Source of the DNA: Streptacidiphilus neutrinimicus | Lineage (GTDB): Bacteria; Actinomycetota; Actinomycetes; Streptomycetales; Streptomycetaceae | Direction of reading: 5' to 3' | DNA: 64,000 nt | NCBI RefSeq assembly: GCF_000787815.1 | Contig: NZ_BBPO01000004.1 | Location: 4,475-68,474, forward strand | Shown here: in pieces, positions 1 through 64,000 of the stretch | Numbering within the stretch: the stretch's first letter is position 1 | Layout: each line of letters opens with the position of its first letter | Program-made: the position numbers and the translations under genes | The notes under the pieces: generated by a model | Databases searched by the model: none | What the model was told of the DNA's origin: nothing | Seen by the model: only the letters and a program-made list of their open reading frames with translations

Positions 1-2
1 CC

Positions 3-290
3 GCGGCGGCCTGCTGGTGGGCGAGCCTGGCCGCCGGAGCGGTCCAGGCCTGCCGCGTCGTCGCCGGCTCCGGCGGAGCGACGCTCGCGGCCCCGTCGGC
101 GCGACGGCTCCGCCTCGCCCTGTACAGCCTCACCGCAGGCAGCCTGCTGACCGGCTCGGTCGCCCTCTCCGCCGCCTTCGGCCGCCCCGAACCCGACCGC
201 CCGGCCGTGGCGGCGGGGAGCGCACTCGTCCTGCTCGCCCTGACCCTCACCGCCACCCTGCGCGACCTGCGCGAGACCCCCGAGGCCTGA
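3..290 (+). CDS. C-terminal part of a membrane protein (5' end outside window)
   Basis: An open frame runs in from the left edge and stops at TGA 288-290, with G or C at nearly every third codon position, which supports real coding. The visible 95 residues are Ala/Leu-rich with two likely membrane spans, about residues 38-58 (starting LALYSLTAGSLLTG) and 70-85 (AAGSALVLLALTLTA), then a short charged tail ending RETPEA. No family can be recognised from this fragment and the true start is not visible. It converges on the hydrolase gene that ends at 297, six bases away. Confidence 0.5.
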   Translation, partial: AAACWWASLAAGAVQACRVVAGSGGATLAAPSARRLRLALYSLTAGSLLTGSVALSAAFGRPEPDRPAVAAGSALVLLALTLTATLRDLRETPEA

Positions 291-296
291 GGCCGG

Positions 297-1361
297 TCAG
301 GAGGCGGCGACGGCCTCCTCGTCGGCGTCCTTCCCGGCGTCGTCGTTCTCCGTGGGGGCCTGCTCGGCGGGCTTGGCTTTCGCCCGCTGCTGTCGGTCCA
401 GCCAGGCGGCCATCTCCGCGTAGGCGCGCTCGCGCGCGTCGAGGTCGGACAGGACGACGTCGTGGCGGGCGCCCGGGATCGGGACGACGGTGGTCTCGTG
501 GCCGAGGCAGCCCGACCAGCGGGCGATCTGGTCCACGTCGAGGACGGTGTCGGCGCGGTTGGCCTGCTCGGACCAGGTGGCGGTCCAGTGGCTCCGGTCC
601 GACCGCAGCACCAGCGACGGCACGCCGACGTCCAGGCCCCGGTGCAGTCGTGCGTGGCCGCGGCGGACCGCGTTCAGCCAGCCGTGCGTGACCGGGAAGC
701 CGGTGAGCGGCTTCATCTCGGTGTCGAACTCCCACTCGCCGTTGCGCCCGGCGTACACCGAGTCGCCGTAGACGGTGCTCGGCGGCAGCTTCAGCGTGCC
801 CATCGGAGCCACCCGGGCGAGCACCCGCAGCGCCTGCGTCATCGGCCCGCGCTGGATCGGCTTGCCCTGCAGATCGAACCACGGGCTGTTGAGGATCAGC
901 CCGGCGACGGGGGCGACGCGTCCGGCCGCGCGGCGGCGGTCCAGCCACAGCGGCAGCACCAGGCCGCCGGTGGAGTGCGCCATCAGTACTACCGGCAGCT
1001 CCGGGTGCGCGGCGGCGACGATCGCCAGCGAGCGCTCCAACTCGGCGTCGTACAGCGCGAGGTCGGAGACGTAGTGCGCGGTCTGGCCCGGGCGGCGCGA
1101 GCGACCGCACTTGCGCAGGTCCAGCGCGTAGAAGGCGAGGCCGCGGGCGGCCGCGAAGTCGGCCAGCGCGGTCTGGAAGAAGTAGTCGGAGAAGCCGTGC
1201 ACGTACAGCATCGCGCCGCGCACGTCCTCGTCGGCCCGTGGCTCGCGGCGCACCAGCACCGCGCTGACGGGGCCCTCGCCGTCCGGGTCGCCGCCCAGGT
1301 CGAGCGTGGTCTGGGCGTAGCCGTCGCCGAGGATGTCCGGCTGCCAGTCGGGTCCGTGCAT
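297..1361 (-). CDS. alpha/beta hydrolase, serine aminopeptidase/monoacylglycerol lipase type
   Basis: 354 residues. The oxyanion HG motif (YVHGFSDY, near residue 55) and the nucleophile elbow AHSTGG (Ser130) fit the S33/lysophospholipase branch. A late GARHDVVLS segment probably supplies the catalytic His, and an Asp lies just before it in LRSDRSH. The product is probably a cytosolic esterase or lipase; there is no signal peptide. GGAGGT lies 6 nt before the ATG. It follows the SDR gene by about 30 bp, so hydrolase, SDR and monooxygenase probably form one operon. A flavin monooxygenase, SDR and lipase together resemble the mymA locus of mycobacteria; that parallel is inference. The C-terminal 30 residues are a charged, low-complexity tail. 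Confidence 0.8.
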   Translation of the reverse strand: MHGPDWQPDILGDGYAQTTLDLGGDPDGEGPVSAVLVRREPRADEDVRGAMLYVHGFSDYFFQTALADFAAARGLAFYALDLRKCGRSRRPGQTAHYVSDLALYDAELERSLAIVAAAHPELPVVLMAHSTGGLVLPLWLDRRRAAGRVAPVAGLILNSPWFDLQGKPIQRGPMTQALRVLARVAPMGTLKLPPSTVYGDSVYAGRNGEWEFDTEMKPLTGFPVTHGWLNAVRRGHARLHRGLDVGVPSLVLRSDRSHWTATWSEQANRADTVLDVDQIARWSGCLGHETTVVPIPGARHDVVLSDLDARERAYAEMAAWLDRQQRAKAKPAEQAPTENDDAGKDADEEAVAAS

Positions 1362-1391
1362 GTATCTACCTCCGGGAAGTTGAAACCGGGT

Positions 1392-2225
1392 TCACTTTGG
1401 CCGACCGGCGGCCTTGAGGACAAGGCCCAGCAGCGTGGAGTAGCGGGCGGGGAACAGCCGCGCGACCAGATCGGGGACGCGGGCGCTCAGCGCGATCAGC
1501 AGCCGGGGCCGGCGCCGCTCCACGGCGGTGACGATCTCCGCGGCGGCCCGCTCCGGCGGGTAGGTGAGCAGCCGGTCGAACCCCGACCGTGCCGCGGCCT
1601 GCTCGGCGGCGGGCACGCTCGACGCGAACCGGCTGCTCTCGGCGATCCGGGTGCGGATGCCGCCCGGGTGCACCACCGTCACCCCGACCCGCCCCGCGAG
1701 CTCTCCGCGCAGCGCCTCGGTGAACCCGCGCACGGCGAACTTGCTGGTGGCGTAGGCGACCTGGCCCGGCGGCGCGATCAGGCCGAACAGGCTCGACAGG
1801 TTCACCAGGTGCGAGCCGGGGTTGGCCCGCAGCACCGGCAGCAGGGCCCGCGTCAGCGTCACCACGGCCCGGTAGTTGACCGCCATCAGCCAGTCGAACT
1901 CCTCCTCGCTGACCTGCTCGAAGGTCCCGCCGAGCGCCACGCCCGCGTTGTTGACCAGCAGCGTGGCGTCCGGGTGCGCGGTCGCGAGCGTCTCGCCGAG
2001 GGCGTGCGTGGCAGCGTCGTCGGAGAGGTCCACGACGTAGGTGGCGACCGGCCGCCCGGAGAGCTGGCCGACCGCCTTGGCCACCCGTCGCAGCCCCTCG
2101 GCGTCGCGGTCTACCAGCGCCAGCGCGCTGCCGCGCCGGGCGAGGGCGTGGGCGAGCTGCTCGCCGATGCCGCCGGCCGCGCCGGTCACCACGGCGGTGC
2201 CGCGGGTGAAGTCGAAGCGCTCCAT
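1392..2225 (-). CDS. short-chain dehydrogenase/reductase
   Basis: 277 residues of a classical SDR: nucleotide-binding TGAAGGIG near residue 14, NNAG, the serine in NLSSLFG, and catalytic YATSK, followed by the PGG/RT loop. It probably oxidises or reduces an alcohol/ketone pair with NAD(P), working with the adjacent monooxygenase. I chose the ATG at 2225 because it overlaps the monooxygenase stop as ATGA, which implies translational coupling, and because the TGxxxGIG motif then falls at its usual place. An upstream extension of the frame runs into the monooxygenase and is not used. The C-terminus is a basic/hydrophobic helix that may touch the membrane. Confidence 0.85.
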   Translation of the reverse strand: MERFDFTRGTAVVTGAAGGIGEQLAHALARRGSALALVDRDAEGLRRVAKAVGQLSGRPVATYVVDLSDDAATHALGETLATAHPDATLLVNNAGVALGGTFEQVSEEEFDWLMAVNYRAVVTLTRALLPVLRANPGSHLVNLSSLFGLIAPPGQVAYATSKFAVRGFTEALRGELAGRVGVTVVHPGGIRTRIAESSRFASSVPAAEQAAARSGFDRLLTYPPERAAAEIVTAVERRRPRLLIALSARVPDLVARLFPARYSTLLGLVLKAAGRPK

Positions 2226-3772
2226 CAGGCGGAGACCTCCTGGGCGGAGGAACCGGCGGCGGCGCGCTCGCCCGGGCTCGCGCTGAACCGCAGCTCCGGG
2301 TCGGTCACGGGGAGGTGCCGGAGCAGCTTCACGTCCCCGGCGTAGTTCATCGAGGTCAGCCAGGGGGCGCGGTCGCCCTGGCGGGGCAGCTTGTCGATGG
2401 CGCGCTGGATGTAGCCCGCGCCGAAGTCCAGCAGCGGCCGGGTGGGCATGGCCGGGTCGGCGAGCACGGGCACGGCGGTGTCGTAGCCGAGGGAGTCCAT
2501 GTGGGCGAGCAGCCGGCAAAGGTGCTCGCAGAGCAGGCCGACCTTGAGCGTCCAGGAGGAGTTGGTGTAGCCGATGGAGTAGGAGAAGTTGGGCACGCCG
2601 GAGAGCATCATGCCCTTGTAGGCGACGGTGTCCGCGAGGCTCACCGGCCGGTCGTCGACGGTCAGTGAGATGCCGCCCATCGCCTGCACGTTCAGCCCGG
2701 TCGCGGTGACGACGACGTCCGCCTCCAGCTCGCGCCCGGACTCCAGCCGCACGCCGTTCTCGGTGAACGTCGCGATCCTGTCGGTCACCACCGACGCCCG
2801 GCCCTGCCGGATGGTGCGGAACAGGTCGCCGTCAGGGACGGCGCACAGCCGCTGGTCCCACGGGTCGTAGGGCGGGTTGAAGTGCTCGTCGACGGGATAG
2901 CCCTCGGGCAGCTGCTTGACGTTCACGCTCCGGATCAGGCGGCGCGCCGCCTTGGGGTACTTCTGGAACAGCCGCCAGACCACCTGCTGGCGGACGATGT
3001 TCTTGCGGCGCGTCAGCGCGTAGGCGCGGTCCTCGTCGAGGAGCCGGCGCAGCAGGTTGGCCACCTTGTCCTGGGCCGGCACCGGCATGACGTAGGTCGG
3101 CGTGCGCTGCAGCATGGTCACGTGCGCGGCGGTCTCCGCCAGCGCGGGGACGAGGGTGACGGCGGTCGCGCCGCTGCCGATGACGAGCACCCGCTTGCCG
3201 GTCGCGTCGAGGTCCTCGGGCCAGTGCTGCGGGTGCACGATGGTGCCCGAGAAGCGCTCACGCCCGGGGAAGTACGGGGTGTAGCCCTCGTCGTAGCGGT
3301 AGTAACCGGCGGCGGCGAAGAGCCAGTTGCAGGTCAGCCTGGTCCGCTCGCCGGTGTCGGTGCGCTCGGTCTTCACCGTCCAGCGGGCGTCGGCCGAGCT
3401 CCACGAGGCGCCGATCACGCGGGTGCGGTAGCGGATGTGCCGGTCGATGCCGTGCTCGGCGGCGGTTTCGCGCAGGTAGGCGAGGATCTTGTCGGCGCTC
3501 GCGATCGCGTCCTTGTCCCGCCAGGGCTTGAACTCGTACCCGAAGGTGTGCAGGTCCGAGTCGGAGCGGATGCCGGGGTAGCGGAACAGGTCCCAGGTGC
3601 CGCCGGACGCCTCGCGGGCCTCGAGGACGGCGTAGCTGCGACCGGGGTGCTCGCGCTGGAGGTAGTAGCCCGCGCCGATGCCGGAGATCCCCGCGCCCAC
3701 GATCAGCACGTCGAAGGATGTCGCCGGCCGGTCCCCGGTCTCCTGTGTCGCGGTCTCGTCTGTCGCGGCCAT
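2225..3772 (-). CDS. flavin-containing (Baeyer-Villiger type) monooxygenase
   Basis: 515 residues. An FAD-binding GAGISGIG motif lies near residue 27. The BVMO fingerprint FxGxxxHxxxWP is present as FSGTIVHPQHWP, and the NADPH Rossmann motif is GSGATA. Layout and length match the EthA/MymA group of Baeyer-Villiger monooxygenases, which use NADPH and O2 to insert oxygen into ketones or oxidise S/N atoms. The ATG at 3772 is preceded by GGGAG. It is the first gene of the monooxygenase-SDR-hydrolase operon and is divergent from the PucR regulator at 3915, its most likely regulator. The substrate cannot be told from sequence. Confidence 0.88.
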   Translation of the reverse strand: MAATDETATQETGDRPATSFDVLIVGAGISGIGAGYYLQREHPGRSYAVLEAREASGGTWDLFRYPGIRSDSDLHTFGYEFKPWRDKDAIASADKILAYLRETAAEHGIDRHIRYRTRVIGASWSSADARWTVKTERTDTGERTRLTCNWLFAAAGYYRYDEGYTPYFPGRERFSGTIVHPQHWPEDLDATGKRVLVIGSGATAVTLVPALAETAAHVTMLQRTPTYVMPVPAQDKVANLLRRLLDEDRAYALTRRKNIVRQQVVWRLFQKYPKAARRLIRSVNVKQLPEGYPVDEHFNPPYDPWDQRLCAVPDGDLFRTIRQGRASVVTDRIATFTENGVRLESGRELEADVVVTATGLNVQAMGGISLTVDDRPVSLADTVAYKGMMLSGVPNFSYSIGYTNSSWTLKVGLLCEHLCRLLAHMDSLGYDTAVPVLADPAMPTRPLLDFGAGYIQRAIDKLPRQGDRAPWLTSMNYAGDVKLLRHLPVTDPELRFSASPGERAAAGSSAQEVSA

Positions 3773-3855
3773 GGCGCGGGCTCCCGTCGGCGTGATGCGG
3801 AACTTCCGATGGCGATCATCGTCGGCGATGCGCGTGGCCTCGGCTATGGGCAGGT

Positions 3856-3892
3856 TGCACCTGAAGCGCTTGGTTGTGCAGCAAAGTGCACC
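3856..3892. promoter_or_regulatory. repeat-bearing divergent promoter region between monooxygenase and PucR gene
   Basis: The 142-bp divergent intergenic region is less GC-rich than its flanks. It contains TGCACC at 3856-3861 and again at 3887-3892, plus GTGCAGCAAAGTGCAC at 3876-3891, where GTGCA recurs every 10 bp. Such helically phased repeats between a regulator and a divergent operon suit an operator for the PucR protein. No clear -35/-10 pair was assigned. Confidence 0.35.
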
Positions 3893-3914
3893 ACCATGGC
3901 CGTAGGGTGGGCGC

Positions 3915-5132
3915 ATGCTGTGGGAACCGCCCTCGGAGAGGGTACGCGAGCTCATCCGCCAGGGCGCGGAGCTTGCCGTGCGACCCCCGGAGGAGTGGCT
4001 GCGGGAGCTCGACGCGGCCACGCTGTCCGGCCCCCACAACAAGCAGCTCGCCGACGATCCCGCCCTGGCGGCCGCCACCCGCCGGGCCAACCGCTCGAAC
4101 CTGCTGTTCTGGGCCGCCGCCAACGTCCAGGCCCCCGGGCACCGGGTGCCCGCGAACGTCGGGCCGCCGCAGCTGGAGATCGCCCGTGACCTGGTCCGAC
4201 GCGGCCTCAACGAGACCGCCCTGGACGCCTACCGCTCCGGGCAGGCGGTGGCGGTGCGCCGCTGGACGGAGATCTGCTGCGGCCTCACCGCCGACCCCGC
4301 CGAGCTGCGCGAGCTGCTCGACGTCTCCTCCCGGTCCATCGCGGCGTTCGTCGACGACACCATCGCCGCCATCGCCGAGCAGATCGCGCGCGAGCGCGAG
4401 GAGCTCACCACCGGCAGCCATGCGGAGCGGCTGGAGACCGTAAGCCTGCTCCTCGACGGCGCCCCGATCCCGGCCGGCCGCGCCGAGCAGCGCCTCGGCT
4501 ACCCGCTGGCGGGCGAGCACACCGCGGCCGTGGTCTGGAGCGACGGCCCCGAGGCCGACCTCGCGTCCCTGGACCGTGCCGCCGAGCTGGTCGCGCTCGC
4601 GGCGGGCGACCCGCGCCCCCTCACCGTCCTCGCCAGCGCGGCGACCCGCTGGGTGTGGGTTCACGGCCGCCCCGACGCGGAGCTGCTGCGCGGCGGCGCC
4701 GCAGCGCTCCCGGACGCGAACGTGCGGATCGCCGTCGGTTCGACCGCCGAGGGAATCGACGGCTTCCGGCGCGGCCATCTCGACGCCCTCGCCGTCCAGC
4801 GGATGCTCGCCCGGCTCGCCTCGCCCCACCAGATCGCCACCCACGAGGAGGTCGAGCTGGTCGCCCTGCTGACCGCGGACCCGAAGAACGCCGAACACTT
4901 CGTCCGGCGCGTTCTCGGCGCGCTGGAGACCGCCGAGACCGAGGTCACCGACGCCGTGCGCCTCTTCATCGCCGCCCAGTGCAACGCCTCGCACGCGGCC
5001 GCCCTGCTCTACGTCCACCGCAACACGCTGCTGCGCCGCCTCGCCCGCGCCGACCGGCTGCTGCCGCGCCCGCTCGCCGAGAACGTCGTCGAGGTGGCCG
5101 CCGCCCTCGAAGTCCTGCGCTGGCGGCCCTGA
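3915..5132 (+). CDS. PucR-family transcriptional regulator
   Basis: 405 residues. The C-terminal 60 residues carry the PucR/CdaR-type helix-turn-helix, with the typical VHRNTLLRRL segment near residue 375. The central part resembles the GGDEF-like domain of this family, and the N-terminal 170 residues are a mostly helical, unclassified sensor region. PucR-type regulators usually control neighbouring catabolic genes in response to a small molecule. It is divergent from the monooxygenase operon, which makes that operon the probable target (inference). Confidence 0.82.
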   Translation: MLWEPPSERVRELIRQGAELAVRPPEEWLRELDAATLSGPHNKQLADDPALAAATRRANRSNLLFWAAANVQAPGHRVPANVGPPQLEIARDLVRRGLNETALDAYRSGQAVAVRRWTEICCGLTADPAELRELLDVSSRSIAAFVDDTIAAIAEQIAREREELTTGSHAERLETVSLLLDGAPIPAGRAEQRLGYPLAGEHTAAVVWSDGPEADLASLDRAAELVALAAGDPRPLTVLASAATRWVWVHGRPDAELLRGGAAALPDANVRIAVGSTAEGIDGFRRGHLDALAVQRMLARLASPHQIATHEEVELVALLTADPKNAEHFVRRVLGALETAETEVTDAVRLFIAAQCNASHAAALLYVHRNTLLRRLARADRLLPRPLAENVVEVAAALEVLRWRP

Positions 5133-5237
5133 CACGTCGGCCGCCGGTTGGAGTGGCGACCCCGTGCCGCATCGGTGAGGCTGGAGGCGCACGCGGCTCC
5201 GACGACGTGGGCTCCGACGACGTGAGGGACGACCCCG

Positions 5238-5885
5238 ATGACCCAGACAGAGAGCCGGACCGTCCGGGACGTGATGACCGCGGACGTGGTGACCGTGACC
5301 AGCCGGACGCCGTTCAAGGAGCTGGCCCGGCTGATGGACGAGCATCGGATCAGCGCGCTCCCGGTGATCGACGGCGCCCGGCGCGTGCTCGGCATCGTCT
5401 CCGAGGCGGACCTGCTGCTCAAGCAGGCCGGCCGCCGCCAGAAGCTCGGCATACGCGACGCCGCCCTGCTCGACCCCGACCAGGCCGCCCGCCTTGCCGC
5501 GCTGGTCGCCGACGACCTGATGACCGCGCCCGCGGTCACCGTGGGCCCGGACGAGACCGTCGCCGGCGCGGCCCGGACCATGCTCCAGCGCGGCGTCAAG
5601 CGGCTCCCCGTCGTGGACCAGGAGCGCACGCTCCTCGGCATCGTCAGCCGCGCGGACGTGCTCAGGGTCTTCCTCGCCGACGACGCGGCCCTGGAACGCG
5701 AGGTCCGTGCGGCCCTGGCCCGCACGATCGGGGCGGAGGCCGCGGCCGACCTGACGGTAGCCCTCGCGGACGGCGTCGCCACCATCGGCGGCGTGCTCGG
5801 TGACTCCTCCCGGATCCCGGCCGTCGCGCTCGCCGTGAGCGGGGTCGACGGCATCGTGGACGTGACCTTCGCGCTGGAGGGCTGA
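5238..5885 (+). CDS. CBS-domain pair plus BON domain protein
   Basis: 215 residues. Two CBS motifs (VRDVMTADVVTV near residue 8 and VADDLMTAPAVTV near residue 90, each followed by a D/E-R-R/V-LGIVS strand) form one Bateman module that typically binds adenosine nucleotides. The last 70 residues form a BON domain (glycine-rich VATIGGVLGD, then a VDGIVDV strand), a family linked to phospholipid or membrane association. Such CBS-BON proteins are common in actinomycete stress clusters. It stands alone between the PucR gene and the rho leader, and no DevR-like box was seen upstream. Confidence 0.8.
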   Translation: MTQTESRTVRDVMTADVVTVTSRTPFKELARLMDEHRISALPVIDGARRVLGIVSEADLLLKQAGRRQKLGIRDAALLDPDQAARLAALVADDLMTAPAVTVGPDETVAGAARTMLQRGVKRLPVVDQERTLLGIVSRADVLRVFLADDAALEREVRAALARTIGAEAAADLTVALADGVATIGGVLGDSSRIPAVALAVSGVDGIVDVTFALEG

Positions 5886-5907
5886 CAGGCTCCCCGAATC
5901 GGGGGAC

Positions 5908-5939
5908 TTGACAAGAAGCCAGCCCGTACCTGTTACTAT
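5908..5939 (+). promoter_or_regulatory. candidate promoter of rho
   Basis: TTGACA at 5908-5913 is a perfect -35 hexamer. The best -10-like sequence, TACTAT at 5934-5939, is 20 bp away, longer than the usual 16-18. It lies 234 bp before the rho start, leaving a long leader, as expected for an autoregulated rho gene. A short inverted repeat CCCCGAATCGGGG (5892-5904) just upstream may end the CBS-BON transcript. Confidence 0.4.
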
Positions 5940-6046
5940 GGACCGCAGCGGAGTGAATCTCCTCCGCCCGGCTCCCGCTCCCGCGATTCTGACCGCGGTA
6001 GAGCAAGCAGAGCAGTAGTCACCTCGAAGCACCGCACCGCGCTTTC

Positions 6047-6088
6047 CGGTACCACGTTTCCGCTACCACGTTTCCGGTGCACGTTTTC
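6047..6088 (+). repeat. three 14-bp tandem repeats in the rho leader
   Basis: CGGTACCACGTTTC (6047-6060), CGCTACCACGTTTC (6061-6074) and CGGTGCACGTTTTC (6075-6088) are head-to-tail copies ending 85 bp before the rho start. The run of ACGTTT is AT-rich and C-containing relative to the neighbourhood. A role in RNA-level autoregulation of rho is possible. Confidence 0.7.
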
Positions 6089-6172
6089 GCATCGCGTGAG
6101 GACTTCCCGCGATGCGCAGGTCACGGGCGTCCACGCCCGGACCTCTCACGCCCTCAAGAAGTGGATCCCACC

Positions 6173-7369
6173 ATGACCACCACACTCGAACCCATCACCA
6201 CCACCACAGCCACCTCGGCAACCACACCGGACGTCGACCTCGACCTCGTCCAGGTCACCGGTGTGCTCGACCTCCGCGACGGCCACGCCCTGCTTCGCAC
6301 CTCGGGCTACCAGCCCGGCCCCGACGACGTGTTCGTGTCGACGGCTCAGGTCCGCAGCCTCGGCCTGCGGCCCGGTGACACGGTCACCGGAATCACCCGC
6401 GCGAGCGACAACAAGGGCAAGGGCGACCGCCGTCTCTCCCTGAACCGCGTCGACGCCGTCAACGGCCTCGCCCCCGAGCGGGCCCGGAGGCGGCCCGTCT
6501 TCGGCGAGTTGACGCCGCTTCACCCCGAGGAGCAGCTACGACTGGAGACCGAACCCGGCGTGCTCGCCACCCGCGTCATCGACCTGGTGGCGCCGATCGG
6601 CAAGGGCCAGCGCGGCCTGATCGTCGCGCCGCCGAAGACCGGCAAGACGGTGGTCATGCAGACCATCGCCGCCGCCCTCGCCCGCAACCACCCGGAGGCC
6701 CACCTCATGGTCGTGCTCGTCGACGAGCGCCCGGAGGAGGTCACCGACATGGAGCGCTCGGTCAGGGGCGAGGTGCTCGCCTCCACCTTCGACCGGCCGG
6801 CCCGCGAGCACATCGCGCTCGCCGAGCTGGCCATCGAGCGCGCCAAGCGCCTCGTCGAGCTCGGCCAGGACGTCGTCGTGCTGCTCGACTCGATCACCCG
6901 CCTCGCCCGCGCCTACAACACCGCCGCCCCTGCTTCGGGACGCGTCCTCACCGGTGGCATCGACGCCGCCGCGCTGCACCTGCCGAAGAAGTTCTTCGGT
7001 GCCGCCCGCAACATCGAGGACGGCGGCTCGCTCACCATCATCGCCACGGCGCTCGTCGACACCGGCTCCCGGATGGACGACCTGATCTTCGAGGAGTTCA
7101 AGAGCACCGGCAACATGGAGCTGCGGCTCGACCGCAAGCTCGCCGACAAGCGCGCCTTCCCCGCCGTCGACGTGAAGGCCTCCGGCACCCGCCGCGAGGA
7201 ACTGCTGCTCGGCCCCGAGCGCACCTCCGCCACCTGGACGCTGCGCCGCGTCCTTAGCGCGCTGGACACCCAGCAGGCGACCGAGCTGCTGCTCACCCAG
7301 CTGAAGCAGTCCCCGACCAACATGGACGTGCTCCACCGGATCGCCGCCGGACGAGCGGGCGCCTCCTGA
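6173..7369 (+). CDS. rho: compact transcription termination factor Rho
   Basis: 398 residues. A cold-shock-type RNA-binding domain (about residues 25-95) is followed by the RecA-like ATPase with Walker A APPKTGKT (residues 152-159), Walker B VVVLLDSITRLARAYN, and the GGIDAAALHLPKKFF Q/R-loop segment. The last 40 residues (TQLKQSPTNMDVL) fit the Rho C-terminus. Actinomycete Rho usually has a large Arg/Gly-rich insertion near the N-terminus, which is absent here. Instead there is only a Thr-rich start (MTTTLEPITTTT), so this is probably a second, minimal Rho. The ATG at 6173 keeps the RNA-binding domain near the N-terminus; earlier starts read through the leader repeats. Confidence 0.88.
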   Translation: MTTTLEPITTTTATSATTPDVDLDLVQVTGVLDLRDGHALLRTSGYQPGPDDVFVSTAQVRSLGLRPGDTVTGITRASDNKGKGDRRLSLNRVDAVNGLAPERARRRPVFGELTPLHPEEQLRLETEPGVLATRVIDLVAPIGKGQRGLIVAPPKTGKTVVMQTIAAALARNHPEAHLMVVLVDERPEEVTDMERSVRGEVLASTFDRPAREHIALAELAIERAKRLVELGQDVVVLLDSITRLARAYNTAAPASGRVLTGGIDAAALHLPKKFFGAARNIEDGGSLTIIATALVDTGSRMDDLIFEEFKSTGNMELRLDRKLADKRAFPAVDVKASGTRREELLLGPERTSATWTLRRVLSALDTQQATELLLTQLKQSPTNMDVLHRIAAGRAGAS

Positions 7370-7426
7370 CCTGCGGCTCCGCCCCCACGGCCGGCCCCCG
7401 GCCCCGGCGCTCAGCCGCCCGTTCGA

Positions 7427-7741
7427 TCAGTCGCCCAGCCGACGCTCCTGGAGCACGATCCACCGCGTGGGCACGAAGTAGGCCCACAGGCCCCAGACGG
7501 GCTGCGGGTGGCAGACGAAGCCGACCAGCTCGCCGTCCGCGACCATGAACCCGCGCCCCGGGCTCTTGCGCCGCCCGGCGCCCCGCAGCAGCAGGGTGTG
7601 GTGCCCGGCCTTGAGTTCCAGTTCCAGCCGCCCGCCGGCCTGGATCGTCGCGACCACCTCGGCGTCGAGTTCGATCTCCCACGGGCCGCGGTCCCACACC
7701 GCGTAGGGGAAGATGCGCTGCAGCCTCAAGGTCGCGGTCAT
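7427..7741 (-). CDS. small hypothetical protein, beta-rich
   Basis: 104 residues with coding-like third positions. There is no signal peptide and no recognised domain. The segment LELELKAGHHTLLLRGAGRRKSPG resembles the beta-hairpin pattern of PEGA-like or carbohydrate-facing modules, and a tryptophan-rich end (PVWGLWAYFVPTRW) may touch the membrane. It converges on rho and is divergent from the DUF1905 gene at 7839. Function unknown. Confidence 0.6.
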   Translation of the reverse strand: MTATLRLQRIFPYAVWDRGPWEIELDAEVVATIQAGGRLELELKAGHHTLLLRGAGRRKSPGRGFMVADGELVGFVCHPQPVWGLWAYFVPTRWIVLQERRLGD

Positions 7742-7838
7742 GGCCACAAGTGTGCGGGTCCAACGCCCGGGTACGGCCGCGCCGCGCCGGTACGCTGAGT
7801 GAGCCTCAGCCCGCCCACCCCGCGGAACGGACCGGCCC

Positions 7839-8126
7839 ATGGACCTCGCCTTCTCCGGCTGCGTGATCGAATGGCGCGGCCCCGCGCCCTACTTCTACGT
7901 CCCGGTCCCGCAGGAACAGTCCGCCGACATCCACGAGGTCGCAGCCCGAGCCAGCTACGGCTGGGGCGTCGTCCCCGTCTCGGCCCGCATCGGCGACACC
8001 GCCTTCACCACCTCCCTCTTCCCCAAGGACGGCGGCTACCTCCTCCCCCTCAAAGCGGCGGTCCGCCTTCCTCATGGCCTGACGCCGGGCGACGTCGTGG
8101 CCGTGGAGCTGACCGTCCGGCTGTAG
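7839..8126 (+). CDS. DUF1905 family protein
   Basis: 95 residues matching the DUF1905 pattern from end to end: WRGPAPYFYVPVP, then YGWGVVPV, TSLFPKDGGYLLPLK and a terminal VAVELTV strand. Members are small single-domain beta proteins without an established reaction. The start is fixed by the conserved N-terminal strand. No operon partner is evident: the gene upstream is divergent and a 500-bp non-coding stretch follows. Confidence 0.82.
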   Translation: MDLAFSGCVIEWRGPAPYFYVPVPQEQSADIHEVAARASYGWGVVPVSARIGDTAFTTSLFPKDGGYLLPLKAAVRLPHGLTPGDVVAVELTVRL

Positions 8127-8553
8127 CAGCGGGGTGTGCCGGGGTTCGGCACCGTACGCGTACCTCTTGGTACCTCTTGCTCGGCCAACAGATCGGACCG
8201 GCGGTCGGCGTCAGGCTCCTCCAGCCGGACGGCTCCGGGCAGCAAGGTCATCAGCAGCGAGGGATGGTCGCGATGGGCCGCGATCGCGGGTTTCGCGGGA
8301 CAGCAGACCGTCCGCGTGACGGACGTAGAAGGGCTTCGTGAAGGACCGCAGCACCAGGTGCCGCCGGCCGGTCGGCCCGTCGACGCTCAACCTGCGCCGA
8401 GCCGCTCCCCGCCGGCGAGGTGCTTTTCCACCCACGATCGCGTCGCGCCCCAGTCTCCACGTGTGATCACGACGGAAGGCTAGCGGCGACGCACGCTACT
8501 TCGGCGGGAGGAGACTGAAGGAAGGCAGCAGCAAAGCGCCTGCGCGCGCAGTT
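8127..8553. other. 427-bp stretch without a convincing gene
   Basis: Reading frames here are short, overlap in several frames and lack the third-position bias of neighbours. GC content falls towards 8500. I see no RNA gene or repeat except a local CCTCTTGGTACCTCTTG duplication near 8164-8180. It may be decayed coding sequence, but I cannot assign a parent. Confidence 0.5.
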
Positions 8554-8603
8554 GTTCAAATCTGAACAAGGGAGTACGCTTCGAGATTAGTTCAGATTTG
8601 AAC
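8554..8603 (+). promoter_or_regulatory. paired palindromic operator upstream of the dioxygenase
   Basis: GTTCAAATCTGAAC (8554-8567) and GTTCAGATTTGAAC (8590-8603) are near-palindromes and exact reverse complements of each other, 36 bp start to start. They lie 43-92 bp before the dioxygenase ATG in an AT-rich pocket. TTCAAAT-type half sites are typical of MarR- or TetR-class repressors. No such regulator gene is adjacent, so the repressor would act from elsewhere. Confidence 0.6.
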
Positions 8604-8645
8604 CAGATCGTCGTGTGCGACCGACCGATGGGAACGAGGACAGTC

Positions 8646-9428
8646 ATGACCACCGCCGCCTCGGAGAAGATGCCGGCCCTCTACCTGGGCCACGGCGCGC
8701 CGCCGCTCGCCGACGACGCCCTGTGGACGGGCCAGCTCGCGGCGTGGTCCGCGGAGCTGCCCAAGCCCAAGGCGGTGCTGATGATCTCCGCGCACTGGGA
8801 GGAGGCGCCGCTCGCCCTCGGCGCGACCACGACCGTGCCGCTGGTCTACGACTTCTGGGGCTTCCCGCAGCACTACTACGACGTCACCTACGCCGCCCCC
8901 GGCGCGCCCGAGCTGGCCGACTCCGTCCGCAAGCTGCTGCGCGGCGCGGGCAGCCCCGTGCAGGACATCCCCGACCGGGGCCTCGACCACGGGGCCTACG
9001 TCCCGCTGGTCGAGATGTACCCCGACGCCGACGTCCCCGTGCTCCAGGTGTCGATGCCCACTCTTGATCCTGCCGAGCTGATGCGGATCGGACGCAAGCT
9101 CGCGCCCCTGCGGGACGAGGGCGTCCTCATCGTGGGCAGCGGCTTCTTCACCCACAACCTGCGGGCCCTCACCCAGGACGGCAGCGTCCACTCGATCATG
9201 ACGGAGTTCGACGACTGGGGCCGCCGCGCCCTGGAGGCCCAGGACATCGACGCCCTGCTCGACTTCGAGCACAAGGCGCCCGCCGGCCACCTCGCGCACC
9301 CGCGCACGGAGCACTTCGCGCCGCTCTTCGTCACCCTCGGCGCGGCCGAGGACGAACTCGGCTCCGGGCGCAGCGTCATCGACGGCTTCTGGATGGGCTT
9401 GTCCAAGCGCTCCCTCCAGTTCGGCTGA
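8646..9428 (+). CDS. extradiol ring-cleavage dioxygenase, DODA/LigB class III type
   Basis: 260 residues. GHGAP near residue 15, SAHWE near residue 47 and RGLDHGAYVP near residue 110 supply the His/Glu metal ligands of the DODA-type family, related to LigB catechol dioxygenases. The length matches the single-domain members. The reaction is probably 4,5-extradiol cleavage of a DOPA- or catechol-like substrate with Fe or Zn. GAGGAC precedes the ATG at 8646. It is monocistronic and sits behind the paired GTTCAAATCTGAAC sites, so it is probably induced by a small phenolic compound or oxidative signal (inference). Confidence 0.85.
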   Translation: MTTAASEKMPALYLGHGAPPLADDALWTGQLAAWSAELPKPKAVLMISAHWEEAPLALGATTTVPLVYDFWGFPQHYYDVTYAAPGAPELADSVRKLLRGAGSPVQDIPDRGLDHGAYVPLVEMYPDADVPVLQVSMPTLDPAELMRIGRKLAPLRDEGVLIVGSGFFTHNLRALTQDGSVHSIMTEFDDWGRRALEAQDIDALLDFEHKAPAGHLAHPRTEHFAPLFVTLGAAEDELGSGRSVIDGFWMGLSKRSLQFG

Positions 9429-9677
9429 GCACGCCAGAACCGACGTGTCGGCGACATGCCGACCCTGTGTCAGCGGCCGTGACTGCGGCCCCCGTCCGCG
9501 AGGTGGTGGCGTGCGCGTGCGCGAGGAGCGAAGGTGCGAGGTGCACCCGTGCGAGGTGCGGGGGCCAGCGTGGGCCCGCCCTCGGGAACCGCGCCCGTCG
9601 TTCGCCCACCGCGCAATTCTTTCGCCCAGCGCAGAGCAGGGTTCCGCCGGTCCGGTCCGCCGCACAGACTGCTCGTC

Positions 9678-10736
9678 ATGAAGCTTCTCGTGATCGGTGG
9701 ATCGGTGTTCGTGGGGCGGGCGTTCGCCGAGGAGGGCGTGCGGCGCGGCTGGGAGGTGACGGTCTTCAACCGGGGCCGCAGCCAGAACGATCCGGACGGC
9801 GTCCGCTCACTGCGCGGCGACCGGACCGACGAGGCGGACCTCGCCGCGCTCGCGGCCGCCGGGCCCTACGACGCCGTGGTCGACGTCTGCGGCTACGTCC
9901 CCCTCGAGGTCGCCAAGTCCGCCGCCGCGCTCGCGGCGAGCGCGGACGCGTACCTGTTCGTGTCGACGATCAACGTCTACCCCGGCTTCCCCGCCGAACC
10001 AACCGACGAGCTCTCGCCCCGCCAGGGCGGCCGCGCCGACGCCGGTCCGGACGACGGCGACTACGGCTGGCTGAAGGACGGCTGCGAGAAGGCCGTCCGC
10101 GCGGCCTTCCCCGGACGCGTCGTCGTGCTGCAACCGGGCCTGATCGTCGGCCCGCACGACCGCGCCCGCCGCACCACCGCGTGGCTGCGCCGCGCCGCAC
10201 AGGGAGGGCGGATGGCCGTCCCCGGCACGCCCGACCGTGCCCTGCGCCTCATCGACGTGCGCGACCTCGCCGCCTTCGGGCTGGACCTGCTGTCCGGCGC
10301 GCCGCGCGACGAGGTCGAGGACTACCTCGTCTCCGGCGCGCCGGACAACGGCACCTGGGGCGACTTCCTCGCCGCCTGCGTGGCCGCCACCGGCGGCAAG
10401 GCGGAACTCGCCTACATCGACGACCGGATCTTCGTCGACCACGAGGTGGAACCGTGGACCGAGCTCCCGCTCTGGCTCCCGGCCGACCGCGGGGACTGCG
10501 CAGCCGTGTGGGACGCGTCGAGCGCGAAGGCGCTGGCCGCGGGCGTGCGCTGCCGCCCGATCACGGACTCCGTCCGGGAGACGGCCGCGTGGCTCTTCGG
10601 CCCCGGCGGCGAGCAGGAGGCGTTCGAGGACTACCGTCAGTTCAGCGCCTGGACGCCGTTCCTGTCGGAGGAGAAGGAGCAGGCCATCCTGGCGGCCCAC
10701 GACGCCCGCGACGGTCACGACGCCCGCGAGGGCTGA
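9678..10736 (+). CDS. NAD-dependent epimerase/reductase family protein
   Basis: 352 residues of an extended SDR. The N-terminal glycine motif is GGSVFVG, a variant of GxxGxxG. An STINVYPG segment supplies the Ser, and YGWLKDGCE gives the Tyr/Lys pair with standard spacing. The C-terminal half, with FLAACVAATGG and LPLWLPAD, is typical of sugar-nucleotide-like reductases of unknown substrate in actinomycetes. The ATG at 9678 begins right at the first strand. No operon partner is evident. The 250 bp upstream is G/C-rich and shows no recognisable site. Confidence 0.78.
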   Translation: MKLLVIGGSVFVGRAFAEEGVRRGWEVTVFNRGRSQNDPDGVRSLRGDRTDEADLAALAAAGPYDAVVDVCGYVPLEVAKSAAALAASADAYLFVSTINVYPGFPAEPTDELSPRQGGRADAGPDDGDYGWLKDGCEKAVRAAFPGRVVVLQPGLIVGPHDRARRTTAWLRRAAQGGRMAVPGTPDRALRLIDVRDLAAFGLDLLSGAPRDEVEDYLVSGAPDNGTWGDFLAACVAATGGKAELAYIDDRIFVDHEVEPWTELPLWLPADRGDCAAVWDASSAKALAAGVRCRPITDSVRETAAWLFGPGGEQEAFEDYRQFSAWTPFLSEEKEQAILAAHDARDGHDAREG

Positions 10737-10800
10737 GGGGCGGTGGCCGACGACGCCCTCACGACGGCGGCGACTCGGAGCGGAGGTGCAACCGGAGGGG

Positions 10801-11046
10801 CTACACGGAGGGGAGACCGGCGTTCCCGCGGTTCAGCTCGTTCGCTATCGCCACGAAGGCCCGGCGCTCCGCGCGGGAGAGAGCGACCTGCTCGTCCGGG
10901 TCGAGGCCGATCCCGCTGACGCCGACGGCCCACGGGCGGAAGGCGGCGAGCCAGACGGCCCGTACGCCCATCAAGGTCCACAGGCCCGCGACTCCGAGCA
11001 GCGTGTACAGGGCGACTGCATGGAGTGGACTCAGCTGCTGGTGCAT
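10801..11046 (-). CDS. small single-span membrane protein
   Basis: 81 residues from the ATG at 11046; a GTG at 11076 would add ten. There is one clear membrane helix (ALYTLLGVAGLWTLMGVRAVW) followed by a cytosolic tail with a charged ALSRAERRAFVAIANEL helix. GAGAGGAC lies upstream of the ATG, with rather long spacing. No family recognised. It converges on the epimerase gene. Confidence 0.5.
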   Translation of the reverse strand: MHQQLSPLHAVALYTLLGVAGLWTLMGVRAVWLAAFRPWAVGVSGIGLDPDEQVALSRAERRAFVAIANELNRGNAGLPSV

Positions 11047-11177
11047 ACCCTGGACCGTCCTCTCGGAGCCCGACACGAGCGGGACAACAGGCTCTTGCCC
11101 GCGCTTGCGGCCTAGTTAACACCCCGTTCCGGATCTTCGGAACCTCGGGGTCGGACCGGGCTGGAGCGCGGCTCGAG

Positions 11178-12164
11178 TCAGCTGTTGTCGACGGTCGGCG
11201 CCGACGCCGCGCCGGACGCCTGGTCGAGTGTCGCCCCGGGCGTCGTCCCGGGCGCCGACTCAGGCGCGGTCGCGGTCCAGCTGGCGAGCAGCCGCAGGGC
11301 CTCCGCCGAGGCAGAGCCCGGCTCGGCGGCGTAGGTGACGAGCATCTGGCCCGCGTCGGCGGGCAGCACCAGCGACTCGTTCACGAGCGTGAGCCGGCCG
11401 ACTACCGGGTGGTGCAGCTCCTTCGTGCACGGGCCCGTGCCCCGCACGTCGTGGGCGGCCCACCACTGGCGGAACAGGGGGCTCTTGACCGACAGCTCGC
11501 CGATCAGCGCGGCCAGACGCGGGTCGTCGGGGGAGCGGCCGGCGTGCATCCGCAGGCCCGCCACCACGTCCCGGGCCTTGCCCTCCCAGTCGAGGTACAA
11601 CTCGTGCGAGGCGGGGTCCATGAAGACGATCCACGCCATGTTCCGCTGCTCCGGCGGCCGCGAAGCGAAGTCGCCGAGCAGCGCGGCGGCCATCCGGTTC
11701 CAGGCCAGGATGTCGCAGCGGCGGCCCAGCACGTAGGCGGGGACGGAGTCCATCGCGTCCAGCAGGTGCTGCAACTGCGGGCGCACCCGCTCCGGGCGGA
11801 CCGCCGTCGCCGACCGCCCGCGGCGCGGCGCGGGCTTGGCGAGGTGCTCCAGGTGCTCGCGCTCGGCGCGGTTCAGGCGCAGCGCGTCCGCGATGGCCTC
11901 CAGCACGGCCGCCGACACGTTGTGCGCGTTGCCCTGCTCCAGCCGCGTGTAGTACGCGACGCTGACCCCGGCCAGCTGCGCCAGCTCCTCGCGGCGCAGC
12001 CCCGGTACCCGGCGCCGCGCGCCGAAGTAGGGCAGGCCCACGTCCTCCGGTTGCAGGCGCGCCCGCCGGGTCCGCAGGAACTCGCTCAGCTCGGCGCGCG
12101 GGTCAAGGGGAGCGGGGGTGTCCTGCGGGGCGGCTGGGTCCGTCGGGGCGGTGTCGGGGCTCAT
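11178..12164 (-). CDS. XRE-family regulator with MmyB-like ligand-binding domain
   Basis: 328 residues. The helix-turn-helix ([22 protein letters not shown]) lies at about residues 60-85. The C-terminal 190 residues show the MmyB-type PAS-like sensor pattern ([36 protein letters not shown]...FRQWW). Members usually repress or activate a divergent oxidoreductase gene in response to a lipid-like or redox ligand. Here the divergent gene is the alcohol dehydrogenase at 12284, only 119 bp away. I chose ATG 12164 (MSPDTAPT) because the longer frame runs into the divergent promoter. The C-terminus is a low-complexity Ala/Pro/Thr tail. Confidence 0.85.
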
Positions 12165-12283
12165 GTCAGTCAAGTATGCGGGCGATCGTGCGTACCAGGG
12201 TGACCCTCCCAGTGGTAGGAACCGCAGGCATACGTTCACGGAGGGTCTGGCTGCGGCTTCGCCCACCCGGCAGCCTGTTCCTC

Positions 12284-13336
12284 ATGACTACGAGCACGAT
12301 CCCCGCGTTCGCCGCCCCGGCCGCCAAGGCCCCGCTGGAGCGCACCACCGTGCCGCGCCGCGAGCTCGGCCCGCACGACATCCTCATCGACATCGCCTAC
12401 GCAGGTATCTGCCACTCGGACATCCACCAGGTCAACGAGGAGTGGGGTCCGGCCATCTTCCCGATGGTGCCCGGCCACGAGATCGCCGGAACCGTCGCCG
12501 CGGTCGGCTCCGCCGTCACCCGGCACCAGGTCGGCGACCGCGTCGGCGTCGGCTGCCTGGTCGACTCCTGTGGTGAGTGCGAGCAGTGCCAGGCGGGCTT
12601 CGAGCAGTTCTGCTCCGGCCCCGGCGGCGCCACCGGCACCTACAACGACACCGGCCGCGACGGCGAGCCCACCTACGGCGGCTACGCCAAGCAGGTCGTC
12701 GTCACCGAGCGCTTCGCGCTCAAGATCCCCGAGGGCATCCCGCTGGACACGGCCGCGCCACTGCTGTGCGCCGGCATCACCACCTACTCGCCGCTGGACC
12801 GCTTCGGCGCGGGCCCGGGCAAGAAGGTCGCCGTCGTCGGGCTCGGCGGCCTCGGCCACATGGCCGTCAAGATCGCCCACGCCAAGGGCGCCGAGGTGAC
12901 GGTGCTGTCGCAGTCGCTGCGCAAGCGCGACGAGGGCCTGAAGCTGGGCGCCGACCACTACTACGCCACCGGCGACGCGACCACCTTCGAGAAGCTGGCC
13001 GGCTCCTTCGACCTGATCGTCAACACGGTCTCGGCGGAGATCGACCTCAACGCGTACCTGGCCCTGCTCAAGCCGAACGGCGCCCTGGTCCAGGTCGGCG
13101 CGCCGCCGGTCCCGGTGCCGGTCGCGGTCTTCTCCCTCATCGGCGGCAACAAGACCCTGGCCGGTTCGATGATCGGCGGAATCCCGCAGACGCAGGAGAT
13201 GTTGGACTTCTGCGCGGAGCACGGCATCGGAGCGGAGGTCGAGGTGATCCGGGCGGACCAGATCAACGAGGCCTACACCCGCGTCCTCAACAGCGACGTG
13301 CGCTACCGCTTCGTGATCGACACCGCGACGATCTGA
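12284..13336 (+). CDS. zinc-dependent NAD(P) alcohol dehydrogenase, cinnamyl-alcohol/YahK type
   Basis: 350 residues. Catalytic zinc motif [10 protein letters not shown] then GHEIAGTV; four-cysteine structural zinc site in [15 protein letters not shown]; Rossmann [15 protein letters not shown]. This is the CAD/YahK pattern, mostly NADPH-dependent aldehyde reduction. The start is ATG 12284, since the upstream extension overlaps the regulator's promoter. It is probably co-transcribed with the Old Yellow Enzyme gene 43 bp downstream, giving paired C=C and C=O reduction of enals. The divergent MmyB-type regulator is the likely controller. Confidence 0.88.
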
Positions 13337-13379
13337 CCTCTCCTCCTCTCCACCTTCCGCCTTCAGGAGCACAGTCCCG

Positions 13380-14459
13380 ATGAGCCTGCTGTTCGAGCCC
13401 CTCGCCCTGCGTGACATCTCCGCGCCCAACCGGGTCTGGATGGCGCCGATGTGCCAGTATTCGGCACCGGCCGAGGGGCCCGACACCGGCGCACCGGGGG
13501 AGTGGCACTTCCAGCACCTCGCCTCCCGCGCGGCGGGCGGCACGGGTCTGGTCCTGACCGAGGCGACGGCGGTGGTCCCCGAGGGCCGCATCAGCCCGTG
13601 GGACCTGGGCATCTGGAACGACACCCAGGCCGCCGCCTTCCGGCGGATCACCGCCTTCCTGCGCGAGCTGGGCGCCGTCCCCGGCATCCAGCTCGCGCAC
13701 GCGGGCCGCAAGGCGTCCTCGGCGCGTCCGTGGGACACCCCGGGCGGCTCGCTCCCCGCGGACCACCCGCTCGCCTGGCAGAGCGTCGCGCCGAGCGACG
13801 TGGCCTTCGGCGCGATGACCGCGCCGACCGAGCTGAGCGTCGATCAGATCGGCGAGACCGTGCGCCGCTTCGCGGAGGCGGCGGAGCGGGCGCTGGCAGC
13901 GGGGTTCCAGGTCGCGGAGATCCACGGCGCGCACGGCTACCTGGTGCACGAGTTCCTCTCGCCGTACTCGAACCACCGCACGGACGCCTACGGCGGCCCG
14001 ATCGAGAACCGCATGCGCTTCGCGCTGGAGGTGACCGAGGCCGTCCGCGCGGTCTGGCCGGACGAACTGCCGCTGTTCTTCCGCGTCTCGGCCACCGACT
14101 GGATCGACGAGGGCGGCTGGACCGCGGACGACACGGTCCTGCTGGCCAAGGAGCTCCAGGCCCGCGGCGTGGACCTGCTCGACGTCTCCACCGGCGGCAA
14201 CGTCCCGGACGCGCGCATCCCGGTGGAGCCGCACTACCAGGTCCCCTTCGCCACCCGGGTCCGCAGCGAGGCCGGGCTCGCGACGGCGGCCGTCGGCCTG
14301 ATCACCGACCCTCACCAGGCCGAGCAGATCCTCGCCTCCGGCGAGGCCGACGCCGTCCTCCTGGGCCGCGAGCTCCTCCGCAACCCCTACTGGGCCCGCC
14401 ACGCGGCCGCCGCCCTCGGCCACGCCCTCCCCAAGCTCGACCAGTACGCCCGCGCCTGA
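13380..14459 (+). CDS. NADH:flavin oxidoreductase, Old Yellow Enzyme (YqjM/XenA-like)
   Basis: 359 residues of a TIM-barrel FMN enzyme. MAPMCQYSA at residue 21 carries the Cys typical of the YqjM/thermophilic-like class. HAGRK and EIHGAHGYLVHEFLSPYSN give the substrate-binding His pair and FMN contacts, and a C-terminal LGRELLRNPYW segment closes the barrel. It reduces activated alkenes with NAD(P)H. The ATG follows a TTCAGGAGCAC binding site. It is downstream of the alcohol dehydrogenase and probably acts with it on alpha,beta-unsaturated aldehydes or ketones. Confidence 0.9.
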   Translation: MSLLFEPLALRDISAPNRVWMAPMCQYSAPAEGPDTGAPGEWHFQHLASRAAGGTGLVLTEATAVVPEGRISPWDLGIWNDTQAAAFRRITAFLRELGAVPGIQLAHAGRKASSARPWDTPGGSLPADHPLAWQSVAPSDVAFGAMTAPTELSVDQIGETVRRFAEAAERALAAGFQVAEIHGAHGYLVHEFLSPYSNHRTDAYGGPIENRMRFALEVTEAVRAVWPDELPLFFRVSATDWIDEGGWTADDTVLLAKELQARGVDLLDVSTGGNVPDARIPVEPHYQVPFATRVRSEAGLATAAVGLITDPHQAEQILASGEADAVLLGRELLRNPYWARHAAAALGHALPKLDQYARA

Positions 14460-14951
14460 TCCGCGCCTGACCCGAGGCGTCCGCCGCCTGCGGCCAAGCC
14501 GGTCGACGGCCTCCTGGCCGGCGAGTCCTGGCCTCGAAGGGGGCTGGGGTCGACCGAATGCCGCGGACCTGTTCGACAGGGTCAGCCCGCCGCGCGGCCG
14601 CTGCGGCGGGCTGCGTCGATGGCCTGCCGGACGTGGTCGCCCAGCTCGGTGAAGGTTTCCCACGCCAGAACGGATAAGGTCGTCGGCCCCCGCTGGAACG
14701 GATATGCCGGCCGGGATCCTCGGAATCCCCGGCATGAGGCCGGGCGTAGGACTGATCGGCATCGCATGCGGGTCCCCCGGGCGCGGGCCTCGCAGCTGCG
14801 AGGCGATCGCGGGAATCCGTGAAGAAATGCAGGAGGACACTCCGCGATTCCATCGCCCATGCCGTCTGAACTCCTCCTCCGAGGAATTTCGGTAGGGTGG
14901 CGGGTGAATCCAGAAAAGCACGTGGTGCTATTTTCCGCGAGGTCGTCCGTA
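14460..14951. other. 490-bp intergenic stretch without a supported gene
   Basis: No frame on either strand keeps the local codon bias. Two near-complementary arms, ATGCCGG at 14704-14710 and CCGGCAT at 14731-14737, flank a 20-nt centre containing GGGATCCTCGGAATCCC and could fold as a hairpin. Nearer the Mop gene the DNA becomes AT-richer (from about 14860), which is where a promoter is expected. Confidence 0.45.
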
Positions 14952-15371
14952 ATGACTTTGAGCATTCGCAACCAGATCCCCGGCACCGTCACCTCCGTCA
15001 CCACCGGTGAGGCCATGGCGATCGTCAAGGCAAGGCTGCAGGGCGGCCAGGAGATCACCGCCGCGATCACCGTGGATGCGGTCAAGGAGCTGGGCCTGCA
15101 CGAGGGCGGTGCTGTGCGCGCGGTCGTGAAGTCCACCGAGGTCTCCCTCGCCACCGGCCCGGTGTCCGGGCTCAGCATTCGCAACCAGATCCCCGGCACC
15201 GTCACGGACGTCGCGACCGGCAACGCCATGGCCGCCGTCAAGGTCTCCGTCCAGGGCGGGGAGCTCACCGCCGCCATCACCAAGGACGCCGTCACCGAGC
15301 TCGGCCTCGCCGTCGGCTCCTCGGTGGTCGCGCTGATCAAGTCGACGGAGGTCGCCCTGGCCACCGCCTGA
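14952..15371 (+). CDS. di-Mop molybdopterin/molybdate-binding protein
   Basis: 139 residues made of two Mop domains, each opening with LSIRNQIPGTVT and containing an A(A/I)VK strand, an ITAAIT-like strand, a D-A-V-(K/T)-E-L-G-L helix and a VKSTEV end (residues 3-69 and 75-139). Mop domains bind molybdate oxyanion in hexameric or trimeric assemblies and serve storage or homeostasis. The protein is free-standing, with no ModE helix-turn-helix and no ModABC genes nearby. A TTCGGTAGGGTGG region precedes it. The two halves are nearly identical in stretches at DNA level, so the duplication is recent or gene-converted. Confidence 0.88.
   Translation: MTLSIRNQIPGTVTSVTTGEAMAIVKARLQGGQEITAAITVDAVKELGLHEGGAVRAVVKSTEVSLATGPVSGLSIRNQIPGTVTDVATGNAMAAVKVSVQGGELTAAITKDAVTELGLAVGSSVVALIKSTEVALATA
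14961..15205 (+). repeat. 32-bp identical repeat pair inside the di-Mop gene
   Basis: The 32 bases beginning AGCATTCGCAACCAGATCCC occur identically at 14961-14992 and 15174-15205, marking the start of each Mop domain. Identity at synonymous positions shows recent duplication or conversion. Confidence 0.85.
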
Positions 15372-15425
15372 CCAGCGTCAACTGCGGGCGGCGGGAGGCC
15401 AGCAGGAGCTCACGGCCCGCGTCCG

Positions 15426-15797
15426 TCACAGGGGCGTGAGGATGTCCTGGTCCGCGCCGTCGAGGACGAAGCCGTTGTCCCATCGGACCCGGGCGGTCAC
15501 CCCGCTGCCGCGTTCCCGGTACGCGGCCCACTCCGGCTCCAGCAGGGCGATCTGCGCCTCCAGTTGCTCTCGGCTCGCAGCCGGCATGGTGTGCCCGTAG
15601 TCGTCGAACAGCCCCTTGAGCCGCTGGTACTCCCGGACCTCCTCGTTCTCCGGGAGTTCCGTCACCCGCTCGACGGTGCCTTCGAGGCCCGCTCCCAGCG
15701 AGAGGAACCCGACGACGGCCCCGAGCTCACCGGCGACTGCCTCACCGATCCCCAGGTCCTCCGCCAGCCTGACGCGTCGGCCTTCCTCCAGGGTCAT
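15426..15797 (-). CDS. small hypothetical acidic protein
   Basis: 123 residues from ATG 15797, with GGGAGAGG upstream. The N-terminal half is acidic and helical (RLAEDLGIGEAVAGELGAVV). The middle EYQRLKGLFDDYGHTM segment may be a short coiled coil, and the C-terminal strand region (TARVRWDNGFVLDGADQDIL) ends in Leu. I do not recognise a family. It converges on the di-Mop gene. Confidence 0.55.
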   Translation of the reverse strand: MTLEEGRRVRLAEDLGIGEAVAGELGAVVGFLSLGAGLEGTVERVTELPENEEVREYQRLKGLFDDYGHTMPAASREQLEAQIALLEPEWAAYRERGSGVTARVRWDNGFVLDGADQDILTPL

Positions 15798-16238
15798 CCG
15801 TTCTCTGCCTCTCCCTCGATCGGCGCCACCGGCGCACCCGCTCTCCCCGCCCCGCACATTATCCGCCGCCACCACGACGGCCTGGGGTGCCCGGCACTCG
15901 CGTCGGGGGAGTTGTGTCCCGCCACAGCCAGGAGCGCGCTCACGGCTGTGGCGGGGAGTTGCAGGGCGATGCCTGCTCCACGCTGGGGGGACCGCATGGG
16001 GTCGGGACGGCAACGGCGATCGCATCAGCCGACTCGCTGCTGATCTCGGTCGAGCTCCCCGCGCCGCACGTACGAGAGGGCGACCTCCTGACCCCTGCGG
16101 CGAACTGCGCCTTTGTGGGGACCTTGTCGCGGCGGGCGCGCTGTCGACAACGTTGGCCCGCCGGGGAGAAGGCAGAGAGCGGGGGTCTGATCGGCGCCTG
16201 CGCCCAGGACAGGGTCGGACATCCGCTTCGGTGGTGCG
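15798..16238. other. 440-bp stretch without a supported gene
   Basis: Overlapping short frames in all phases, none with steady third-position bias and none with a good ribosome binding site. No inverted repeat long enough for a terminator was noticed after the lipoprotein gene that ends here on the minus strand. Confidence 0.45.
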
Positions 16239-16769
16239 TCAGCCTCGGCGGCCGGGGATCGTGGTGGCGGTGGGGGCGGGGGTGGGCCGGAGGAGCACGC
16301 ACTCGTGGCTGCTGCGCTTGGTGACCCGTCCGTTGGGCCCGATGACGACCACGGTCACGCCTGACGCCGTGGTGTCCGGGTCGGCCAGGCGTGCCGCGGC
16401 GGCCGTGCAGATCAGTTGGCGGAGTGCGATCGACGGCAGGGGTCTGGTGCCCGCGGGCAGTTGCAACGTCACCTCGGCGCCGTTCACCGTGACCGCGGGA
16501 GCGGCGACGCCGCTCAGAGCGGTCGTCATGCCGAGTCGCCTCTCCCGCATGTCGGGGCCTGAGAGCAGGAGTTTGACGGCCACGCCCGTGTCGGTCGGGG
16601 TCGCCATCGGAGAGCTGGTGGGGACGAGGTGGCCGTCGATGACGAAGTAGAGGACCGGGCCCACGGGCGTGACACCGGTGGCCGGGTCGCCGGACTGGAT
16701 CACGCCGGTCGCGGGGATTCCGCAGCCGGACAGCAGCAGGACTGCGGCGAGCAGTATCACTCGCTTCAT
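16239..16769 (-). CDS. secreted lipoprotein, GerMN-like, partner of the sensor kinase
   Basis: 176 residues. A typical lipoprotein signal ends at the lipobox LSGC with Cys16, so the protein is expected outside the membrane as a lipid-anchored factor. The mature part (GPVLYFVIDGHLVPT, then VAVKLLLSGPD) fits the GerMN-type fold seen in sporulation lipoproteins and LpqB. Its ATG overlaps the kinase stop as ATGA, so it is translationally coupled and probably modulates the kinase's sensing. Comparable lipoproteins accompany the AfsQ and Cse two-component systems. Confidence 0.8.
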   Translation of the reverse strand: MKRVILLAAVLLLSGCGIPATGVIQSGDPATGVTPVGPVLYFVIDGHLVPTSSPMATPTDTGVAVKLLLSGPDMRERRLGMTTALSGVAAPAVTVNGAEVTLQLPAGTRPLPSIALRQLICTAAAARLADPDTTASGVTVVVIGPNGRVTKRSSHECVLLRPTPAPTATTIPGRRG

Positions 16770-18427
16770 GCTCGAGCCTCCTCATCGGGTTCCCATCCCG
16801 GTTCCGACCCCGGTTCCGACTCCGACTCCGACCCCGGGTTCGTCTCCGGCAGCGGGAGCTCGACGGTCAGCAGCGCACCTCCGCCCGGGTGGTTGGCCGC
16901 CCGGATCGTGCCGCCGTGCAGGTGCACGTTCTCGGCGGTGATCGCGAGGCCAAGCCCGCTGCCCTCGGTCCGGGTGCGGGCGGTGTCGGACTTGTAGAAG
17001 CGGTCGAAGATGTGCGGCAGGACCGTCTCCGAGATGCCCGGCCCGCTGTCCAGGACCTCGATCACCGCCCACCGTGTCGTTCCGTCCGCGGCGGGCGGCC
17101 GCCGGAGCTCGCGGAGCGTGAGCTGGACCGGAGGCGCGCCGTGGCGCAGCGCGTTCCCGACCAGGTTCGCGACGACCACGTCGAGGCGGCGCGGGTCGAC
17201 CCGGCCCCGCAGCGCCGGGGGCTCTGGCAGGCAGGTGGCCACGCGGTCCTGCCAGGCCCGGGCGCAGAGGGTGCGCCGGACCGACTCGACCAGGTCGATC
17301 ACGTCCAGATGGAGCGCGGCGGTGCCGGCGTCGAAGCGGGAGACCTCCATGAGGTCCTCCACCAGCCGGGCCAGGTTGGCGGTCTCCTGGCTGATGAGCC
17401 GTACGGCGATGGCGGTGTCGGGGTCCAGGCCGACGGCGTCCTCGTCGAGGACGTCGGTGACGACGGACATGGCCGCCAGCGGTGTGCGCAGTTCGTGGGA
17501 GACGTCCGCGGCGAAGCGGCGAGCCTTGGCCTCCATGCGGCGCAGTTCGGCGATGGATTCCTCCAGCGCGGCGGCGGTCTCGTTGAAGCTGTGGGACAGC
17601 TCGGCGAGCTCGTCCGAGCCGTGGACGGCGAGGCGGGTGTCGAGCCGGCCCTCGGCGATACGCCGGGTGGCGTGGCGCAGTTCCCGCACCGGACGCAGCA
17701 CGCCCCGGGCGGCGAGCAGGGCGAGCAGCACCGCCAGGACCAGCGCGGGCACGGTGGCCCGCTCCGCGGCCGTGACCAGGGCCTGGACGTAGGCCAGTTC
17801 GCTGTCCTGGGGCGCCACCACGAAGACCGTGAGGCCGGTGGCCGTGCGCCCGTTGTCCGCCGAGGCGAACATGACCGGCATGCCGACCACGAGGCAGGAG
17901 CGGCCGCCGTCGGCGGTGACACGCTGGAAGACGGTCGCCGTGTGGGTGGTCGCCTCCGTGCGCAGGTCGCGCGTCAACTCGGAGAACCGGTCCTGCGGTG
18001 TCGAGGTCGCGCTCAGGCCGTGGTAGGTCACCAGCACCCGCCACTGCTGGGAGGGGTCGGCCATGGCGACGGAGGTCGCGAACCCGTCCAGGTCCCCTTG
18101 GCGGGGCGGGAAGGCGAGGTCGGGGGCGAGGTTGTCGACCCGGTCGCGCAGGAGCCGGATGACGGTGTCCTGGCTCTGCTGGAGGATGCCGGTGCGCGCC
18201 TCACGGAACGTCAAAGCACCCGTGGAGAGCGCGGCGGCCACGGCGACCAGCCCGAACGCGGCCACCAGCCGGACGCGCAGGCCGCCCGGCAGCGACGGAC
18301 GGGGCAGGCGTCGGCGCCGGGGCGAGGTGTGCGGAGGCGAGGCGTGCGGAGCAGACGTGTGCCGGGGCGAGGCGTGCGGAGGAGACGTGTGCGAAGGCGA
18401 GGTACGAGAGGCCAAGGGTTCGGTCAT
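16766..18427 (-). CDS. HAMP-containing sensor histidine kinase (AfsQ2/CseC-like)
   Basis: 553 residues. A His/Ser/Pro-rich N-terminal tail is followed by TM1 (about 50-72), an extracytoplasmic sensor domain of about 150 residues, TM2 (about 225-245), HAMP, HisKA with VSHELRTPLAAM, and HATPase_c with N-box NLVGNALRHG and G-boxes DSGPGI and GSGLGLAI. The ATG overlaps the response-regulator stop as ATGA. It is the middle gene of regulator-kinase-lipoprotein, the arrangement of the afsQ and cse operons. The divergent penicillin-binding protein supports an envelope-stress role (inference). The tail encoding SEPGSEPGWEPDEE is a short DNA repeat of CCGACTCCGA-type units. Confidence 0.87.
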   Translation of the reverse strand: MTEPLASRTSPSHTSPPHASPRHTSAPHASPPHTSPRRRRLPRPSLPGGLRVRLVAAFGLVAVAAALSTGALTFREARTGILQQSQDTVIRLLRDRVDNLAPDLAFPPRQGDLDGFATSVAMADPSQQWRVLVTYHGLSATSTPQDRFSELTRDLRTEATTHTATVFQRVTADGGRSCLVVGMPVMFASADNGRTATGLTVFVVAPQDSELAYVQALVTAAERATVPALVLAVLLALLAARGVLRPVRELRHATRRIAEGRLDTRLAVHGSDELAELSHSFNETAAALEESIAELRRMEAKARRFAADVSHELRTPLAAMSVVTDVLDEDAVGLDPDTAIAVRLISQETANLARLVEDLMEVSRFDAGTAALHLDVIDLVESVRRTLCARAWQDRVATCLPEPPALRGRVDPRRLDVVVANLVGNALRHGAPPVQLTLRELRRPPAADGTTRWAVIEVLDSGPGISETVLPHIFDRFYKSDTARTRTEGSGLGLAITAENVHLHGGTIRAANHPGGGALLTVELPLPETNPGSESESEPGSEPGWEPDEEARA

Positions 18428-19125
18428 CGGGGCCGGGGGCTGTGGAACCGGTAGCCGAAGCCCCGGACGGTCTGGATGTAGCGCGGCTGCCGCGGCGGTT
18501 CGCCCATCTTGGTGCGCAGCCGTTTGACGCAGGCGTCCACCAGCCGTGCGTCGCCGTGGTAGCTGTGCTCCCAGACGGCCTCCAGCAACTGCTGGCGGCT
18601 GAACACCCGGTCTGGTGCGGCGGACAGGGTCAGCAGCAGCCGCAGTTCCGACGGGGCCAGCAGGAGGGGAGCGTCCCCGCGGGTGACGGTGAGTGCGGCC
18701 CGATCGATGCTCAGGTCGCCGTGCGTCTCGGCCGGGTGGGCCCGGCCACCGGGGGACGGCGTCGCCTCGGCCCGGCGCAGGACGGCGCGGATCCTGGCGT
18801 CCAGCACCCGGGCCTGGACGGGCTTGACCACGTAGTCGTCCGCTCCCGTCTCGAGGCCGAGCACGACGTCCACGTCGTCGCCCAACGCCGTCATGATGAT
18901 GATCGGAAGCTGACTGTCCGCGCGGATCTGGCGGCAGACCTCCAGCCCGGTCATCCCCGGCAGCATCAGGTCCAGCACCACGACGTCCGGCAGGAACGAC
19001 CGGAGTTGGTCCAGTCCCTCCTCCCCGGTCCTGGCCGGGGCGACCTCGTGCCCTTGGCGGCGCAGGGCCAAGCGGGCGCCTTCACGGACGGCGGGGTCGT
19101 CTTCGACGAGCAGGACACGGGACAT
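18424..19125 (-). CDS. OmpR-family response regulator (AfsQ1/CseB-like)
   Basis: 233 residues. Receiver domain with acidic pair EDD, phospho-acceptor Asp in VVVLDLMLPG (near residue 51), and conserved Thr/Lys (IIMTAL; DDYVVKP). The winged helix has typical LVDACVKRLRTK and TVRGFGYRF. The segment VQARVLDARIRAVLRR is characteristic of the AfsQ1/CseB group. I chose ATG 19125; a GTG at 19149 would add eight residues. It is translationally coupled to the kinase. It lies 324 bp from the divergent penicillin-binding protein gene. Confidence 0.87.
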   Translation of the reverse strand: MSRVLLVEDDPAVREGARLALRRQGHEVAPARTGEEGLDQLRSFLPDVVVLDLMLPGMTGLEVCRQIRADSQLPIIIMTALGDDVDVVLGLETGADDYVVKPVQARVLDARIRAVLRRAEATPSPGGRAHPAETHGDLSIDRAALTVTRGDAPLLLAPSELRLLLTLSAAPDRVFSRQQLLEAVWEHSYHGDARLVDACVKRLRTKMGEPPRQPRYIQTVRGFGYRFHSPRPR

Positions 19126-19449
19126 GCGCTCAGTATCGTCGGCGGCCACCGTCCCGCCCGAAGACTGTTACACGATGATCGCATAGGCCCGGCTGTTGCG
19201 ATTCGGTCATATTCCCGGCCGGTCGCGATCACATGGCCGAACCAGCCTGATCGTTCGTGAGCCCGGCGATCCGACGTCACCTCGGCGCGACGTCCGGCCA
19301 GGGCACCAGGGAGCCGGTGCGCCGGAGCACCGTGCTGAGGCCCGGTCCCGGGACGCCCTGACATCCCGAGCTCCCCCGGCGGCGCGGTCCCCCGCCCCGC
19401 CGCCGGGGGCCCGCCCCCAGGCCCATGGTTCGACCTGAAGGAGTTCCCG
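19126..19449. promoter_or_regulatory. 324-bp divergent promoter region, response regulator and penicillin-binding protein
   Basis: The part near the regulator (19165-19215) is locally AT-rich (ACTGTTACACGATGATC; ATTCGGTCATATTCC) and is the likely promoter zone. The part near the PBP gene is G/C-rich. No convincing hexamer pair or palindrome was assigned. The arrangement would let the regulator control both units. Confidence 0.35.
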
Positions 19450-21558
19450 TTGCCTGAGCGAATCGTGCGGCCTTCGCGCAAGAGTCGGCGTCAGCGCCGC
19501 GCGGCGGAACGGGGCGGCGCAGCTCCGCAGGAGCCGGCGCGCACCGGCGACCCCGAAGCTGGCCGCGCGCCCCGGATACGGCGGCGGAGGCGGCTGCGTC
19601 GCTGGCTGAAACGCCTGCTCGTGGCGCTCCTGTTTCTCTTCGGTGCGCTGGCCGGGCTCGTCTGGTACGCCTACGAGACCACCGCCATCCCCGCGCCGAA
19701 CCCGAGCAACCTGCAGCAGAGCAACGTCTACTACTGGTCCGACGGCACCGTGATGGCCACCCACGGTTCGGTGAACCGGGTCAACATCACCCTGGACCAG
19801 GTCCCGCTGCCGGTGCAGCGTGACTTCCTGGCCGCCGAGAACGCGGACTTCTACCACGACTCCGGCGTCGACCCCACGGGGATCGTGCGCTCACTGGTGA
19901 ACATGGTCCAGGGTCGCCAGCTGCAGTCCGGATCGACCATCACGCAGCAGTTCGTCAAGAACTCCTTTCTCAGCCAGCGCCCCACCATCGGGCGCAAGCT
20001 GCAGGAGCTGCTGATCGCGACGAAGATCGGAGACGTCTACTCCAAGCAGCAGATTCTCACCGGCTACCTGAACACCAGTTACTTCGGCCGCGACGCCTAC
20101 GGACTGGACGCGGCCGCCCGGGCGTACTACGGGGTGGACACCCGCACGCTGACGGTCTCGCAGGGTGCCTTCCTCGCCGCCACGGTCAACGAGCCCAGCC
20201 TCTACCAGAACATCGACTCGGACGCCCGCGCCCGGGTCAAGGCGGTGGCCCGCTGGCACTACGTCCTCGACAGGATGGTCAAGGACGGCTGGATGACCGC
20301 CGCGGAACGTGCCCGCTACCCCGACTCGGCCTTCCCCACTCCGCACCCGTGGGTCCGGGCGGCCCTGACCGGGCAGACCGGCTACCTCTACCAGCTCGCC
20401 ACCGACTACGCCCAGCAGCACGCGGGCATCACCGACCAGCAGCTCGCCCACGGCGGCTACCACATCTACACCACCTTCGACCGCACCCTCACCGAGGAGC
20501 TGGCGACCGCCGTCACCAAGGAGATGGCCTCCGCCGCCGACCCGAAGGACAGGAAGAACCTCTCGCTCCAGGCCGGTGCGGCCAGCGTCGATCCCACCAC
20601 GGGCCGCATCCTCGCCGTCTACGGAGGCCCGGGGTGGGACAAGGGGGCCTACAACGACATCGCCGACAGCGCCGGACTCCAGGCGGGGTCGACCTTCCAG
20701 CCCGTCGTGCTCGCCGCCGCCCTGGCGCACGGTGCGGTGCGCAGACCCGGAACCGCAGCCTCGGCCGTCAGCCCGGACAGCGTCTTCAACGGCAACAGCG
20801 ACATCGAGATCTACGGCGCGAACGGGTTCCCCCTCCGCAAGCCCGGCAAGAACGCCGGCCCGCTGTTGGAGCAGAACGACCGCTACGCCTCCTGGGGTGA
20901 CATCTCGCTCCGCTCGGCGATGCAGCACTCCGTGATCACGCCGTACGTCCAGCTCGGCGAGAACGTCGGCTACCCGGCCGTGAAGTCCACCGCCGAGGCA
21001 CTGGGCGCGCTCAGCGGCAGCCTCTCCTCGGACAGCGCCGACTTCTACGCGGGCTCCTCCACCATCAGCCCCGTCCGGCTGGCCTCCATGTATGGCACCT
21101 TCGCCGACCAGGGTCTGCACATCAACCCGTACTCGGTCACCCGGATCACCTACGACGGCCTTCCGGTGGGCGGCCTGACGCCCCCCACCCCGGTCCAGGC
21201 CATCCCACCTGCGATCTCCGGGCTCGTCAACAGCATCCTGGCGGAGGCCGCGACGAAGGACGGGACAGGCCGTCGCACCGCCCCCCTGCAGCGCTTCAAG
21301 GCGGGCAAGACCGGCACCGACGACCCGTACCACCCCGACTGGTTCGTCGGATACACCCGCCAACTCGCCACCGCCATAACGATGTTCGCCACCGACACGA
21401 TCCACCCCGGGCTCAGCCCGGTCGGCGCGGACGTCGGCAGCGACTTCCCGACCGAGGCCTGGACGGCGTTCACGGCACAAGCGCTCCAGGGCAAGCCCGA
21501 CCTCCCGTTCACCGTCGCTGCCACACCGACCCCGGAGCCCACGACTCCCCGTCCGTAG
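19450..21558 (+). CDS. class A penicillin-binding protein with degenerate transpeptidase motifs
   Basis: 702 residues from TTG 19450, preceded by AAGGAG at 7 nt; no better start exists. A basic cytosolic tail is followed by one TM helix (about 56-74). The GT51 glycosyltransferase domain has AAENADFYHDSG (catalytic Glu130) and SGSTITQQFVKN. The transpeptidase domain keeps KTGT (Lys620) but has STFQ (Ser414, Gln417) where family members have STFK, and SVI (494-496) where SxN is expected. Peptidoglycan polymerisation should work, while cross-linking and penicillin binding are probably lost or altered. A Thr/Pro tail ends the protein. It is divergent from an envelope-type two-component system. 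Confidence 0.88.
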   Translation: MPERIVRPSRKSRRQRRAAERGGAAPQEPARTGDPEAGRAPRIRRRRRLRRWLKRLLVALLFLFGALAGLVWYAYETTAIPAPNPSNLQQSNVYYWSDGTVMATHGSVNRVNITLDQVPLPVQRDFLAAENADFYHDSGVDPTGIVRSLVNMVQGRQLQSGSTITQQFVKNSFLSQRPTIGRKLQELLIATKIGDVYSKQQILTGYLNTSYFGRDAYGLDAAARAYYGVDTRTLTVSQGAFLAATVNEPSLYQNIDSDARARVKAVARWHYVLDRMVKDGWMTAAERARYPDSAFPTPHPWVRAALTGQTGYLYQLATDYAQQHAGITDQQLAHGGYHIYTTFDRTLTEELATAVTKEMASAADPKDRKNLSLQAGAASVDPTTGRILAVYGGPGWDKGAYNDIADSAGLQAGSTFQPVVLAAALAHGAVRRPGTAASAVSPDSVFNGNSDIEIYGANGFPLRKPGKNAGPLLEQNDRYASWGDISLRSAMQHSVITPYVQLGENVGYPAVKSTAEALGALSGSLSSDSADFYAGSSTISPVRLASMYGTFADQGLHINPYSVTRITYDGLPVGGLTPPTPVQAIPPAISGLVNSILAEAATKDGTGRRTAPLQRFKAGKTGTDDPYHPDWFVGYTRQLATAITMFATDTIHPGLSPVGADVGSDFPTEAWTAFTAQALQGKPDLPFTVAATPTPEPTTPRP

Positions 21559-21641
21559 GGGGCGCATTGAGTGCGACACAGGGCCGAGGCGGCGGAATGG
21601 TTGCGCCTCCAAGACCGGCGTTGGTCACGCGCCGTGCGGGA

Positions 21642-22811
21642 TCACCCGACCGATGCCAGTCTTCTGCGCAGCGCGAGCGTGGCGAGCAACAGGAGCCCGG
21701 CCGCGTAGGCGGTGAGGATCACGAGGTAGCCGAGGACGGCGTGCAGGCCCCCGTGGCGGGACAGCAGCTCCGTCCAGGAGTCGACGGCCCAGGACTGCGG
21801 CACGACGTGTCCGGCGGCCCGCAGCCAGGCGGGAACGATGGCGAGCGGCCACATGCAGCCGCCCAGCATGCCCAGCGTGATGCCGACCGCCGGGCCGATC
21901 GAGTGCACCTGCTCGGGGGTGCGGAACAGCGCTCCGGCGAGGAGTCCCGCTCCGGTCCCGACCAGGGCCCAGACCCCGACCAGCGCCAGCGCCGCGGCAG
22001 GTGCACCCCAGGAGACGCCGAACGCCAGCGCGCCGACGGAGACGATCAGCGCCGACTGCACCAGGGCGAGCGACAGATAGGCGAGCGTCTCGCCGAGTAC
22101 CAGGGTGCCCGCACCGACCGGCGCTGCCAGCGCGCGGCTGTAGACGCCGGACTGACGGTTCTGCACGATCGATGCCCCGTTGGAGACCGCGTTGATGAAG
22201 ACGAAGAGCACCAGCATCGTGGGCGTGCTGTAGCTGTAGCCGAGGGGAAGGTAGGAACTCTGGCCGTTCACCGTCCGCTGTGTGACGGATACCGAGGGCG
22301 TGGCGGCGGCGGTGCGGGCGGCGAGGCCCAGTCGGCTGTCGAAGGCGCCTCCGGTCTCGGCCACGGTGAAGCGCGCGGCCTGCACCCGCCCGGCGTGGTC
22401 GGCGACGGCCGACTCCACAGCGGCGACGGCGGCCTGGGCGTTGGTGGCCGAAGGCGCCACCAGGATGGGGAGGGTCACCGTCCCGGGGCCCGCCGCCTGC
22501 CGGTCCAGCGTCGCCGGGACGACTACGACAGCGTCGGTCTCGCTGCGGCGCAGCGCGGTCCGGGCAGTGGACTGGTCCGGGTAGACGTGGGTGCGCAGCG
22601 CGGGGTCGTCGGTCAGTGTGGTGACCAGGTCACGAGTGACCGGCCCGGCGTCCGCGGCCGCCACGACGCCGACTCGGAACTGGTCGAAGCCGCGGACGGT
22701 CACACCGATGACCACGATGATGGCGACGGGGAGCAGCACCATGAAGAACAGCGCGCCGCGGTCCCGCGCGATGCGGACCACTGTGGCCCGGGTGACTGCC
22801 AGGATCCTCAT
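21642..22811 (-). CDS. ABC-2 type exporter permease
   Basis: 389 residues. One N-terminal TM helix (LFFMVLLPVAIIVVIGVTV, 21-40) is followed by a long extracytoplasmic region of about 140 residues, then five TM helices (about 185-385), the ABC-2 membrane layout. The ATG overlaps the stop of the upstream permease (ATGA), and GAGGAGG precedes it. It is the third gene of ATPase-permease-permease, probably a heterodimeric exporter. Substrate unknown. Confidence 0.85.
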   Translation of the reverse strand: MRILAVTRATVVRIARDRGALFFMVLLPVAIIVVIGVTVRGFDQFRVGVVAAADAGPVTRDLVTTLTDDPALRTHVYPDQSTARTALRRSETDAVVVVPATLDRQAAGPGTVTLPILVAPSATNAQAAVAAVESAVADHAGRVQAARFTVAETGGAFDSRLGLAARTAAATPSVSVTQRTVNGQSSYLPLGYSYSTPTMLVLFVFINAVSNGASIVQNRQSGVYSRALAAPVGAGTLVLGETLAYLSLALVQSALIVSVGALAFGVSWGAPAAALALVGVWALVGTGAGLLAGALFRTPEQVHSIGPAVGITLGMLGGCMWPLAIVPAWLRAAGHVVPQSWAVDSWTELLSRHGGLHAVLGYLVILTAYAAGLLLLATLALRRRLASVG

Positions 22812-23986
22812 GGTGTCCTCCTCAGCCTGAACAGCACCGCGGCCACCAGCGCGACGACAGCGGAGCACGCCGCGATGCCGAGCAGAGGGTCACGGACGGC
22901 GGCGAGTCCGCTGACGCCCGTGCCGAGGTCGGTGAAGCCTCGCAGCGCCCAGCCGTTGGGCGTGAACAACGCCAGCCGACGCAGTGCCGCCGGTCCCGCC
23001 GAAGCGAAGACGAAGTTTCCCCCCAGCAGGACGAGCGCGAAGACCACGACCGAGGACAGCTGCTCGGCCTGACGTTCCGTTCGGGAGACCACGATGACCA
23101 GGGTGGTCAGGCAGACCACTGCGACGGACATCCCCACGCACAGGGCCGCCACCCCGAGCGGGTCGGCGTAGCGGGCGCCGAAGACGAAGTGCGCTGCGGT
23201 CAAAGTGGTGGCGAGGCCCGCGAGACTGTAGGCGAAGGTCGCCAGGGACTTGCCGAGAAGCACCGTGCCTCGTCCGAGCGGCGCCGCGGCGATGCGGTCC
23301 AAGGTCCCCTGGCGCTGCTCGCTGAAGTAGCCGCGAGCGGCGAAGCCGATGGTGAAGAGGACGAAGAACATCCCCATGCTGGGCCCGAAGTAGCTGACAC
23401 CCTTGAGGGCGTAGCCTGAGGCGTCGGCCGGCCGCGCCTGCACGGGCAGCCGCAGCTCGGCAGCCTGTGCTGAGAGCCTGGGCAGGTCGGCGGGCAGCGC
23501 GCCGGCGGTCAGGGCGGTGGCGACGGAGAGGCGGTCCGCGTTCACCTGGGCGACGAAGGAGGTGGCGACCGCGTTCGCCAGTTGGGCCTGCAGCGGGTAG
23601 TCCACGCTGCTGAGGACGGTCACCGGTTCGGGCCGCCCGCCCGCCACCGCCGCGGTGAAACCGGCGGGGATGACGATGCCCGCTTGCTCCGGGCCGTGTC
23701 GGACCGCCTGGGCCGCTTCCTCGGTGGCCGGGTAGCTGCGGACGCTGACGGTGTCGGCGAGCTGAGGGCTGCGCAGCGTCTGCAGCAGGCCCGCGGCGGC
23801 CGTGCCGTGGTCGAGGTCGACCACGGCCACCTTGGCGTGGAAGGCGGCCGTTCCGCTGAACGCCATGGACATCAGCGCGGTGATGACCACCGGCGCGAGA
23901 AAGACGATCACCCACGCGGAACGGTCCCGCAGGCGTTGCCGCAGGTCCTTGAGCGCGATCGCGAGTACCGGTCGCACAGCGCTCAC
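22808..23986 (-). CDS. ABC-2 type exporter permease
   Basis: 392 residues from GTG 23986, overlapping the ATPase stop as GTGA. It has the same layout as its downstream partner: N-terminal TM (about 25-44), a large extracytoplasmic domain, and a cluster of TM helices from residue 205 to the end. The two permeases are paralogous and probably pair in one transporter. Confidence 0.85.
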   Translation of the reverse strand: MSAVRPVLAIALKDLRQRLRDRSAWVIVFLAPVVITALMSMAFSGTAAFHAKVAVVDLDHGTAAAGLLQTLRSPQLADTVSVRSYPATEEAAQAVRHGPEQAGIVIPAGFTAAVAGGRPEPVTVLSSVDYPLQAQLANAVATSFVAQVNADRLSVATALTAGALPADLPRLSAQAAELRLPVQARPADASGYALKGVSYFGPSMGMFFVLFTIGFAARGYFSEQRQGTLDRIAAAPLGRGTVLLGKSLATFAYSLAGLATTLTAAHFVFGARYADPLGVAALCVGMSVAVVCLTTLVIVVSRTERQAEQLSSVVVFALVLLGGNFVFASAGPAALRRLALFTPNGWALRGFTDLGTGVSGLAAVRDPLLGIAACSAVVALVAAVLFRLRRTP

Positions 23987-24975
23987 TCCCGCAGCGCGGT
24001 GCCGGTCAGGTGGAGGAAGACCGCCTCCAGGTCGGGCTCGACGATCTCCACGCTCCGGATCTGCACCCGGTTGGCGTGGGCGAGGTCGAGCAGGCGCGGC
24101 AGGAGACTGCGCGCGTCGCGCACGACGGCGTGCACGGTTCCTTCGTCCGAGCGGTCGACGTCGGCGCCTTCGACCTCCGGCAGTGCGCGGCAGGCCTCGG
24201 CGTAGCGAGTGAGATCACCGGAGGCGACGAGTTGGACTTGGTCCTTCTCGGCCACCAGGGCGACGAGTTCGCGTGGGGTGCCCTCGGCGATCAGGCTGCC
24301 GTGGTCGATGATGCCGACGCGGTCGCAGAGGCGCTCCGCCTCCTCCATGTAGTGGGTGGTGTAGATGACGGCCATGCCCTGGTCGCCGAAGCGGCGCACG
24401 CTCTCCATGATCGCGTGGCGGCTCTGCGGATCGACTCCGACCGTCGGCTCGTCCAGAACGAGCAGCGTCGGAGAATGGACCAGCCCGGCCCCGATGTTGA
24501 GGCGCCGCCGCATTCCGCCGGAGAGCGAGTCCACCCGGTCCTCGCCCCTCGCGGTGAGGTCGATGAGTTCGAGGACCTCCTCGACCCGCCGTTCGAGCCG
24601 TCGCCGCGGGAGCCGGTAGAGGCGGCCGAAGAACAGCAGGTTCTCCCGCACCGTCAGGTCGGGGTAGAGAGCGACCTCCTGCGGCACGTAGCCGATCAGC
24701 CGCTTGGCCGGTCCCGGCGCCGCCCGCACCGGCAGTCCGGCCACGCGTACGGTTCCGCTGTCGGCTTCGAGCAGCCCACAGACGATCTTGATCGTCGTGG
24801 TCTTGCCGGCGCCGTTCGGTCCGAGGAGTCCGTAGGTCTCGCCCGGCGCGACGTCCAGACTGACGCCGTCCACGGCGGTGCGGCTTCCGAACCTGCGCAC
24901 CAGCTTCGAGCAGTCCAGCAGCGGCTCCGCATCCTGCTGCGGCCGGATCGTCTGCGCTGCCTGCGGCGTTGCCAT
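23983..24975 (-). CDS. ABC exporter ATP-binding protein
   Basis: 330 residues. Walker A GPNGAGKTT (near residue 48), Q-loop VPQEVALYPDLTV, signature LSGGMRRRL, Walker B LLVLDEPTVGVD and H-loop TTHYMEE are all intact. The C-terminal extension of about 90 residues is typical of DrrA-like drug or lipid exporters. ATG 24975 follows GGGAGGGTGG. Two copies of the GGGCCGnnCGGCCC box lie 36-71 bp upstream, so this exporter is a candidate member of the stress regulon centred on 31-35 kb. Confidence 0.88.
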   Translation of the reverse strand: MATPQAAQTIRPQQDAEPLLDCSKLVRRFGSRTAVDGVSLDVAPGETYGLLGPNGAGKTTTIKIVCGLLEADSGTVRVAGLPVRAAPGPAKRLIGYVPQEVALYPDLTVRENLLFFGRLYRLPRRRLERRVEEVLELIDLTARGEDRVDSLSGGMRRRLNIGAGLVHSPTLLVLDEPTVGVDPQSRHAIMESVRRFGDQGMAVIYTTHYMEEAERLCDRVGIIDHGSLIAEGTPRELVALVAEKDQVQLVASGDLTRYAEACRALPEVEGADVDRSDEGTVHAVVRDARSLLPRLLDLAHANRVQIRSVEIVEPDLEAVFLHLTGTALRE

Positions 24976-25010
24976 GGTTCCACCCTCCCGGCGGGGAGGG
25001 CCGAACCCTA

Positions 25011-25046
25011 GGGCCGTGCGGGCCACCCGGGCGGGCCGCCCGGCCC
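25011..25046. promoter_or_regulatory. tandem DevR-like boxes upstream of ABC exporter
   Basis: GGGCCGTGCGGGCC (25011-25024; 11 of 12 fixed positions of GGGCCGnnCGGCCC) and GGGCCGCCCGGCCC (25033-25046; 12 of 12) are 22 bp apart start to start. They lie 36 bp upstream of the exporter ATG, within the short gap after the USP gene. Confidence 0.65.
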
Positions 25047-25087
25047 AAGGTGGGACGGCCGGCAGCGGAGCGGCCCGCGGGCCCGAC

Positions 25088-25951
25088 TCAGATGTGCGGG
25101 ACGACTGCGACCGGGGCGTGGGCGTGGTGAAGCACCGCGTGCGCGGTCAGCCCCAGGTGCGCGCCCGTCGCGTGCTTGCGGATCCGGCGGCCTATCACGA
25201 CCAGCTCGGCCCCGTCCGAGGCGTCGACGAGGGCCTTCGCGCCGCCGCCGACCTCGGTCCCGGCCACGACGGGCACCTGCGGGTACTTGGCCTGCCAGGG
25301 GCTGAGCGCCTGCGCCGACTGCTCTCGCGCGGCGCTCTCCATGGTGGCCGAGTCGATCGGGATGACCATCGTCCCCGGAGGGGCCCACAGGGCGGGTACG
25401 TCCCAGCCGTGCACGGCGACGACGCGCGCCCCGCGCTCCTGGGCCCGGGAGAAGGCGAACCCGAGGACCTCGTCTGCGCTCGCGCCGTCGCCCACGCCGA
25501 CCACAACGTCGGTCGCCCGGCCGGGTGCCCGGTCCTCGGCGACGGCCGTGTCGGGACGCAGCACGACGACCGGGACGGGGGAGCGGCCCGCGAGCGCGAG
25601 CGACACCGAGCCCACCAGGAGCCCGGTGAAGCCGCCGAGTCCGCGCGAGCCCAGCACCAGGAGCTCACCGTCCGCGGCCGCCTCCAGCAGTCCCTCGACC
25701 GGCGTCGCGCCGAGCAGCACGCTCTCGACCTCCAGCTCCGGGTACCGCCCGGCGACCTCGTGCGTGACGTGCGTGAGCAGTTCCGCGCCCTCGTTCTGGA
25801 GCTGCTCCAGGTAGATGCCGACCGGGCGCGGCCAGACGTGGACCAGCCGCAGCGCGGTCCCGCGCCGGACGGCCTCCTCGGCGGCCCAGTGGACGGCGGC
25901 GAGGCTCTGGGGGGATCCGTCGGTGGCGGCGAGAACCGGACGAGCAGTCAT
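25088..25951 (-). CDS. tandem universal stress protein
   Basis: 287 residues, two USP domains (about 1-145 and 150-287). Domain 1 has ATDGSPQS at the start and the ATP loop GSRGLGGFTGLLVGSVS. Domain 2 has a degenerate loop (GRRIRKHATGAHLGL) and ends PVAVVPHI. USPs are cytosolic proteins that accumulate under starvation or hypoxia; ATP-loop members are thought to sense nucleotide state. Tandem boxes lie about 85-119 bp upstream. Confidence 0.9.
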   Translation of the reverse strand: MTARPVLAATDGSPQSLAAVHWAAEEAVRRGTALRLVHVWPRPVGIYLEQLQNEGAELLTHVTHEVAGRYPELEVESVLLGATPVEGLLEAAADGELLVLGSRGLGGFTGLLVGSVSLALAGRSPVPVVVLRPDTAVAEDRAPGRATDVVVGVGDGASADEVLGFAFSRAQERGARVVAVHGWDVPALWAPPGTMVIPIDSATMESAAREQSAQALSPWQAKYPQVPVVAGTEVGGGAKALVDASDGAELVVIGRRIRKHATGAHLGLTAHAVLHHAHAPVAVVPHI

Positions 25952-26035
25952 GGCGGGTGCCTCCAGGCAGTGTCGGCCGGACGTCCCTCGTCCGGTCCGG
26001 CAATCACCCTGGCCCAGGGCGGCGGCCCGGCCCCA

Positions 26036-26070
26036 GGGCCACAGGTCCCGACACCCGTGACGTTCGGCCC
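26036..26070. promoter_or_regulatory. tandem DevR-like boxes upstream of USP
   Basis: GGGCCACAGGTCCC (26036-26049; 9/12) and GTGACGTTCGGCCC (26057-26070; 10/12) are 21 bp apart. They lie 85 bp upstream of the USP start at 25951. Each copy alone is imperfect; position and spacing are what support the call. Confidence 0.5.
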
Positions 26071-26233
26071 CGGCGTGCCGCCCTCAGCCTTCCGACTCCG
26101 GCGTGCCCGTGCGGCGTTCCGCGCTCGCCTGCTGCTGCTGTTTTAGCGACGGGGGCGTGTGGTCTCCGTATTGCTCGGAGACCCGAGTGGCGACAACCTC
26201 CGGCAGTTTCAGACCCAGGGCTGTTCGGCCCCG

Positions 26234-26749
26234 TCACCGCGCCGCGGCCGAGGTCACGGGGCGCGCCCGCCGGCGGGCGGCCCCGCGCGGCCAGACGATC
26301 TCGACGGGGATGCCGCGGGCGCGGGCGTAGGCGACCAGGTGGGCGGTGGCGTCGCACCCGTCGGTCGACGACCCGTCCCACACCGCCAGCACGCGGTCGC
26401 ACTCGGCGACGAGCTGCTCGTCCGCGGTGATCCGGGAGGAGCGCTCGGCGGGGTCGAAGGCCTCCAGGCGGGCGCAGAGGCAGACGCGCAGCAGCTCCCG
26501 GGCTGCGTCGGCGTCGCTCCGGGGAAGGGGCGTCATCAGGCCGTCCCGTGCGGGCAGCACGGCGATCAGCGCCCGCCCGGCTCCCACCATGGCCCGTCCG
26601 AAGGCGAGCCCGGCTCCCGCGCCGGCCCGTACCAGGCCGACGGCTCCTTCCGGTCCTTCAGGGAGGCGGTCCAGTGCCTGGCGCAGCTTCCGCTCCACGA
26701 GCGCCAGACTCTCCGGCTTCAGATCGGCGTGGCCGACGACGGTGATCAC
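26234..26749 (-). CDS. SLOG-like nucleotide-binding fold protein
   Basis: 171 residues from GTG 26749, with GGAGGT at ideal spacing. An N-terminal ITVVGHADL strand-loop, a middle GRALIAVLPARDGLM, then VAECDRVLAVWDGSSTDG and AYARARGIPVEIVWP follow the Rossmann-like order of SLOG/nucleoside-deoxyribosyltransferase-type proteins. These bind nucleotides or NAD derivatives in stress and defence signalling. A perfect DevR-like palindrome lies 110 bp upstream, suggesting membership of the stress regulon. The biochemical role is unknown and the SLOG assignment rests on pattern only. Confidence 0.6.
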   Translation of the reverse strand: MITVVGHADLKPESLALVERKLRQALDRLPEGPEGAVGLVRAGAGAGLAFGRAMVGAGRALIAVLPARDGLMTPLPRSDADAARELLRVCLCARLEAFDPAERSSRITADEQLVAECDRVLAVWDGSSTDGCDATAHLVAYARARGIPVEIVWPRGAARRRARPVTSAAAR

Positions 26750-26854
26750 CCGTCACCTCCGCATGTCCGACGTGCCTCGGTAGGGAGGGGCGCCCGGTGC
26801 GCGGCCCGTGCCGGCGATCGCCCCGAGTGAGTGAACTCCATCAGGATCCGTCCC

Positions 26855-26878
26855 GGGTAGGGCCGACCGGCCCTACCC
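26855..26878. promoter_or_regulatory. extended perfect palindrome with DevR-like box core
   Basis: 10-bp arms GGGTAGGGCC and GGCCCTACCC are separated by GACC. The inner 14 bp, GGGCCGACCGGCCC (26860-26873), match the recurring box at 12/12. It sits between divergent genes at 26749 (minus) and 26935 (plus) and could control both. Confidence 0.7.
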
Positions 26879-26934
26879 GCTGCTGAGGAGGTCTCGCCGC
26901 GCGCCCTCGCCGGTGGCGAACTACGCTCGCGATC

Positions 26935-27492
26935 ATGCGCATCCGAAACCGACGACTGACGCCGCTCGCGGTGGTGGTGGCGGGCGCCCTGGCCGGGGCG
27001 GTGGGAACCGTGTGCCTGGACGCCGTCCACTACCTCAAGTACCGCCGCGCGGGCGGCACGGACGCCCCGCGTGACTGGGAGTTCGCACCGGTCGACACCT
27101 GGGCGGACGCCCCCACCCCGGGACAGGTGGCCAAGCGCCTGGTCGAGGGCTTCACCCAGCGGGAACTCCCCGACCGCTCGGCCTGGCTGACGAGCACCGT
27201 CGCCCATTGGGCCTACGGCTCGGCGGCGGGCGCCGCCTACGGCGTCCTGGCGGGCTCGCTGCCCACGCCGCGCCCTGTCTACGGCCTCCCGCTCGGGCTC
27301 GCGCTCTTCGCGGGCGACTACACCGCCCTGCCGATCGCTGGCCTCTACAAGCCGATCCGCGACTACGACGCCAAGGTCCTCGGCTGGGACCTCGCCGCCC
27401 ACCTCGCCTACGGCGCAGGCACCGGAATCGCCTTCCGCGCCCTCACCGCCGCCGCCTCTGCCGCGCAGCGGAACTGCCAGACCACTGCCTGA
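26935..27492 (+). CDS. multi-span membrane protein, YagU/DUF1440-like
   Basis: 185 residues. TM1 (PLAVVVAGALAGAVGTVCLDAV, 11-32) is followed by a soluble loop with DWEFAPVDTWADAPTPGQVAKR, then three further helices (about 90-110, 118-140, 155-175). The layout resembles YagU/DUF1440 inner-membrane proteins, linked in other bacteria to acid or envelope stress. The assignment is tentative. It has a perfect DevR-like palindrome 61 bp upstream. Confidence 0.65.
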   Translation: MRIRNRRLTPLAVVVAGALAGAVGTVCLDAVHYLKYRRAGGTDAPRDWEFAPVDTWADAPTPGQVAKRLVEGFTQRELPDRSAWLTSTVAHWAYGSAAGAAYGVLAGSLPTPRPVYGLPLGLALFAGDYTALPIAGLYKPIRDYDAKVLGWDLAAHLAYGAGTGIAFRALTAAASAAQRNCQTTA

Positions 27493-27511
27493 ACGCCGGG
27501 GGGCGGTACGC

Positions 27512-27565
27512 CCTGACATCCTCCGGAGGCCTGACATCCTCCGGAGGCCTGACATCCTCCGGAGG
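27512..27565. repeat. three 18-bp tandem repeats, each with a 10-bp palindrome
   Basis: CCTGACATCCTCCGGAGG occurs at 27512-27529, 27530-27547 and 27548-27565 without change. Each ends in the palindrome CCTCCGGAGG, so neighbouring copies can pair into a 10-bp stem with an 8-nt loop. The position between convergent genes (27492 plus, 27608 minus) suits a bidirectional terminator. Confidence 0.75.
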
Positions 27566-27607
27566 GCAGAACCGAGGCGCGGCCATGGCGCTGCTCTCCT
27601 GCGCGGG

Positions 27608-28465
27608 TCAGGCGTGGGGGACGATGGCGACGGGGCTGAGGCGGTAGTGGACGGCCGCGTGGACGGCGGGGCCGAGGGCCGGGGCGGTGCCGCGGCGGCG
27701 GCGGCCGAGGACGAGGAGGGCGGCGTGGTCGGCCGCCTCGACCAGGACGTGGGCGGCGGTGCCGGTCCGGACGTCGAAGCTGACACGGACGTGCGGGTAC
27801 TGCGCGGCGAGGGGCCGTAGGGCGTCGCGCAGCCGCTCCTCGGCGTCCCTGCGCAGTGCGGTCCGCTGCGCCTCGCCGGGCGGGATCAGGTCGGTGGTCC
27901 ACCAGCGGGCCGGTTGCTGGGCGTGCACCACGCGCAGCGACGTGGCGTGGCGCTCCGCCTCGGCGAGCGCGAAGGTGATGACCGAGGTCCGTTCGCCTTT
28001 GCCGAGGCGCAGACCGAGGACGATCTCGTGGCGCGGCGGTTCGGGCTCCGCGTCCTCGCGGACGAGCACGACCGGGTGCTCGGCGCGGGCGGTCACGGCC
28101 AGCGCCGTCGATCCGAGTAGCAGTCCGGCGAAGCCGCCGGTGCCGCGCGAGCCGAGGACGAGCGTGCTGCCGGACTCGGCCGCGCGCAGGAGCTGGGTCG
28201 GCGCGTCGCCCGGCAGCAGCTCGTAGTCGATCCGCAGGCCGAGGTGGCGGCCGCGCATTCCCTGGACCGTGGCCTTCAGCAAGTCGACTGCCTCGTCACG
28301 GAGTTGGACGTAGGCATCGGGGACGGGGACGTCGTCGCGGTGTGGCCAGTGGGCGAGGGCCAGGCGCACTGGTGCGCCTGTCAGGGTCGCCTCCGTCGCG
28401 GCCCATTCGGCGGCGGCCAGGCTGGGGTCGGAGCCGTCGAAGCCGACGATCAGCGGGAGCGTCAT
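27608..28465 (-). CDS. tandem universal stress protein
   Basis: 285 residues with two USP domains. Domain 1 starts FDGSDPSL and has the canonical ATP loop GSRGTGGFAGLLLGSTA. Domain 2 starts VLGLRLGKGERTSV and ends PVAIVPHA with a weaker loop (GRRRRGTAPALG). It is the last gene of the probable operon nitroreductase - mini GNAT/ATP-grasp - USP; the gap to the upstream gene is 26 bp and holds no box. It should therefore be driven from the boxes at 30038-30061. Confidence 0.9.
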   Translation of the reverse strand: MTLPLIVGFDGSDPSLAAAEWAATEATLTGAPVRLALAHWPHRDDVPVPDAYVQLRDEAVDLLKATVQGMRGRHLGLRIDYELLPGDAPTQLLRAAESGSTLVLGSRGTGGFAGLLLGSTALAVTARAEHPVVLVREDAEPEPPRHEIVLGLRLGKGERTSVITFALAEAERHATSLRVVHAQQPARWWTTDLIPPGEAQRTALRRDAEERLRDALRPLAAQYPHVRVSFDVRTGTAAHVLVEAADHAALLVLGRRRRGTAPALGPAVHAAVHYRLSPVAIVPHA

Positions 28466-28491
28466 GGCGGTCGGATCCTTCCCGGAGAGGC

Positions 28492-28842
28492 TCAGGTCGG
28501 CTCGCCGGGGGCGTCCGGGAGGCGGCGCAAGCAGGGATCGGGGACGTGGCGGGGTCCCCGCCGGACGCGGGCGTCGACGCAGACGACGCTGGCGGGGCCG
28601 CAGACGATCGGGTTGAGGTCGGCCTCGGCCAGCTGGGGGAGGCCGGTGGCCATGCGGCCGAGGCGGGCGTGCAGGTCCTCGATCCGGTCCAGGCCCACGG
28701 GCGGGTGCTCCGGCGACATCCGGTGCGCGTGCAGGTCCAGGACCGCGTCGTGGTCCTCGCGGCGGAGCGGGCGGATGGTGACGGCGGTGCCGTCCGCGAG
28801 CAACGCCTCGGCTCGGCGTGCCAGTTCGTGCGAGGTGACCAT
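28492..28842 (-). CDS. mini protein joining ends of a GNAT and an acyl-CoA synthetase (probable internal deletion)
   Basis: 116 residues. The first 45 (ALLADGTAVTIRPLRREDHDAVLDLHAHRMSPE is the matching stretch, split here as DGTAVTIRPLRREDHDAV and LDLHAHRMSPE) look like the opening of a GNAT acetyltransferase domain. The rest (LAEADLNPIVCGPASVVCVDARV) looks like the closing strands of the ATP-grasp part of acetate-CoA ligases. In large bifunctional GNAT/acyl-CoA synthetases these lie hundreds of residues apart. Ligase and acetyltransferase active sites are missing. It is either a decayed gene kept in frame or a small protein with a new role. It lies between the nitroreductase and USP genes in the same direction. 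Confidence 0.65.
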   Translation of the reverse strand: MVTSHELARRAEALLADGTAVTIRPLRREDHDAVLDLHAHRMSPEHPPVGLDRIEDLHARLGRMATGLPQLAEADLNPIVCGPASVVCVDARVRRGPRHVPDPCLRRLPDAPGEPT

Positions 28843-28880
28843 GGGTGTCGCCTTTCGCGTCCGGAAGGAGGGGGACGGGC

Positions 28881-29855
28881 TCAGCCGAGGGCGCTGCTCG
28901 CGGTCCGCCGCGGGGTGGGGGCGCCTTCGGGGCCGTACCCGAGGCGGATCAGGAGCTGCACGTGCTCCGGCCCGCTGCGCGGGTCGCGCAGCATCCAGCG
29001 CAGGTCCGGCCACTCGACGGCCTGGTGCAGCAGCGATGCCCGGACCTGGTCGCGGGTGGCCAGCAGCAGCACGTGCTGCAGCGCGAGCCCGGCGCGCAGC
29101 CAGTCGGCGGGGTGGTCGTGGTCGGTGGCGAGCACGGCCAGCTGCGGGTGCTGCTCGAAGTCCCGCGCCGGCTGCCCGGTCGGCGGGCGCAGCGCGGTGA
29201 AGTCCCGCATCGGGAGGCGACCGGCCGCGTCCTGTGGTCCGAGGGCCTCGGGCGGGATGCCGAGGCCGGTGCCCCCGTGGGAGCGGATCCAGCGGCGGCT
29301 CTCCTGGCGGCGTTCCTCGTCCGTGATCGTGCGGGCTTCGGCCTCGTAGGTCAGGTCCAGCAGCCGACGCGTCTCGTCGAGATCAGGCAGGTGCAGGAGA
29401 GCGCCCTCGACGCGCGCGGCGTCGACCAGCTCCGCCCACAGTGGGCCCGGCAGCGGTCTGGGGGAGAAGGGGCTTCGGCTGGTGTGCCGACGCCAGATCT
29501 GCTCGTACAGGCCCGGCTCGGCCGCGGCGGGGGAGGGCCTGCGCCCGGCCAGCCGGACGGAGGCGAGGAGCTGCGGCTCGTGCCGGTCCGGCAGCAGGCG
29601 CAGCACCGGCTCCCAGCCGTGGTGGGCCACGGCCAGCCGGAGGTTGAACACGGCGGCGCCGACGGAGAGGTGCAGACCCCGGCCGTCCGGGTCCTCGGCC
29701 CGCAGTTCGCGGTCGAGCGCCGCCCGGATCTCGACGGTGTGCGTCTCCGGGCGCAGCCGAAAGCGCCACGGCTGGGTGTTGTGCATCGACGGGGCGGCCA
29801 CGGCGGCGGAGACGAGGTCCTCCAGGACGGCGGCGTCCAGGGTTGCGGGAGTCAC
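28881..29855 (-). CDS. Acg-like nitroreductase family protein
   Basis: 324 residues from GTG 29855, just after AGAGG. AAPSMHNTQPWRF at the N-terminus, HTSRSPF in the middle, and SLLHQAVEWPDLRWMLRD with RLGYGP near the end match the Acg (Rv2032)/Rv3131 group. These are FMN-fold proteins of the mycobacterial dormancy regulon that keep FMN-like binding but may lack classical nitroreductase activity. It heads an operon with the mini protein and a USP. Paired boxes lie about 180-205 bp upstream. Confidence 0.85.
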   Translation of the reverse strand: MTPATLDAAVLEDLVSAAVAAPSMHNTQPWRFRLRPETHTVEIRAALDRELRAEDPDGRGLHLSVGAAVFNLRLAVAHHGWEPVLRLLPDRHEPQLLASVRLAGRRPSPAAAEPGLYEQIWRRHTSRSPFSPRPLPGPLWAELVDAARVEGALLHLPDLDETRRLLDLTYEAEARTITDEERRQESRRWIRSHGGTGLGIPPEALGPQDAAGRLPMRDFTALRPPTGQPARDFEQHPQLAVLATDHDHPADWLRAGLALQHVLLLATRDQVRASLLHQAVEWPDLRWMLRDPRSGPEHVQLLIRLGYGPEGAPTPRRTASSALG

Positions 29856-30037
29856 GGCGGCCTCTTTCGACGTGGCGTGGAGTGGCGGTGCGCGGCGGTG
29901 CGCGGCGGTGCGGGCCAGGGGACGGCATGTCGCGGCGCTGTGCGGCATGGCGGGGCAGGGCAGGGCGCTGCGATGTGACGTGCTGGTCGATATCGCTTCC
30001 TGCTTCGAGCCTGCTGGGCGGCCCGCCGGGCGGAGCA

Positions 30038-30061
30038 GGGCCGCTCGGGGCCGTCCGGCCC
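30038..30061. promoter_or_regulatory. overlapping DevR-like boxes between nitroreductase operon and Rv1733c-like gene
   Basis: GGGCCGCTCGGGGC (30038-30051; 10/12) and GGGCCGTCCGGCCC (30048-30061; 12/12) overlap with a 10-bp offset. They lie in a 457-bp divergent region, 183 bp from the nitroreductase start and about 250 bp from the plus-strand gene. The rest of this region has a GCGGTGCGCG direct repeat near 29886-29910 and no gene. Confidence 0.6.
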
Positions 30062-30312
30062 GCCGATGGGCCCTGTTCGCGTCCCCTCCGCTGGCGGGGG
30101 GAGGGCGGAAGAGGGTGGGGACGCCCGGGCGGAGGCCGCGCTCGGGCGCGGCGTGCGGCGGATCGGGGCGGACGGGGGCGGATGGGGACGTTCGGTCCCC
30201 CGGAGGGGCCCGCCCGGTCCTGCCCCGCTCGAGCGCGTGGGGAGAGGCTGGGACGAGCGGGCGAAGTCCGCCGCTCCGAACGACGCCGTACGCACCGAAG
30301 GAGGGCAGTCCG

Positions 30313-30918
30313 ATGGCCGCGCCAGCAGCCGATCCTCGTCCGTCCGCCCCCGTGCCGAGACGTTCGCGTCTCGCCATGGCGCGCGCTCGTCGTCGCAGCC
30401 CGCTGCGACGACGCAGCGACCGGTGGCGCTCAGCGCTGGTGGAGATCCAGGCGCTGGGCCTCGTCGCGGTCGCCGTGCTGTGCGCCCTGCTCGGGCTGGG
30501 GTTCTACCAGCAGGGGCGCGCGGACGCCCTGCGCGTCGCGCAGAGCCTGCACCTCGCGCAGGCCCGCGTCACCGGCCGGCCGTACCCCTCCGGGGTGGGC
30601 GGCGATCTGGCCCAGGTGAGCTGGACCGCGCCGGACGGCTCGACGCACCAGGGCGTCGCCGGGGTGCCCGCCTCCGACCACACCGGTGACCAGGTGCAGA
30701 TCTGGCTGGACGGCAGCGGCAACGTCTCCGTCGGCCCCACCACGACGGCCAACGTCGTCGGCACCGCCGTGATCTCGGCGCTGCTCGTGATGGTCGGCGC
30801 GGACGCGGTGCTGCTCTGCGCCGGAGCGGTCGCGCGCTCGCGGTTCAACCGTATGGACCAGGAGGCCTGGGCGAGGGAGTGGCTGGTCTACGAGCCGCTC
30901 TGGTCCCGCCGCCGCTGA
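30313..30918 (+). CDS. Rv1733c-like two-span membrane protein
   Basis: 201 residues. A basic N-terminal tail, TM1 (VEIQALGLVAVAVLCALLGL, about 42-61) with a following FYQQGRA motif, an extracytoplasmic beta-rich loop (AQVSWTAPDGSTHQG; GDQVQIWLDGSGN), TM2 (about 142-165) and a cytosolic tail. This order matches the Rv1733c family, membrane proteins strongly induced in the mycobacterial dormancy regulon; function unknown. AAGGAGGG lies 9 nt before the ATG, which fixes the start against a longer frame. Confidence 0.78.
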   Translation: MAAPAADPRPSAPVPRRSRLAMARARRRSPLRRRSDRWRSALVEIQALGLVAVAVLCALLGLGFYQQGRADALRVAQSLHLAQARVTGRPYPSGVGGDLAQVSWTAPDGSTHQGVAGVPASDHTGDQVQIWLDGSGNVSVGPTTTANVVGTAVISALLVMVGADAVLLCAGAVARSRFNRMDQEAWAREWLVYEPLWSRRR

Positions 30919-30963
30919 GTGCCGCCAACGGACCAGCGGCCGGCTCAGTGCCTGCCGTCCGGC

Positions 30964-31695
30964 TCAGTACCTGCCGTCCGGCCGGGCGGCACCGCCCGTG
31001 CCCCGAGCCGCCGCGTGGTCGGCGGCCTGGGACGCGATGACGGCCGCCTGCACGCGGCGCTCGACGCCGAGCTTGGCGAGCATGCGCGAGATGTGGTTCT
31101 TGACGGTCTTCTCGGCCAGGTAGAGGCGTTGGCCGATCTCGCGGTTGGTCAGCCCCTCGCCGATGAGGGTGAGGATGTCGCGCTCCCGTTCGGTCAGTTC
31201 GGCCAGCGCGTCCGGCGGCTGCGGCGTCGGGGCGGACTGGCCGCGCAGGCGGGCCATCAAACGGGTGGCCGCGCCGGGGTCGAGCATGGACTGGCCCGAG
31301 CCGACGGTGCGCACGGCGGTGATGAGGTCGGTGCCGCTGATCTGCTTCAGCACGTAGCCGGATGCGCCGGCCATGATGGCATCCAGCAGGGCGTCCTCGT
31401 CGTCGAACGAGGTGAGCATCAGGCAGGCGAGCTCCGGCAGTTGGGAGCGCAGTTCGCGGCAGACGGTGATGCCGTCGCCGTCGGGCAGGCGCACGTCGAG
31501 GACGGCGACGTCGGGGCGCAGCGCCGGGATGCGGGCGAGGGCCTGCGCACAGGTCGCGGCCTCGCCGACGACCTCCAGGCCCGGCTCGGCGTCAAGCATG
31601 TCGTGCACGCCCCTGCGGACCACCTCGTGGTCGTCCAGCAGGAAGACCCGGATCGTGCCGGTGGGCTGCGCGTCGCCCGAGGCTTCGCCCGTCAT
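30964..31695 (-). CDS. DevR/DosR-like NarL-family response regulator
   Basis: 243 residues. Receiver: DDHEVVRRG, phospho-acceptor Asp67 in [35 protein letters not shown]. The C-terminal LuxR/NarL helix-turn-helix ([21 protein letters not shown], about 165-185) is followed by the recognition-helix segment [18 protein letters not shown], which matches mycobacterial DevR closely, including the Lys/Asn DNA contacts. This is the likely master regulator of the island; the S. coelicolor counterpart is OsdR. I chose ATG 31695 (AGAGGG upstream) because an extension to 31833 reads through the box at 31792. It probably autoregulates. Confidence 0.9.
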
Positions 31696-31791
31696 CCCTC
31701 TGCCCCTGTTCCTCGTCGCGTGCGCCCCGCCCGCCTCCGCGGGCGGGGCTGAGCTCACTGGATGATCCCGCCGCGTCCGGGACGGCCGGTA

Positions 31792-31826
31792 GGGCCGAAC
31801 GGTCCCATCGTCCGTCCCGAGGGTCC
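31792..31826. promoter_or_regulatory. DevR-like box pair upstream of the response regulator
   Basis: GGGCCGAACGGTCC (31792-31805; 11/12), followed by a weaker partner CGTCCCGAGGGTCC (31813-31826; 7/12) at 21 bp. They lie 97 bp upstream of the regulator ATG, in the gap after the USP gene, which suggests autoregulation. Confidence 0.6.
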
Positions 31827-31837
31827 GCGGCACCAGG

Positions 31838-32710
31838 TCAGCGGGGGATCACGGCGACCGGGGCCGGGGCCAGGTGCAGGACGCGGTGGGGGACCCGGCC
31901 GATGTGCTGGCTGAAGTGGTGGGTGTGCCGGCGGTGCGCGCCGACGACCACCAGGCACGCGTCGGCCGAGGCGTTGACGATGGCCTCCTCCGCCGGGCCC
32001 AGCACCACCTGGACGTCGACCGCGACGCCCGGGTGCGCCACCCGGGCCGGGGCCAGCAGTTGGGCGAGCTCGTCGGTCTCCTCCGCCTCGCGCCGGGCCT
32101 GCTCCTGCGGCGGGACGGCCATGTACCCCGGGAACGCCTGCGGATACATCCAGGACCGGACCACGCGCAGCGGGACGCCGCGCCGTTCGGCCTCCTCGAA
32201 GGCGAACCCGACCGGCTCGGGCTCACCCGGGGCGACGCCGACGACGACGGGGCCCTGCCGGTCGGGGGCGCCCTCCAGCGGCACCAGCACCGTCGGCACG
32301 GTCGCGTGCGCGATCACGCCGCCGCTCACCGAGCCCAGCAGGACGGTGAGGAAGGTGTTCTGCCCCCGGCGGCCGGTGACCAGCACGCTCGCGCCGGCCG
32401 ACGCCATCCGCAGCAGGCCCTCGACGGCTCCCTCCTCGATCAGCTCCGGCTCGACCCGCAGGCCGGGACGGCCTCTGCGCAGCTCCTCGGCGGTGTTCTC
32501 GAGGAAGGTCGCGGCGGCCTTGCGCGCCTCCTCGACCATGTCCGCCTTGTAGGCCTCCGGCAGGCGGTAGGCCTGCATGCTCCAGGCGTGGCCGATGCGC
32601 AGCACCGCGCCGCGCAGGAGGGCCTCGTCGGCGGCCCAGTCCAGGGCCACGCGCGCGTTGTCGGAGGAGTCGAGACCGACCACAACGGCCCCGTTAGGTG
32701 AACCGTTCAT
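31838..32710 (-). CDS. tandem universal stress protein
   Basis: 290 residues from ATG 32710, with GGAGG at 7 nt. Two USP domains; domain 1 starts [22 protein letters not shown] and its loop is [17 protein letters not shown]. Domain 2 ends in [20 protein letters not shown]. Loop and tail closely match the USP at 48981, so these two form a subtype within the island. It is followed in the same direction by the response regulator and is divergent from the kinase; a box at 32851 lies in the shared promoter. Confidence 0.9.
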
Positions 32711-32850
32711 CACTGCCTCCTGCTCGGGGGACGACGGCGGGGGGACGACCGCTGCGGCCGACCTCGGGACGACGCCGGCACCGACGGAGCCGTCGGGCCC
32801 CGCCCCCGCTGTTACCTCAAGGCTGTCACCGCCCCGGCCGACTGGCGAAA

Positions 32851-32885
32851 GGGCTGACCGGCCCTGGCTTTCGAGCCGCCGGGCC
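32851..32885. promoter_or_regulatory. DevR-like box pair between USP and sensor kinase
   Basis: GGGCTGACCGGCCC (32851-32864; 11/12), with a weak partner CGAGCCGCCGGGCC (32872-32885; 7/12) at 21 bp. They lie 141 bp upstream of the USP start and 90 bp upstream of the kinase GTG at 32954, so both directions may respond. Confidence 0.6.
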
Positions 32886-32953
32886 CGGATCGCCTTGGTA
32901 CCGTGACCTTGACCGGGAAACCCGGTCGCCGCGCCATCGGGGTGGAGGAACCG

Positions 32954-34705
32954 GTGTCCGAGGAAACGCCGCCGGAGACGGACACGGGGGCCCTGCGCCT
33001 TCCCGATCTGCGCCTGGACCAACTGCTCGAGGAGCTGCAGTCCCGGCTCGACGTCGCCCGCGGCACCCGGGACCGGGTGCACGCGCTGCTGGAGGCGGTG
33101 CTCACCGTCGGCCGTGAGCTCGACCTCGACCAGGCGTTGCAGCAGATCGTCGAAACCGCCGCCACTCTCGTGGACGCCCGCTACGCCGCGCTGGGCGTCA
33201 TCGGCGAGAACGACCTGCTGGCCAAGTTCCTCACCACCGGCATGACGCCCGCCCAGGTCAAGGCGATCGGGCCGTTTCCCACCGGTCACGGCATCCTGGG
33301 CGAGCTGATCCGGCATCCCGAGCCGCTGCGTCTGCGGGACATCGGCGAGCACGCGGCGTCCGTCGGATTCCCGGGCAACCACCCGCCGATGCACAGTTTT
33401 CTGGGCGTGCCGATCCGGGTGCGCGGCGAGGTGTTCGGGAATCTCTACCTGACCGAGAAGCGCGGCGGCGGTCAGTTCGACGCCGAGGACGAGTCGGTGT
33501 TGCAGACGCTGGCCGTCGCGGCCGGGGTCGCCATCGACAACGCCCGCCTCTACCGGGACGCGAGGCTGCGCGAGCGCTGGTTGCTGGCGAGCGGCGAGAT
33601 CACCAGCCGGCTGCTGTCCGGCGCCGCCGAGCAGGACGTCCTGGCCGAGCTGGTCCAGGCGTCGCTGGAGATCCTGGAGGCCGATCTCGGCGTCATCGCC
33701 CTCTCGTTGGCTACCGGCAGCGGTACGGGCCTCGCGGTCCAGCTGGCGGAGGGCCTGGACGCGGAGCTGCACCGCGGCCTCCTGCTGCCGTTGGAGGGCA
33801 CTTTCATGGGCGCGGCCTTCACCGCCGCGAAGCCCGTCACCAGCACCGACATCGCCCGCGACCCGCGGGTCACGGCCGGGCCGCCGCGCTGGCAGGGGCT
33901 CGGCGCGGCCGTCGCCGTGCCGCTGGGCCGGGGCCCCTCGGGGCCGCGCGGGGTCCTGATGCTGGCCCGCCGGGCGGGGCTCTACCGGTTCACGGCCGCG
34001 GACGTGGCACCGCTGAAGGCCTTCGCGGACCAGGCCGCGCTGGCGCTGGAGCTCGCCGCCCGCCGCAGCGACGCCGAGCAGTTGGCGCTGCTGGAGGACC
34101 ACGACCGGATCGCCCGCGACCTGCACGACCTCGCCATCCAGCGGATCTTCGCCACCGGGATGACCCTGCAGAGCGCCCAGCGGTTCATCGATCACCCGCG
34201 GGCGGCCGAACGGGTGGGCCGGGCGGTGGACGACCTGGACGAGACCGTGAAGATCATCCGCACCTCGATCTTCGGACTCCGCTCGCACGCCTCCGCGCAG
34301 GAGTCGGCGGGGCTGCGGGCCCGGCTCGTCGAGACCGTCTCGCGGTTCGTGCCCACACTCGGCTTCACGCCTTCGCTGCGACTGGAAGGCCTGCTCGACA
34401 CCGACGTCCCGGCCGACCTGGCCGACGACGTGCTCGCGGTGCTGGAGGAGGCGTTGAGCAACGCCTCCCGGCATGCGGAGGCCAAGGCCGTCGACGTCTT
34501 CGCCCGGGTCACCGGGGGCGCGGCGCCGGAGGTGGTGCTGACCGTCGCCGACAACGGGGTCGGCCTGCCCGAGGGCGGGCGGCGCAGCGGCCTCGTCAAC
34601 CTCGAGGAGCGCGCCGCGAAGCACGGCGGCACGCTCCTCCTCGACACCACCCCCGGCGGCGGCACCCGCCTGACCTGGCGCGCGCCCCTGCGCCTGGAGG
34701 GCTGA
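32954..34705 (+). CDS. DevS/DosT-like heme-GAF sensor histidine kinase
   Basis: 583 residues from GTG 32954 (GGAGG 5 nt before; a GTG at 32903 would add 17). GAF-A (about 45-200) contains GFPGNHPPMHSFLGVPIRV with His143, at the position of the heme-ligand His149 of M. tuberculosis DevS, and Tyr164 in GNLYLTEK, at the place of DevS Tyr171. GAF-B spans about 205-370. HisKA_3 has ARDLHDLAIQR (His391), and HATPase_c has EEALSNASRHA, DNGVGLP and GGGTRL. No TM helix, so cytosolic. It probably senses O2, NO, CO or redox state and phosphorylates the regulator at 30964. Unlike mycobacterial devRS, kinase and regulator lie on opposite strands. Confidence 0.9.
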   Translation: MSEETPPETDTGALRLPDLRLDQLLEELQSRLDVARGTRDRVHALLEAVLTVGRELDLDQALQQIVETAATLVDARYAALGVIGENDLLAKFLTTGMTPAQVKAIGPFPTGHGILGELIRHPEPLRLRDIGEHAASVGFPGNHPPMHSFLGVPIRVRGEVFGNLYLTEKRGGGQFDAEDESVLQTLAVAAGVAIDNARLYRDARLRERWLLASGEITSRLLSGAAEQDVLAELVQASLEILEADLGVIALSLATGSGTGLAVQLAEGLDAELHRGLLLPLEGTFMGAAFTAAKPVTSTDIARDPRVTAGPPRWQGLGAAVAVPLGRGPSGPRGVLMLARRAGLYRFTAADVAPLKAFADQAALALELAARRSDAEQLALLEDHDRIARDLHDLAIQRIFATGMTLQSAQRFIDHPRAAERVGRAVDDLDETVKIIRTSIFGLRSHASAQESAGLRARLVETVSRFVPTLGFTPSLRLEGLLDTDVPADLADDVLAVLEEALSNASRHAEAKAVDVFARVTGGAAPEVVLTVADNGVGLPEGGRRSGLVNLEERAAKHGGTLLLDTTPGGGTRLTWRAPLRLEG

Positions 34706-34818
34706 GCGCTCCGGACGGGCCTACCTGCCGATCGTCGTGAACCGATCCGCTCCCGGGTGCGTAGGCCATGGACGAGCGCCGGACAGCGGAGGCGGCCAAG
34801 GCCCTGGAGGTGGTCAGG

Positions 34819-35298
34819 ATGTCGATAGCGGACACGACGGTGAGCGGAGCAGGAGTGCGGCACAGCAGCCGCGTCGCGGAGGCCGGGGTGCTGTGGGTTC
34901 TCGCGCTGGTCACCGCGGCGGTCCTGGCGGTGGACGCCTTCGTGCACGCGGACCTCGCGCCCGGCTACGACGGCGTGACGGCCGACGTGAGCCAGGGCAC
35001 GCTGTTCCGCGTCGAGGCCGCCCTCGCGGCGCTCGCCGCGCTGGTGCTGCTGGTATGGCACCGGCGGCCTGCGGCGTGGGCGTTCGCCTTCCTGGTCGCC
35101 GCCGGAGGCGTGGCCGCCGTGCTGCTCTACCGCTATGTCGACGTCGGTACGCTCGGGCCGCTGCCCAACATGTACGAGCCGATCTGGTTCCCGGAGAAGA
35201 CCGCGTCCGTCATCGCGGAGGCGGTGGGCGCAGGCACCGCCCTCCTCGGGCTGGTCCTCGCCTGGCGCGTCCGGCGCCGTCGGCCCGTCGGCGCCTGA
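34819..35298 (+). CDS. four-span membrane protein of unknown function
   Basis: 159 residues from ATG 34819, with GGAGG 8 nt upstream; a start at 34768 has no ribosome binding site. Four hydrophobic helices: about 18-40 (VLWVLALVTAAVLAVDAFVH), 55-75, 80-102 and 130-150. PNMYEPIWFPEKTAS sits in an outer loop. Proteins of this size and loop pattern recur beside USP genes in actinomycetes but have no assigned role. A weak box GGGCCTACCTGCCG lies at 34727-34740. A strong terminator follows at 35348. Confidence 0.65.
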   Translation: MSIADTTVSGAGVRHSSRVAEAGVLWVLALVTAAVLAVDAFVHADLAPGYDGVTADVSQGTLFRVEAALAALAALVLLVWHRRPAAWAFAFLVAAGGVAAVLLYRYVDVGTLGPLPNMYEPIWFPEKTASVIAEAVGAGTALLGLVLAWRVRRRRPVGA

Positions 35299-35347
35299 GC
35301 GCGGGAACGGTTCGGACGAGGACGCCTCAGCCGAGAACAACGAAGAC

Positions 35348-35379
35348 GGGGCCTGCCCCGGCATCCCGGGGCAGGCCCC
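35348..35379 (+). terminator. strong hairpin terminator
   Basis: GGGGCCTGCCCCGG (35348-35361) and CCGGGGCAGGCCCC (35366-35379) are perfectly complementary 14-bp arms with loop CATC. It lies 50 bp after the membrane-protein stop and 13 bp before a DevR-like box, so it probably insulates the next unit. There is no U-run, as is common in high-GC actinomycetes. Confidence 0.8.
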
Positions 35380-35391
35380 GCTGCACGACCA

Positions 35392-35405
35392 GGGCCGTTC
35401 GGGCC
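35392..35405. promoter_or_regulatory. DevR-like box upstream of USP-nitroreductase unit
   Basis: GGGCCGTTCGGGCC matches 11/12 of the box. It lies 153 bp upstream of the USP start at 35558, just after the hairpin terminator. No clear partner at 21-22 bp. Confidence 0.55.
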
Positions 35406-35557
35406 CGAGGGAGGGGTCCGAGTGGCCCGGCGCGGCGCCGGAGCCGCGGCACGCCGGAGGGCCCGGAGGGGACCGGTCGGCCCTGTGTCCCACCGCGTCC
35501 GGAGCGAAGGCTGGGAGGTGAGCCACCGCCACCGTGCCGCACGGAAGGAAGACGGCC

Positions 35558-36409
35558 ATGACCCCTCCGCTGATCGTCGGAGTCGACGGGTCCGACGCGA
35601 GCCTCACCGCCGCGCGGTGGGCCGGCCGGGAGGCCGCCGCGACCGGCCGCCACCTGCGGCTGGTCCACGTGCGGCCGGACAGCCTGTGGATCCTGGCCGG
35701 GGACGAACGCGCCGAGCAGGCCGAACTGCAGGTTCTCGAGGCGATGACCGGCCTCGCCGCCGAACTGCGGCGGGTCCATCCCGGGCTGCGCGTCGACATC
35801 GAGCCCGTGACCGGCCCGGTGGACCTGATGCTGCTGCGCAGCGCCGACGACGGGGGCACGCTCGTCCTCGGGACCCGGGGGAGCGGGGGCTTCCAGGGGC
35901 TGCTGCTCGGCTCCGTCGCCCAGTCGGTGGGCGCCCGGTCGGAGGGGCCGGTCCTCCTGGTGCCGCAGCGGGCCGCCGCCGAGCCCGGCTACCGGATCGT
36001 GGTCGGCGTCGATCCGAGCGGCGACTGCCGCCCGGTACTCGACTTCGCCCTGCACCACGCCGAGGAGCACGGGGTCGTGGTGCGCGCGGTGCACGTGTGG
36101 CAGCCGCCGCTGCTGTGGGGAGCGGGCCCCGTCCAGCCGGGCGAGGCCGAGCGGCGCGAGGTGCAGCGGCAGCACGCCGTCGCCCTGCACGACGCGGTGA
36201 CCACCGCCCGCCACCGCCGCCCCGCAGCCGAGGCGACGACCGCCGAGCTCACCGGCGACCCGGCCGCCGTCCTGGTAGAGGAGGCCGAGAAGGCCTCGCT
36301 GCTGGTCATCGGCCGCCGCCGGCACCGACCGGTGTCCGCGCTCGGCCCGGTCGCCCATGCCGTGGTCCACCACGCCCCCTGCCCCGTCGCCGTCGTCCCG
36401 CACTGGTGA
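35558..36409 (+). CDS. tandem universal stress protein
   Basis: 283 residues from ATG 35558 (GGAAGGAAG upstream). Two USP domains; domain 1 starts VGVDGSDASLTAARWAGREA with loop GTRGSGGFQGLLLGSVA. Domain 2 starts VVGVDPSGDCRPVLDFALHHA and ends PVAVVPHW with loop GRRRHRPVSALGPVA. It is followed in the same direction by an Acg-like nitroreductase 90 bp on. A mirror pairing (nitroreductase then USP) occurs at 27.6-29.9 kb, so USP plus nitroreductase looks like a repeated functional unit. Confidence 0.9.
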   Translation: MTPPLIVGVDGSDASLTAARWAGREAAATGRHLRLVHVRPDSLWILAGDERAEQAELQVLEAMTGLAAELRRVHPGLRVDIEPVTGPVDLMLLRSADDGGTLVLGTRGSGGFQGLLLGSVAQSVGARSEGPVLLVPQRAAAEPGYRIVVGVDPSGDCRPVLDFALHHAEEHGVVVRAVHVWQPPLLWGAGPVQPGEAERREVQRQHAVALHDAVTTARHRRPAAEATTAELTGDPAAVLVEEAEKASLLVIGRRRHRPVSALGPVAHAVVHHAPCPVAVVPHW

Positions 36410-36417
36410 CCTCGGCG

Positions 36418-36477
36418 AACCCCAGATCGTCCAACCCCAGATTGCCGAACCCCTGCTCGGCGAACCCCAGATCCGCC
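36418..36477 (+). repeat. four 15-bp tandem units before the nitroreductase gene
   Basis: AACCCCAGAT begins at 36418, 36433 and 36463, with the variant AACCCCTGCT at 36448, giving a strict 15-bp period over four units. This fills most of the 90-bp gap between the USP stop and the nitroreductase start. The period is a multiple of three, but no supported frame covers it. Confidence 0.75.
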
Positions 36478-36498
36478 ACAGACCCGGAGGCGGCCGCC

Positions 36499-37506
36499 AT
36501 GACCGACGACTCCCACACCACCGACGCGTCCGACGCCCTGACGCCGGATCGGTTCGCCTTTCTGGCCGCCGCCGGCGGAGCGGCGCCCTCCCTGCACAAC
36601 AGCCAGCCGTGGCGCTTCCGCGCCACCGAGGACCGGCGCGGCCTGCTGGTGGACCGCGATCCGTCGAGGGCGGTGCCCGTCACCGATCCCACCGGGCGCG
36701 CGCTGCACGTCTCGATCGGCGCCGCGCTGCTCAACCTGCGCGTCGCCGCCGCCTCGCTCGGCCTGGAGACTCGCCTGCGGCTGCTGCCGGACCCGGCGCA
36801 GCCGGACCTGGTCGCGGCTCTCGCCTTCGACCGGCCCCCGCCCGGCGCCGGTCCGCACCCCGACGCCGAGCTCTACCCCGCGATCGCCGAGCGCCACAGC
36901 AGCCGGCAGCCGTTCACCAACCGCGACGTGCCGGAGCGGCTCGTCGGCGAGCTGATGGCGGCCGCCGACCACGAGGGCACGGTGCTCGCCGTGCTGGAGG
37001 AGGCCGAGACCCGCCGGGTGCTCGCGCTGACCACCGACGCCGAGCGCCGCACCGCCGCCGACCTGACGCGCGAGGCGGAGACCCGCGGCTGGGTCCGCGT
37101 GGAAGCCCCCGCGACCGACGGGATCCCCGTCGAGGCGCTCGGCCCGCTCGACCGGGACGCGCGTGTCCCGGTGCGCAGCTTCACCGGCCACCCGCCGCAC
37201 GCCGTCCCGGCCTCCGCGCGGTTCGAGCCGCTGCCGCAGCTCGCCACCTTCACCACCCCGCACGACGACCGCAGCGCCTGGGTCCGCACCGGCATGGCCC
37301 TGGAACGGGTCTGGCTGCTGGCCACGCTGAACGGCCTGCGCTGCTCGGTGCTGCACCAGGCCGTCGAGTGGCCCGACACCCGCTGGCAGCTGCGTGACCC
37401 GGAGACCGGCCCCGGCTACGTGCAGATCATCCTGCGTCTGGGCTACGGCCCGCCCGGCGCGGTGACCCCGCGTCGGCCGGTCGCCGAGATCCTGAGCCTG
37501 GGCTGA
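36499..37506 (+). CDS. Acg-like nitroreductase family protein
   Basis: 335 residues from ATG 36499, with CGGAGG upstream. AAGGAAPSLHNSQPWRF, HSSRQPF, SVLHQAVEWPDTRWQLRD and LRLGYGPPG match the same Acg/Rv3131 group as the gene at 28881. The N-terminal Asp/Thr tail is longer here. Probably FMN-binding and cytosolic. It is downstream of a USP and of a 15-bp tandem repeat that may affect mRNA stability or coupling. Confidence 0.85.
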   Translation: MTDDSHTTDASDALTPDRFAFLAAAGGAAPSLHNSQPWRFRATEDRRGLLVDRDPSRAVPVTDPTGRALHVSIGAALLNLRVAAASLGLETRLRLLPDPAQPDLVAALAFDRPPPGAGPHPDAELYPAIAERHSSRQPFTNRDVPERLVGELMAAADHEGTVLAVLEEAETRRVLALTTDAERRTAADLTREAETRGWVRVEAPATDGIPVEALGPLDRDARVPVRSFTGHPPHAVPASARFEPLPQLATFTTPHDDRSAWVRTGMALERVWLLATLNGLRCSVLHQAVEWPDTRWQLRDPETGPGYVQIILRLGYGPPGAVTPRRPVAEILSLG

Positions 37507-37608
37507 ACGCGCCGCGCCACGGCCGCTCCGCGCTGGTGGGTTCGCCGCTCAGGGGCACACTGGAACTGCCGGTCTTCGACACGGGCGGGTTCACCCCGGG
37601 AGGAAGCC

Positions 37609-38442
37609 ATGTCTGGTCCTGGTCCCATCGTGCTCGGCGTGGACGAACAGGCCGCCGACGGGCCCGCCGTCGCCTGGGCCGAGTCGGAGGCCACGCTGCG
37701 CGGCGCCGGGTTGACGCTGCTGACCGCGACCGGCGGGGCCGTGGCGGACTACGCCCGCCAGGCGGCCGACGAGCTGGCCGAGGTGGTGCGCAAGCGAAGC
37801 CCCGGACTGCTGGCGGTCTCCGTCGAGGCCGTGGACGGCGAGGCCCGCGACGTGCTGGCCGCCGCGGCTCAGACGGCGGCGCTGCTCGTGGTCGGGGCCC
37901 GCGGCGCGGGCGGGTTCCCCGGGCTCTTGGTCGGTTCGACCAGCCTGCACACGGCCGGGACGGCCGGCTGTCCCGTGGTGGTCGTCCCCGACCGGGGCGG
38001 CGCGGCCGTGGAACGGACCGGGGGCGTGGTCGTCGGCGTGGACGCCAAGGACCCCGACGAGGACGTCCTGCGCTTCGCCTTCGAGGCGGCCGAGCGCCGC
38101 GAGCTCTCCCTGCGCGCGGTCCACGCCTGGCGCTATCCGCTGATCACCCAGGGACGCGGGTTTCCGCCGGTCTACGAGCGCGGCCACATCGAGGCGGAAC
38201 AGGAACGCACCCTCGCCGAGGTGCTGGCCGGCTGGCGGGAGGAGTTCCCCTCGGTGCCGGTGACCTTCGAGAGCGTCAAGTCCGGCGCCGCCAAGCCGCT
38301 GGTCACCCTCTCGGCCGAGGCCGACCTCGTCGTCGTGGGGCGTCAGGGCCGCCGCGCCGGGCCGCTGAAGCGGCTCGGGTCGGTCAGCCTGGCCGTAGTC
38401 CAGCACGCGAACTGCCCGGTGGCCGTGGTCCCCGCGAGCTGA
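37609..38442 (+). CDS. tandem universal stress protein
   Basis: 277 residues. Domain 1 starts VLGVDEQAADGPAVAWAESEA with loop GARGAGGFPGLLVGSTS. Domain 2 starts VVGVDAKDPDEDVLRFAFEAA and ends PVAVVPAS, with loop GRQGRRAGPLKRLGSVS. ATG 37609 follows GGAGGAAGCC. A weak box GGAACTGCCGGTCT lies at 37562-37575, 33 bp upstream, too poor to call alone. It converges on the GH65 gene with 40 bp between stops. Confidence 0.88.
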   Translation: MSGPGPIVLGVDEQAADGPAVAWAESEATLRGAGLTLLTATGGAVADYARQAADELAEVVRKRSPGLLAVSVEAVDGEARDVLAAAAQTAALLVVGARGAGGFPGLLVGSTSLHTAGTAGCPVVVVPDRGGAAVERTGGVVVGVDAKDPDEDVLRFAFEAAERRELSLRAVHAWRYPLITQGRGFPPVYERGHIEAEQERTLAEVLAGWREEFPSVPVTFESVKSGAAKPLVTLSAEADLVVVGRQGRRAGPLKRLGSVSLAVVQHANCPVAVVPAS

Positions 38443-38481
38443 CGCCCGGCCCGACCGCCACGCCGCCGGCCCCGACGGGAG

Positions 38482-40902
38482 TCACCCGCCCGGGGGGAGA
38501 TCGACCCGCACCACCTCGCCCGCGCGCAGCGTCGCCTCCGTGCCGCGGACGACGACGTGGATCGGCGGCGCGATGCCGGGCGGCACGGTGATCGAGGCGT
38601 GATGGTGCGAAAGCCGCACCAGGACGTCGCCGTGGCCGCGGTAGTGCAGCGTCAGGTCGAGCTGACCCAGTTGGGGCGGCAGCGCCGGGTCGAGCACCAG
38701 GGCTTCGCGCCGCACCGACAGGCCGGAGTAGCAGCGCTCCAGCAGGTCGATGACGCCCGCCATCGCGCCCAGGTGCACGCCCTCGGCGGTCGTGCCGCCC
38801 TGGACGTCGTGGACGTCGGCGGCGACGGCCTCGCGGAAGAACCGCCAGGAGGCGCGGCGATCGCGCCGGGCCAGCACCCAGGCGTGCACCACGGCGCTCA
38901 GGGTCGACCCGTGGGAGGTGCGCGCCAGGTAGTAGTCGACGGTGCGCTCCATCAGCCCCGGATCGACCCGGTAGCCCAGGCGGGTGAGCAGCCGCCGCAC
39001 CTCCGAGGGCGGGAACAGATACCAGAGCATCAGCACGTCGGCCTGCTTGGAGGCCCGGTAGCGGTTGACCGAGTCGCCCTCGGCCTCCAGGATCCGGTCC
39101 AGTCGCCGGATGTCGCCGTGACGGGCGCGCAGCGCGGCCCAGTCCAGCTCCTCCAGCCGCTCGTAGCCGTCGAACTGGCTGATCACCCCGTCGTGGAAGG
39201 GGACGTGCAGCCGGTGGGCGATCCGGTCCCAGCCGGCCAGCTCCGCCGCGTCCACCCCGAGGGCCTCCAGCAGTTCGCCGCGCCGGTAAGCCGGGAGCTC
39301 TCCCAGGAGTTCGCGCGCCGCGTGCAGGGTCCAGGACGCCATGACGTTGGTGTAGGCGTTGTCGTCCAGCCCGGGGCGCTCGCTCCACGGATACCCGTCG
39401 TGGTACTCGTCCGGGCCCATGACGCCGCGGATCCGGTAGCGGCCGAGACGTTCGTCGTACTCCGCCGCGTCCGCCCAGAACCGGGCGACCTCCAGGACGA
39501 GTTCGGCCCCGGCCTGGGAGAGGAACGGCAGGTCGCCGGTGACCCGGTGGTACAGCCACACGTTGTAGGCGATCGCCGATCCGACGTGGCGCTGCAGGCG
39601 GCTGTGGTCCGGCAGCCAGCGGCCGGAGTCGGGGTTCAGGTGCAGCTCCTGGGTCTCCTCGCCGCCGTCGCTGCCGCTCTGCCACGGGAACATGGCGCCG
39701 CGTCGGCCCGCCGCGGCCGCGTCGCGCCGGGCCCGGTCCAGGCGGCGGTACCGGTAGCGCAGCGCGGCGCGGCTGAGCTCGGGCAGATGCCGGTTGAAGT
39801 AGGGGAGGACGAACAGCTCGTCCCAGAACACGTGCCCCCGGTACGCCTCGCCGTGCAGGCCCCGGGCGGGCAGGCCGACGTCGAGGTCGACCGAGTGCGC
39901 CGAGAAGGTCTGCAGCAGATGCAGGATGTAGAGGTGGACGGTCCCGGCGCCCTCGAAGTCCGCGCCGACGCGGCACCGGCGCCACAGCTCCTGCCAGCGC
40001 AGCCGGTGCCCGCGCTCCAGCTCGGCGGCGTCCTCGACGCCGGCGACCAGGTCGGCGGCGCTCGCGGCGGGCTCGGCGGCCAGACCGTCGCGGGAGGTGA
40101 ACAGCGCGACGGTCTTCTCCACGGTCAGCGTGCGGCCCTGACGAACCGCCACGGTGAAGGTCCGGTCGACCCGGCCCGCCACGTCGAGCCGGTCGGCGAC
40201 GTCGGCGGGCGGCTCGGTGTCGCCCGACCGCAGGCGGGTGCGGGCGGCCACCCCGATCCGCAGGCCGGAGTCCTCCGTCGCCACCTGGAGCCGGAGGACC
40301 TCGCCCTCGGCGCCCTGCCCGACGGGGACGAGGTGGCGGGAGGTCAGGCCCCGGTAGCGGGCCACGCCGTCGTTGACCACGCGGCCCTCCAAGCCGGAGC
40401 GGATCTCGACCGTTCCCGACCAGTCCACCGGTGTCAGCTGGGTGACCAGCACGCCGAGGTGGGGCCGTCCCATGTGGGCGAAGACGCGCTGGGTGACGTC
40501 GGTGGTCCGGCCCGCGCCGTCGCGGCAGCGGCGGCGCCGGGTGAGCACCGCGTGGCGCAGGTCGAACTCCAGGCGCTGGTCGCGGGTGGCGAAGCCGGGC
40601 TCGCCGAACCAGGGGCCCTCGTCCTCACCGCGCCCCGCGAGGGGCCGGAAGGTCAGCGGCAGCCAGTTCGGGCCGTTGACCAGGTCCTCGTTGACGACCG
40701 TCCGCCCGTGCAGGGTCGAGCTCGCGCGGTGGTAGCAGCCCGCCAGGTAGGTGCCGGGGTAGTGCACGCCGTCCGCCGACGCCTCGGGCGCGGCGGCCCG
40801 AGTGACGAAGTAGCCGTTGCCGACCGCGCACAGCGCCTCGCGCAGACCCACCTCGGACGGCTCGAGACCCTCGTACCGCAGGGTCCAGGCGTCGCCGCTC
40901 AC
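38482..40902 (-). CDS. GH65 family glycoside phosphorylase (trehalose/kojibiose/maltose phosphorylase type)
   Basis: 806 residues from GTG 40902 (CTGGAG upstream). An N-terminal beta-sandwich ([32 protein letters not shown]), then an alpha/alpha toroid with [16 protein letters not shown] and the general-acid motif GPDEYH (Glu499), and a C-terminal beta domain. The length and GPDEYH fit phosphorylases that split an alpha-linked disaccharide with phosphate to give beta-glucose 1-phosphate. A beta-phosphoglucomutase-like HAD gene lies 1.2 kb away, the classical partner. In a dormancy island the likely role is mobilising trehalose or a similar reserve (inference). Confidence 0.85.
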
Positions 40903-41075
40903 GGTGGCTCCAGGTGCTGGTCGGAGATGCCCTCATCGTCCCCGCCCGGGTGAGCCGCCGCACCTCGGCGTCGCCGCCCGCCGCCCGTGGCGATGCCGTC
41001 GCCGCGGGCTTGCGGCGCGTCGCGCGCGGGGGGACCGTCGAAGAAGGCGGACGGCGAGCGGGAGCAGGTGGGCCG

Positions 41076-42122
41076 GTGGTCGGGACAGGACGCGAGACCG
41101 ATGCCTGGGCCGTCGAGCGGCCGGGCCCCATGGCCACGCGTCCGCTGCGGCTGGTCCGCAAGGCCGTCCCGGATCCCGGCCCCGGCGAGCTGCTGATCGA
41201 GGTGGACGTGTGCGGGGTGTGCCGCACCGACCTGCACCTGGCCGAAGGCGACCTCGCCCCGCGGGCCCCGGGCCGCACCCCCGGCCACGAGGCCGTCGGC
41301 CGCGTGGTCGCCGTCGGCCCGAGGCCCGTAGGGCGGTCCGGTGCTCCGGGCCCCGGGATCGGCGACCGCGTCGGCGTGGCCTGGCTCGCCGGGACCTGCG
41401 GCGTCTGCCGCTACTGCCGTGCGGGCCACGAGAACCTGTGCCCCGAGTCCCGCTACACCGGCTGGGACCGAGACGGCGGATTCGCCCGGTGCCTGACGGC
41501 GGACGCCCGCTACGTCTACCCGCTGCCGCCGGATGGGCGCGACGACGCCGAGACCGCGCCGCTGCTGTGCGCGGGCATCATCGGCTACCGTGCCCTGCAG
41601 CGCGCCGAGCTGCCGCCGGGCGGACGGCTGGGCCTCTACGGCTTCGGCGCGTCCGCGCATCTGACCGCTCAGCTGGCGCTGGCGCGCGGCGCGACCGTGC
41701 ACGTGCTCACCCGCGCCGAACAGGCGCGGCGGCTGGCGCTCGAACTCGGCGTGGCCTCGGCCGGGGACGCCTACGACGCCCCGCCCGAACCGCTGGACGC
41801 GGCGATCCTCTTCGCGCCCGTCGGCGACCTCGTTCCGGTCGCCCTCGCCGCCCTGGACCGGGGCGGCACGCTGGCGGTGGCCGGGATCCACCTGACCGAC
41901 ATCCCGGTGCTGAACTACGCCGACCACCTGTTCCAGGAGCGGACCCTGCGCAGCGTCACCGCCAACACCCGAGAGGACGGACGGGCCTACCTTGAGGAGG
42001 TGGCCGGCCTGCCGCTGAAGGTGCACAGCGTCAGTTACGGCTTCGCCGACGCGGACCGCGCGCTCGCCGACCTCGCCGCCGACCGGGTGACCGGTGTCGC
42101 CGTGCTCGACCTCAGGGTGTGA
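41076..42122 (+). CDS. zinc alcohol dehydrogenase, AdhP-like
   Basis: 348 residues from GTG 41076 (GGGAGCAGG upstream), where homologues usually begin; the earlier frame is unsupported. WAVERPGPM, then catalytic zinc [14 protein letters not shown] and GHEAVG; structural zinc [15 protein letters not shown]; Rossmann [11 protein letters not shown]. The group reduces aldehydes or oxidises alcohols with NAD(H). It is divergent from GH65. The dehydrogenase at 55384 shares its fold, suggesting the regulon disposes of reducing power through alcohols under low oxygen (inference). Confidence 0.85.
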
Positions 42123-42131
42123 GGACCGGGA

Positions 42132-42857
42132 TCACAGCCCCAGCAGCGGCATCAGCTCGGTGAGGTCCTTCACGACCACGTCGGCGCCGTTCTCCCGCAG
42201 GTCGTCCGCGCCCGCGCCCCGGTCCACCCCGACGACCGGCGCGAAACCACCGCGTCGTCCGGCCTGCACGCCCACCAGCGCGTCCTCGACCACCATCGTC
42301 CGGCCTGGCTCGGCGCCCAGCCGCCGCGCCGCCTCCAGGAAGAGCGCCGGATCAGGCTTGCCTGCCAGGCGCAGCCGCGCGGCGTCCACCCCGTCCACCC
42401 GGGCGTCGAAGAGATCCGTCAGCCCGGCGGCCTCCACCACGCGCGCGCAGTGCCTGCTCGCCGACACCACCGCCGTCGGCACGCCCTGCTCGCGCAGCGC
42501 GACCAGCAGGTCCACCACGCCCGGCCGTGGCGGCGCGCCCTGGTGCCGCAGCAGCGCAAGGTAGATCCGGTCCTTGCGGGTGGCGAGCCGCTCCATGGCC
42601 TCCGGGCCGAGACCGGTCAGGTCCCGGGAGGCGAGGAAGGCCCGCACCCCGTCCTCGCGGGAGCGGCCGTCGACGTGGCGCGGATAGTCCGTCGCGATGT
42701 CGAACGGCGCCCGCGCCGCCTCCGGGGTGTCCGGCGGGAGTGCCCGCAGCAGGTCGTCGAAGGCCGCCTTCCACGCCATGGCGTGCAGCGCCGCGGTGTC
42801 GGTGAGCACGCCGTCGGTGTCGAAGGCGGCGCCGGCGAGGCAGTCGATCGCGATCAC
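42132..42857 (-). CDS. HAD-family beta-phosphoglucomutase-like phosphatase
   Basis: 241 residues. Motif I FDTDGVLTDT (near residue 12) with the nucleophile/acid Asp pair, cap domain with RPFD-like REDGVRAFL, motif II VVSAS, motif III Lys in AGKPDP, motif IV VVEDALVGVQAG. Fits beta-phosphoglucomutase, which converts beta-glucose 1-phosphate to glucose 6-phosphate, and so completes the pathway started by the GH65 enzyme. It converges on the alcohol dehydrogenase gene (9 bp between stops). Phosphatase activity on another sugar phosphate cannot be excluded. Confidence 0.82.
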   Translation of the reverse strand: MIAIDCLAGAAFDTDGVLTDTAALHAMAWKAAFDDLLRALPPDTPEAARAPFDIATDYPRHVDGRSREDGVRAFLASRDLTGLGPEAMERLATRKDRIYLALLRHQGAPPRPGVVDLLVALREQGVPTAVVSASRHCARVVEAAGLTDLFDARVDGVDAARLRLAGKPDPALFLEAARRLGAEPGRTMVVEDALVGVQAGRRGGFAPVVGVDRGAGADDLRENGADVVVKDLTELMPLLGL

Positions 42858-43171
42858 ACGGCCAGTACAGCACCGCCGACCGTCGCGCGCGGCCCGGACC
42901 AGGGCCGGTCGAGTGCCGCTGCTGACCGTGCACGCGAGGGAACGGCCCTCAGCGGTCCTCCGGCCATCGCGCCGGGCGAGAGGATGCTCGACCTCGTTCG
43001 GAGACCGGTCGCGCCCCGACCGGTGCCCGAACGGCCCTGGACAGGCAACGCGCGGCGTGGCGCAGTGGGAGACGGAGCCGCGGTCGGAGGCGGCTGCCTA
43101 CGACCTGGCTGTCGCGCGTTCCGAGCCCGTCGGAACCTGAACCTTCGGTCGCCTGGGCCATTGCGGTCGGC
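42858..43171. other. 314-bp stretch without a supported gene
   Basis: No frame with steady codon bias. Two CGG(C/T)CC half sites (CGGCCC at 42943-42948, CGGTCC at 42953-42958) lie 86-100 bp upstream of the HAD start but do not form a convincing full box. No hairpin was noted after the SDR gene. Confidence 0.4.
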
Positions 43172-44002
43172 TCAGCGGGGCAGGCGGCTACCGACGCGCA
43201 TGAGGGTGTCGGAGGCCCGGTCCGGCAGGAAGGTCCGCAGCAGGATCAGCGGTCGCGCGCCCGCCCCGACGACGTAGCGGGTACGGGGGCGACGGTCCGT
43301 CACCGCGCGGGCCACCGCGTCGGCCACGACGGACGGCGGGGAGGTGAAACGCGCGTTGGCCTCGCCCTCGAGGGTCATGGCCATGGCCACGGCCTGCCGG
43401 GCGTACGGGCCCTGTCCCGAAGTCTCGCGGAGCTTGCTCGCGGCGATACCTCCCCACTCGGTGCGGATGCTGCCCGGTTCGACCAGCACCACGTCGATCC
43501 CGAAGGGCTTCAACTCCAGCCGCAGGCAGTCACTGAGCCCTTCCAGGGCGAACTTGGTGGCGTGGTGCCAGCCGCCCAGCGGGGTGTGGATCCGTCCGCC
43601 CATCGAGCTGATGTTGACGATCCGGCCGCTGTGCCGCTCGCGCATCCGGGGCAGGACGAGTCGTATCAGCTCGGCGGCGCCGAAGACGTTCACGGCGAAC
43701 TGGTCACGCGCCTCACGCAGCGGTACGTCCTCGACCGCGCCGTAGGAGCCGTAGCCGGCGTTGTTGACGAGCACGTCGACGCCGTCGGCCTCCTCGGTGA
43801 TCCGGTCCACCGCAGCGCGGCAGGAGGTCGGATCGGTGACGTCGAGCTCCAGTACCCGGATGCCGCGGTTGGCGAGGTGCGCCATGCGTCCGGTGCGCCG
43901 GGCAGCCGCGTAGACGGTGCAGCCGAGGGCTTGCAACTTGACCGCGGTGGCCTCGCCGATGCCGGACGAGGCGCCGGTCACGAGCACAGTCTTGGTGGGC
44001 AT
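43172..44002 (-). CDS. short-chain dehydrogenase with catalytic Tyr replaced by His
   Basis: 276 residues. Classical SDR: TGASSGIGEA near residue 9, NNAGYGSYG, SSMGG, and then GGWHHATKFALEG where members have WYHATK. The catalytic Tyr position is His146 (codon CAC at 43565-43567), four residues before Lys150. One base change (TAC to CAC) would explain it. The rest is intact with normal length, so this may be a binding protein, an enzyme with altered chemistry, or an early pseudogene. GATGAGGAC precedes the ATG. Confidence 0.82.
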   Translation of the reverse strand: MPTKTVLVTGASSGIGEATAVKLQALGCTVYAAARRTGRMAHLANRGIRVLELDVTDPTSCRAAVDRITEEADGVDVLVNNAGYGSYGAVEDVPLREARDQFAVNVFGAAELIRLVLPRMRERHSGRIVNISSMGGRIHTPLGGWHHATKFALEGLSDCLRLELKPFGIDVVLVEPGSIRTEWGGIAASKLRETSGQGPYARQAVAMAMTLEGEANARFTSPPSVVADAVARAVTDRRPRTRYVVGAGARPLILLRTFLPDRASDTLMRVGSRLPR

Positions 44003-44119
44003 GTCCTCATCGTCCTGGCCACCGCGTCCATCCGCACCCCGGGGTTCCTGGAGTCCGGTCAGCCAAGGATCCCGCCCACAAACCGGCCGCGCGGGGAGGC
44101 GGCCCGGCCGAGTCTGCGG

Positions 44120-44629
44120 TCAGGCGACCTGCCCTGCTGCTTCTTGGACTGCGGTGTCGATCTGGTTCGGGCTCAGGTCCACCTCTTTGGCCACGTGCTG
44201 AGCTGCCGTGAGCTCGGCCTTCTCGATCGCCTCCGCCAGCTTGCTCTCACCGACGACGACCACGGCGGCCTGGCCTGCGTCGATGATCTCCCCGAGCTCC
44301 TTGATGTCTCCTCGGGACAAGCCCCGCCACAGATGGCCGCTCACTCCGCCCACGGCCGCACCGACGAGAGCGGTCCCGATGATCGTCGGAGGGAAGAGCA
44401 GCCCGATCAGAGCACCGGTGGCGGCGCCGCCCCACGCGCCGTGCCGGGTGGCCATCTCCTCCTTGTGGACGTGCACCTTGCCGAACGCGTCCTTGGTGAC
44501 GACTGCGGCGTCGTAGGTGCCGATCGTGCCCTCGGCGTGAAGGTCCTTGACGACGTCGAAATCGCTCAGTGCCTCGCCCTCACTCGGGTAGGTTCCGATG
44601 TAGATGAACACCGTGTCAGGCTTCGTCAT
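44120..44629 (-). CDS. DUF1269-like membrane-associated protein with glycine-zipper hairpin
   Basis: 169 residues. An N-terminal soluble half (YIGTYPSEGEALSDFDVVKDLH; AAVVTKDAFGKVHVHKEE) is followed by a Gly-rich hydrophobic hairpin at about 64-100 (GAWGGAATGALIGLLFPP; IIGTALVGAAVGGVSG), then a helical tail with DIKELGEIIDAGQAAVVVVGES. This is the DUF1269 pattern, proteins found with stress genes and of unknown role. Its ATG overlaps the stop of the 106-residue gene upstream (ATGA), so the two are translationally coupled and share the box pair at 45042-45076. Confidence 0.78.
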   Translation of the reverse strand: MTKPDTVFIYIGTYPSEGEALSDFDVVKDLHAEGTIGTYDAAVVTKDAFGKVHVHKEEMATRHGAWGGAATGALIGLLFPPTIIGTALVGAAVGGVSGHLWRGLSRGDIKELGEIIDAGQAAVVVVGESKLAEAIEKAELTAAQHVAKEVDLSPNQIDTAVQEAAGQVA

Positions 44630-44946
44630 GTCTGCTGTCCCTTCTGTCCTGGTCGCCTTGCGTCCTTGGGATACGCGAGGCGACGGGTTCCCTTCGGCTC
44701 TCGTGCTCTGGGCCATCCATCGCCTTCCGCGACCGTTGAGGCCAGAGCGATGCACTCGACGTCGATCCGGTCGGCGAGGCTCTGCAGCATCTGGTCGAAG
44801 GCACGGAGCGTGGCGGGATCGGCGCCCTGGCCTTCCCAGCCGGTGACCTCCGCCGCCACCGCGCGGACGAGCCCCGACAGCGTGTCCGTGGAGACCAGCA
44901 GCGTGTCCTGTGTGAGCCACACTCTCGGAATGATCAGCTGAGTCAT
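44626..44946 (-). CDS. small protein of unknown function, first gene of DUF1269 operon
   Basis: 106 residues from ATG 44946, with GGAGGTGG upstream. It starts MTQLIIPRVWLTQDTLLVST and has a helical centre (LRAFDQMLQSLADRIDVECIALA) and a basic tail (KGTRRLAYPKDARRPGQK). No family recognised. It lies inside a much longer open frame but the ribosome binding site, ATGA coupling and a box pair 96-130 bp upstream mark the real gene. Confidence 0.7.
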   Translation of the reverse strand: MTQLIIPRVWLTQDTLLVSTDTLSGLVRAVAAEVTGWEGQGADPATLRAFDQMLQSLADRIDVECIALASTVAEGDGWPRAREPKGTRRLAYPKDARRPGQKGQQT

Positions 44947-45041
44947 CGTCGCCACCTCCGTCGGGGTCGTTCTGTCCCGTGGGCGTCTCGCGCGGGAGCG
45001 CGTCACACCCCAGCTTGACGCGATCGTCCACCCGTCGGCTT

Positions 45042-45076
45042 GGGTCGTCCGGGACGCCGTGAGGGCCGTTTGGTCC
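45042..45076. promoter_or_regulatory. tandem DevR-like boxes upstream of the DUF1269 operon
   Basis: GGGTCGTCCGGGAC (45042-45055; 9/12) and GGGCCGTTTGGTCC (45063-45076; 10/12) lie 21 bp apart, 96 bp upstream of the ATG at 44946. The rest of the 311-bp gap to the exporter permease gene has no gene. Confidence 0.55.
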
Positions 45077-45257
45077 TGTCCGTGTGCCCGCTCGGCCGTA
45101 GCCCGTTCGCGTCCGGCTGGAGAGCGTGGGAGCAGGGAGCGACGGAGGGAGGCAGCAGGCCGAAGGAGTGAGCGAGGAAGGGGCACGAGCCGCGCCGGAC
45201 CGCCTGCGGCGTCAGGCGGTCGCGGACCGTGTTGCGAGGGTGTCGGGGGCAGGACGG

Positions 45258-46088
45258 TCACACGGCTCGGCGGTACAGCCAGACCCCCAGCGGGGCGAAG
45301 GCGGCGATGATGGCCGCGTCCCACGCGAGCGCCAGCCAGATGTCGCTGGCCGCAGGAGCCCCGAGCACCAGGTCTCGCACTGCCTGAGCCGTCCGGGTGA
45401 CGGGCTGGTGCTGGGCGAACGCCTGGAGCCAGCCGGGCATGGTGTCGACCGGGATGAAGGCCCCCGAGGCGAAGACCAGCGGGACCAGGAGCGGGAAGGC
45501 GGCGGCCTGGGCCGTCTCGGGGTCGCCGACCCACAGGCCGACCACGGCGAAGATCCACGACATCGTGAAGCCGAAGGCCACCACCAGCAGCACAGCGGCG
45601 AGGAACGCCACCACGGAGCTGTGCAGCCGGAAACCGACCGCGAATCCGGCCGCGGTCATCAGGGCCACCACGAACACGTTCCGGGCCAGATCCGCGAGCG
45701 TGCGGCCGGACAGGACCGCAGAACGTGCCATCGGCAGCGAGCGGAAGCGCTCCATCAGGCCGGTCTGCATGTCGGTCGCCAACCCGATGGCGGTGTTCAT
45801 CGCGCCGAACACGGCGGTCTGCACGAAGATCCCGGGCATCAGATAGTCGACGTACGGCACCGAGACGATGCTCCTGCCGATGACCCCGCCGAACACGTAG
45901 CGGAACATCAGTACGAAGACCAGTGGCTGGATGGTGGAGAAGACCAGGAGCTGCGGCACCCGGACAAGGCCGACGAGGTTCCGTCCGGCGACCGCCAGCC
46001 CGTCGCGGACCGGGGCCGCCACGCGCTCCCGCATGCTTCCGGTCGCGCGCACCGCGGCGGTCTGCTCGGTGACCTGCCCGGCGGTCAC
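45258..46088 (-). CDS. ABC-2 type exporter permease, DrrB-like
   Basis: 276 residues from GTG 46088, overlapping the ATPase stop as GTGA. Six TM helices with the DrrB pattern: QPLVFVLMFRYVFGG near residue 58, PYVDYLMPGIFVQTAVFG, then FASGAFIPVDTMPGWLQAFAQHQPVT before the last helices. It forms an exporter with the ATPase upstream. No biosynthetic cluster is near, so lipid or drug export during stress is the likely role (inference). Confidence 0.87.
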   Translation of the reverse strand: MTAGQVTEQTAAVRATGSMRERVAAPVRDGLAVAGRNLVGLVRVPQLLVFSTIQPLVFVLMFRYVFGGVIGRSIVSVPYVDYLMPGIFVQTAVFGAMNTAIGLATDMQTGLMERFRSLPMARSAVLSGRTLADLARNVFVVALMTAAGFAVGFRLHSSVVAFLAAVLLVVAFGFTMSWIFAVVGLWVGDPETAQAAAFPLLVPLVFASGAFIPVDTMPGWLQAFAQHQPVTRTAQAVRDLVLGAPAASDIWLALAWDAAIIAAFAPLGVWLYRRAV

Positions 46089-47080
46089 GGCGAGCCGGCC
46101 CTGCGGGCGCCGGACGGCGGCGGGTCGTCGGCGGGAGTGTTTCCGGCATGATGCCCCGTCAGCGCCAGGAAGACGTCGTCGAGGCTGGATTCGTGGACGG
46201 TGACGCTGCGCGGGGTCAGCGCGTGCTGGTCCAGCAGGTGCAGGACGTCCAGCAACAGCCGGGAGCCGTCCCGGGAGGCGATCCGTACGACGGCGTCCTG
46301 CTGCTCCGGAGCGTGGGCGAACCGCTGGGCGATCATCCCGGTCGCCAGGCGGGCGCGGTCCTCGTCCGGCATCCGCAGCTCGATGACGGTGTTGCCGAGC
46401 CGCTCCTTCAGCAGCGCGGGCTCGTCGTCCGCGATGACCCGACCCGCGCTGATGACCGCCACCCGGCCTGCCAGCCGGTCGGCCTCCTCCAGGTACTGGG
46501 TGGTGAGCAGCACGGTGGTGCCGGTGCCCACCAGCTCGCGAATCATCTCCCACAGGGCCAGTCGGCTCGCCGGGTCCAGTCCCGTGGTCGGCTCGTCCAG
46601 GAAGAGCACCGGCGGGTGCGGCACGAGGGCGGCGGCGACGTCCAGCCGCCGCCGCATGCCGCCGGAGTAGGTGCGGACGGTTCGGTCACCGGCGTCAGCC
46701 AGACCGAAGCGTTCGAGGAGTTCGTCGGCCCGGGGCCGGAACCGCCTTCTCGGAAGCCGGGTGAGCCGGCCGATGAGGCGCAGGTTCTCGCGACCGGTGA
46801 GGTTGGGGTCGACGGCCGCGTACTGACCGGCCAGACCGATGAGTCCCCGGACGACGGCCGGTTCCCGCACGACGTCGTGGCCGAGGACCTCGGCTCGTCC
46901 GGCCGTGGGGCGCAGGATGGTGGTGAGGATGCGGATCGCGGTGGTCTTGCCCGCGCCGTTCGGCCCCAGCAGGCCGAAGACCATCCCGGCCGGCACCGCG
47001 AGGTCGACCCCGTCCAGTGCCGTCAACGACCCGAACCGTTTGGTGAGGCCCTGAGCGCTGATCGCTGTCGACGAAACCAA
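46085..47080 (-). CDS. ABC exporter ATP-binding protein, DrrA-like
   Basis: 331 residues from TTG 47080 (AGGTGGG about 6 nt upstream; no ATG/GTG near). Walker A GPNGAGKTT, Q-loop GLAGQYAAVDPNLTG, signature YSGGMRRRLD, Walker B LFLDEPTTGLD, H-loop TTQYLEEAD; the C-terminal ESSLDDVFLALTG is typical of DrrA. It is coupled to the DrrB-like permease. A box at 47119 lies 39 bp upstream, the same spacing as at the other exporter (36 bp). Confidence 0.88.
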   Translation of the reverse strand: MVSSTAISAQGLTKRFGSLTALDGVDLAVPAGMVFGLLGPNGAGKTTAIRILTTILRPTAGRAEVLGHDVVREPAVVRGLIGLAGQYAAVDPNLTGRENLRLIGRLTRLPRRRFRPRADELLERFGLADAGDRTVRTYSGGMRRRLDVAAALVPHPPVLFLDEPTTGLDPASRLALWEMIRELVGTGTTVLLTTQYLEEADRLAGRVAVISAGRVIADDEPALLKERLGNTVIELRMPDEDRARLATGMIAQRFAHAPEQQDAVVRIASRDGSRLLLDVLHLLDQHALTPRSVTVHESSLDDVFLALTGHHAGNTPADDPPPSGARRAGSP

Positions 47081-47118
47081 GCGGACCCACCTGCTCCGGA
47101 GTCGGGCCCCGGTCCTCC

Positions 47119-47132
47119 GGGCTGTTCGGGCC
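47119..47132. promoter_or_regulatory. DevR-like box upstream of DrrAB-like exporter
   Basis: GGGCTGTTCGGGCC (10/12), 39 bp upstream of the TTG at 47080, between the exporter and a USP gene. A half site CGGTCC lies at 47110-47115. Confidence 0.5.
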
Positions 47133-47191
47133 CGGGGCCAGGTTCCATCCTCCGCCCCCGCGTCGAGGCTCGCCCGCCGGGCGCTCGTGCG

Positions 47192-47767
47192 CTACGCGGC
47201 GAGCTCGTCGAGGATCGCGGCGAGTTCGCGGCGGCGCCGGAGGCGGCGCCACGGTGTCCAGCGGCCGTCGAGCTCGCGGGCGGCCTCAGGGGACGGGACG
47301 AGCAGAACCGGGCAGACGGCCCGGTCGAGGCAGCGCCGGGCGAGTGTCCGGCCGTGCGGCCACCACCAGTGACGCCGCCCGGGCACGGGGACGACCAGCA
47401 CGTCGTCCTCCCGGTGGGCGGCCGCGGGCAGGGCTCGGCACAGCGGCACATCCTCTGGTTCGATGCACACCACGACGTCCCGCGGGGCGCCGCCCATCGC
47501 GAGGTCGAAGGCGCGCATCACGGCCGCCATCGCGTCCCGCCTGAGCCCCTCCCGCAGTTCGTCGTTCGCGGTGTCGCAGAAGGCACGTGGGCCGATCCCG
47601 GGATACCACCAGCCCCCTCCCGTCTCGGGCGGCGGACGGTAGCTGCGGACCGCGCGCACCTCCATGCCGCCACGACGTGCCAGGTCGACCGCCTCGCGCA
47701 GCGCCCGCAGGCCGGCCAGCGAGTCGTCGACGCCGACGACGACCTGTCCTGCGTCCCGATCCTGCAT
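47192..47767 (-). CDS. single-domain universal stress protein without the ATP loop
   Basis: 191 residues, one USP domain: VVVGVDDSLAGLRALREAVDLA at the start and DRAVCPVLLVPSPE near the end. Between them the usual G-x2-G-x9-G(S/T) ATP loop is replaced by PVPGRRHWWWPHGRTL, so nucleotide binding is unlikely. A basic helical extension (WRRLRRRRELAAIL) follows. All other USPs in the window are two-domain. Paired boxes lie 107-142 bp upstream. Confidence 0.8.
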   Translation of the reverse strand: MQDRDAGQVVVGVDDSLAGLRALREAVDLARRGGMEVRAVRSYRPPPETGGGWWYPGIGPRAFCDTANDELREGLRRDAMAAVMRAFDLAMGGAPRDVVVCIEPEDVPLCRALPAAAHREDDVLVVPVPGRRHWWWPHGRTLARRCLDRAVCPVLLVPSPEAARELDGRWTPWRRLRRRRELAAILDELAA

Positions 47768-47873
47768 GGTCGATCACCGTCCTCGCCTCGACGGCCGGCC
47801 GAGGGGTGACCGCCCGCCCCGGGTTCCGCGAAACGCCCATCTTCAGACTGGCCGGGCCCACCGCGCCGGACGA

Positions 47874-47909
47874 GGGGCGTCCGGTCCTGCCGAAAGGACC
47901 GTAGGTCCC
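47874..47909. promoter_or_regulatory. tandem DevR-like boxes between USP and hibernation factor
   Basis: GGGGCGTCCGGTCC (47874-47887; 10/12) and GGACCGTAGGTCCC (47896-47909; 9/12) are 22 bp apart in the 369-bp divergent region, 107 bp from the USP start and about 228 bp from the hibernation-factor start. The arms CGGTCCT and AGGACCG also make an inverted repeat across 47882-47901. No gene lies in the remainder. Confidence 0.6.
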
Positions 47910-48136
47910 CGGCACGGTGGCGGTGCTGAAGAAGCCCGGCAGTATGAGCCTCGGCCGGACGTCCGGACGTCCGACGGCGGCCCGGCAAGCAGGGCCGGGT
48001 GGCCCGGCGACCGGAGCCGACCGGACCTTGGACACGGCCGTGTCTCCGCCCACTGTGGTGTTGTCGGCGCGCGATCAGCCTGGGCCCGCGGGGGGGCGTC
48101 GACGGAGGACACCGCCGGAGAATCGGAGCCGCAGCC

Positions 48137-48937
48137 ATGGCGAAAACCCCAGTGAAGCGCCCCGGGCCCGAAATCCAGGTCGAGGTTCAAGGTGATCTGC
48201 CGCCCGGGACCGCCGAGCGTGCCCGTGCCAAGGTTCAGGCTGTCCTCGACGAGATCAGTGACCCGGTGCTGTACGTCCGGATCAGGCTCTCCCGGATGCG
48301 GAACCCCTCGACGGAGCGTCCCTGCCTCGCCCAGGCCAGCCTCGACGTCAACGGCCGCCCCGCCCGAGCCCACGTCGCCGCCGCGACCATGACCGAGGCC
48401 GTCGACCTGCTCCGTGACCGGCTCACCCTCCAGGTGGGCCGCCTGCGTCGGCACTGGGAAGCCCGGCGCGGCGCCCTGCCGACGCCGGGCGAGCACGAAT
48501 GGCGTCACGGGGAGGAGCCTGCGCGCCGCCCCGAACACTTCCCACGCCCGCCGGAGGAACGCGAGGTCGTTCGGCACAAGTCCTTCGCCCTCGCCCAAGA
48601 GACCGCGGACGAGGCCGCGTTCGAGATGGACAGCATGGACTACGCCTTCCACCTGTTCACCGACCTCGCCACCGGTGAGGACAGCGTGATCTACCGGACC
48701 GGCTCGCACGGCTACCGGCTTGCCCAGGTCCACCCCGAGCCCCGTCTCGGGCCCGTCGTCGCCCCGTTGACCGTGAGTCCGACTGCCGCACCCGTGCTGG
48801 ACCTGCCCGCGGCGAAGAAGCGGCTGGACATCACCGGCCTGCCCTTCGTCTTCTTCGCCGACGCGCAGACCGGGCGCGGCAACATCCTCTACCACCGCTA
48901 CGACGGTCACTACGGACTGATCGCTCCGGCCGGCTGA
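48137..48937 (+). CDS. long ribosome hibernation promoting factor with two C-terminal domains
   Basis: 266 residues. The N-terminal S30AE domain (about 10-105: EIQVEVQGDLPPG, VRIRLSRM, ATMTEAVDLLRDRLTLQVGRL) binds the 30S decoding region. Two S30AE_C-like modules follow: VVRHKSFALAQETADEAAFEM...YRTGSHGYRLAQV (about 143-200) and AKKRLDITGLPFVFFADAQTG...YDGHYGLIAP (about 220-265). Usual long HPF has one such module, which drives 100S dimer formation. The related mycobacterial Rv0079 is in the dormancy regulon. Expected job: storing ribosomes in dormancy. Confidence 0.85.
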   Translation: MAKTPVKRPGPEIQVEVQGDLPPGTAERARAKVQAVLDEISDPVLYVRIRLSRMRNPSTERPCLAQASLDVNGRPARAHVAAATMTEAVDLLRDRLTLQVGRLRRHWEARRGALPTPGEHEWRHGEEPARRPEHFPRPPEEREVVRHKSFALAQETADEAAFEMDSMDYAFHLFTDLATGEDSVIYRTGSHGYRLAQVHPEPRLGPVVAPLTVSPTAAPVLDLPAAKKRLDITGLPFVFFADAQTGRGNILYHRYDGHYGLIAPAG

Positions 48938-48980
48938 GGCCGCCGGTGCAGCGGTCAGCCGCGTCGGCGCCGCCGGAGCG

Positions 48981-49847
48981 TCAGTTGGGCACGACCACCA
49001 CCGGGAGGTCCGACAGGTGCAGCACGCGGTGCGGCACGCGTCCGAAGGGGAGGCCGTAGCGGGAGTGCCGGCGGTGACGGCCCACCACGATGAGCGAGGC
49101 CCCCTCGGAGGCGTTGATCAGCGCGGCCTCGGCGGTGGCGAACTCGACCTGGGTGCGGACCTCGACGCCGGGGTGCGGCTCGCGCATCTGGTCCACCAGC
49201 GTGCGCAGTTCGCGCTCCTCCTCGTCCTCGATCCCGTTCACCGCCTCCTGGTTGCTGGCGATGTACGGGTTGGAGAGCGTCCACGCCCGCACGGCGAGCA
49301 CCGGCACGCCCCGGGTCTCCGCCTCGGCGAACGCGAACGCGAGCGGCTCCGACACGTCGCGCGCCACGCCGACGACCACCGGCCCGCGCTCGGCGATCGG
49401 CGCGGTCGACTCGGGCACCACGGCCACGGGCGCGGGGGAGTGGGCCACGAGCTGCTGGCTCACCGAGCCCATCAGCGCCCGCAGGATGCTGTTCATGCCG
49501 CGCCGTCCCACGACCACCAGCCCCGCGTCCTCGGCCAGCCGCATCAGCCCCTCGACGGGCTCGTCGCCCATCAGCGCGGTGTCGACGTCCAGGCCGGGAT
49601 GCCGCTTGCGCATGTCGGCGGCGGCGTCCTCGAGGAACTGGGTCGCGGCGCGGTGGACCGGATCGGCGATGTTCGGCTCGTACTCCTCGCCCTCGGGGCC
49701 TTCGTTCTCCAGCCCGCTCCAGGCGGTGGCGATCAACAGCTGCGCCCCGCGCAGCGCAGCCTCGGCGGCGGCCCAGTCCATTGCCGCTCTCGCCCCGTCG
49801 GACTGGTCGAGTCCGACGAGGACGGATTTCGACGGCGCAGTGCTCAT
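48981..49847 (-). CDS. tandem universal stress protein
   Basis: 288 residues from ATG 49847 (GGGAGCCAAGG upstream). Domain 1 starts VLVGLDQSDGARAAMDWAAAEA with loop GRRGMNSILRALMGSVS. Domain 2 starts VVVGVARDVSEPLAFAFAEAE and ends [20 protein letters not shown]. It is the close relative of the USP at 31838. Paired boxes lie 99-133 bp upstream. It converges on the hibernation-factor gene. Confidence 0.9.
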   Translation of the reverse strand: MSTAPSKSVLVGLDQSDGARAAMDWAAAEAALRGAQLLIATAWSGLENEGPEGEEYEPNIADPVHRAATQFLEDAAADMRKRHPGLDVDTALMGDEPVEGLMRLAEDAGLVVVGRRGMNSILRALMGSVSQQLVAHSPAPVAVVPESTAPIAERGPVVVGVARDVSEPLAFAFAEAETRGVPVLAVRAWTLSNPYIASNQEAVNGIEDEEERELRTLVDQMREPHPGVEVRTQVEFATAEAALINASEGASLIVVGRHRRHSRYGLPFGRVPHRVLHLSDLPVVVVPN

Positions 49848-49945
49848 CCTTGGCTCCCGTCACGGGTGGGCTCCGGTTCCGGCCCGGCGTCTCCAGCTTC
49901 GACCCGGCGCCCCCGCCCCGCATCCGCATGCGCGTGCGCGGAATG

Positions 49946-49980
49946 GGGCCGTCCGGCGGCCGGGCAGGGCCGGCAGGCCC
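49946..49980. promoter_or_regulatory. tandem DevR-like boxes upstream of USP
   Basis: GGGCCGTCCGGCGG (49946-49959; 10/12) and GGGCCGGCAGGCCC (49967-49980; 11/12) are 21 bp apart and begin 99 bp upstream of the USP ATG at 49847. The remaining 220 bp to the phosphatase gene holds no supported gene. Confidence 0.65.
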
Positions 49981-50204
49981 ATACCTCGGGCCGGGGCGGG
50001 GAGAAGGATCGGGTGCGCAGGGTTCCCCCGGCCCTGCCAGGGCGTCGGGATCGGCCGGCGCCCGGGATCGGCGTCCGGGCGGTGACGGGCCACGCGGTAG
50101 CGCGGTCTCGCCGTGCCGGACGCCGGTTCACGTGGGCGGGCCCCGGCGGCGGCCGGGGCGCGGGGTGCCCCTTCCGTGCTGAGCGGCCCGTGGGGGGCAC
50201 CTGA

Positions 50205-52979
50205 TCACGGCAGCGGCTGCTCGGCCCAGATCACCTTGCCGTCGGCGGTGTACCGGGTGCCCCAGCGCTCGGAGAGCTGCGCGACCAGGAAGAGCCCGCG
50301 TCCGCCCTCGTCCGTGCTGGCCGCGTAGCGCAGGTGCGGCGAGGTGCTGCTGCCGTCGGTGACCTCGCAGATCAGCACGCGGTCGCGCAGCAGCCGGACC
50401 CGGATCGGCCCGGCCGCGTAGCGGATCGCGTTCGTGGTCAGCTCGCTGATGATCAGTTCGGTGGTGAACTCCAGCAGGTCAAGGCCCCACTCGGCCAGCC
50501 GCTCGGCGACCTTCGCGCGGACCCCGGCCACGGCCGCCGGGTCGGGCGGGACCTCCCAGACCGCGACCTGGTCCGCCCGCAGCGCCCGGGTCCTGGCCAC
50601 CAGCAGGGCCACGTCGTCGGTCGGGTGGGCCGGGAGCAGCTCGTCGAGCACCGCCTGGCAGGTCTCCTCCGGGGTGCTGACCGGCTGGGACAGCGCGACG
50701 CGCAACCGCTCCAGACCGACGTCGATGTCCCGGGAGCGGTCCTCGACCAGGCCGTCGGTGTAGAGCACCAGCCGGCTGCCCTCGGGCAGTTCCAGCTCGA
50801 CGGTCTCGAAGGGCACGCCGACCAGGCCCAGCGGAGGCCCGGCCGGCAGGTCGGGGAACTCGACCGTCCCGTCGGGACGCACCAGCGCGGGCGGCAGATG
50901 CCCGGCCCTGGCCATGCTGCAGCGCCGCGAGACCGGGTCGTAGATCGCGTAGAGGCAGGTCGCGCCGGTGATGGAGGTCTCGCCGTCGGCGGCGGCGCTG
51001 TCCTGGTCGATCTGGTTGACCAGGACGTCCAGATGGCCGAGCAACTCGTCCGGCGGCAGGTCCAGGGTGGAGAAGTTGTGCACCGCGGTGCGCAGTCGGC
51101 CCATGGTGGCCGCGGCGTGCAGTCCGTGACCGACGACGTCGCCGACGACCAGCGCGACCCGGGCGCCGGGCAGCGGGATGACGTCGAACCAGTCGCCGCC
51201 GACGCCCGCGTGGGCCGGCAGGTAGCGGTAGGCGACGTCCAGGGCGCTCTGCTCGGACAGGCGGCCGGGCAGCAGGTTGTGCTGCAGGGTGACCGCCATC
51301 CGGTGCTCGCGGGTGTACCGGCGGGCGTTGTCGATGGAGACCGCGGCGCGAGCCCCGAGCTCCTCGGCTACCGACAGGTCGTCCGCGTCGAACGGCTCCT
51401 GCTTCTGCGCGCGGTAGAAGTGCGCCACGCCCAGCAGCGTGCCGCGAGCCAGCAGCGGCACCGTGATCAGCGAGTGGATGCCCTGGTCGATGAGCCGCCC
51501 GGTGCGGGCCGGGTCGGTGCGGCGCCAGTCGGACGCCGGGTCGGACAGGTCCGCCTCCAGGACCGAGCGCCCGTCCAGCGCCCAGGCGTGCGGAGTGCCG
51601 GACGTCAGCGGGATGGCTGAGCCGACCTGGAAGAACGGCATGTCCGGGCGGGCGCCGTGGAGCGCGGCGCGGCGCAGGTGCACCACCTGGCCCCGGTCGG
51701 GCTCGTCGCCGTGCAGCAGCGCCTCCGCCAGGTCGACGCTGGCGAAGTCGGCGAACCGGGGGACGACCGCCTCGGTCAGTTCCTCGGCGGTGCGGGTGAT
51801 GTCCAGCGTGGTGCCGATCGCACCGCTGGCCTCGTAGAGCAGCTTGAGACGCTTGCGGGCCTGGTCGGCCTTTCCGGACAGGGCGCGCAGTTCGGTGGAG
51901 TCGCGCAGCGTGGCGACGATCCCGGGCGGCCCGCCGTTGCGGTCGGTGGTGCGGACGTTGACCACGATCAGCCGGTCGCCGGCGCTCACCATCTCGTCGG
52001 TGACGGGCCGTCCGGACGCCAGCAGCTCGGCCAGCCGGTGATCCAGGCCCAGCGCGGTGACGGGCGGGCTGTCCTGCTCGCCCAGGGGAAGGTCGAGCAG
52101 ACGGCAGGCCTCGTCGTTGGCCAGCAGCACCCTCCCGTCGTCCCCGACGATGAGCACGCCCTCGCGGACCGCGTGCAGCACCGCGTCGTGGTGCTCGTAC
52201 ATCCGGGTCATCTCGGCCGGCCCGAGGCCGTGGGTCTGTCGGCGCAGGCGCCGCACGACCAGCCACGTCCCCGCGGTGGACAGCGCCAGCGCCAGGGCGC
52301 CCGCGCCGAGGACGACCGGCACCCGGTGCTGGGAGGCGCTGCTGATCTTCTTGATGGTGATGCCGGCCGAGACCGCGCCGATCACCTTGTGGTGGGGGTC
52401 GAACACCGGCACGATCGCCTGCACCAGCGGTCCGATGGTGCCGTTGATGGTCTCGGTCACCGTCTGCCCGGCCAGGGCCGGGCCGATGTCGCCGACGAAC
52501 TTCTTGCCGATCCGGTTGGGGATCGGGTGGGTGTAGCGGATCCCGTGGTCGTCGGTGACGACGACGAAGTCGACCCCGGTCGCCAGGCGGGTGGCCTCGG
52601 CGCGCGGCTGGAGCAGCGCGGTCGGGTGCGCGGACTCCATCGCCGCCACGATCCCGGGCGAGTTGGCGAAGGTCTGGGCGACGGCGAGTGACCGGTTACG
52701 CGCCTCCACCGTGGTGTCCTGCTGGGCTTGGACGAAGATGTCGATCCCGGCGGCCACCACCAGCACCAGGATGATCACCACCTGCAGGATGAACACCTGT
52801 CCGGCGACGCTGCGCATGCCGAGGATCGCCCGGCGACGTCGCTCGGGGGGAAGGCGCGGGTCCGGGCGCCCGTCGCTCTCCTGATCCCGCTCCGGGCGCG
52901 GTCGGCCCCGGTCCGTCGGGTTCCCACCGGTGGAACCGGCCCCCTCGGGGGCCCGGGATCGACCCCAGAACCGGGCCAT
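50205..52979 (-). CDS. membrane-bound sensor SpoIIE-type phosphatase with PAS, GAF and ATPase domains
   Basis: 924 residues from ATG 52979 (TTG 53015 is an alternative; neither has a strong binding site). TM1 (about 62-82), an extracytoplasmic cache-like sensor (DFVVVTDDHGIRYTHPIPNRIGKKFVGD), TM2 (about 225-245), PAS (about 265-370), GAF (about 385-545), a PP2C/SpoIIE domain with GGDWFDVIPL and VVGDVVGHG, and a C-terminal HATPase_c (ELTTNAIRYA, DEGGRGLFLVAQL). Such proteins control anti-sigma/anti-anti-sigma switches, so this links an outside signal to a stress sigma factor. It is divergent from a soluble paralogue. Confidence 0.88.
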   Translation of the reverse strand: MARFWGRSRAPEGAGSTGGNPTDRGRPRPERDQESDGRPDPRLPPERRRRAILGMRSVAGQVFILQVVIILVLVVAAGIDIFVQAQQDTTVEARNRSLAVAQTFANSPGIVAAMESAHPTALLQPRAEATRLATGVDFVVVTDDHGIRYTHPIPNRIGKKFVGDIGPALAGQTVTETINGTIGPLVQAIVPVFDPHHKVIGAVSAGITIKKISSASQHRVPVVLGAGALALALSTAGTWLVVRRLRRQTHGLGPAEMTRMYEHHDAVLHAVREGVLIVGDDGRVLLANDEACRLLDLPLGEQDSPPVTALGLDHRLAELLASGRPVTDEMVSAGDRLIVVNVRTTDRNGGPPGIVATLRDSTELRALSGKADQARKRLKLLYEASGAIGTTLDITRTAEELTEAVVPRFADFASVDLAEALLHGDEPDRGQVVHLRRAALHGARPDMPFFQVGSAIPLTSGTPHAWALDGRSVLEADLSDPASDWRRTDPARTGRLIDQGIHSLITVPLLARGTLLGVAHFYRAQKQEPFDADDLSVAEELGARAAVSIDNARRYTREHRMAVTLQHNLLPGRLSEQSALDVAYRYLPAHAGVGGDWFDVIPLPGARVALVVGDVVGHGLHAAATMGRLRTAVHNFSTLDLPPDELLGHLDVLVNQIDQDSAAADGETSITGATCLYAIYDPVSRRCSMARAGHLPPALVRPDGTVEFPDLPAGPPLGLVGVPFETVELELPEGSRLVLYTDGLVEDRSRDIDVGLERLRVALSQPVSTPEETCQAVLDELLPAHPTDDVALLVARTRALRADQVAVWEVPPDPAAVAGVRAKVAERLAEWGLDLLEFTTELIISELTTNAIRYAAGPIRVRLLRDRVLICEVTDGSSTSPHLRYAASTDEGGRGLFLVAQLSERWGTRYTADGKVIWAEQPLP

Positions 52980-53143
52980 ACGCCTATGAAACACTGCCCG
53001 CCTGCGGGAGGCCAACGGGCCGGAGCCGCTCCGGGAGCGCGCGCCTCTCCGCCCGCGTGCAGGATGGAGGCAGGGGTTCCACGACCCCGGGCCGACGCTG
53101 CGGCTCGCAGCCGCCGGCCGGCCGGCGATTGGACACGGGAACG

Positions 53144-55300
53144 ATGCACGAGCACGGCCGCCCGGGGGCGCCAGGCCGTGACGAGGCCAGCCTCACGGAC
53201 GCCGCCCTCACGGAGGTGCTCGAGAGCGTCTTCCAGGGGACGCCCAACGGTCTCGCGGTCTACGACACGGAGCTGCGGCTGGTCCGGGTCAACGCCGCGC
53301 TGGAGCGGATCCTCGACGCGCCCGCCGCGCAGGTGCTCGGGCGGCGGGCCGACGAGCTCTTCGCCGACGCCGAGGCAGAGCATCTGATCGCCAGCGCCGA
53401 GGGCGAGCGGATAGCGACCCGGCTGCGGACCGTGCTGCACACCGGCACCCCGGTGCTCACCACCGAGCACCGGGCCCGGACGGCGGCCGACCCGGACCAC
53501 GACCACGTCTGGGCGGTCACCTCGTTCCGGCTCACCGCGGCCGACGGCCGGATCCTCGGGGTGGCCTCCGCCGTCGTCGACGTGACCGAGCGCGACCACG
53601 CCCGGGAGCGGCTGCTCGCGCTGAGGGAGGCCGCCGACCGGATCGGCTCCACGCTGGACGTCACCCGCACCGCCGAGGAGCTGACCGAGGTCGCCGTGCC
53701 GAGGCTGGCCGACTTCGTCGCCGTCGACCTCCTGGAGGGCGTCGAGCGCGGCGCGCCCGCGCCGCTCGGACCGGTCTCCGGGACGGCGGTGCTGCGCCGG
53801 GCCGCGCACCGCTCGGTGACCGACGACGCGCCGGAGGCGTCCGTCCCGGTCGGCACCGTGATGAGCTACCACCCCGCCACGCCGTACGCCCGGTGCCTGG
53901 CGTCGGGGCAGCCGCTGCTGCTGCCGGTGCTCGACCGGGCGGCCGACTGGCTGGCCCAGGACCCGCTACGGGCCGCCAAGATCCTGGCCGCCGGCACGCA
54001 CTCGCTGATCACGGTGCCGCTCAAGGCCCGCACGGTCACCCTGGGCCTCGCGCACTTCTACCGCTGGCGGCTCCCGGGCCCCTTCGACCAGGAGGACCTG
54101 GCCCTGGCCCGGGACCTGGTCGGCCGCGCCGCCGTCAGCATCGACAACGCGCGCCGCTACACCGAGGAGCACCGCGCCGCGCTGACCCTCCAGCGCAGCC
54201 TGCTGCTGCGCGGCAACGTGCCCGACCCGAGCCCGCTGGAGACCGCGCACCGGTACCTGCCCGCCGAGGCCCACGCGGGCGTGGGCGGGGACTGGTTCGA
54301 CGTGATCCCGCTCTCCGGCGCCCGGGTCGCCCTGGTCGTCGGCGACGTCACCGGCCGCGGCATCCACGCGGTGGCCCGCGCCGGGCGGCTGCGCACGGCC
54401 ATCCGCACCCTGGCCACCATGGATCTGCCGCCCGACGAGCTGCTGTGGCGACTCGACGCGCTGGTGCACCGGCAGATCGACACGCCGACGGCCATCCGGA
54501 CCCCCGAGGAGCCCGAGACGCCGGGGATCAGCGGCACCTGCCTGTGCCTCGTCTACGACCGGGTGACCGGCCGTGCCAGCGTGGCGAGCGCCGGGCACCC
54601 GCCTCCCATCGTCGTCCGGCCGGACGGCAGCGCCCGCCCCGTCGACCTCGTGCCCGGGCCTCCGCTGGGGCTGGCCATGCTCCCGTTCGAGGCGACGGAC
54701 CTCGAGTTGGCCGACGGAAGCGTGCTGGCCCTGTGGACGGACGGACTCGTCAAGGAGCGGCGGCCGAAGCCCGGCCTCGACGTGCCGCGCCTGCTCGCCG
54801 GGCTCACCGCCCACGCCAGGTCGCTCGACGAGCTGTGCCAGAGCGCCGTCGACGCGACGCTCACGTCCCGCGATCCCGGCGACGACGCCGTCCTGGTCCT
54901 GGTGCGCACCCGGATCCTGCCGCCCGACCGGGTCGCCACCTGGGACCTGTCCGCCGACCCGGCCGAGGTCTCCCGCGCCCGCGCCGAGACCTCGCGGCAG
55001 CTGGCGTCCTGGGGGCTGGACGAGGCGGCGCCGCTCACCGAACTGATCGTCAGCGAGCTGGTGACCAACGCGCTCCGCCACGGAAGGGAGCCGTTCCGGC
55101 TGCGTCTGATCCGCGACGGGTCCCTGATCTGCGAGGTCTCCGACAGCTCCAGCACCTCGCCGCACCTGCGCCACGCCGGCGACACCGACGAGGGCGGCCG
55201 GGGCCTGTTCCTGGTCGCGCAGCTCGCCGACAACTGGGGCACCCGCTACGTCGCGCGCGGCAAGACGATCTGGGCCGAGCAGTCCGTCCCCGAAGACTGA
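53144..55300 (+). CDS. soluble PAS-GAF-SpoIIE phosphatase with ATPase domain
   Basis: 718 residues from ATG 53144. PAS (about 25-145, NGLAVYDTELRLVRVN), GAF (about 155-335), SpoIIE/PP2C (GVGGDWFDVIPL; VVGDVTGRGIH; SAGHPPPIVV; LALWTDGLVKE) and HATPase_c (LVTNALRHGREPF; DTDEGGRGLFLVAQLADNWGTRY). No TM segment. It is a close paralogue of the divergent gene at 50205 from the GAF onward, but lacks the cache sensor. Likely role: partner-switching control of a stress sigma factor by a cytosolic signal. Confidence 0.88.
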   Translation: MHEHGRPGAPGRDEASLTDAALTEVLESVFQGTPNGLAVYDTELRLVRVNAALERILDAPAAQVLGRRADELFADAEAEHLIASAEGERIATRLRTVLHTGTPVLTTEHRARTAADPDHDHVWAVTSFRLTAADGRILGVASAVVDVTERDHARERLLALREAADRIGSTLDVTRTAEELTEVAVPRLADFVAVDLLEGVERGAPAPLGPVSGTAVLRRAAHRSVTDDAPEASVPVGTVMSYHPATPYARCLASGQPLLLPVLDRAADWLAQDPLRAAKILAAGTHSLITVPLKARTVTLGLAHFYRWRLPGPFDQEDLALARDLVGRAAVSIDNARRYTEEHRAALTLQRSLLLRGNVPDPSPLETAHRYLPAEAHAGVGGDWFDVIPLSGARVALVVGDVTGRGIHAVARAGRLRTAIRTLATMDLPPDELLWRLDALVHRQIDTPTAIRTPEEPETPGISGTCLCLVYDRVTGRASVASAGHPPPIVVRPDGSARPVDLVPGPPLGLAMLPFEATDLELADGSVLALWTDGLVKERRPKPGLDVPRLLAGLTAHARSLDELCQSAVDATLTSRDPGDDAVLVLVRTRILPPDRVATWDLSADPAEVSRARAETSRQLASWGLDEAAPLTELIVSELVTNALRHGREPFRLRLIRDGSLICEVSDSSSTSPHLRHAGDTDEGGRGLFLVAQLADNWGTRYVARGKTIWAEQSVPED

Positions 55301-55383
55301 ACGGGCGACGGCGCGGGTCGGCGTGCGCGGGTGGGCGGCGGGGCGTCTACTGGCCCGGGGGGCGACCCGACAGGAGGAAGCCT

Positions 55384-56403
55384 ATGGGAACGTACAGAGC
55401 CGCACAGGTCGCGGCCGCGGGTGAGCGGTTCGCCGTCGTCGACCGGGAGCTCGTGCCGCCCGGCCCCGGGCACGTGCGCATCGCCGTGGAGGCCTGCGGC
55501 GTCTGCCACAGCGATGTGTACATGGTCAACAACGTCCTCCCCGGGCTGCGCTACCCGCTGGTCCCCGGCCACGAGATCGCCGGCCGGATCGCCGAGGTGG
55601 GCGAGGGGACGCCCGACGTGTGGGCGGTGGGCGACCGGGTCGGGGTCGGCTGGTTCGGCGGCAGCTGCGGGGTCTGCACCCCGTGCCGGCAGGGCGACTT
55701 CATCGTCTGTCCCCACCTCAAGGTCCCCGGATGGGCGTACGACGGCGGATACGCGGAGTCGGTGGTCGTGCCCTTCGACGCCCTCGCCCGCATTCCGGAC
55801 GGGCTCTCGGCCGAGGACGCGGCGCCGCTGGGCTGCGCGGGCGTGACCACCTTCAACGGGCTGCGCAGCAGCGGCGCACGGCCCGGCGACCGGGTGGCGA
55901 TCCTCGGCATCGGCGGCCTCGGCCACCTCGCGGTGCGGTACGCGGTCGCGATGGGGTTCGAGACGATCGCGATCGCGCGCGGCGCGGCCAAGGCGGACTT
56001 CGCCAAGGAGCTGGGCGCGCACCACTACGTCGACAGCAGCGACCCCTCCGCCGTCGCGTCGGCCCTGCAGTCGCTGGGCGGGGCCAACGTCGTGCTCGCC
56101 ACCGCCGCCAACTCCGAGGCCATCAGTGCGACCGTGGACGGTCTCGCGCCCCGCGGCGAGCTGGTGGTGGTCGGCATCGACGCGGTGCCGCTGACGATCA
56201 ACCCCGGACAGCTGATCATGCCCGCGCGGATCGTCCGCGGCCACCCCTCCGGCACCGCCCAGGACGTCGAGGACACCATGGCTTTCAGCGCCCTGCACGG
56301 CATCCGCCCGGTCAACGAGACGCTGCCGCTGGCCCAGGCCGACGAGGCCTACCAGCGGATGCTGGCCGGCCAGGCCCGCTTCCGGATGGTGCTCACCACC
56401 TGA
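55384..56403 (+). CDS. zinc alcohol dehydrogenase, AdhA-like
   Basis: 339 residues from ATG 55384 (AGGAGG upstream; the longer frame is the shadow of the previous gene). Catalytic zinc CGVCHSDVYMV and GHEIAGRI; structural zinc CGVCTPCRQGDFIVC; Rossmann ILGIGGLGHLAVRYA. Probably oxidises or reduces short-chain alcohols with NAD(H). It follows the phosphatase gene by 84 bp on the same strand and may be read with it. It is one of two such enzymes in the island, with 41076. Confidence 0.88.
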   Translation: MGTYRAAQVAAAGERFAVVDRELVPPGPGHVRIAVEACGVCHSDVYMVNNVLPGLRYPLVPGHEIAGRIAEVGEGTPDVWAVGDRVGVGWFGGSCGVCTPCRQGDFIVCPHLKVPGWAYDGGYAESVVVPFDALARIPDGLSAEDAAPLGCAGVTTFNGLRSSGARPGDRVAILGIGGLGHLAVRYAVAMGFETIAIARGAAKADFAKELGAHHYVDSSDPSAVASALQSLGGANVVLATAANSEAISATVDGLAPRGELVVVGIDAVPLTINPGQLIMPARIVRGHPSGTAQDVEDTMAFSALHGIRPVNETLPLAQADEAYQRMLAGQARFRMVLTT

Positions 56404-56596
56404 CCGTGTCGCCCCTCGCGCCGAGCGACCCGCACCGTCCTCGTGACGGGCGATTCGAGCCGACTCGTGCCACCTGACCGGCGCTCCTGGCTCGCGCGGG
56501 CGCGCCGGATCATGGACCCTGGAGGAATCCGGCCATCCGGCGGACGCCCACCCGGCGTCGCGGGGGACCGGGCACGGCAGGAAGGTGGCGACAGCC

Positions 56597-57610
56597 ATGG
56601 CAGGCCGGACGGCGGATCGGGGGGAACAGGGAACCTTTGATGCTCCTCCCGGGCCTGCCGCGCCGCGCCGCGGCCTGGTGATCGGCGGCGGCGGAAGCCT
56701 GGGCGCGGCCTGGGCCGTCGGCGCGCTGTGCGCCCTGGAGGACGCCACCGGCTGGGACCCGCGCGGCGCGGACGTCATCCTGGGCACCTCCGCCGGCGCC
56801 ATCGTCGGCTCCCTGCTCGCCGTCGGCGCGAGCGCCACGGAGCTGCTCGACCACCAGCGCGGCCTCGCGGAGGTCGCCGGGCCGGTGGGCGGGGTCCGGC
56901 TCGACTACGACACCTGGGTGGGCGGCGCGCTGCCGCGCATTCCCCGACCCGGGTTCGGTTCGCTGAGACTGCTGCTCGACCTCGTCGAGCACCCGCACCG
57001 GATGCCGCTCACCACCGTGCTCGCCGCCGCCGCGCCCCCTGGCCGGGGCAGCCTGGGCGGTGTGCGCGACCTCTTCCACCAGCTGCGCATGGACGACCAC
57101 TGGCCGGACACCCCCGCCCTGCGGGTGGTCGCGGTGGATCTCGACACCGGCACCCGGGTGCTCTTCGGGACGCCGGGGGCGCCGCCCACCGACCTCGGCT
57201 CGGCGGTGACGGCCTCCTGCGCGCTGCCTTCGTGGTTCGAGCCCGTGCGCATCGACGGCCGCCGCTACGTGGACGGCTGCGCCTGGTCGGACACCAACGT
57301 CGACCTGGTGGCGGGCGAACCGCTGGACGAGGTGTACGTGCTGGCGCCGACCTGCGCCCGCGAGACCGACCACCCGCACAGCATCCCCGCGCGGGTGGAG
57401 CGCCGGCTGCGCCGCGGCTCCACGGCCCGCCTGCTGCGCGAGGCCCGTGAGGTGCGCGACGCGGGCACCCAGGTGCACGTGCTCGTCCCAGGCCCCGAGG
57501 ACCTGGCCGCCATGGGCGCCAACCTGATGGCGCCGCAGCACCGGCTCACCGTCCTGGAGACCTCCCTGCGGACCACCAAGGCGGCCCTCAGCGCCGCCGA
57601 GCACGGCTGA
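56597..57610 (+). CDS. patatin-like phospholipase
   Basis: 337 residues. Oxyanion-hole GGGGSLGAAWAVG near residue 35, nucleophile elbow GTSAG (near residue 69), and the dyad Asp in YVDGCAWSDTN (near residue 228) are all present. Patatin-like enzymes hydrolyse membrane lipid acyl esters; in dormancy islands they may remodel membranes or free fatty acids. ATG 56597 is preferred over a GTG at 56585, which would leave no room for GGAAGG. No box was found in the 193 bp upstream. Confidence 0.87.
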   Translation: MAGRTADRGEQGTFDAPPGPAAPRRGLVIGGGGSLGAAWAVGALCALEDATGWDPRGADVILGTSAGAIVGSLLAVGASATELLDHQRGLAEVAGPVGGVRLDYDTWVGGALPRIPRPGFGSLRLLLDLVEHPHRMPLTTVLAAAAPPGRGSLGGVRDLFHQLRMDDHWPDTPALRVVAVDLDTGTRVLFGTPGAPPTDLGSAVTASCALPSWFEPVRIDGRRYVDGCAWSDTNVDLVAGEPLDEVYVLAPTCARETDHPHSIPARVERRLRRGSTARLLREAREVRDAGTQVHVLVPGPEDLAAMGANLMAPQHRLTVLETSLRTTKAALSAAEHG

Positions 57611-57658
57611 GGCCGGTCGCACCGCTCGGGCGGCTCGAACGGCTCAGGCAGCACGGTC

Positions 57659-58573
57659 CTACTCCGCGGCCGCCGACGGCTCGCCCAACTCCTTGGAGAG
57701 CGCGGCCAGCGCGTCCAGGCGGCGCTGCAGGCTCGGGTGCGTGGACAGGATCGACGCCACACCGGAGTCGCCGGACAGGGCCGGAGCGAACAGGAAGGCG
57801 TTGAACGCCTGGGCTGTGCGCAGGTCCTGGGTGGGAATGCGGGCGATCTCGCCGCTCACCTTCACCAGCGCGGACGCCAGCGCCGAGGGGCGCCCGGTGA
57901 GCTGCGCCGCCGAGCGGTCCGCGGCCAGCTCCCGGTAGCGGGACAGGGCCCGGATCAGCAGCAGGCTCAGTAGGTAGACGGTCGCGGACACGGCCATCAC
58001 CAGGGCCAGCAGCAGCGCGGTGTTCTGGTCGCGGCGGCGTCCGCCGAGCAGCTCGGAGTAGAAGGCCATCCGGACCATCAGCCCCGCGAGCACCCCCAGG
58101 AACGAGGCCGCGGTGATGACCGTGACGTCCCGGTGCGCGACGTGGGAGAGCTCGTGGGCCAGGACGCCGTCGAGTTCGTCGCCCTCCAGCCGCCGCAGCA
58201 GGCCCCGGGTGACGCACAGCACCGCGTGGTCCGCGCTGCGCCCGGTGGCGAAGGCGTTCGGCAGGTCCGTCTCGGAGACGGCCACCCGCGGTTTGGGCAT
58301 GTCCGCCAGCGCGCACAGCCGGTCGACGGCTCCGTGCAGCCGCGCCTCCTGCTCGGGGGAGACCTCGTGGGCGCGCATCGCGAACATGGCCATCTTGTCC
58401 GAGAACCAGAACTGCAGCACCAGCACGCCGGCCGCGACGACCACGATCAGCACGACCGACTTGAGCAGCAGCACCAGCGCGGCGACGAACGCCGCGTACA
58501 CCAGGGCGAGCAGCAGCAGGACGAAGGCCATCCGTGCCGTCAACTGCCGGTCGGGAGCGAACCGTGATCGCAT
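57659..58573 (-). CDS. M48 family metalloprotease, HtpX-like
   Basis: 304 residues. Two N-terminal TM helices (about 14-36 and 38-56), zinc motif HELSH (near residue 140) with a downstream glutamate ligand in YRELAADRSAA, and two further TM helices (about 155-175 and 185-205). This is the HtpX/M48B layout: membrane protease that clears misfolded membrane proteins. ATG 58573 starts the basic N-terminus MRSRFAPDR. It is divergent from the second hibernation factor; both may share the boxes at 58657-58703. Confidence 0.88.
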   Translation of the reverse strand: MRSRFAPDRQLTARMAFVLLLLALVYAAFVAALVLLLKSVVLIVVVAAGVLVLQFWFSDKMAMFAMRAHEVSPEQEARLHGAVDRLCALADMPKPRVAVSETDLPNAFATGRSADHAVLCVTRGLLRRLEGDELDGVLAHELSHVAHRDVTVITAASFLGVLAGLMVRMAFYSELLGGRRRDQNTALLLALVMAVSATVYLLSLLLIRALSRYRELAADRSAAQLTGRPSALASALVKVSGEIARIPTQDLRTAQAFNAFLFAPALSGDSGVASILSTHPSLQRRLDALAALSKELGEPSAAAE

Positions 58574-58656
58574 CGTCCTTCTCCTTCGCGCTGCGAGTCC
58601 GGCCTCCGCATCGTCATGGGCGGTGTTCGCGTCGGGCTGGTCGTACTCCTGGCTGG

Positions 58657-58703
58657 TTCCTGCCCGGTCCTCCCGGGGATACGCCGCCCGGGCGGGGCCG
58701 TCC
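58657..58703. promoter_or_regulatory. candidate DevR-like boxes between M48 protease and hibernation factor
   Basis: GGGCGGGGCCGTCC (58690-58703; 9/12) lies 68 bp upstream of the hibernation-factor ATG. TTCCTGCCCGGTCC (58657-58670; about 7/12) lies 33 bp earlier, not the usual 21-22. Weaker than the other sites. Confidence 0.35.
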
Positions 58704-58770
58704 CGAGTGCCGCGCGACGGCGGACGGCTCACAGTGGTATCAGGGACCCGACCTCACGGGGGTACACGTC

Positions 58771-59889
58771 ATGGACCACGAAGACCGTCCGCAGGGCCTG
58801 CCCGAGCTGCAGGTGGCCGTGCTCGGGGAGCTGTCCCCGAGCACCAGCGACCTGGCGCGTTCGACCGTGGAGGAGGTGCTGGCGGAGTCGCGGCTGCCGG
58901 TGCGCTCGGCGCAGGTCCGGCTGGCCCGGTCCCGGCACAAGGAGGGACGGGCTGCGGTGGCCCAGGCGCTCGTCGACGTCGACGGGCGGCTGGTGCGGGC
59001 TCAGGTCGCCGCCCACACGATGACGGACGCGATCGCGCTGCTGCGCGCGCGTCTGACCGTGCAGCTGACGCGCCTGGAGTGGGCCCGCCGCTGGGAGCCC
59101 GGCTACGACGTCGACGGGTCCGGGCCGCTGGACTGGCGCGACGGCACCGAGGCCGTGCGGCGGCCGGTGCGGCTGGACCTGCCCCGGGGCGAGCGGACGG
59201 TGGTGCGCCGCAAGAACTTCACCCTGGCCGAGGAGACGGTCGACCAGGCGGCGCTGACCATGGAGATGATGGACTACGACTTCCGCCTCTTCACCGAGTC
59301 CGGCAGTGGACAGGACAGCGTGGTCTACCGGTTCGGGCCGGGCCCGTTCCGGCTCGCACAGCTCGCGCCGCAGCCCGAGCGCCTCGCGCCGTTCGCGCTG
59401 CCGGTGAGCGTGCTGAAGACGCCCGCGCCGGTGCTGACCGAGGACGAGGCCAGGGAGCGCCTGGACGCCACGGACTACCCCTTCCTCTTCTTCCGCGACG
59501 CGGAGACGGGCCGCGGCAGCGTCCTGTACGGCCGCTACGACGGCCACTACGGCCTGATCAGCCCCGTCCCGTCCGGCGCTCCGGTCCGCCCTGGTGCTGC
59601 CGGGACGGCTGCTCCCGCAGCTGCCGCTCCGGCCGCGGCGCCGGTCACGGGCCCCGCCGTCGCCGTGTCCGGGAAGGCCGGGGCGTCCCGGCCGACCGGC
59701 CACGACCAGGAGGCGCTGCGCGAGCGCGTGGAGCTCTTGGAGGGCCAGGTCACGGCCCTGGCCGAGGTCCTCGACCAGCTGACCGGCGGCCTGGAGTCGG
59801 TGCCCGGCGCACCCGTGGACCCCGACGAGGTCCGCCGCACTGCGCGGCTGGCCAGGGAGATGCTGCTCGCCGCCGGGTTCGGCCGCTGA
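58771..59889 (+). CDS. extended ribosome hibernation factor with two C-terminal domains and coiled coil
   Basis: 372 residues. S30AE-like N-terminus (about 10-110: ELQVAVLGELSP, VRLARSRHKEG, HTMTDAIALLRARLTVQLTRL). Two S30AE_C-like modules (VVRRKNFTLAEETVDQAALTM...FRLAQLAPQ and ARERLDATDYPFLFFRDAETG...YDGHYGLISP). Then an Ala/Pro linker and a coiled coil at about 315-345 (ALRERVELLEGQVTALAEVLDQL), which the gene at 48137 lacks. The coiled coil suggests oligomerisation or partner binding. Acidic N-terminal loop residues differ between paralogues, so the two may act under different conditions. Confidence 0.83.
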   Translation: MDHEDRPQGLPELQVAVLGELSPSTSDLARSTVEEVLAESRLPVRSAQVRLARSRHKEGRAAVAQALVDVDGRLVRAQVAAHTMTDAIALLRARLTVQLTRLEWARRWEPGYDVDGSGPLDWRDGTEAVRRPVRLDLPRGERTVVRRKNFTLAEETVDQAALTMEMMDYDFRLFTESGSGQDSVVYRFGPGPFRLAQLAPQPERLAPFALPVSVLKTPAPVLTEDEARERLDATDYPFLFFRDAETGRGSVLYGRYDGHYGLISPVPSGAPVRPGAAGTAAPAAAAPAAAPVTGPAVAVSGKAGASRPTGHDQEALRERVELLEGQVTALAEVLDQLTGGLESVPGAPVDPDEVRRTARLAREMLLAAGFGR

Positions 59890-59901
59890 GGCCGGGTTCG
59901 C

Positions 59902-59962
59902 GCCGTCGACGTCCTGGGCCGGTGCGGGGTCAGGCCGTCGACGCCTTGGGCCGGTGCAGGGT
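59902..59962 (-). repeat. 29-bp near-repeat copying the 3' end of the flippase-like gene
   Basis: 59902-59930 and 59934-59962 match at 26 of 29 bases, offset 32 bp. The second copy is the last codons of the minus-strand gene at 59930; the first lies just outside it. Slippage duplication of the gene end is the simplest explanation. Confidence 0.7.
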
Positions 59963-60988
59963 GACGCCGAGCCAGCAGGCCCAGCCGATCGGTTGCAGCG
60001 CCCAGAAACTGAGGCCCCGGTAGAGCAACGTCGCCGCGATGGCCTGGCTGGCCGGCAGGCCGTAGACGACGAGCAGGGCGGTCAGGGAGGCCTCGGTGAT
60101 CCCGAGGCTCCCGGGCGTCACCCGCAGACTGCCGAGGAGCTGGATGAGCGTGTAGGCCAGCAGGAAGCCGCGCCAGGGCACCGGCAGCCGAAGCGCCCAC
60201 AGGCAGGCCGCCAGGCAGCCCGCGTCACAGGACCAGTTGAGCGCCGAGAGCAGCAGCGGTCGCCCCCACCCGCGCGGGTCGGGACCGAGGCGGTGCAGTT
60301 CGCGCCCGATGCCCTCGACGGAGGCCTGGAACCGGGCCACGCCCGGCCGTCCCGCGCCCAGACCCCGCCAACCGCGCGCGCCCGCCCGGCGCAGGCGGGG
60401 CCACAGGGACAGCGCGGCCAGCACCAGGCCCAGCGCCGCGGCCGACGCGACGCCGAGCAGCACCCCCTCGCGCAGTCCGGGTGCGGGGCCGGCCGGATCG
60501 GCGACCAGCGCGCCGAGCGTCAGCAGCAGCACCAGGACGACGATGCTCACCGCGCCCGCCGCCGCCAGCGCCGCGGCGGCCGTCGCGAAGGCGACGCTAC
60601 GGCGCTGGAGTTGGCGCACGGTCCAGCCCAGTGAGAGCACACCGCCGCCCGGCAGGGCCCCGGACATCGCGTTCGCGCCGGTGGTGATCGCGGTGACCGT
60701 GCCCAGGCGCACGGGTGAACCCGCCGCACGCAGCAGCCACCGCTCCAGGGCGGCCAGCGCGACGACGGAGACCGCCTCCAGGGCGCCCGCCACCGCGAGC
60801 CGGTCCAGGTCGACCCGGTGCAGCAGCCGCAGGGCGGCGTCGAGCTCGCGCCGGTGCGTCAGGGCGAACAGCCCGCCCGCCACCGCCACGGCCGCAGCGC
60901 TGATCCACCAGGCGTAGCGCCGCCAGGCACGACGCGGGGCATCGGGGTCGGGGGCGCCCGGCCCGGCCGTCTCCGGAAGCCCGGACAC
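59930..60988 (-). CDS. UPF0104/YbhN-like flippase-family membrane protein
   Basis: 352 residues from GTG 60988 (GAGGAG just before). About eight TM helices; the family signature region GANAMSGALPGGGVLSLGW near residue 110 and GSLRVTPGSLGITEASL near residue 295 match the lysylphosphatidylglycerol-synthase TM/YbhN family. Members are thought to move lipid-linked molecules across the membrane. Substrate unknown. It converges on the hibernation-factor gene. Confidence 0.8.
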   Translation of the reverse strand: MSGLPETAGPGAPDPDAPRRAWRRYAWWISAAAVAVAGGLFALTHRRELDAALRLLHRVDLDRLAVAGALEAVSVVALAALERWLLRAAGSPVRLGTVTAITTGANAMSGALPGGGVLSLGWTVRQLQRRSVAFATAAAALAAAGAVSIVVLVLLLTLGALVADPAGPAPGLREGVLLGVASAAALGLVLAALSLWPRLRRAGARGWRGLGAGRPGVARFQASVEGIGRELHRLGPDPRGWGRPLLLSALNWSCDAGCLAACLWALRLPVPWRGFLLAYTLIQLLGSLRVTPGSLGITEASLTALLVVYGLPASQAIAATLLYRGLSFWALQPIGWACWLGVTLHRPKASTA

Positions 60989-61126
60989 CGCTCCTCGCCG
61001 CTCGTCCCGGGCCGCTCAGTTCGCTTCGACGTGCATGGTCTCGACGTGCATGGCGGTCGGCTCCCTCAAGGCGCCTGCGCACGCGGAACCTCCGCGTCCC
61101 GCGCGGCGTCCCGCGTTTCGATCGTA

Positions 61127-61156
61127 GTCCGCCCGGCCGCTCCGGGCCGGGCGGAC
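61127..61156. repeat. perfect 11-bp inverted repeat in a divergent region
   Basis: GTCCGCCCGGC (61127-61137) and GCCGGGCGGAC (61146-61156) with an 8-nt centre CGCTCCGG. It lies 60-90 bp before the VOC gene and about 140 bp before the flippase-like gene, so it is more likely an operator than a terminator. Confidence 0.55.
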
Positions 61157-61216
61157 GGCTGCGCCGTGCGGCGCGGCGCACCCACTCGGAGGGGAGGCGT
61201 GGGCGAAGATGGCCGC

Positions 61217-61588
61217 ATGCTCGATCACGTGTCGATCCAGTGCGCCGACACCGCGGCCAGCGCGGCGTTCTACGACGCGGTGCTGCTGACCGTCGGCGGG
61301 ACCAGGGTGATGGACTTCGGCCAGGTCGTCGGCTACGGCGTGGGCGGGCAGCCGTCCTTCTGGATCGGTCCACGCACGACCGGCGAGGGCTTCCGCGAGG
61401 CGCATCTGGCCTTCGCCGCGCCCGACCGCGCCGCCGTGGACGCCTTCCACCGCGCCGCCGTCTCGGCCGGAGCCGAGGTGCTGCACGCGCCCCGCCTGTG
61501 GCCCGAGTACCACGACGCCTACTACGGGGTCTTCGTCCGGGACCCTGACGGCAACAATATCGAGGCCGTCTGCCACCGTCCGGAGTAA
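61217..61588 (+). CDS. VOC (glyoxalase/bleomycin resistance) family protein
   Basis: 123 residues from ATG 61217. Two beta-alpha-beta-beta-beta modules: MLDHVSIQCADTAASAAFYDAVL and HLAFAAPDRAAVDAFHRAAV, ending RDPDGNNIEAVCH. Metal ligands His4 and the Glu in NIEAV are in the usual places. Small members act in detoxification or as extradiol-type enzymes; substrate unknown. An 11-bp inverted repeat lies upstream. Not obviously part of the stress regulon. Confidence 0.85.
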   Translation: MLDHVSIQCADTAASAAFYDAVLLTVGGTRVMDFGQVVGYGVGGQPSFWIGPRTTGEGFREAHLAFAAPDRAAVDAFHRAAVSAGAEVLHAPRLWPEYHDAYYGVFVRDPDGNNIEAVCHRPE

Positions 61589-61626
61589 GCGCCGGGAACA
61601 CGTGGGCGCAGGGACACGCGACGCCG

Positions 61627-61887
61627 TCACCGGCCCGGTGCGGTCTCCTCGGCCTCGGCCTCGCCGGCCTGGCGGACCAGAAGCGCGGCGAGCGCCCGGG
61701 CCTCTGCCGGCGTCAGACCCGCCCAGGCGCGGGACACCCCGCCCGGCTCCGGGCCGACGTCCAGCGTCACGCGCGAGTGCGCGCCCGCACCCCGGCCCGT
61801 GCCCACGCGGAACTCGCCGATGCGGATCCGCCGCCCGCACACGGTGGTGAAGCCCACGCGGTGAAGGTCGTCTGCGTTCGTGTCCAT
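61627..61887 (-). CDS. small protein of unknown function, divergent from the CBS gene
   Basis: 86 residues from ATG 61887 (AGAGGTGG upstream). It opens MDTNADDLHRVGFTTVCGRR, has a strand-rich centre (SRVTLDVGPEPGG) and ends in a helix (LTPAEARALAALLVRQAGEAEAEE). No family recognised. A box at 61965 lies 78 bp upstream and is shared with the CBS-USP unit, so it is a candidate regulon member. Confidence 0.65.
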   Translation of the reverse strand: MDTNADDLHRVGFTTVCGRRIRIGEFRVGTGRGAGAHSRVTLDVGPEPGGVSRAWAGLTPAEARALAALLVRQAGEAEAEETAPGR

Positions 61888-61964
61888 GCTGCCCACCTCT
61901 TCGAGAACCGCTCGCCGTACCCCATCGACAACGGCCTGTGAGCGCAGTGCATTCCGGAGCGCCA

Positions 61965-62000
61965 GGGACCATCGGCCCTCCCTTCGTGGCCCGTCCGGCC
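61965..62000. promoter_or_regulatory. DevR-like box pair between small protein and CBS-USP unit
   Basis: GGGACCATCGGCCC (61965-61978; 10/12) and TGGCCCGTCCGGCC (61987-62000; 8/12), 22 bp apart. Distance is 78 bp to the minus-strand ATG and 104 bp to the CBS ATG. The GGGAC half is closest to the mycobacterial DevR box. Confidence 0.55.
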
Positions 62001-62081
62001 ACTGTGCCGCACCCGGCCCGTGCCCAACTCTTGATCCGGAGGACGACCTCCGCGCCACGCATCCGGTGGGGTGAACGAACC

Positions 62082-62582
62082 ATGCGCGTCCGCGACGTGA
62101 TGAACTCACCGACGGTCACCGTCGGACCGTCCGACTCGATCCGACGGGCCGCCGAGTCCATGCGCGCCCACGACGTGGGCTGCGTCCTGGTCACGGCCGA
62201 CGGGGTCCCTCTCGGTGTGGTGACCGACCGCGACATCGCGGTCCGTGCGGTCGCTCTCGGCCTCGACCCGTCCGCGCCGGTGACGACCGTGATGTCCGAG
62301 CCGGTGGTCACCGTCGACGCCGACGCGGACCTCGCCGACGCCTACCGCGACTTCCGGCGCAGCGGCCGAAGACGGCTCCCGGTCCTGGTCCAGGGCTGCC
62401 TGGTCGGGCTGCTGGCCATCGACGACCTGTTCCTCGACGTCTTCCAGCGCTTCGCGGACCTGCTCGGTCCCGTCTCCTGGAGCGCGCTCACCGACGAGCC
62501 GCTCGACGAGGGGCCCTCGGCGCCGTCGGCCTCTCCGCGCGAGCCCGCGCGTCGGGGGAGGGAACGCGAAGTGACGTCCTGA
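62082..62582 (+). CDS. CBS-domain pair protein
   Basis: 166 residues from ATG 62082. CBS1 (RVRDVMNSPTVTVGPSDSI...GVVTDRDIAVRAV) and CBS2 (VTTVMSEPVVTVDADADL...LVGLLAIDDL) form one Bateman module. The TDRDI motif is typical of AMP/ATP-type sites. A helical, acidic tail follows. It resembles hypoxic response protein 1 of M. tuberculosis (Rv2626c), a dormancy-regulon member, in size and layout. It leads a unit with the USP 66 bp on. Confidence 0.85.
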   Translation: MRVRDVMNSPTVTVGPSDSIRRAAESMRAHDVGCVLVTADGVPLGVVTDRDIAVRAVALGLDPSAPVTTVMSEPVVTVDADADLADAYRDFRRSGRRRLPVLVQGCLVGLLAIDDLFLDVFQRFADLLGPVSWSALTDEPLDEGPSAPSASPREPARRGREREVTS

Positions 62583-62647
62583 CGCGTCGAAAGGCGCGCC
62601 GCTCTCCCGCGACTTAGCATCGAGCTGCTGTCGAAGGAGGCGCACGG

Positions 62648-63520
62648 ATGACCCCACAGGATGGGCCGCAGGTCGTCGTCGGCGTCGACCCGTCCGAGCA
62701 CGCCGCCACCGCTGTGGACTGGGCCGCGGACGAGGCGCGGCTGCGCGGATGGCCGCTGCGGATCGTGCACGCCCGCGGGGCCGGCGCCTCTCGGCTCGCC
62801 GCGATCTCGCACCAGGCCGCCTTCGAGGAGGCCGACCGCGCGGCCCGGACGCTGCTCGCCGACTCCGAACGGCGGGCACGCGACGGCCGCCCCGCGCTGA
62901 CGACCACCACGAGCCTGGTGGACGACGCGCCCCTGCCGGGGCTGATCGGCCTCGCCCGCCCGGAGGACCTGCTGGTGACCGGCAGCCGCGGCTACGGGCG
63001 GGTCGCCTCCCTGGTGGTCGGATCCGTCAGCCAGGGCCTGGCCGCGCACGCCCCGTGCCCGGTCGTGGTGGTGCCGGACCGGGGCGCGTCCCTCCCCGGA
63101 GCGCCGGTCGTCCTCGGCGTCGGCGCCACGCAGGAGCCCGACACGGTCGCGTTCGCGTTCGCCGAGGCGGCCAGGCGGGGCTCGCCGCTCCTCGCCGTCC
63201 GGGCCTGGAGCGTGGTCGCGGCCTATCCCGGCCTCGCCACGGCCTCCACCGAGGAGCGGGTGAAGCGCGACCAGGAGGAGTCCGAGGGGTTGACCGAGCT
63301 GCTCGCCGCCGCGCGCGAGGCGTATCCGACGGTGGCGGTGCGGACCGAGATCGCCGAGGGCGCCCCCGAGGCGCCGCTGGTCAGGGCCTCCGAGGACGCC
63401 GCGCTGGTGGTGCTCGGCGCGGAGCGCGAACACCCCCGCTTCGCCCCGCCGCTGGGACGGGTGGTCCAGCACGTCCTGCACCAGGCGGACTGCCCGGTCG
63501 CCCTCGTGCCGCGCACCTGA
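62648..63520 (+). CDS. tandem universal stress protein
   Basis: 290 residues from ATG 62648 (AAGGAGGCG upstream). Domain 1 starts VVVGVDPSEHAATAVDWAADEA with loop GSRGYGRVASLVVGSVS. Domain 2 starts VLGVGATQEPDTVAFAFAEAA and ends PVALVPRT. No box of its own, consistent with read-through from the CBS promoter at 61965. Confidence 0.9.
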   Translation: MTPQDGPQVVVGVDPSEHAATAVDWAADEARLRGWPLRIVHARGAGASRLAAISHQAAFEEADRAARTLLADSERRARDGRPALTTTTSLVDDAPLPGLIGLARPEDLLVTGSRGYGRVASLVVGSVSQGLAAHAPCPVVVVPDRGASLPGAPVVLGVGATQEPDTVAFAFAEAARRGSPLLAVRAWSVVAAYPGLATASTEERVKRDQEESEGLTELLAAAREAYPTVAVRTEIAEGAPEAPLVRASEDAALVVLGAEREHPRFAPPLGRVVQHVLHQADCPVALVPRT

Positions 63521-63733
63521 CCGCTCCGCTGTCACGTCTGTCGCACCGTCATGGAGTCACGTCGTCGCGGGCTGGGGGCCCGGCCCGGTGGCCGTACGGC
63601 TCAGGCCGAACTGCGGACGGTGACCAGGGCCCGGCCCCGCCAGACCAGCCCCGCGCCGGACGCGGTCGGCTCCGGCAGGGGCAGCGCCCTCGCCCCCGAA
63701 CACGAAGTGCCCGCGAACCGCATGGCACTCCGT

Positions 63734-63745
63734 TACTGTGCAGTA
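63734..63745. promoter_or_regulatory. short palindrome upstream of the amidase gene
   Basis: TACTGTGCAGTA is a perfect 12-bp palindrome 47 bp before the amidase ATG, in an AT-richer spot with TTACTGTGCAGTAGGAA context. Suits a TetR-type operator overlapping a promoter. The 271-bp gap has no other supported feature. Confidence 0.45.
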
Positions 63746-63791
63746 GGAATCGCCCCGTGACAGGACCTGCGACAGAAGCGGACGCCTCACC

Positions 63792-64000
63792 ATGACCCCC
63801 GCGAACCGCCCGCACCCCGGACTCGTCGAGCTGGCCGCGCTGCTGAGGGAGGGGCAGCTCAGCTCCCGGGCCGCCGTCGAGCAGGCGCTCGCGCGGGTGA
63901 CGGAGACCCAGCCGACGCTGAACGCGTTCCGGCGGGTGCGGGCCGAGGCCGCGCTCGCGGAGGCGCAGGAGGCGGACCGGCGGCTCGCCGCCGGGGAGCG
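63792..64000 (+). CDS. amidase signature family protein, N-terminal part
   Basis: About 69 residues are visible before the window ends. LVELAALLREGQLSSRAAVEQALARV followed by TQPTLNAFRRVRAEAALAEAQEADRRLAAGE is the standard opening of amidase-signature enzymes (GatA/AmiC-like), where this helix precedes the Lys-Ser-Ser catalytic region. It is too early to see active-site residues. It probably hydrolyses an amide. It sits behind a palindromic operator and is not part of the DevR-like set. Confidence 0.75.
   Translation, partial: MTPANRPHPGLVELAALLREGQLSSRAAVEQALARVTETQPTLNAFRRVRAEAALAEAQEADRRLAAGE

What the first reader, a model, noticed from the sequence alone, without database searches (positions are those of the whole stretch)
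19450..21558. Class A PBP with lost SxxK lysine and SxN asparagine
The glycosyltransferase domain is intact, but the transpeptidase has Ser414-Thr-Phe-Gln417 in place of STFK, and Ser494-Val-Ile496 in place of SxN, while KTGT stays. The Lys is the general base for acylation, so this domain should be inactive or very weak. The gene is divergent from an envelope-type two-component system, so the protein may be a stress-induced glycan polymerase or a decoy.
Basis: partly seen in the sequence, partly recalled or inferred. Interest (0 to 1): 0.65.

Follow-up and report, generated by a model that had tools for sequence, protein, structure and literature searches.

The report
Wall-building enzyme with disabled cross-linking half
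In this soil actinomycete (genus Streptacidiphilus) one cell-wall synthase keeps its sugar-chain-building half intact but has lost the catalytic lysine and another active-site residue of its penicillin-sensitive cross-linking half; two sister species share the change, and the same kind of loss has happened several times independently in related Streptomyces-family bacteria.

Summary
The ORF at 19450-21558 (+) is a class A PBP with an intact GT51 domain. Its transpeptidase (TP) domain reads S414-TFQ, S494-VI and K620-TGT, so the SxxK lysine and SxN asparagine are missing.

It is not a sequencing error. Two other Streptacidiphilus species carry orthologues (90% and 87% identical) with STFQ and SVV/SVI, beside the same divergent response regulator-kinase-lipoprotein operon. 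The closest paralogue, in this genome and across the genus (about 47% identical), has STFK/SIN/KTGT, so the trio derives from an active-type ancestor.

The TP domain is not decaying: it diverges no faster than TP domains of intact PBPs at matched GT divergence.

Best reading: a glycan polymerase with a maintained, catalytically dead TP scaffold, insensitive to beta-lactams, possibly controlled by the neighbouring CseB/MtrA-like two-component system. Missing SxxK in Streptomyces class A PBPs was already reported (13 of 100; PMC6273383), so the kind is known but uncharacterised. The "decoy" idea is not supported.

The parts
19450..21558 (+). class A PBP, 702 aa, intact GT51 and catalytically degenerate transpeptidase
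19744..20277 (+). GT51 glycosyltransferase domain (residues 99-276), all motifs intact
   Evidence: Pfam PF00912 E 1.9e-50; motifs
20566..21432 (+). transpeptidase domain (about residues 373-661)
   Evidence: PF00905 matches residues 475-639; alignment
20689..20700 (+). S414-T-F-Q417 in place of SxxK
   Evidence: sequence; alignment
20929..20937 (+). S494-V-I496 in place of SxN
   Evidence: sequence; alignment
21307..21318 (+). K620-T-G-T, retained third motif
   Evidence: sequence; alignment
18424..19149 (-). OmpR-type response regulator, CseB/MtrA-like, divergent from the PBP
   Evidence: Pfam; NCBIfam best CseB 262.7 bits against cut-off 350; best PDB match MtrA 2gwr
16766..18427 (-). sensor histidine kinase (HAMP-HisKA-HATPase), MtrB-like
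   Evidence: NCBIfam MtrB 259.5 bits against cut-off 450
16239..16769 (-). small lipoprotein (SGC lipobox), start overlaps the kinase end, third gene of the operon
   Evidence: sequence; conserved at 80-82% in the two other species; no Pfam or NCBIfam match
19150..19449 (.). shared divergent intergenic region: conserved block beside the regulator, GC-rich hairpin (about 19374-19409) and AAGGAG ribosome-binding site before TTG
   Evidence: three-species alignment; fold

Best explanation
It is a duplicated bifunctional class A PBP that became in effect a monofunctional peptidoglycan glycosyltransferase. The GT51 domain polymerises lipid II. The TP domain has lost the lysine that activates the nucleophile and the SxN asparagine that helps hold the substrate amide, so it should neither cross-link nor be acylated by beta-lactams. 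The TP fold is nevertheless kept under selection, most likely as a scaffold or peptide-binding platform for the GT or for partner synthases. Cross-linking of its strands would be done by the intact PBPs of the cell. Expression is probably tied to envelope status through the divergent CseB/MtrA-like regulator, giving extra beta-lactam-insensitive glycan polymerisation. Shown: sequence states, orthologues, ancestry, constraint, gene linkage, recurrence. Inferred: lack of TP activity, GT activity, scaffold role, regulation, physiological benefit.
For: GT51 intact: 37 of 38 near-invariant GT positions kept in the trio. STFQ and SVI/SVV in three species. Sister to a genus-wide STFK/SIN/KTGT paralogue, node support 100/95-96. 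TP not decaying: within-trio TP identity 87-89% against 88-89% expected from intact PBPs at the same GT identity; no gaps in the TP region, third codon positions lead the differences, pairwise omega below 1 by both methods. The own genome has four other class A PBPs with intact motifs where readable. RR-kinase-lipoprotein-PBP arrangement kept in all three species. The same outcome (GT kept, TP catalysis lost) arose repeatedly: about 5-6 losses on the GT tree, and a single origin rejected within the genus (AU p 0.008).
Against: No biochemistry or expression data. The nucleophile Ser414, Ser494 and the whole KTGT are still there, which a plain GT-only enzyme would not need. The three species are close, so invariance of Q417 within them carries limited weight. 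dS estimates are rough at 92% GC3. Control by the two-component system rests on linkage only, and the linkage is found in just three close species.
Confidence: 0.62

Rival explanations
1. The TP domain is a non-catalytic ligand-binding sensor: it binds stem peptides (or beta-lactams non-covalently) and regulates its own GT domain or signals to the adjacent kinase and lipoprotein.
For: TP constraint equal to that of active enzymes, with Ser414, Ser494 and KTGT kept; tight linkage with a kinase and a lipoprotein; a kinase orthologue in another genus member (G013) lies within about 5 kb of a different TP-degenerate class A PBP.
Against: No interaction data; the G013 region is rearranged, carries a transposase-like gene and frameshifts, and the assembly is only 76% complete; other TP-degenerate PBPs sit beside an LCP gene or an ECF sigma factor, not beside this system.
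Confidence: 0.15
2. The TP is still active, slowly or on another substrate, with another residue (for example K620 of KTGT or the trio-specific H493 next to Ser494) taking over as base.
For: Nucleophile Ser414, Ser494 and KTGT retained; H493 is found in all three orthologues and in none of the intact relatives aligned; normal TP constraint.
Against: The SxxK lysine is required for acylation in characterised PBPs and serine beta-lactamases (established knowledge); SxN Asn is lost as well; no precedent located in the library.
Confidence: 0.11
3. A redundant paralogue on the way to becoming a pseudogene.
For: Loss of two catalytic residues and of the long C-terminal tail; other lineages (L052, L053, L054, L055) show truly eroded TP domains.
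Against: Full-length ORF in three species, no gaps in the TP region, TP divergence as in active enzymes, conserved RBS and synteny.
Confidence: 0.08
4. Sequencing or assembly error.
For: K to Q needs only one base change (AAG to CAG).
Against: Two further assemblies from other species (NBRC 103184 and 103185) show the same Q417 and SVI/SVV.
Confidence: 0.01

Closest known systems
Streptomyces class A PBPs lacking SxxK (13 of 100 in Ogawara 2016, PMC6273383)
   Same: class A PBPs of the same family with GT kept and the SxxK motif missing; noted at sequence level only
   Different: that list says SxN and KTG are mostly conserved; here SxN is lost as well, the gene is linked to a two-component system, and the genus was not covered; whether any listed gene is an orthologue could not be tested
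Bifunctional class A PBP (genus-wide STFK/SIN/KTGT paralogue; PBP1A family)
   Same: domain order TM-GT51-linker-TP; 47% identical; direct sister in the tree
   Different: lysine and Asn of the TP active site lost, C-terminal low-complexity tail lost
Monofunctional glycosyltransferase (MtgA/SgtB type)
   Same: expected activity: glycan polymerisation without cross-linking
   Different: keeps a full-length TP domain under selection; belongs to class A PBPs by descent
S. aureus PBP2 GT working with PBP2a (functional analogue, from general knowledge)
   Same: a GT of a class A PBP supplies strands while another enzyme cross-links
   Different: there the TP is active but blocked by drug; here it is inactivated by sequence

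Membership tests
Class A PBP | N-terminal membrane anchor and GT51 domain with its motifs | tested here: met
   PF00912 E 1.9e-50; motifs complete; hydrophobic stretch about 53-75
Class A PBP | C-terminal PBP transpeptidase domain by homology | tested here: met
   PF00905 68.7 bits against cut-off 22.1, residues 475-639; alignment to intact paralogues
Class A PBP | SxxK, SxN and KTG catalytic motifs | tested here: not met
   STFQ, SVI, KTGT: two of three lost
Class A PBP | covalent penicillin binding | not testable with these tools
   needs protein
PBP1A family TIGR02074 | curated NCBIfam score cut-off | tested here: not met
   334 bits against 508.75
Monofunctional GT (TIGR02070, MtgA) | curated NCBIfam score cut-off; no TP domain | tested here: not met
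   115.6 bits against 182.65; TP domain present
CseBC or MtrAB two-component system (neighbour genes) | equivalog cut-offs of NCBIfam | tested here: not met
   RR 262.7 against 350 for CseB; kinase 259.5 against 450 for MtrB: related, not orthologous by this test
Ogawara SxxK-less Streptomyces class A PBPs | orthology to a listed locus (SAV_4423 etc.) | not tested
   those genomes were not identifiable in the collections; larger genome searches failed

The most novel reading that the evidence does not exclude
Streptomycetaceae repeatedly turn duplicated bifunctional PBPs into beta-lactam-blind glycan polymerases with a preserved pseudo-transpeptidase, spread on chromosomes and linear plasmids and sometimes placed beside envelope-stress regulators. 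They would form an unrecognised functional class in which the dead TP acts as a regulatory or peptide-sensing module.
Probability: 0.3. Interest if true: 0.7.

Novelty: new variant of a known kind. Interest (0 to 1): 0.45.

Why it matters
If true, it gives natural glycosyltransferase-only class A PBPs with the TP fold still attached and selected. They would separate what the TP domain does structurally from what it does catalytically, and would suggest a way for cells to keep polymerising wall under beta-lactams in a family rich in antibiotic producers. The recurrence (about 5-6 losses in one family, a KAG-type lineage shared by Streptacidiphilus and Streptomyces plasmids, convergent loss of the C-terminal tail) makes it testable by comparison. 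SxxK loss itself was already listed in a 2016 review, so the single gene is only mildly surprising.

Tried and rejected
1. Sequencing error: rejected by two other species' assemblies. 2. Covalent decoy for beta-lactams: rejected on mechanism, since an enzyme that cannot be acylated cannot trap drug. 3. Structure model from a 9-row alignment: mean pLDDT 59, most of the TP below 60; discarded and no fold search was made. 4. Searches of 60 relatives and of 25-400 family genomes failed on the server, so the family-wide rate is unmeasured. 5. One origin for all TP-degenerate PBPs of the genus: rejected, AU p 0.008. 6. L053 (G013) as an orthologue of the window gene: rejected, AU p 0.007; that assembly is 76% complete and frameshifted, and L048 from the same genome is counted as a frameshift artefact, not a loss. 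7. Rfam found no RNA element around the gene. 8. Literature: no functional study of a naturally TP-dead class A PBP located in the held library; the SxxK-less loci searched for are cited in one paper only.

Full report
WHAT IS THERE. The window lies in a Streptacidiphilus genome (G000, 8.4 Mb); the closest named relatives are S. anmyonensis and S. melanogenes. The ORF 19450-21558 (+) encodes 702 aa: a basic N-terminus, one hydrophobic stretch, GT51 (Pfam 1.9e-50) and a PBP transpeptidase domain. The TP motifs are GSTFQ (413-417), SVI (494-496) and KTGT (620-623). The TTG start has an AAGGAG 6 nt upstream, conserved in the three species.

CONSERVED, NOT AN ERROR. Orthologues in S. anmyonensis (L013, 90%) and S. 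melanogenes (L014, 87%) carry STFQ and SVV/SVI with KTGT. They are the only orthologues found among 14 genus genomes. The nearest other relatives are a genus-wide paralogue at about 47% identity, in this genome on contig C168, with STFK/SIN/KTGT; the trio is its sister in GT-domain trees with support 100/95-96. So the trio derives from a duplicated active-type PBP that lost its catalytic residues.

THE TP DOMAIN IS KEPT. Of 42 TP positions at least 90% conserved in intact relatives, the trio keeps 35. Seven differ in at least one member: V380, K417, N496, A590, V601, S629 and T636. The GT domain keeps 37 of 38. Within-trio TP identity is 89 and 87%; intact PBP pairs at the same GT identity show 89±4 and 88±5. 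Against the paralogue, TP identity is 45-46% where 48±5-6 is expected. The TP region has no gaps, third codon positions lead the differences, and omega is below 1 by both methods, though dS is unreliable at 92% GC3. By contrast, TP domains of L052, L053, L054 and L055 are shortened or diverge faster. The window gene is therefore a pseudo-transpeptidase under ordinary constraint, not a decaying one.

A RECURRENT PATTERN. A census of class A PBPs in the genus found one TP-degenerate, GT-intact gene in each of 8 of 14 genomes: the trio; G008 (L051 8657-10820, TAFT/SIN/KAGT); G006 (L052); G013 (L053); G001 and G011 (L054, L055: SxxK and KTG replaced, SxN stretch missing). The roughly 60 others examined are intact in every motif that could be read, apart from two cut or frameshifted genes (L048, L126); a few G013 fragments were not examined. 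Streptomyces linear plasmids carry more: SAFK/SDH/(K or R)TGP in L087, L088, L092, and SAFT, STFL or SAFL with KAGT in L089, L090, L093; L091 is intact. On a GT-domain tree of 59 sequences the state changes at least 7 times, 6 without the L048 artefact, and 5 if two weakly resolved groups are joined. A single origin within the genus is rejected (AU p 0.008). The G008 gene and three plasmid genes form one well supported clade (100/98), so one TP-dead lineage spans two genera. The segment from TP position 640 to the end is 44-75 residues in most degenerate proteins (L053 is cut short at 1) and 112-208 in the others; L054 and L055 are exceptions.

NEIGHBOURHOOD. Divergent from the PBP, 300 bp away, is an operon of response regulator, histidine kinase and small lipoprotein with overlapping stops and starts. 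It is kept in the same arrangement in the two other species. The regulator scores best against CseB then MtrA, the kinase against MtrB, all below equivalog cut-offs, so it is an envelope-type paralogue and not CseBC or MtrAB themselves. The rest of the genus has a kinase only 43-46% identical. In G013 a closer kinase (64% over the kinase core, against 51-56% for the genus paralogues) lies about 5 kb from the TP-degenerate L053; this is suggestive, but the region is rearranged and frameshifted. L055's PBP lies downstream of an ECF sigma factor gene, and L051's gene is divergent from an LCP gene. In S. [quoted passage not shown]

MECHANISM. From established PBP chemistry, loss of the SxxK lysine removes the base that activates the serine, and loss of the SxN Asn weakens substrate positioning. 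The domain should not acylate. The most likely activity is GT-only glycan polymerisation, with the cell's other PBPs doing the cross-linking; this genome has four other class A PBPs. Because the TP keeps Ser414, Ser494 and KTGT under normal constraint, it probably serves as a scaffold or a peptide-binding module; a sensor role and residual activity (H493 is special to the trio) remain open. The decoy idea fails because covalent trapping needs acylation.

KNOWN OR NEW. Ogawara's 2016 review reports 13 of 100 Streptomyces class A PBPs without SxxK, with SxN and KTG mostly conserved, and takes them as able to function (PMC6273383). No other paper in the library names the six of those loci that were searched for, and no functional study was found. 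The kind is thus known at sequence level. What this work adds is the double loss here, the active-type ancestry, the maintained TP constraint, the linkage to a two-component system, the repeated origin and the shared loss of the tail.

LIMITS. No structure of use, no family-wide rate (searches failed), small orthologue set, and no biochemical or expression evidence.

Noticed in passing
L089 2824-4815, L090 2821-4806, L093, L051 8657-10820: A clade of class A PBPs with K417 replaced by T or L and KTG replaced by KAG, on Streptomyces linear plasmids and a Streptacidiphilus chromosome: a TP-dead lineage that spans two genera.
   Followed up: partly
L087, L088, L092: Plasmid-borne class A PBPs with ASAFK, SDH and (K/R)TGP motifs, a separate degenerate group; the L092 copy has an in-frame stop and is annotated as two genes.
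   Followed up: partly
L055 6140-10043: A TP-eroded class A PBP downstream of an ECF sigma factor gene and an unannotated 326-aa gene on the same strand.
   Followed up: partly
class A PBP alignment, after residue 640: Loss of the long low-complexity C-terminal tail goes with loss of TP motifs in most degenerate lineages (44-75 residues against 112-208).
   Followed up: partly
window 19374-19409: GC-rich hairpin about 40-75 bp before the PBP start, present in all three species (z -2.3 for 19360-19455); no Rfam match.
   Followed up: partly
window 21642-25026: An ABC-2 type exporter (two permeases and an ATPase) between the PBP and a universal stress protein gene; not detected in the corresponding stretch of S. 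melanogenes, so probably a local insertion or loss.
   Followed up: partly
L053 6447-12924: In G013 an RR-kinase-lipoprotein set like the window's lies within about 5 kb of an independently degenerate class A PBP, with a transposase-like gene between them.
   Followed up: partly
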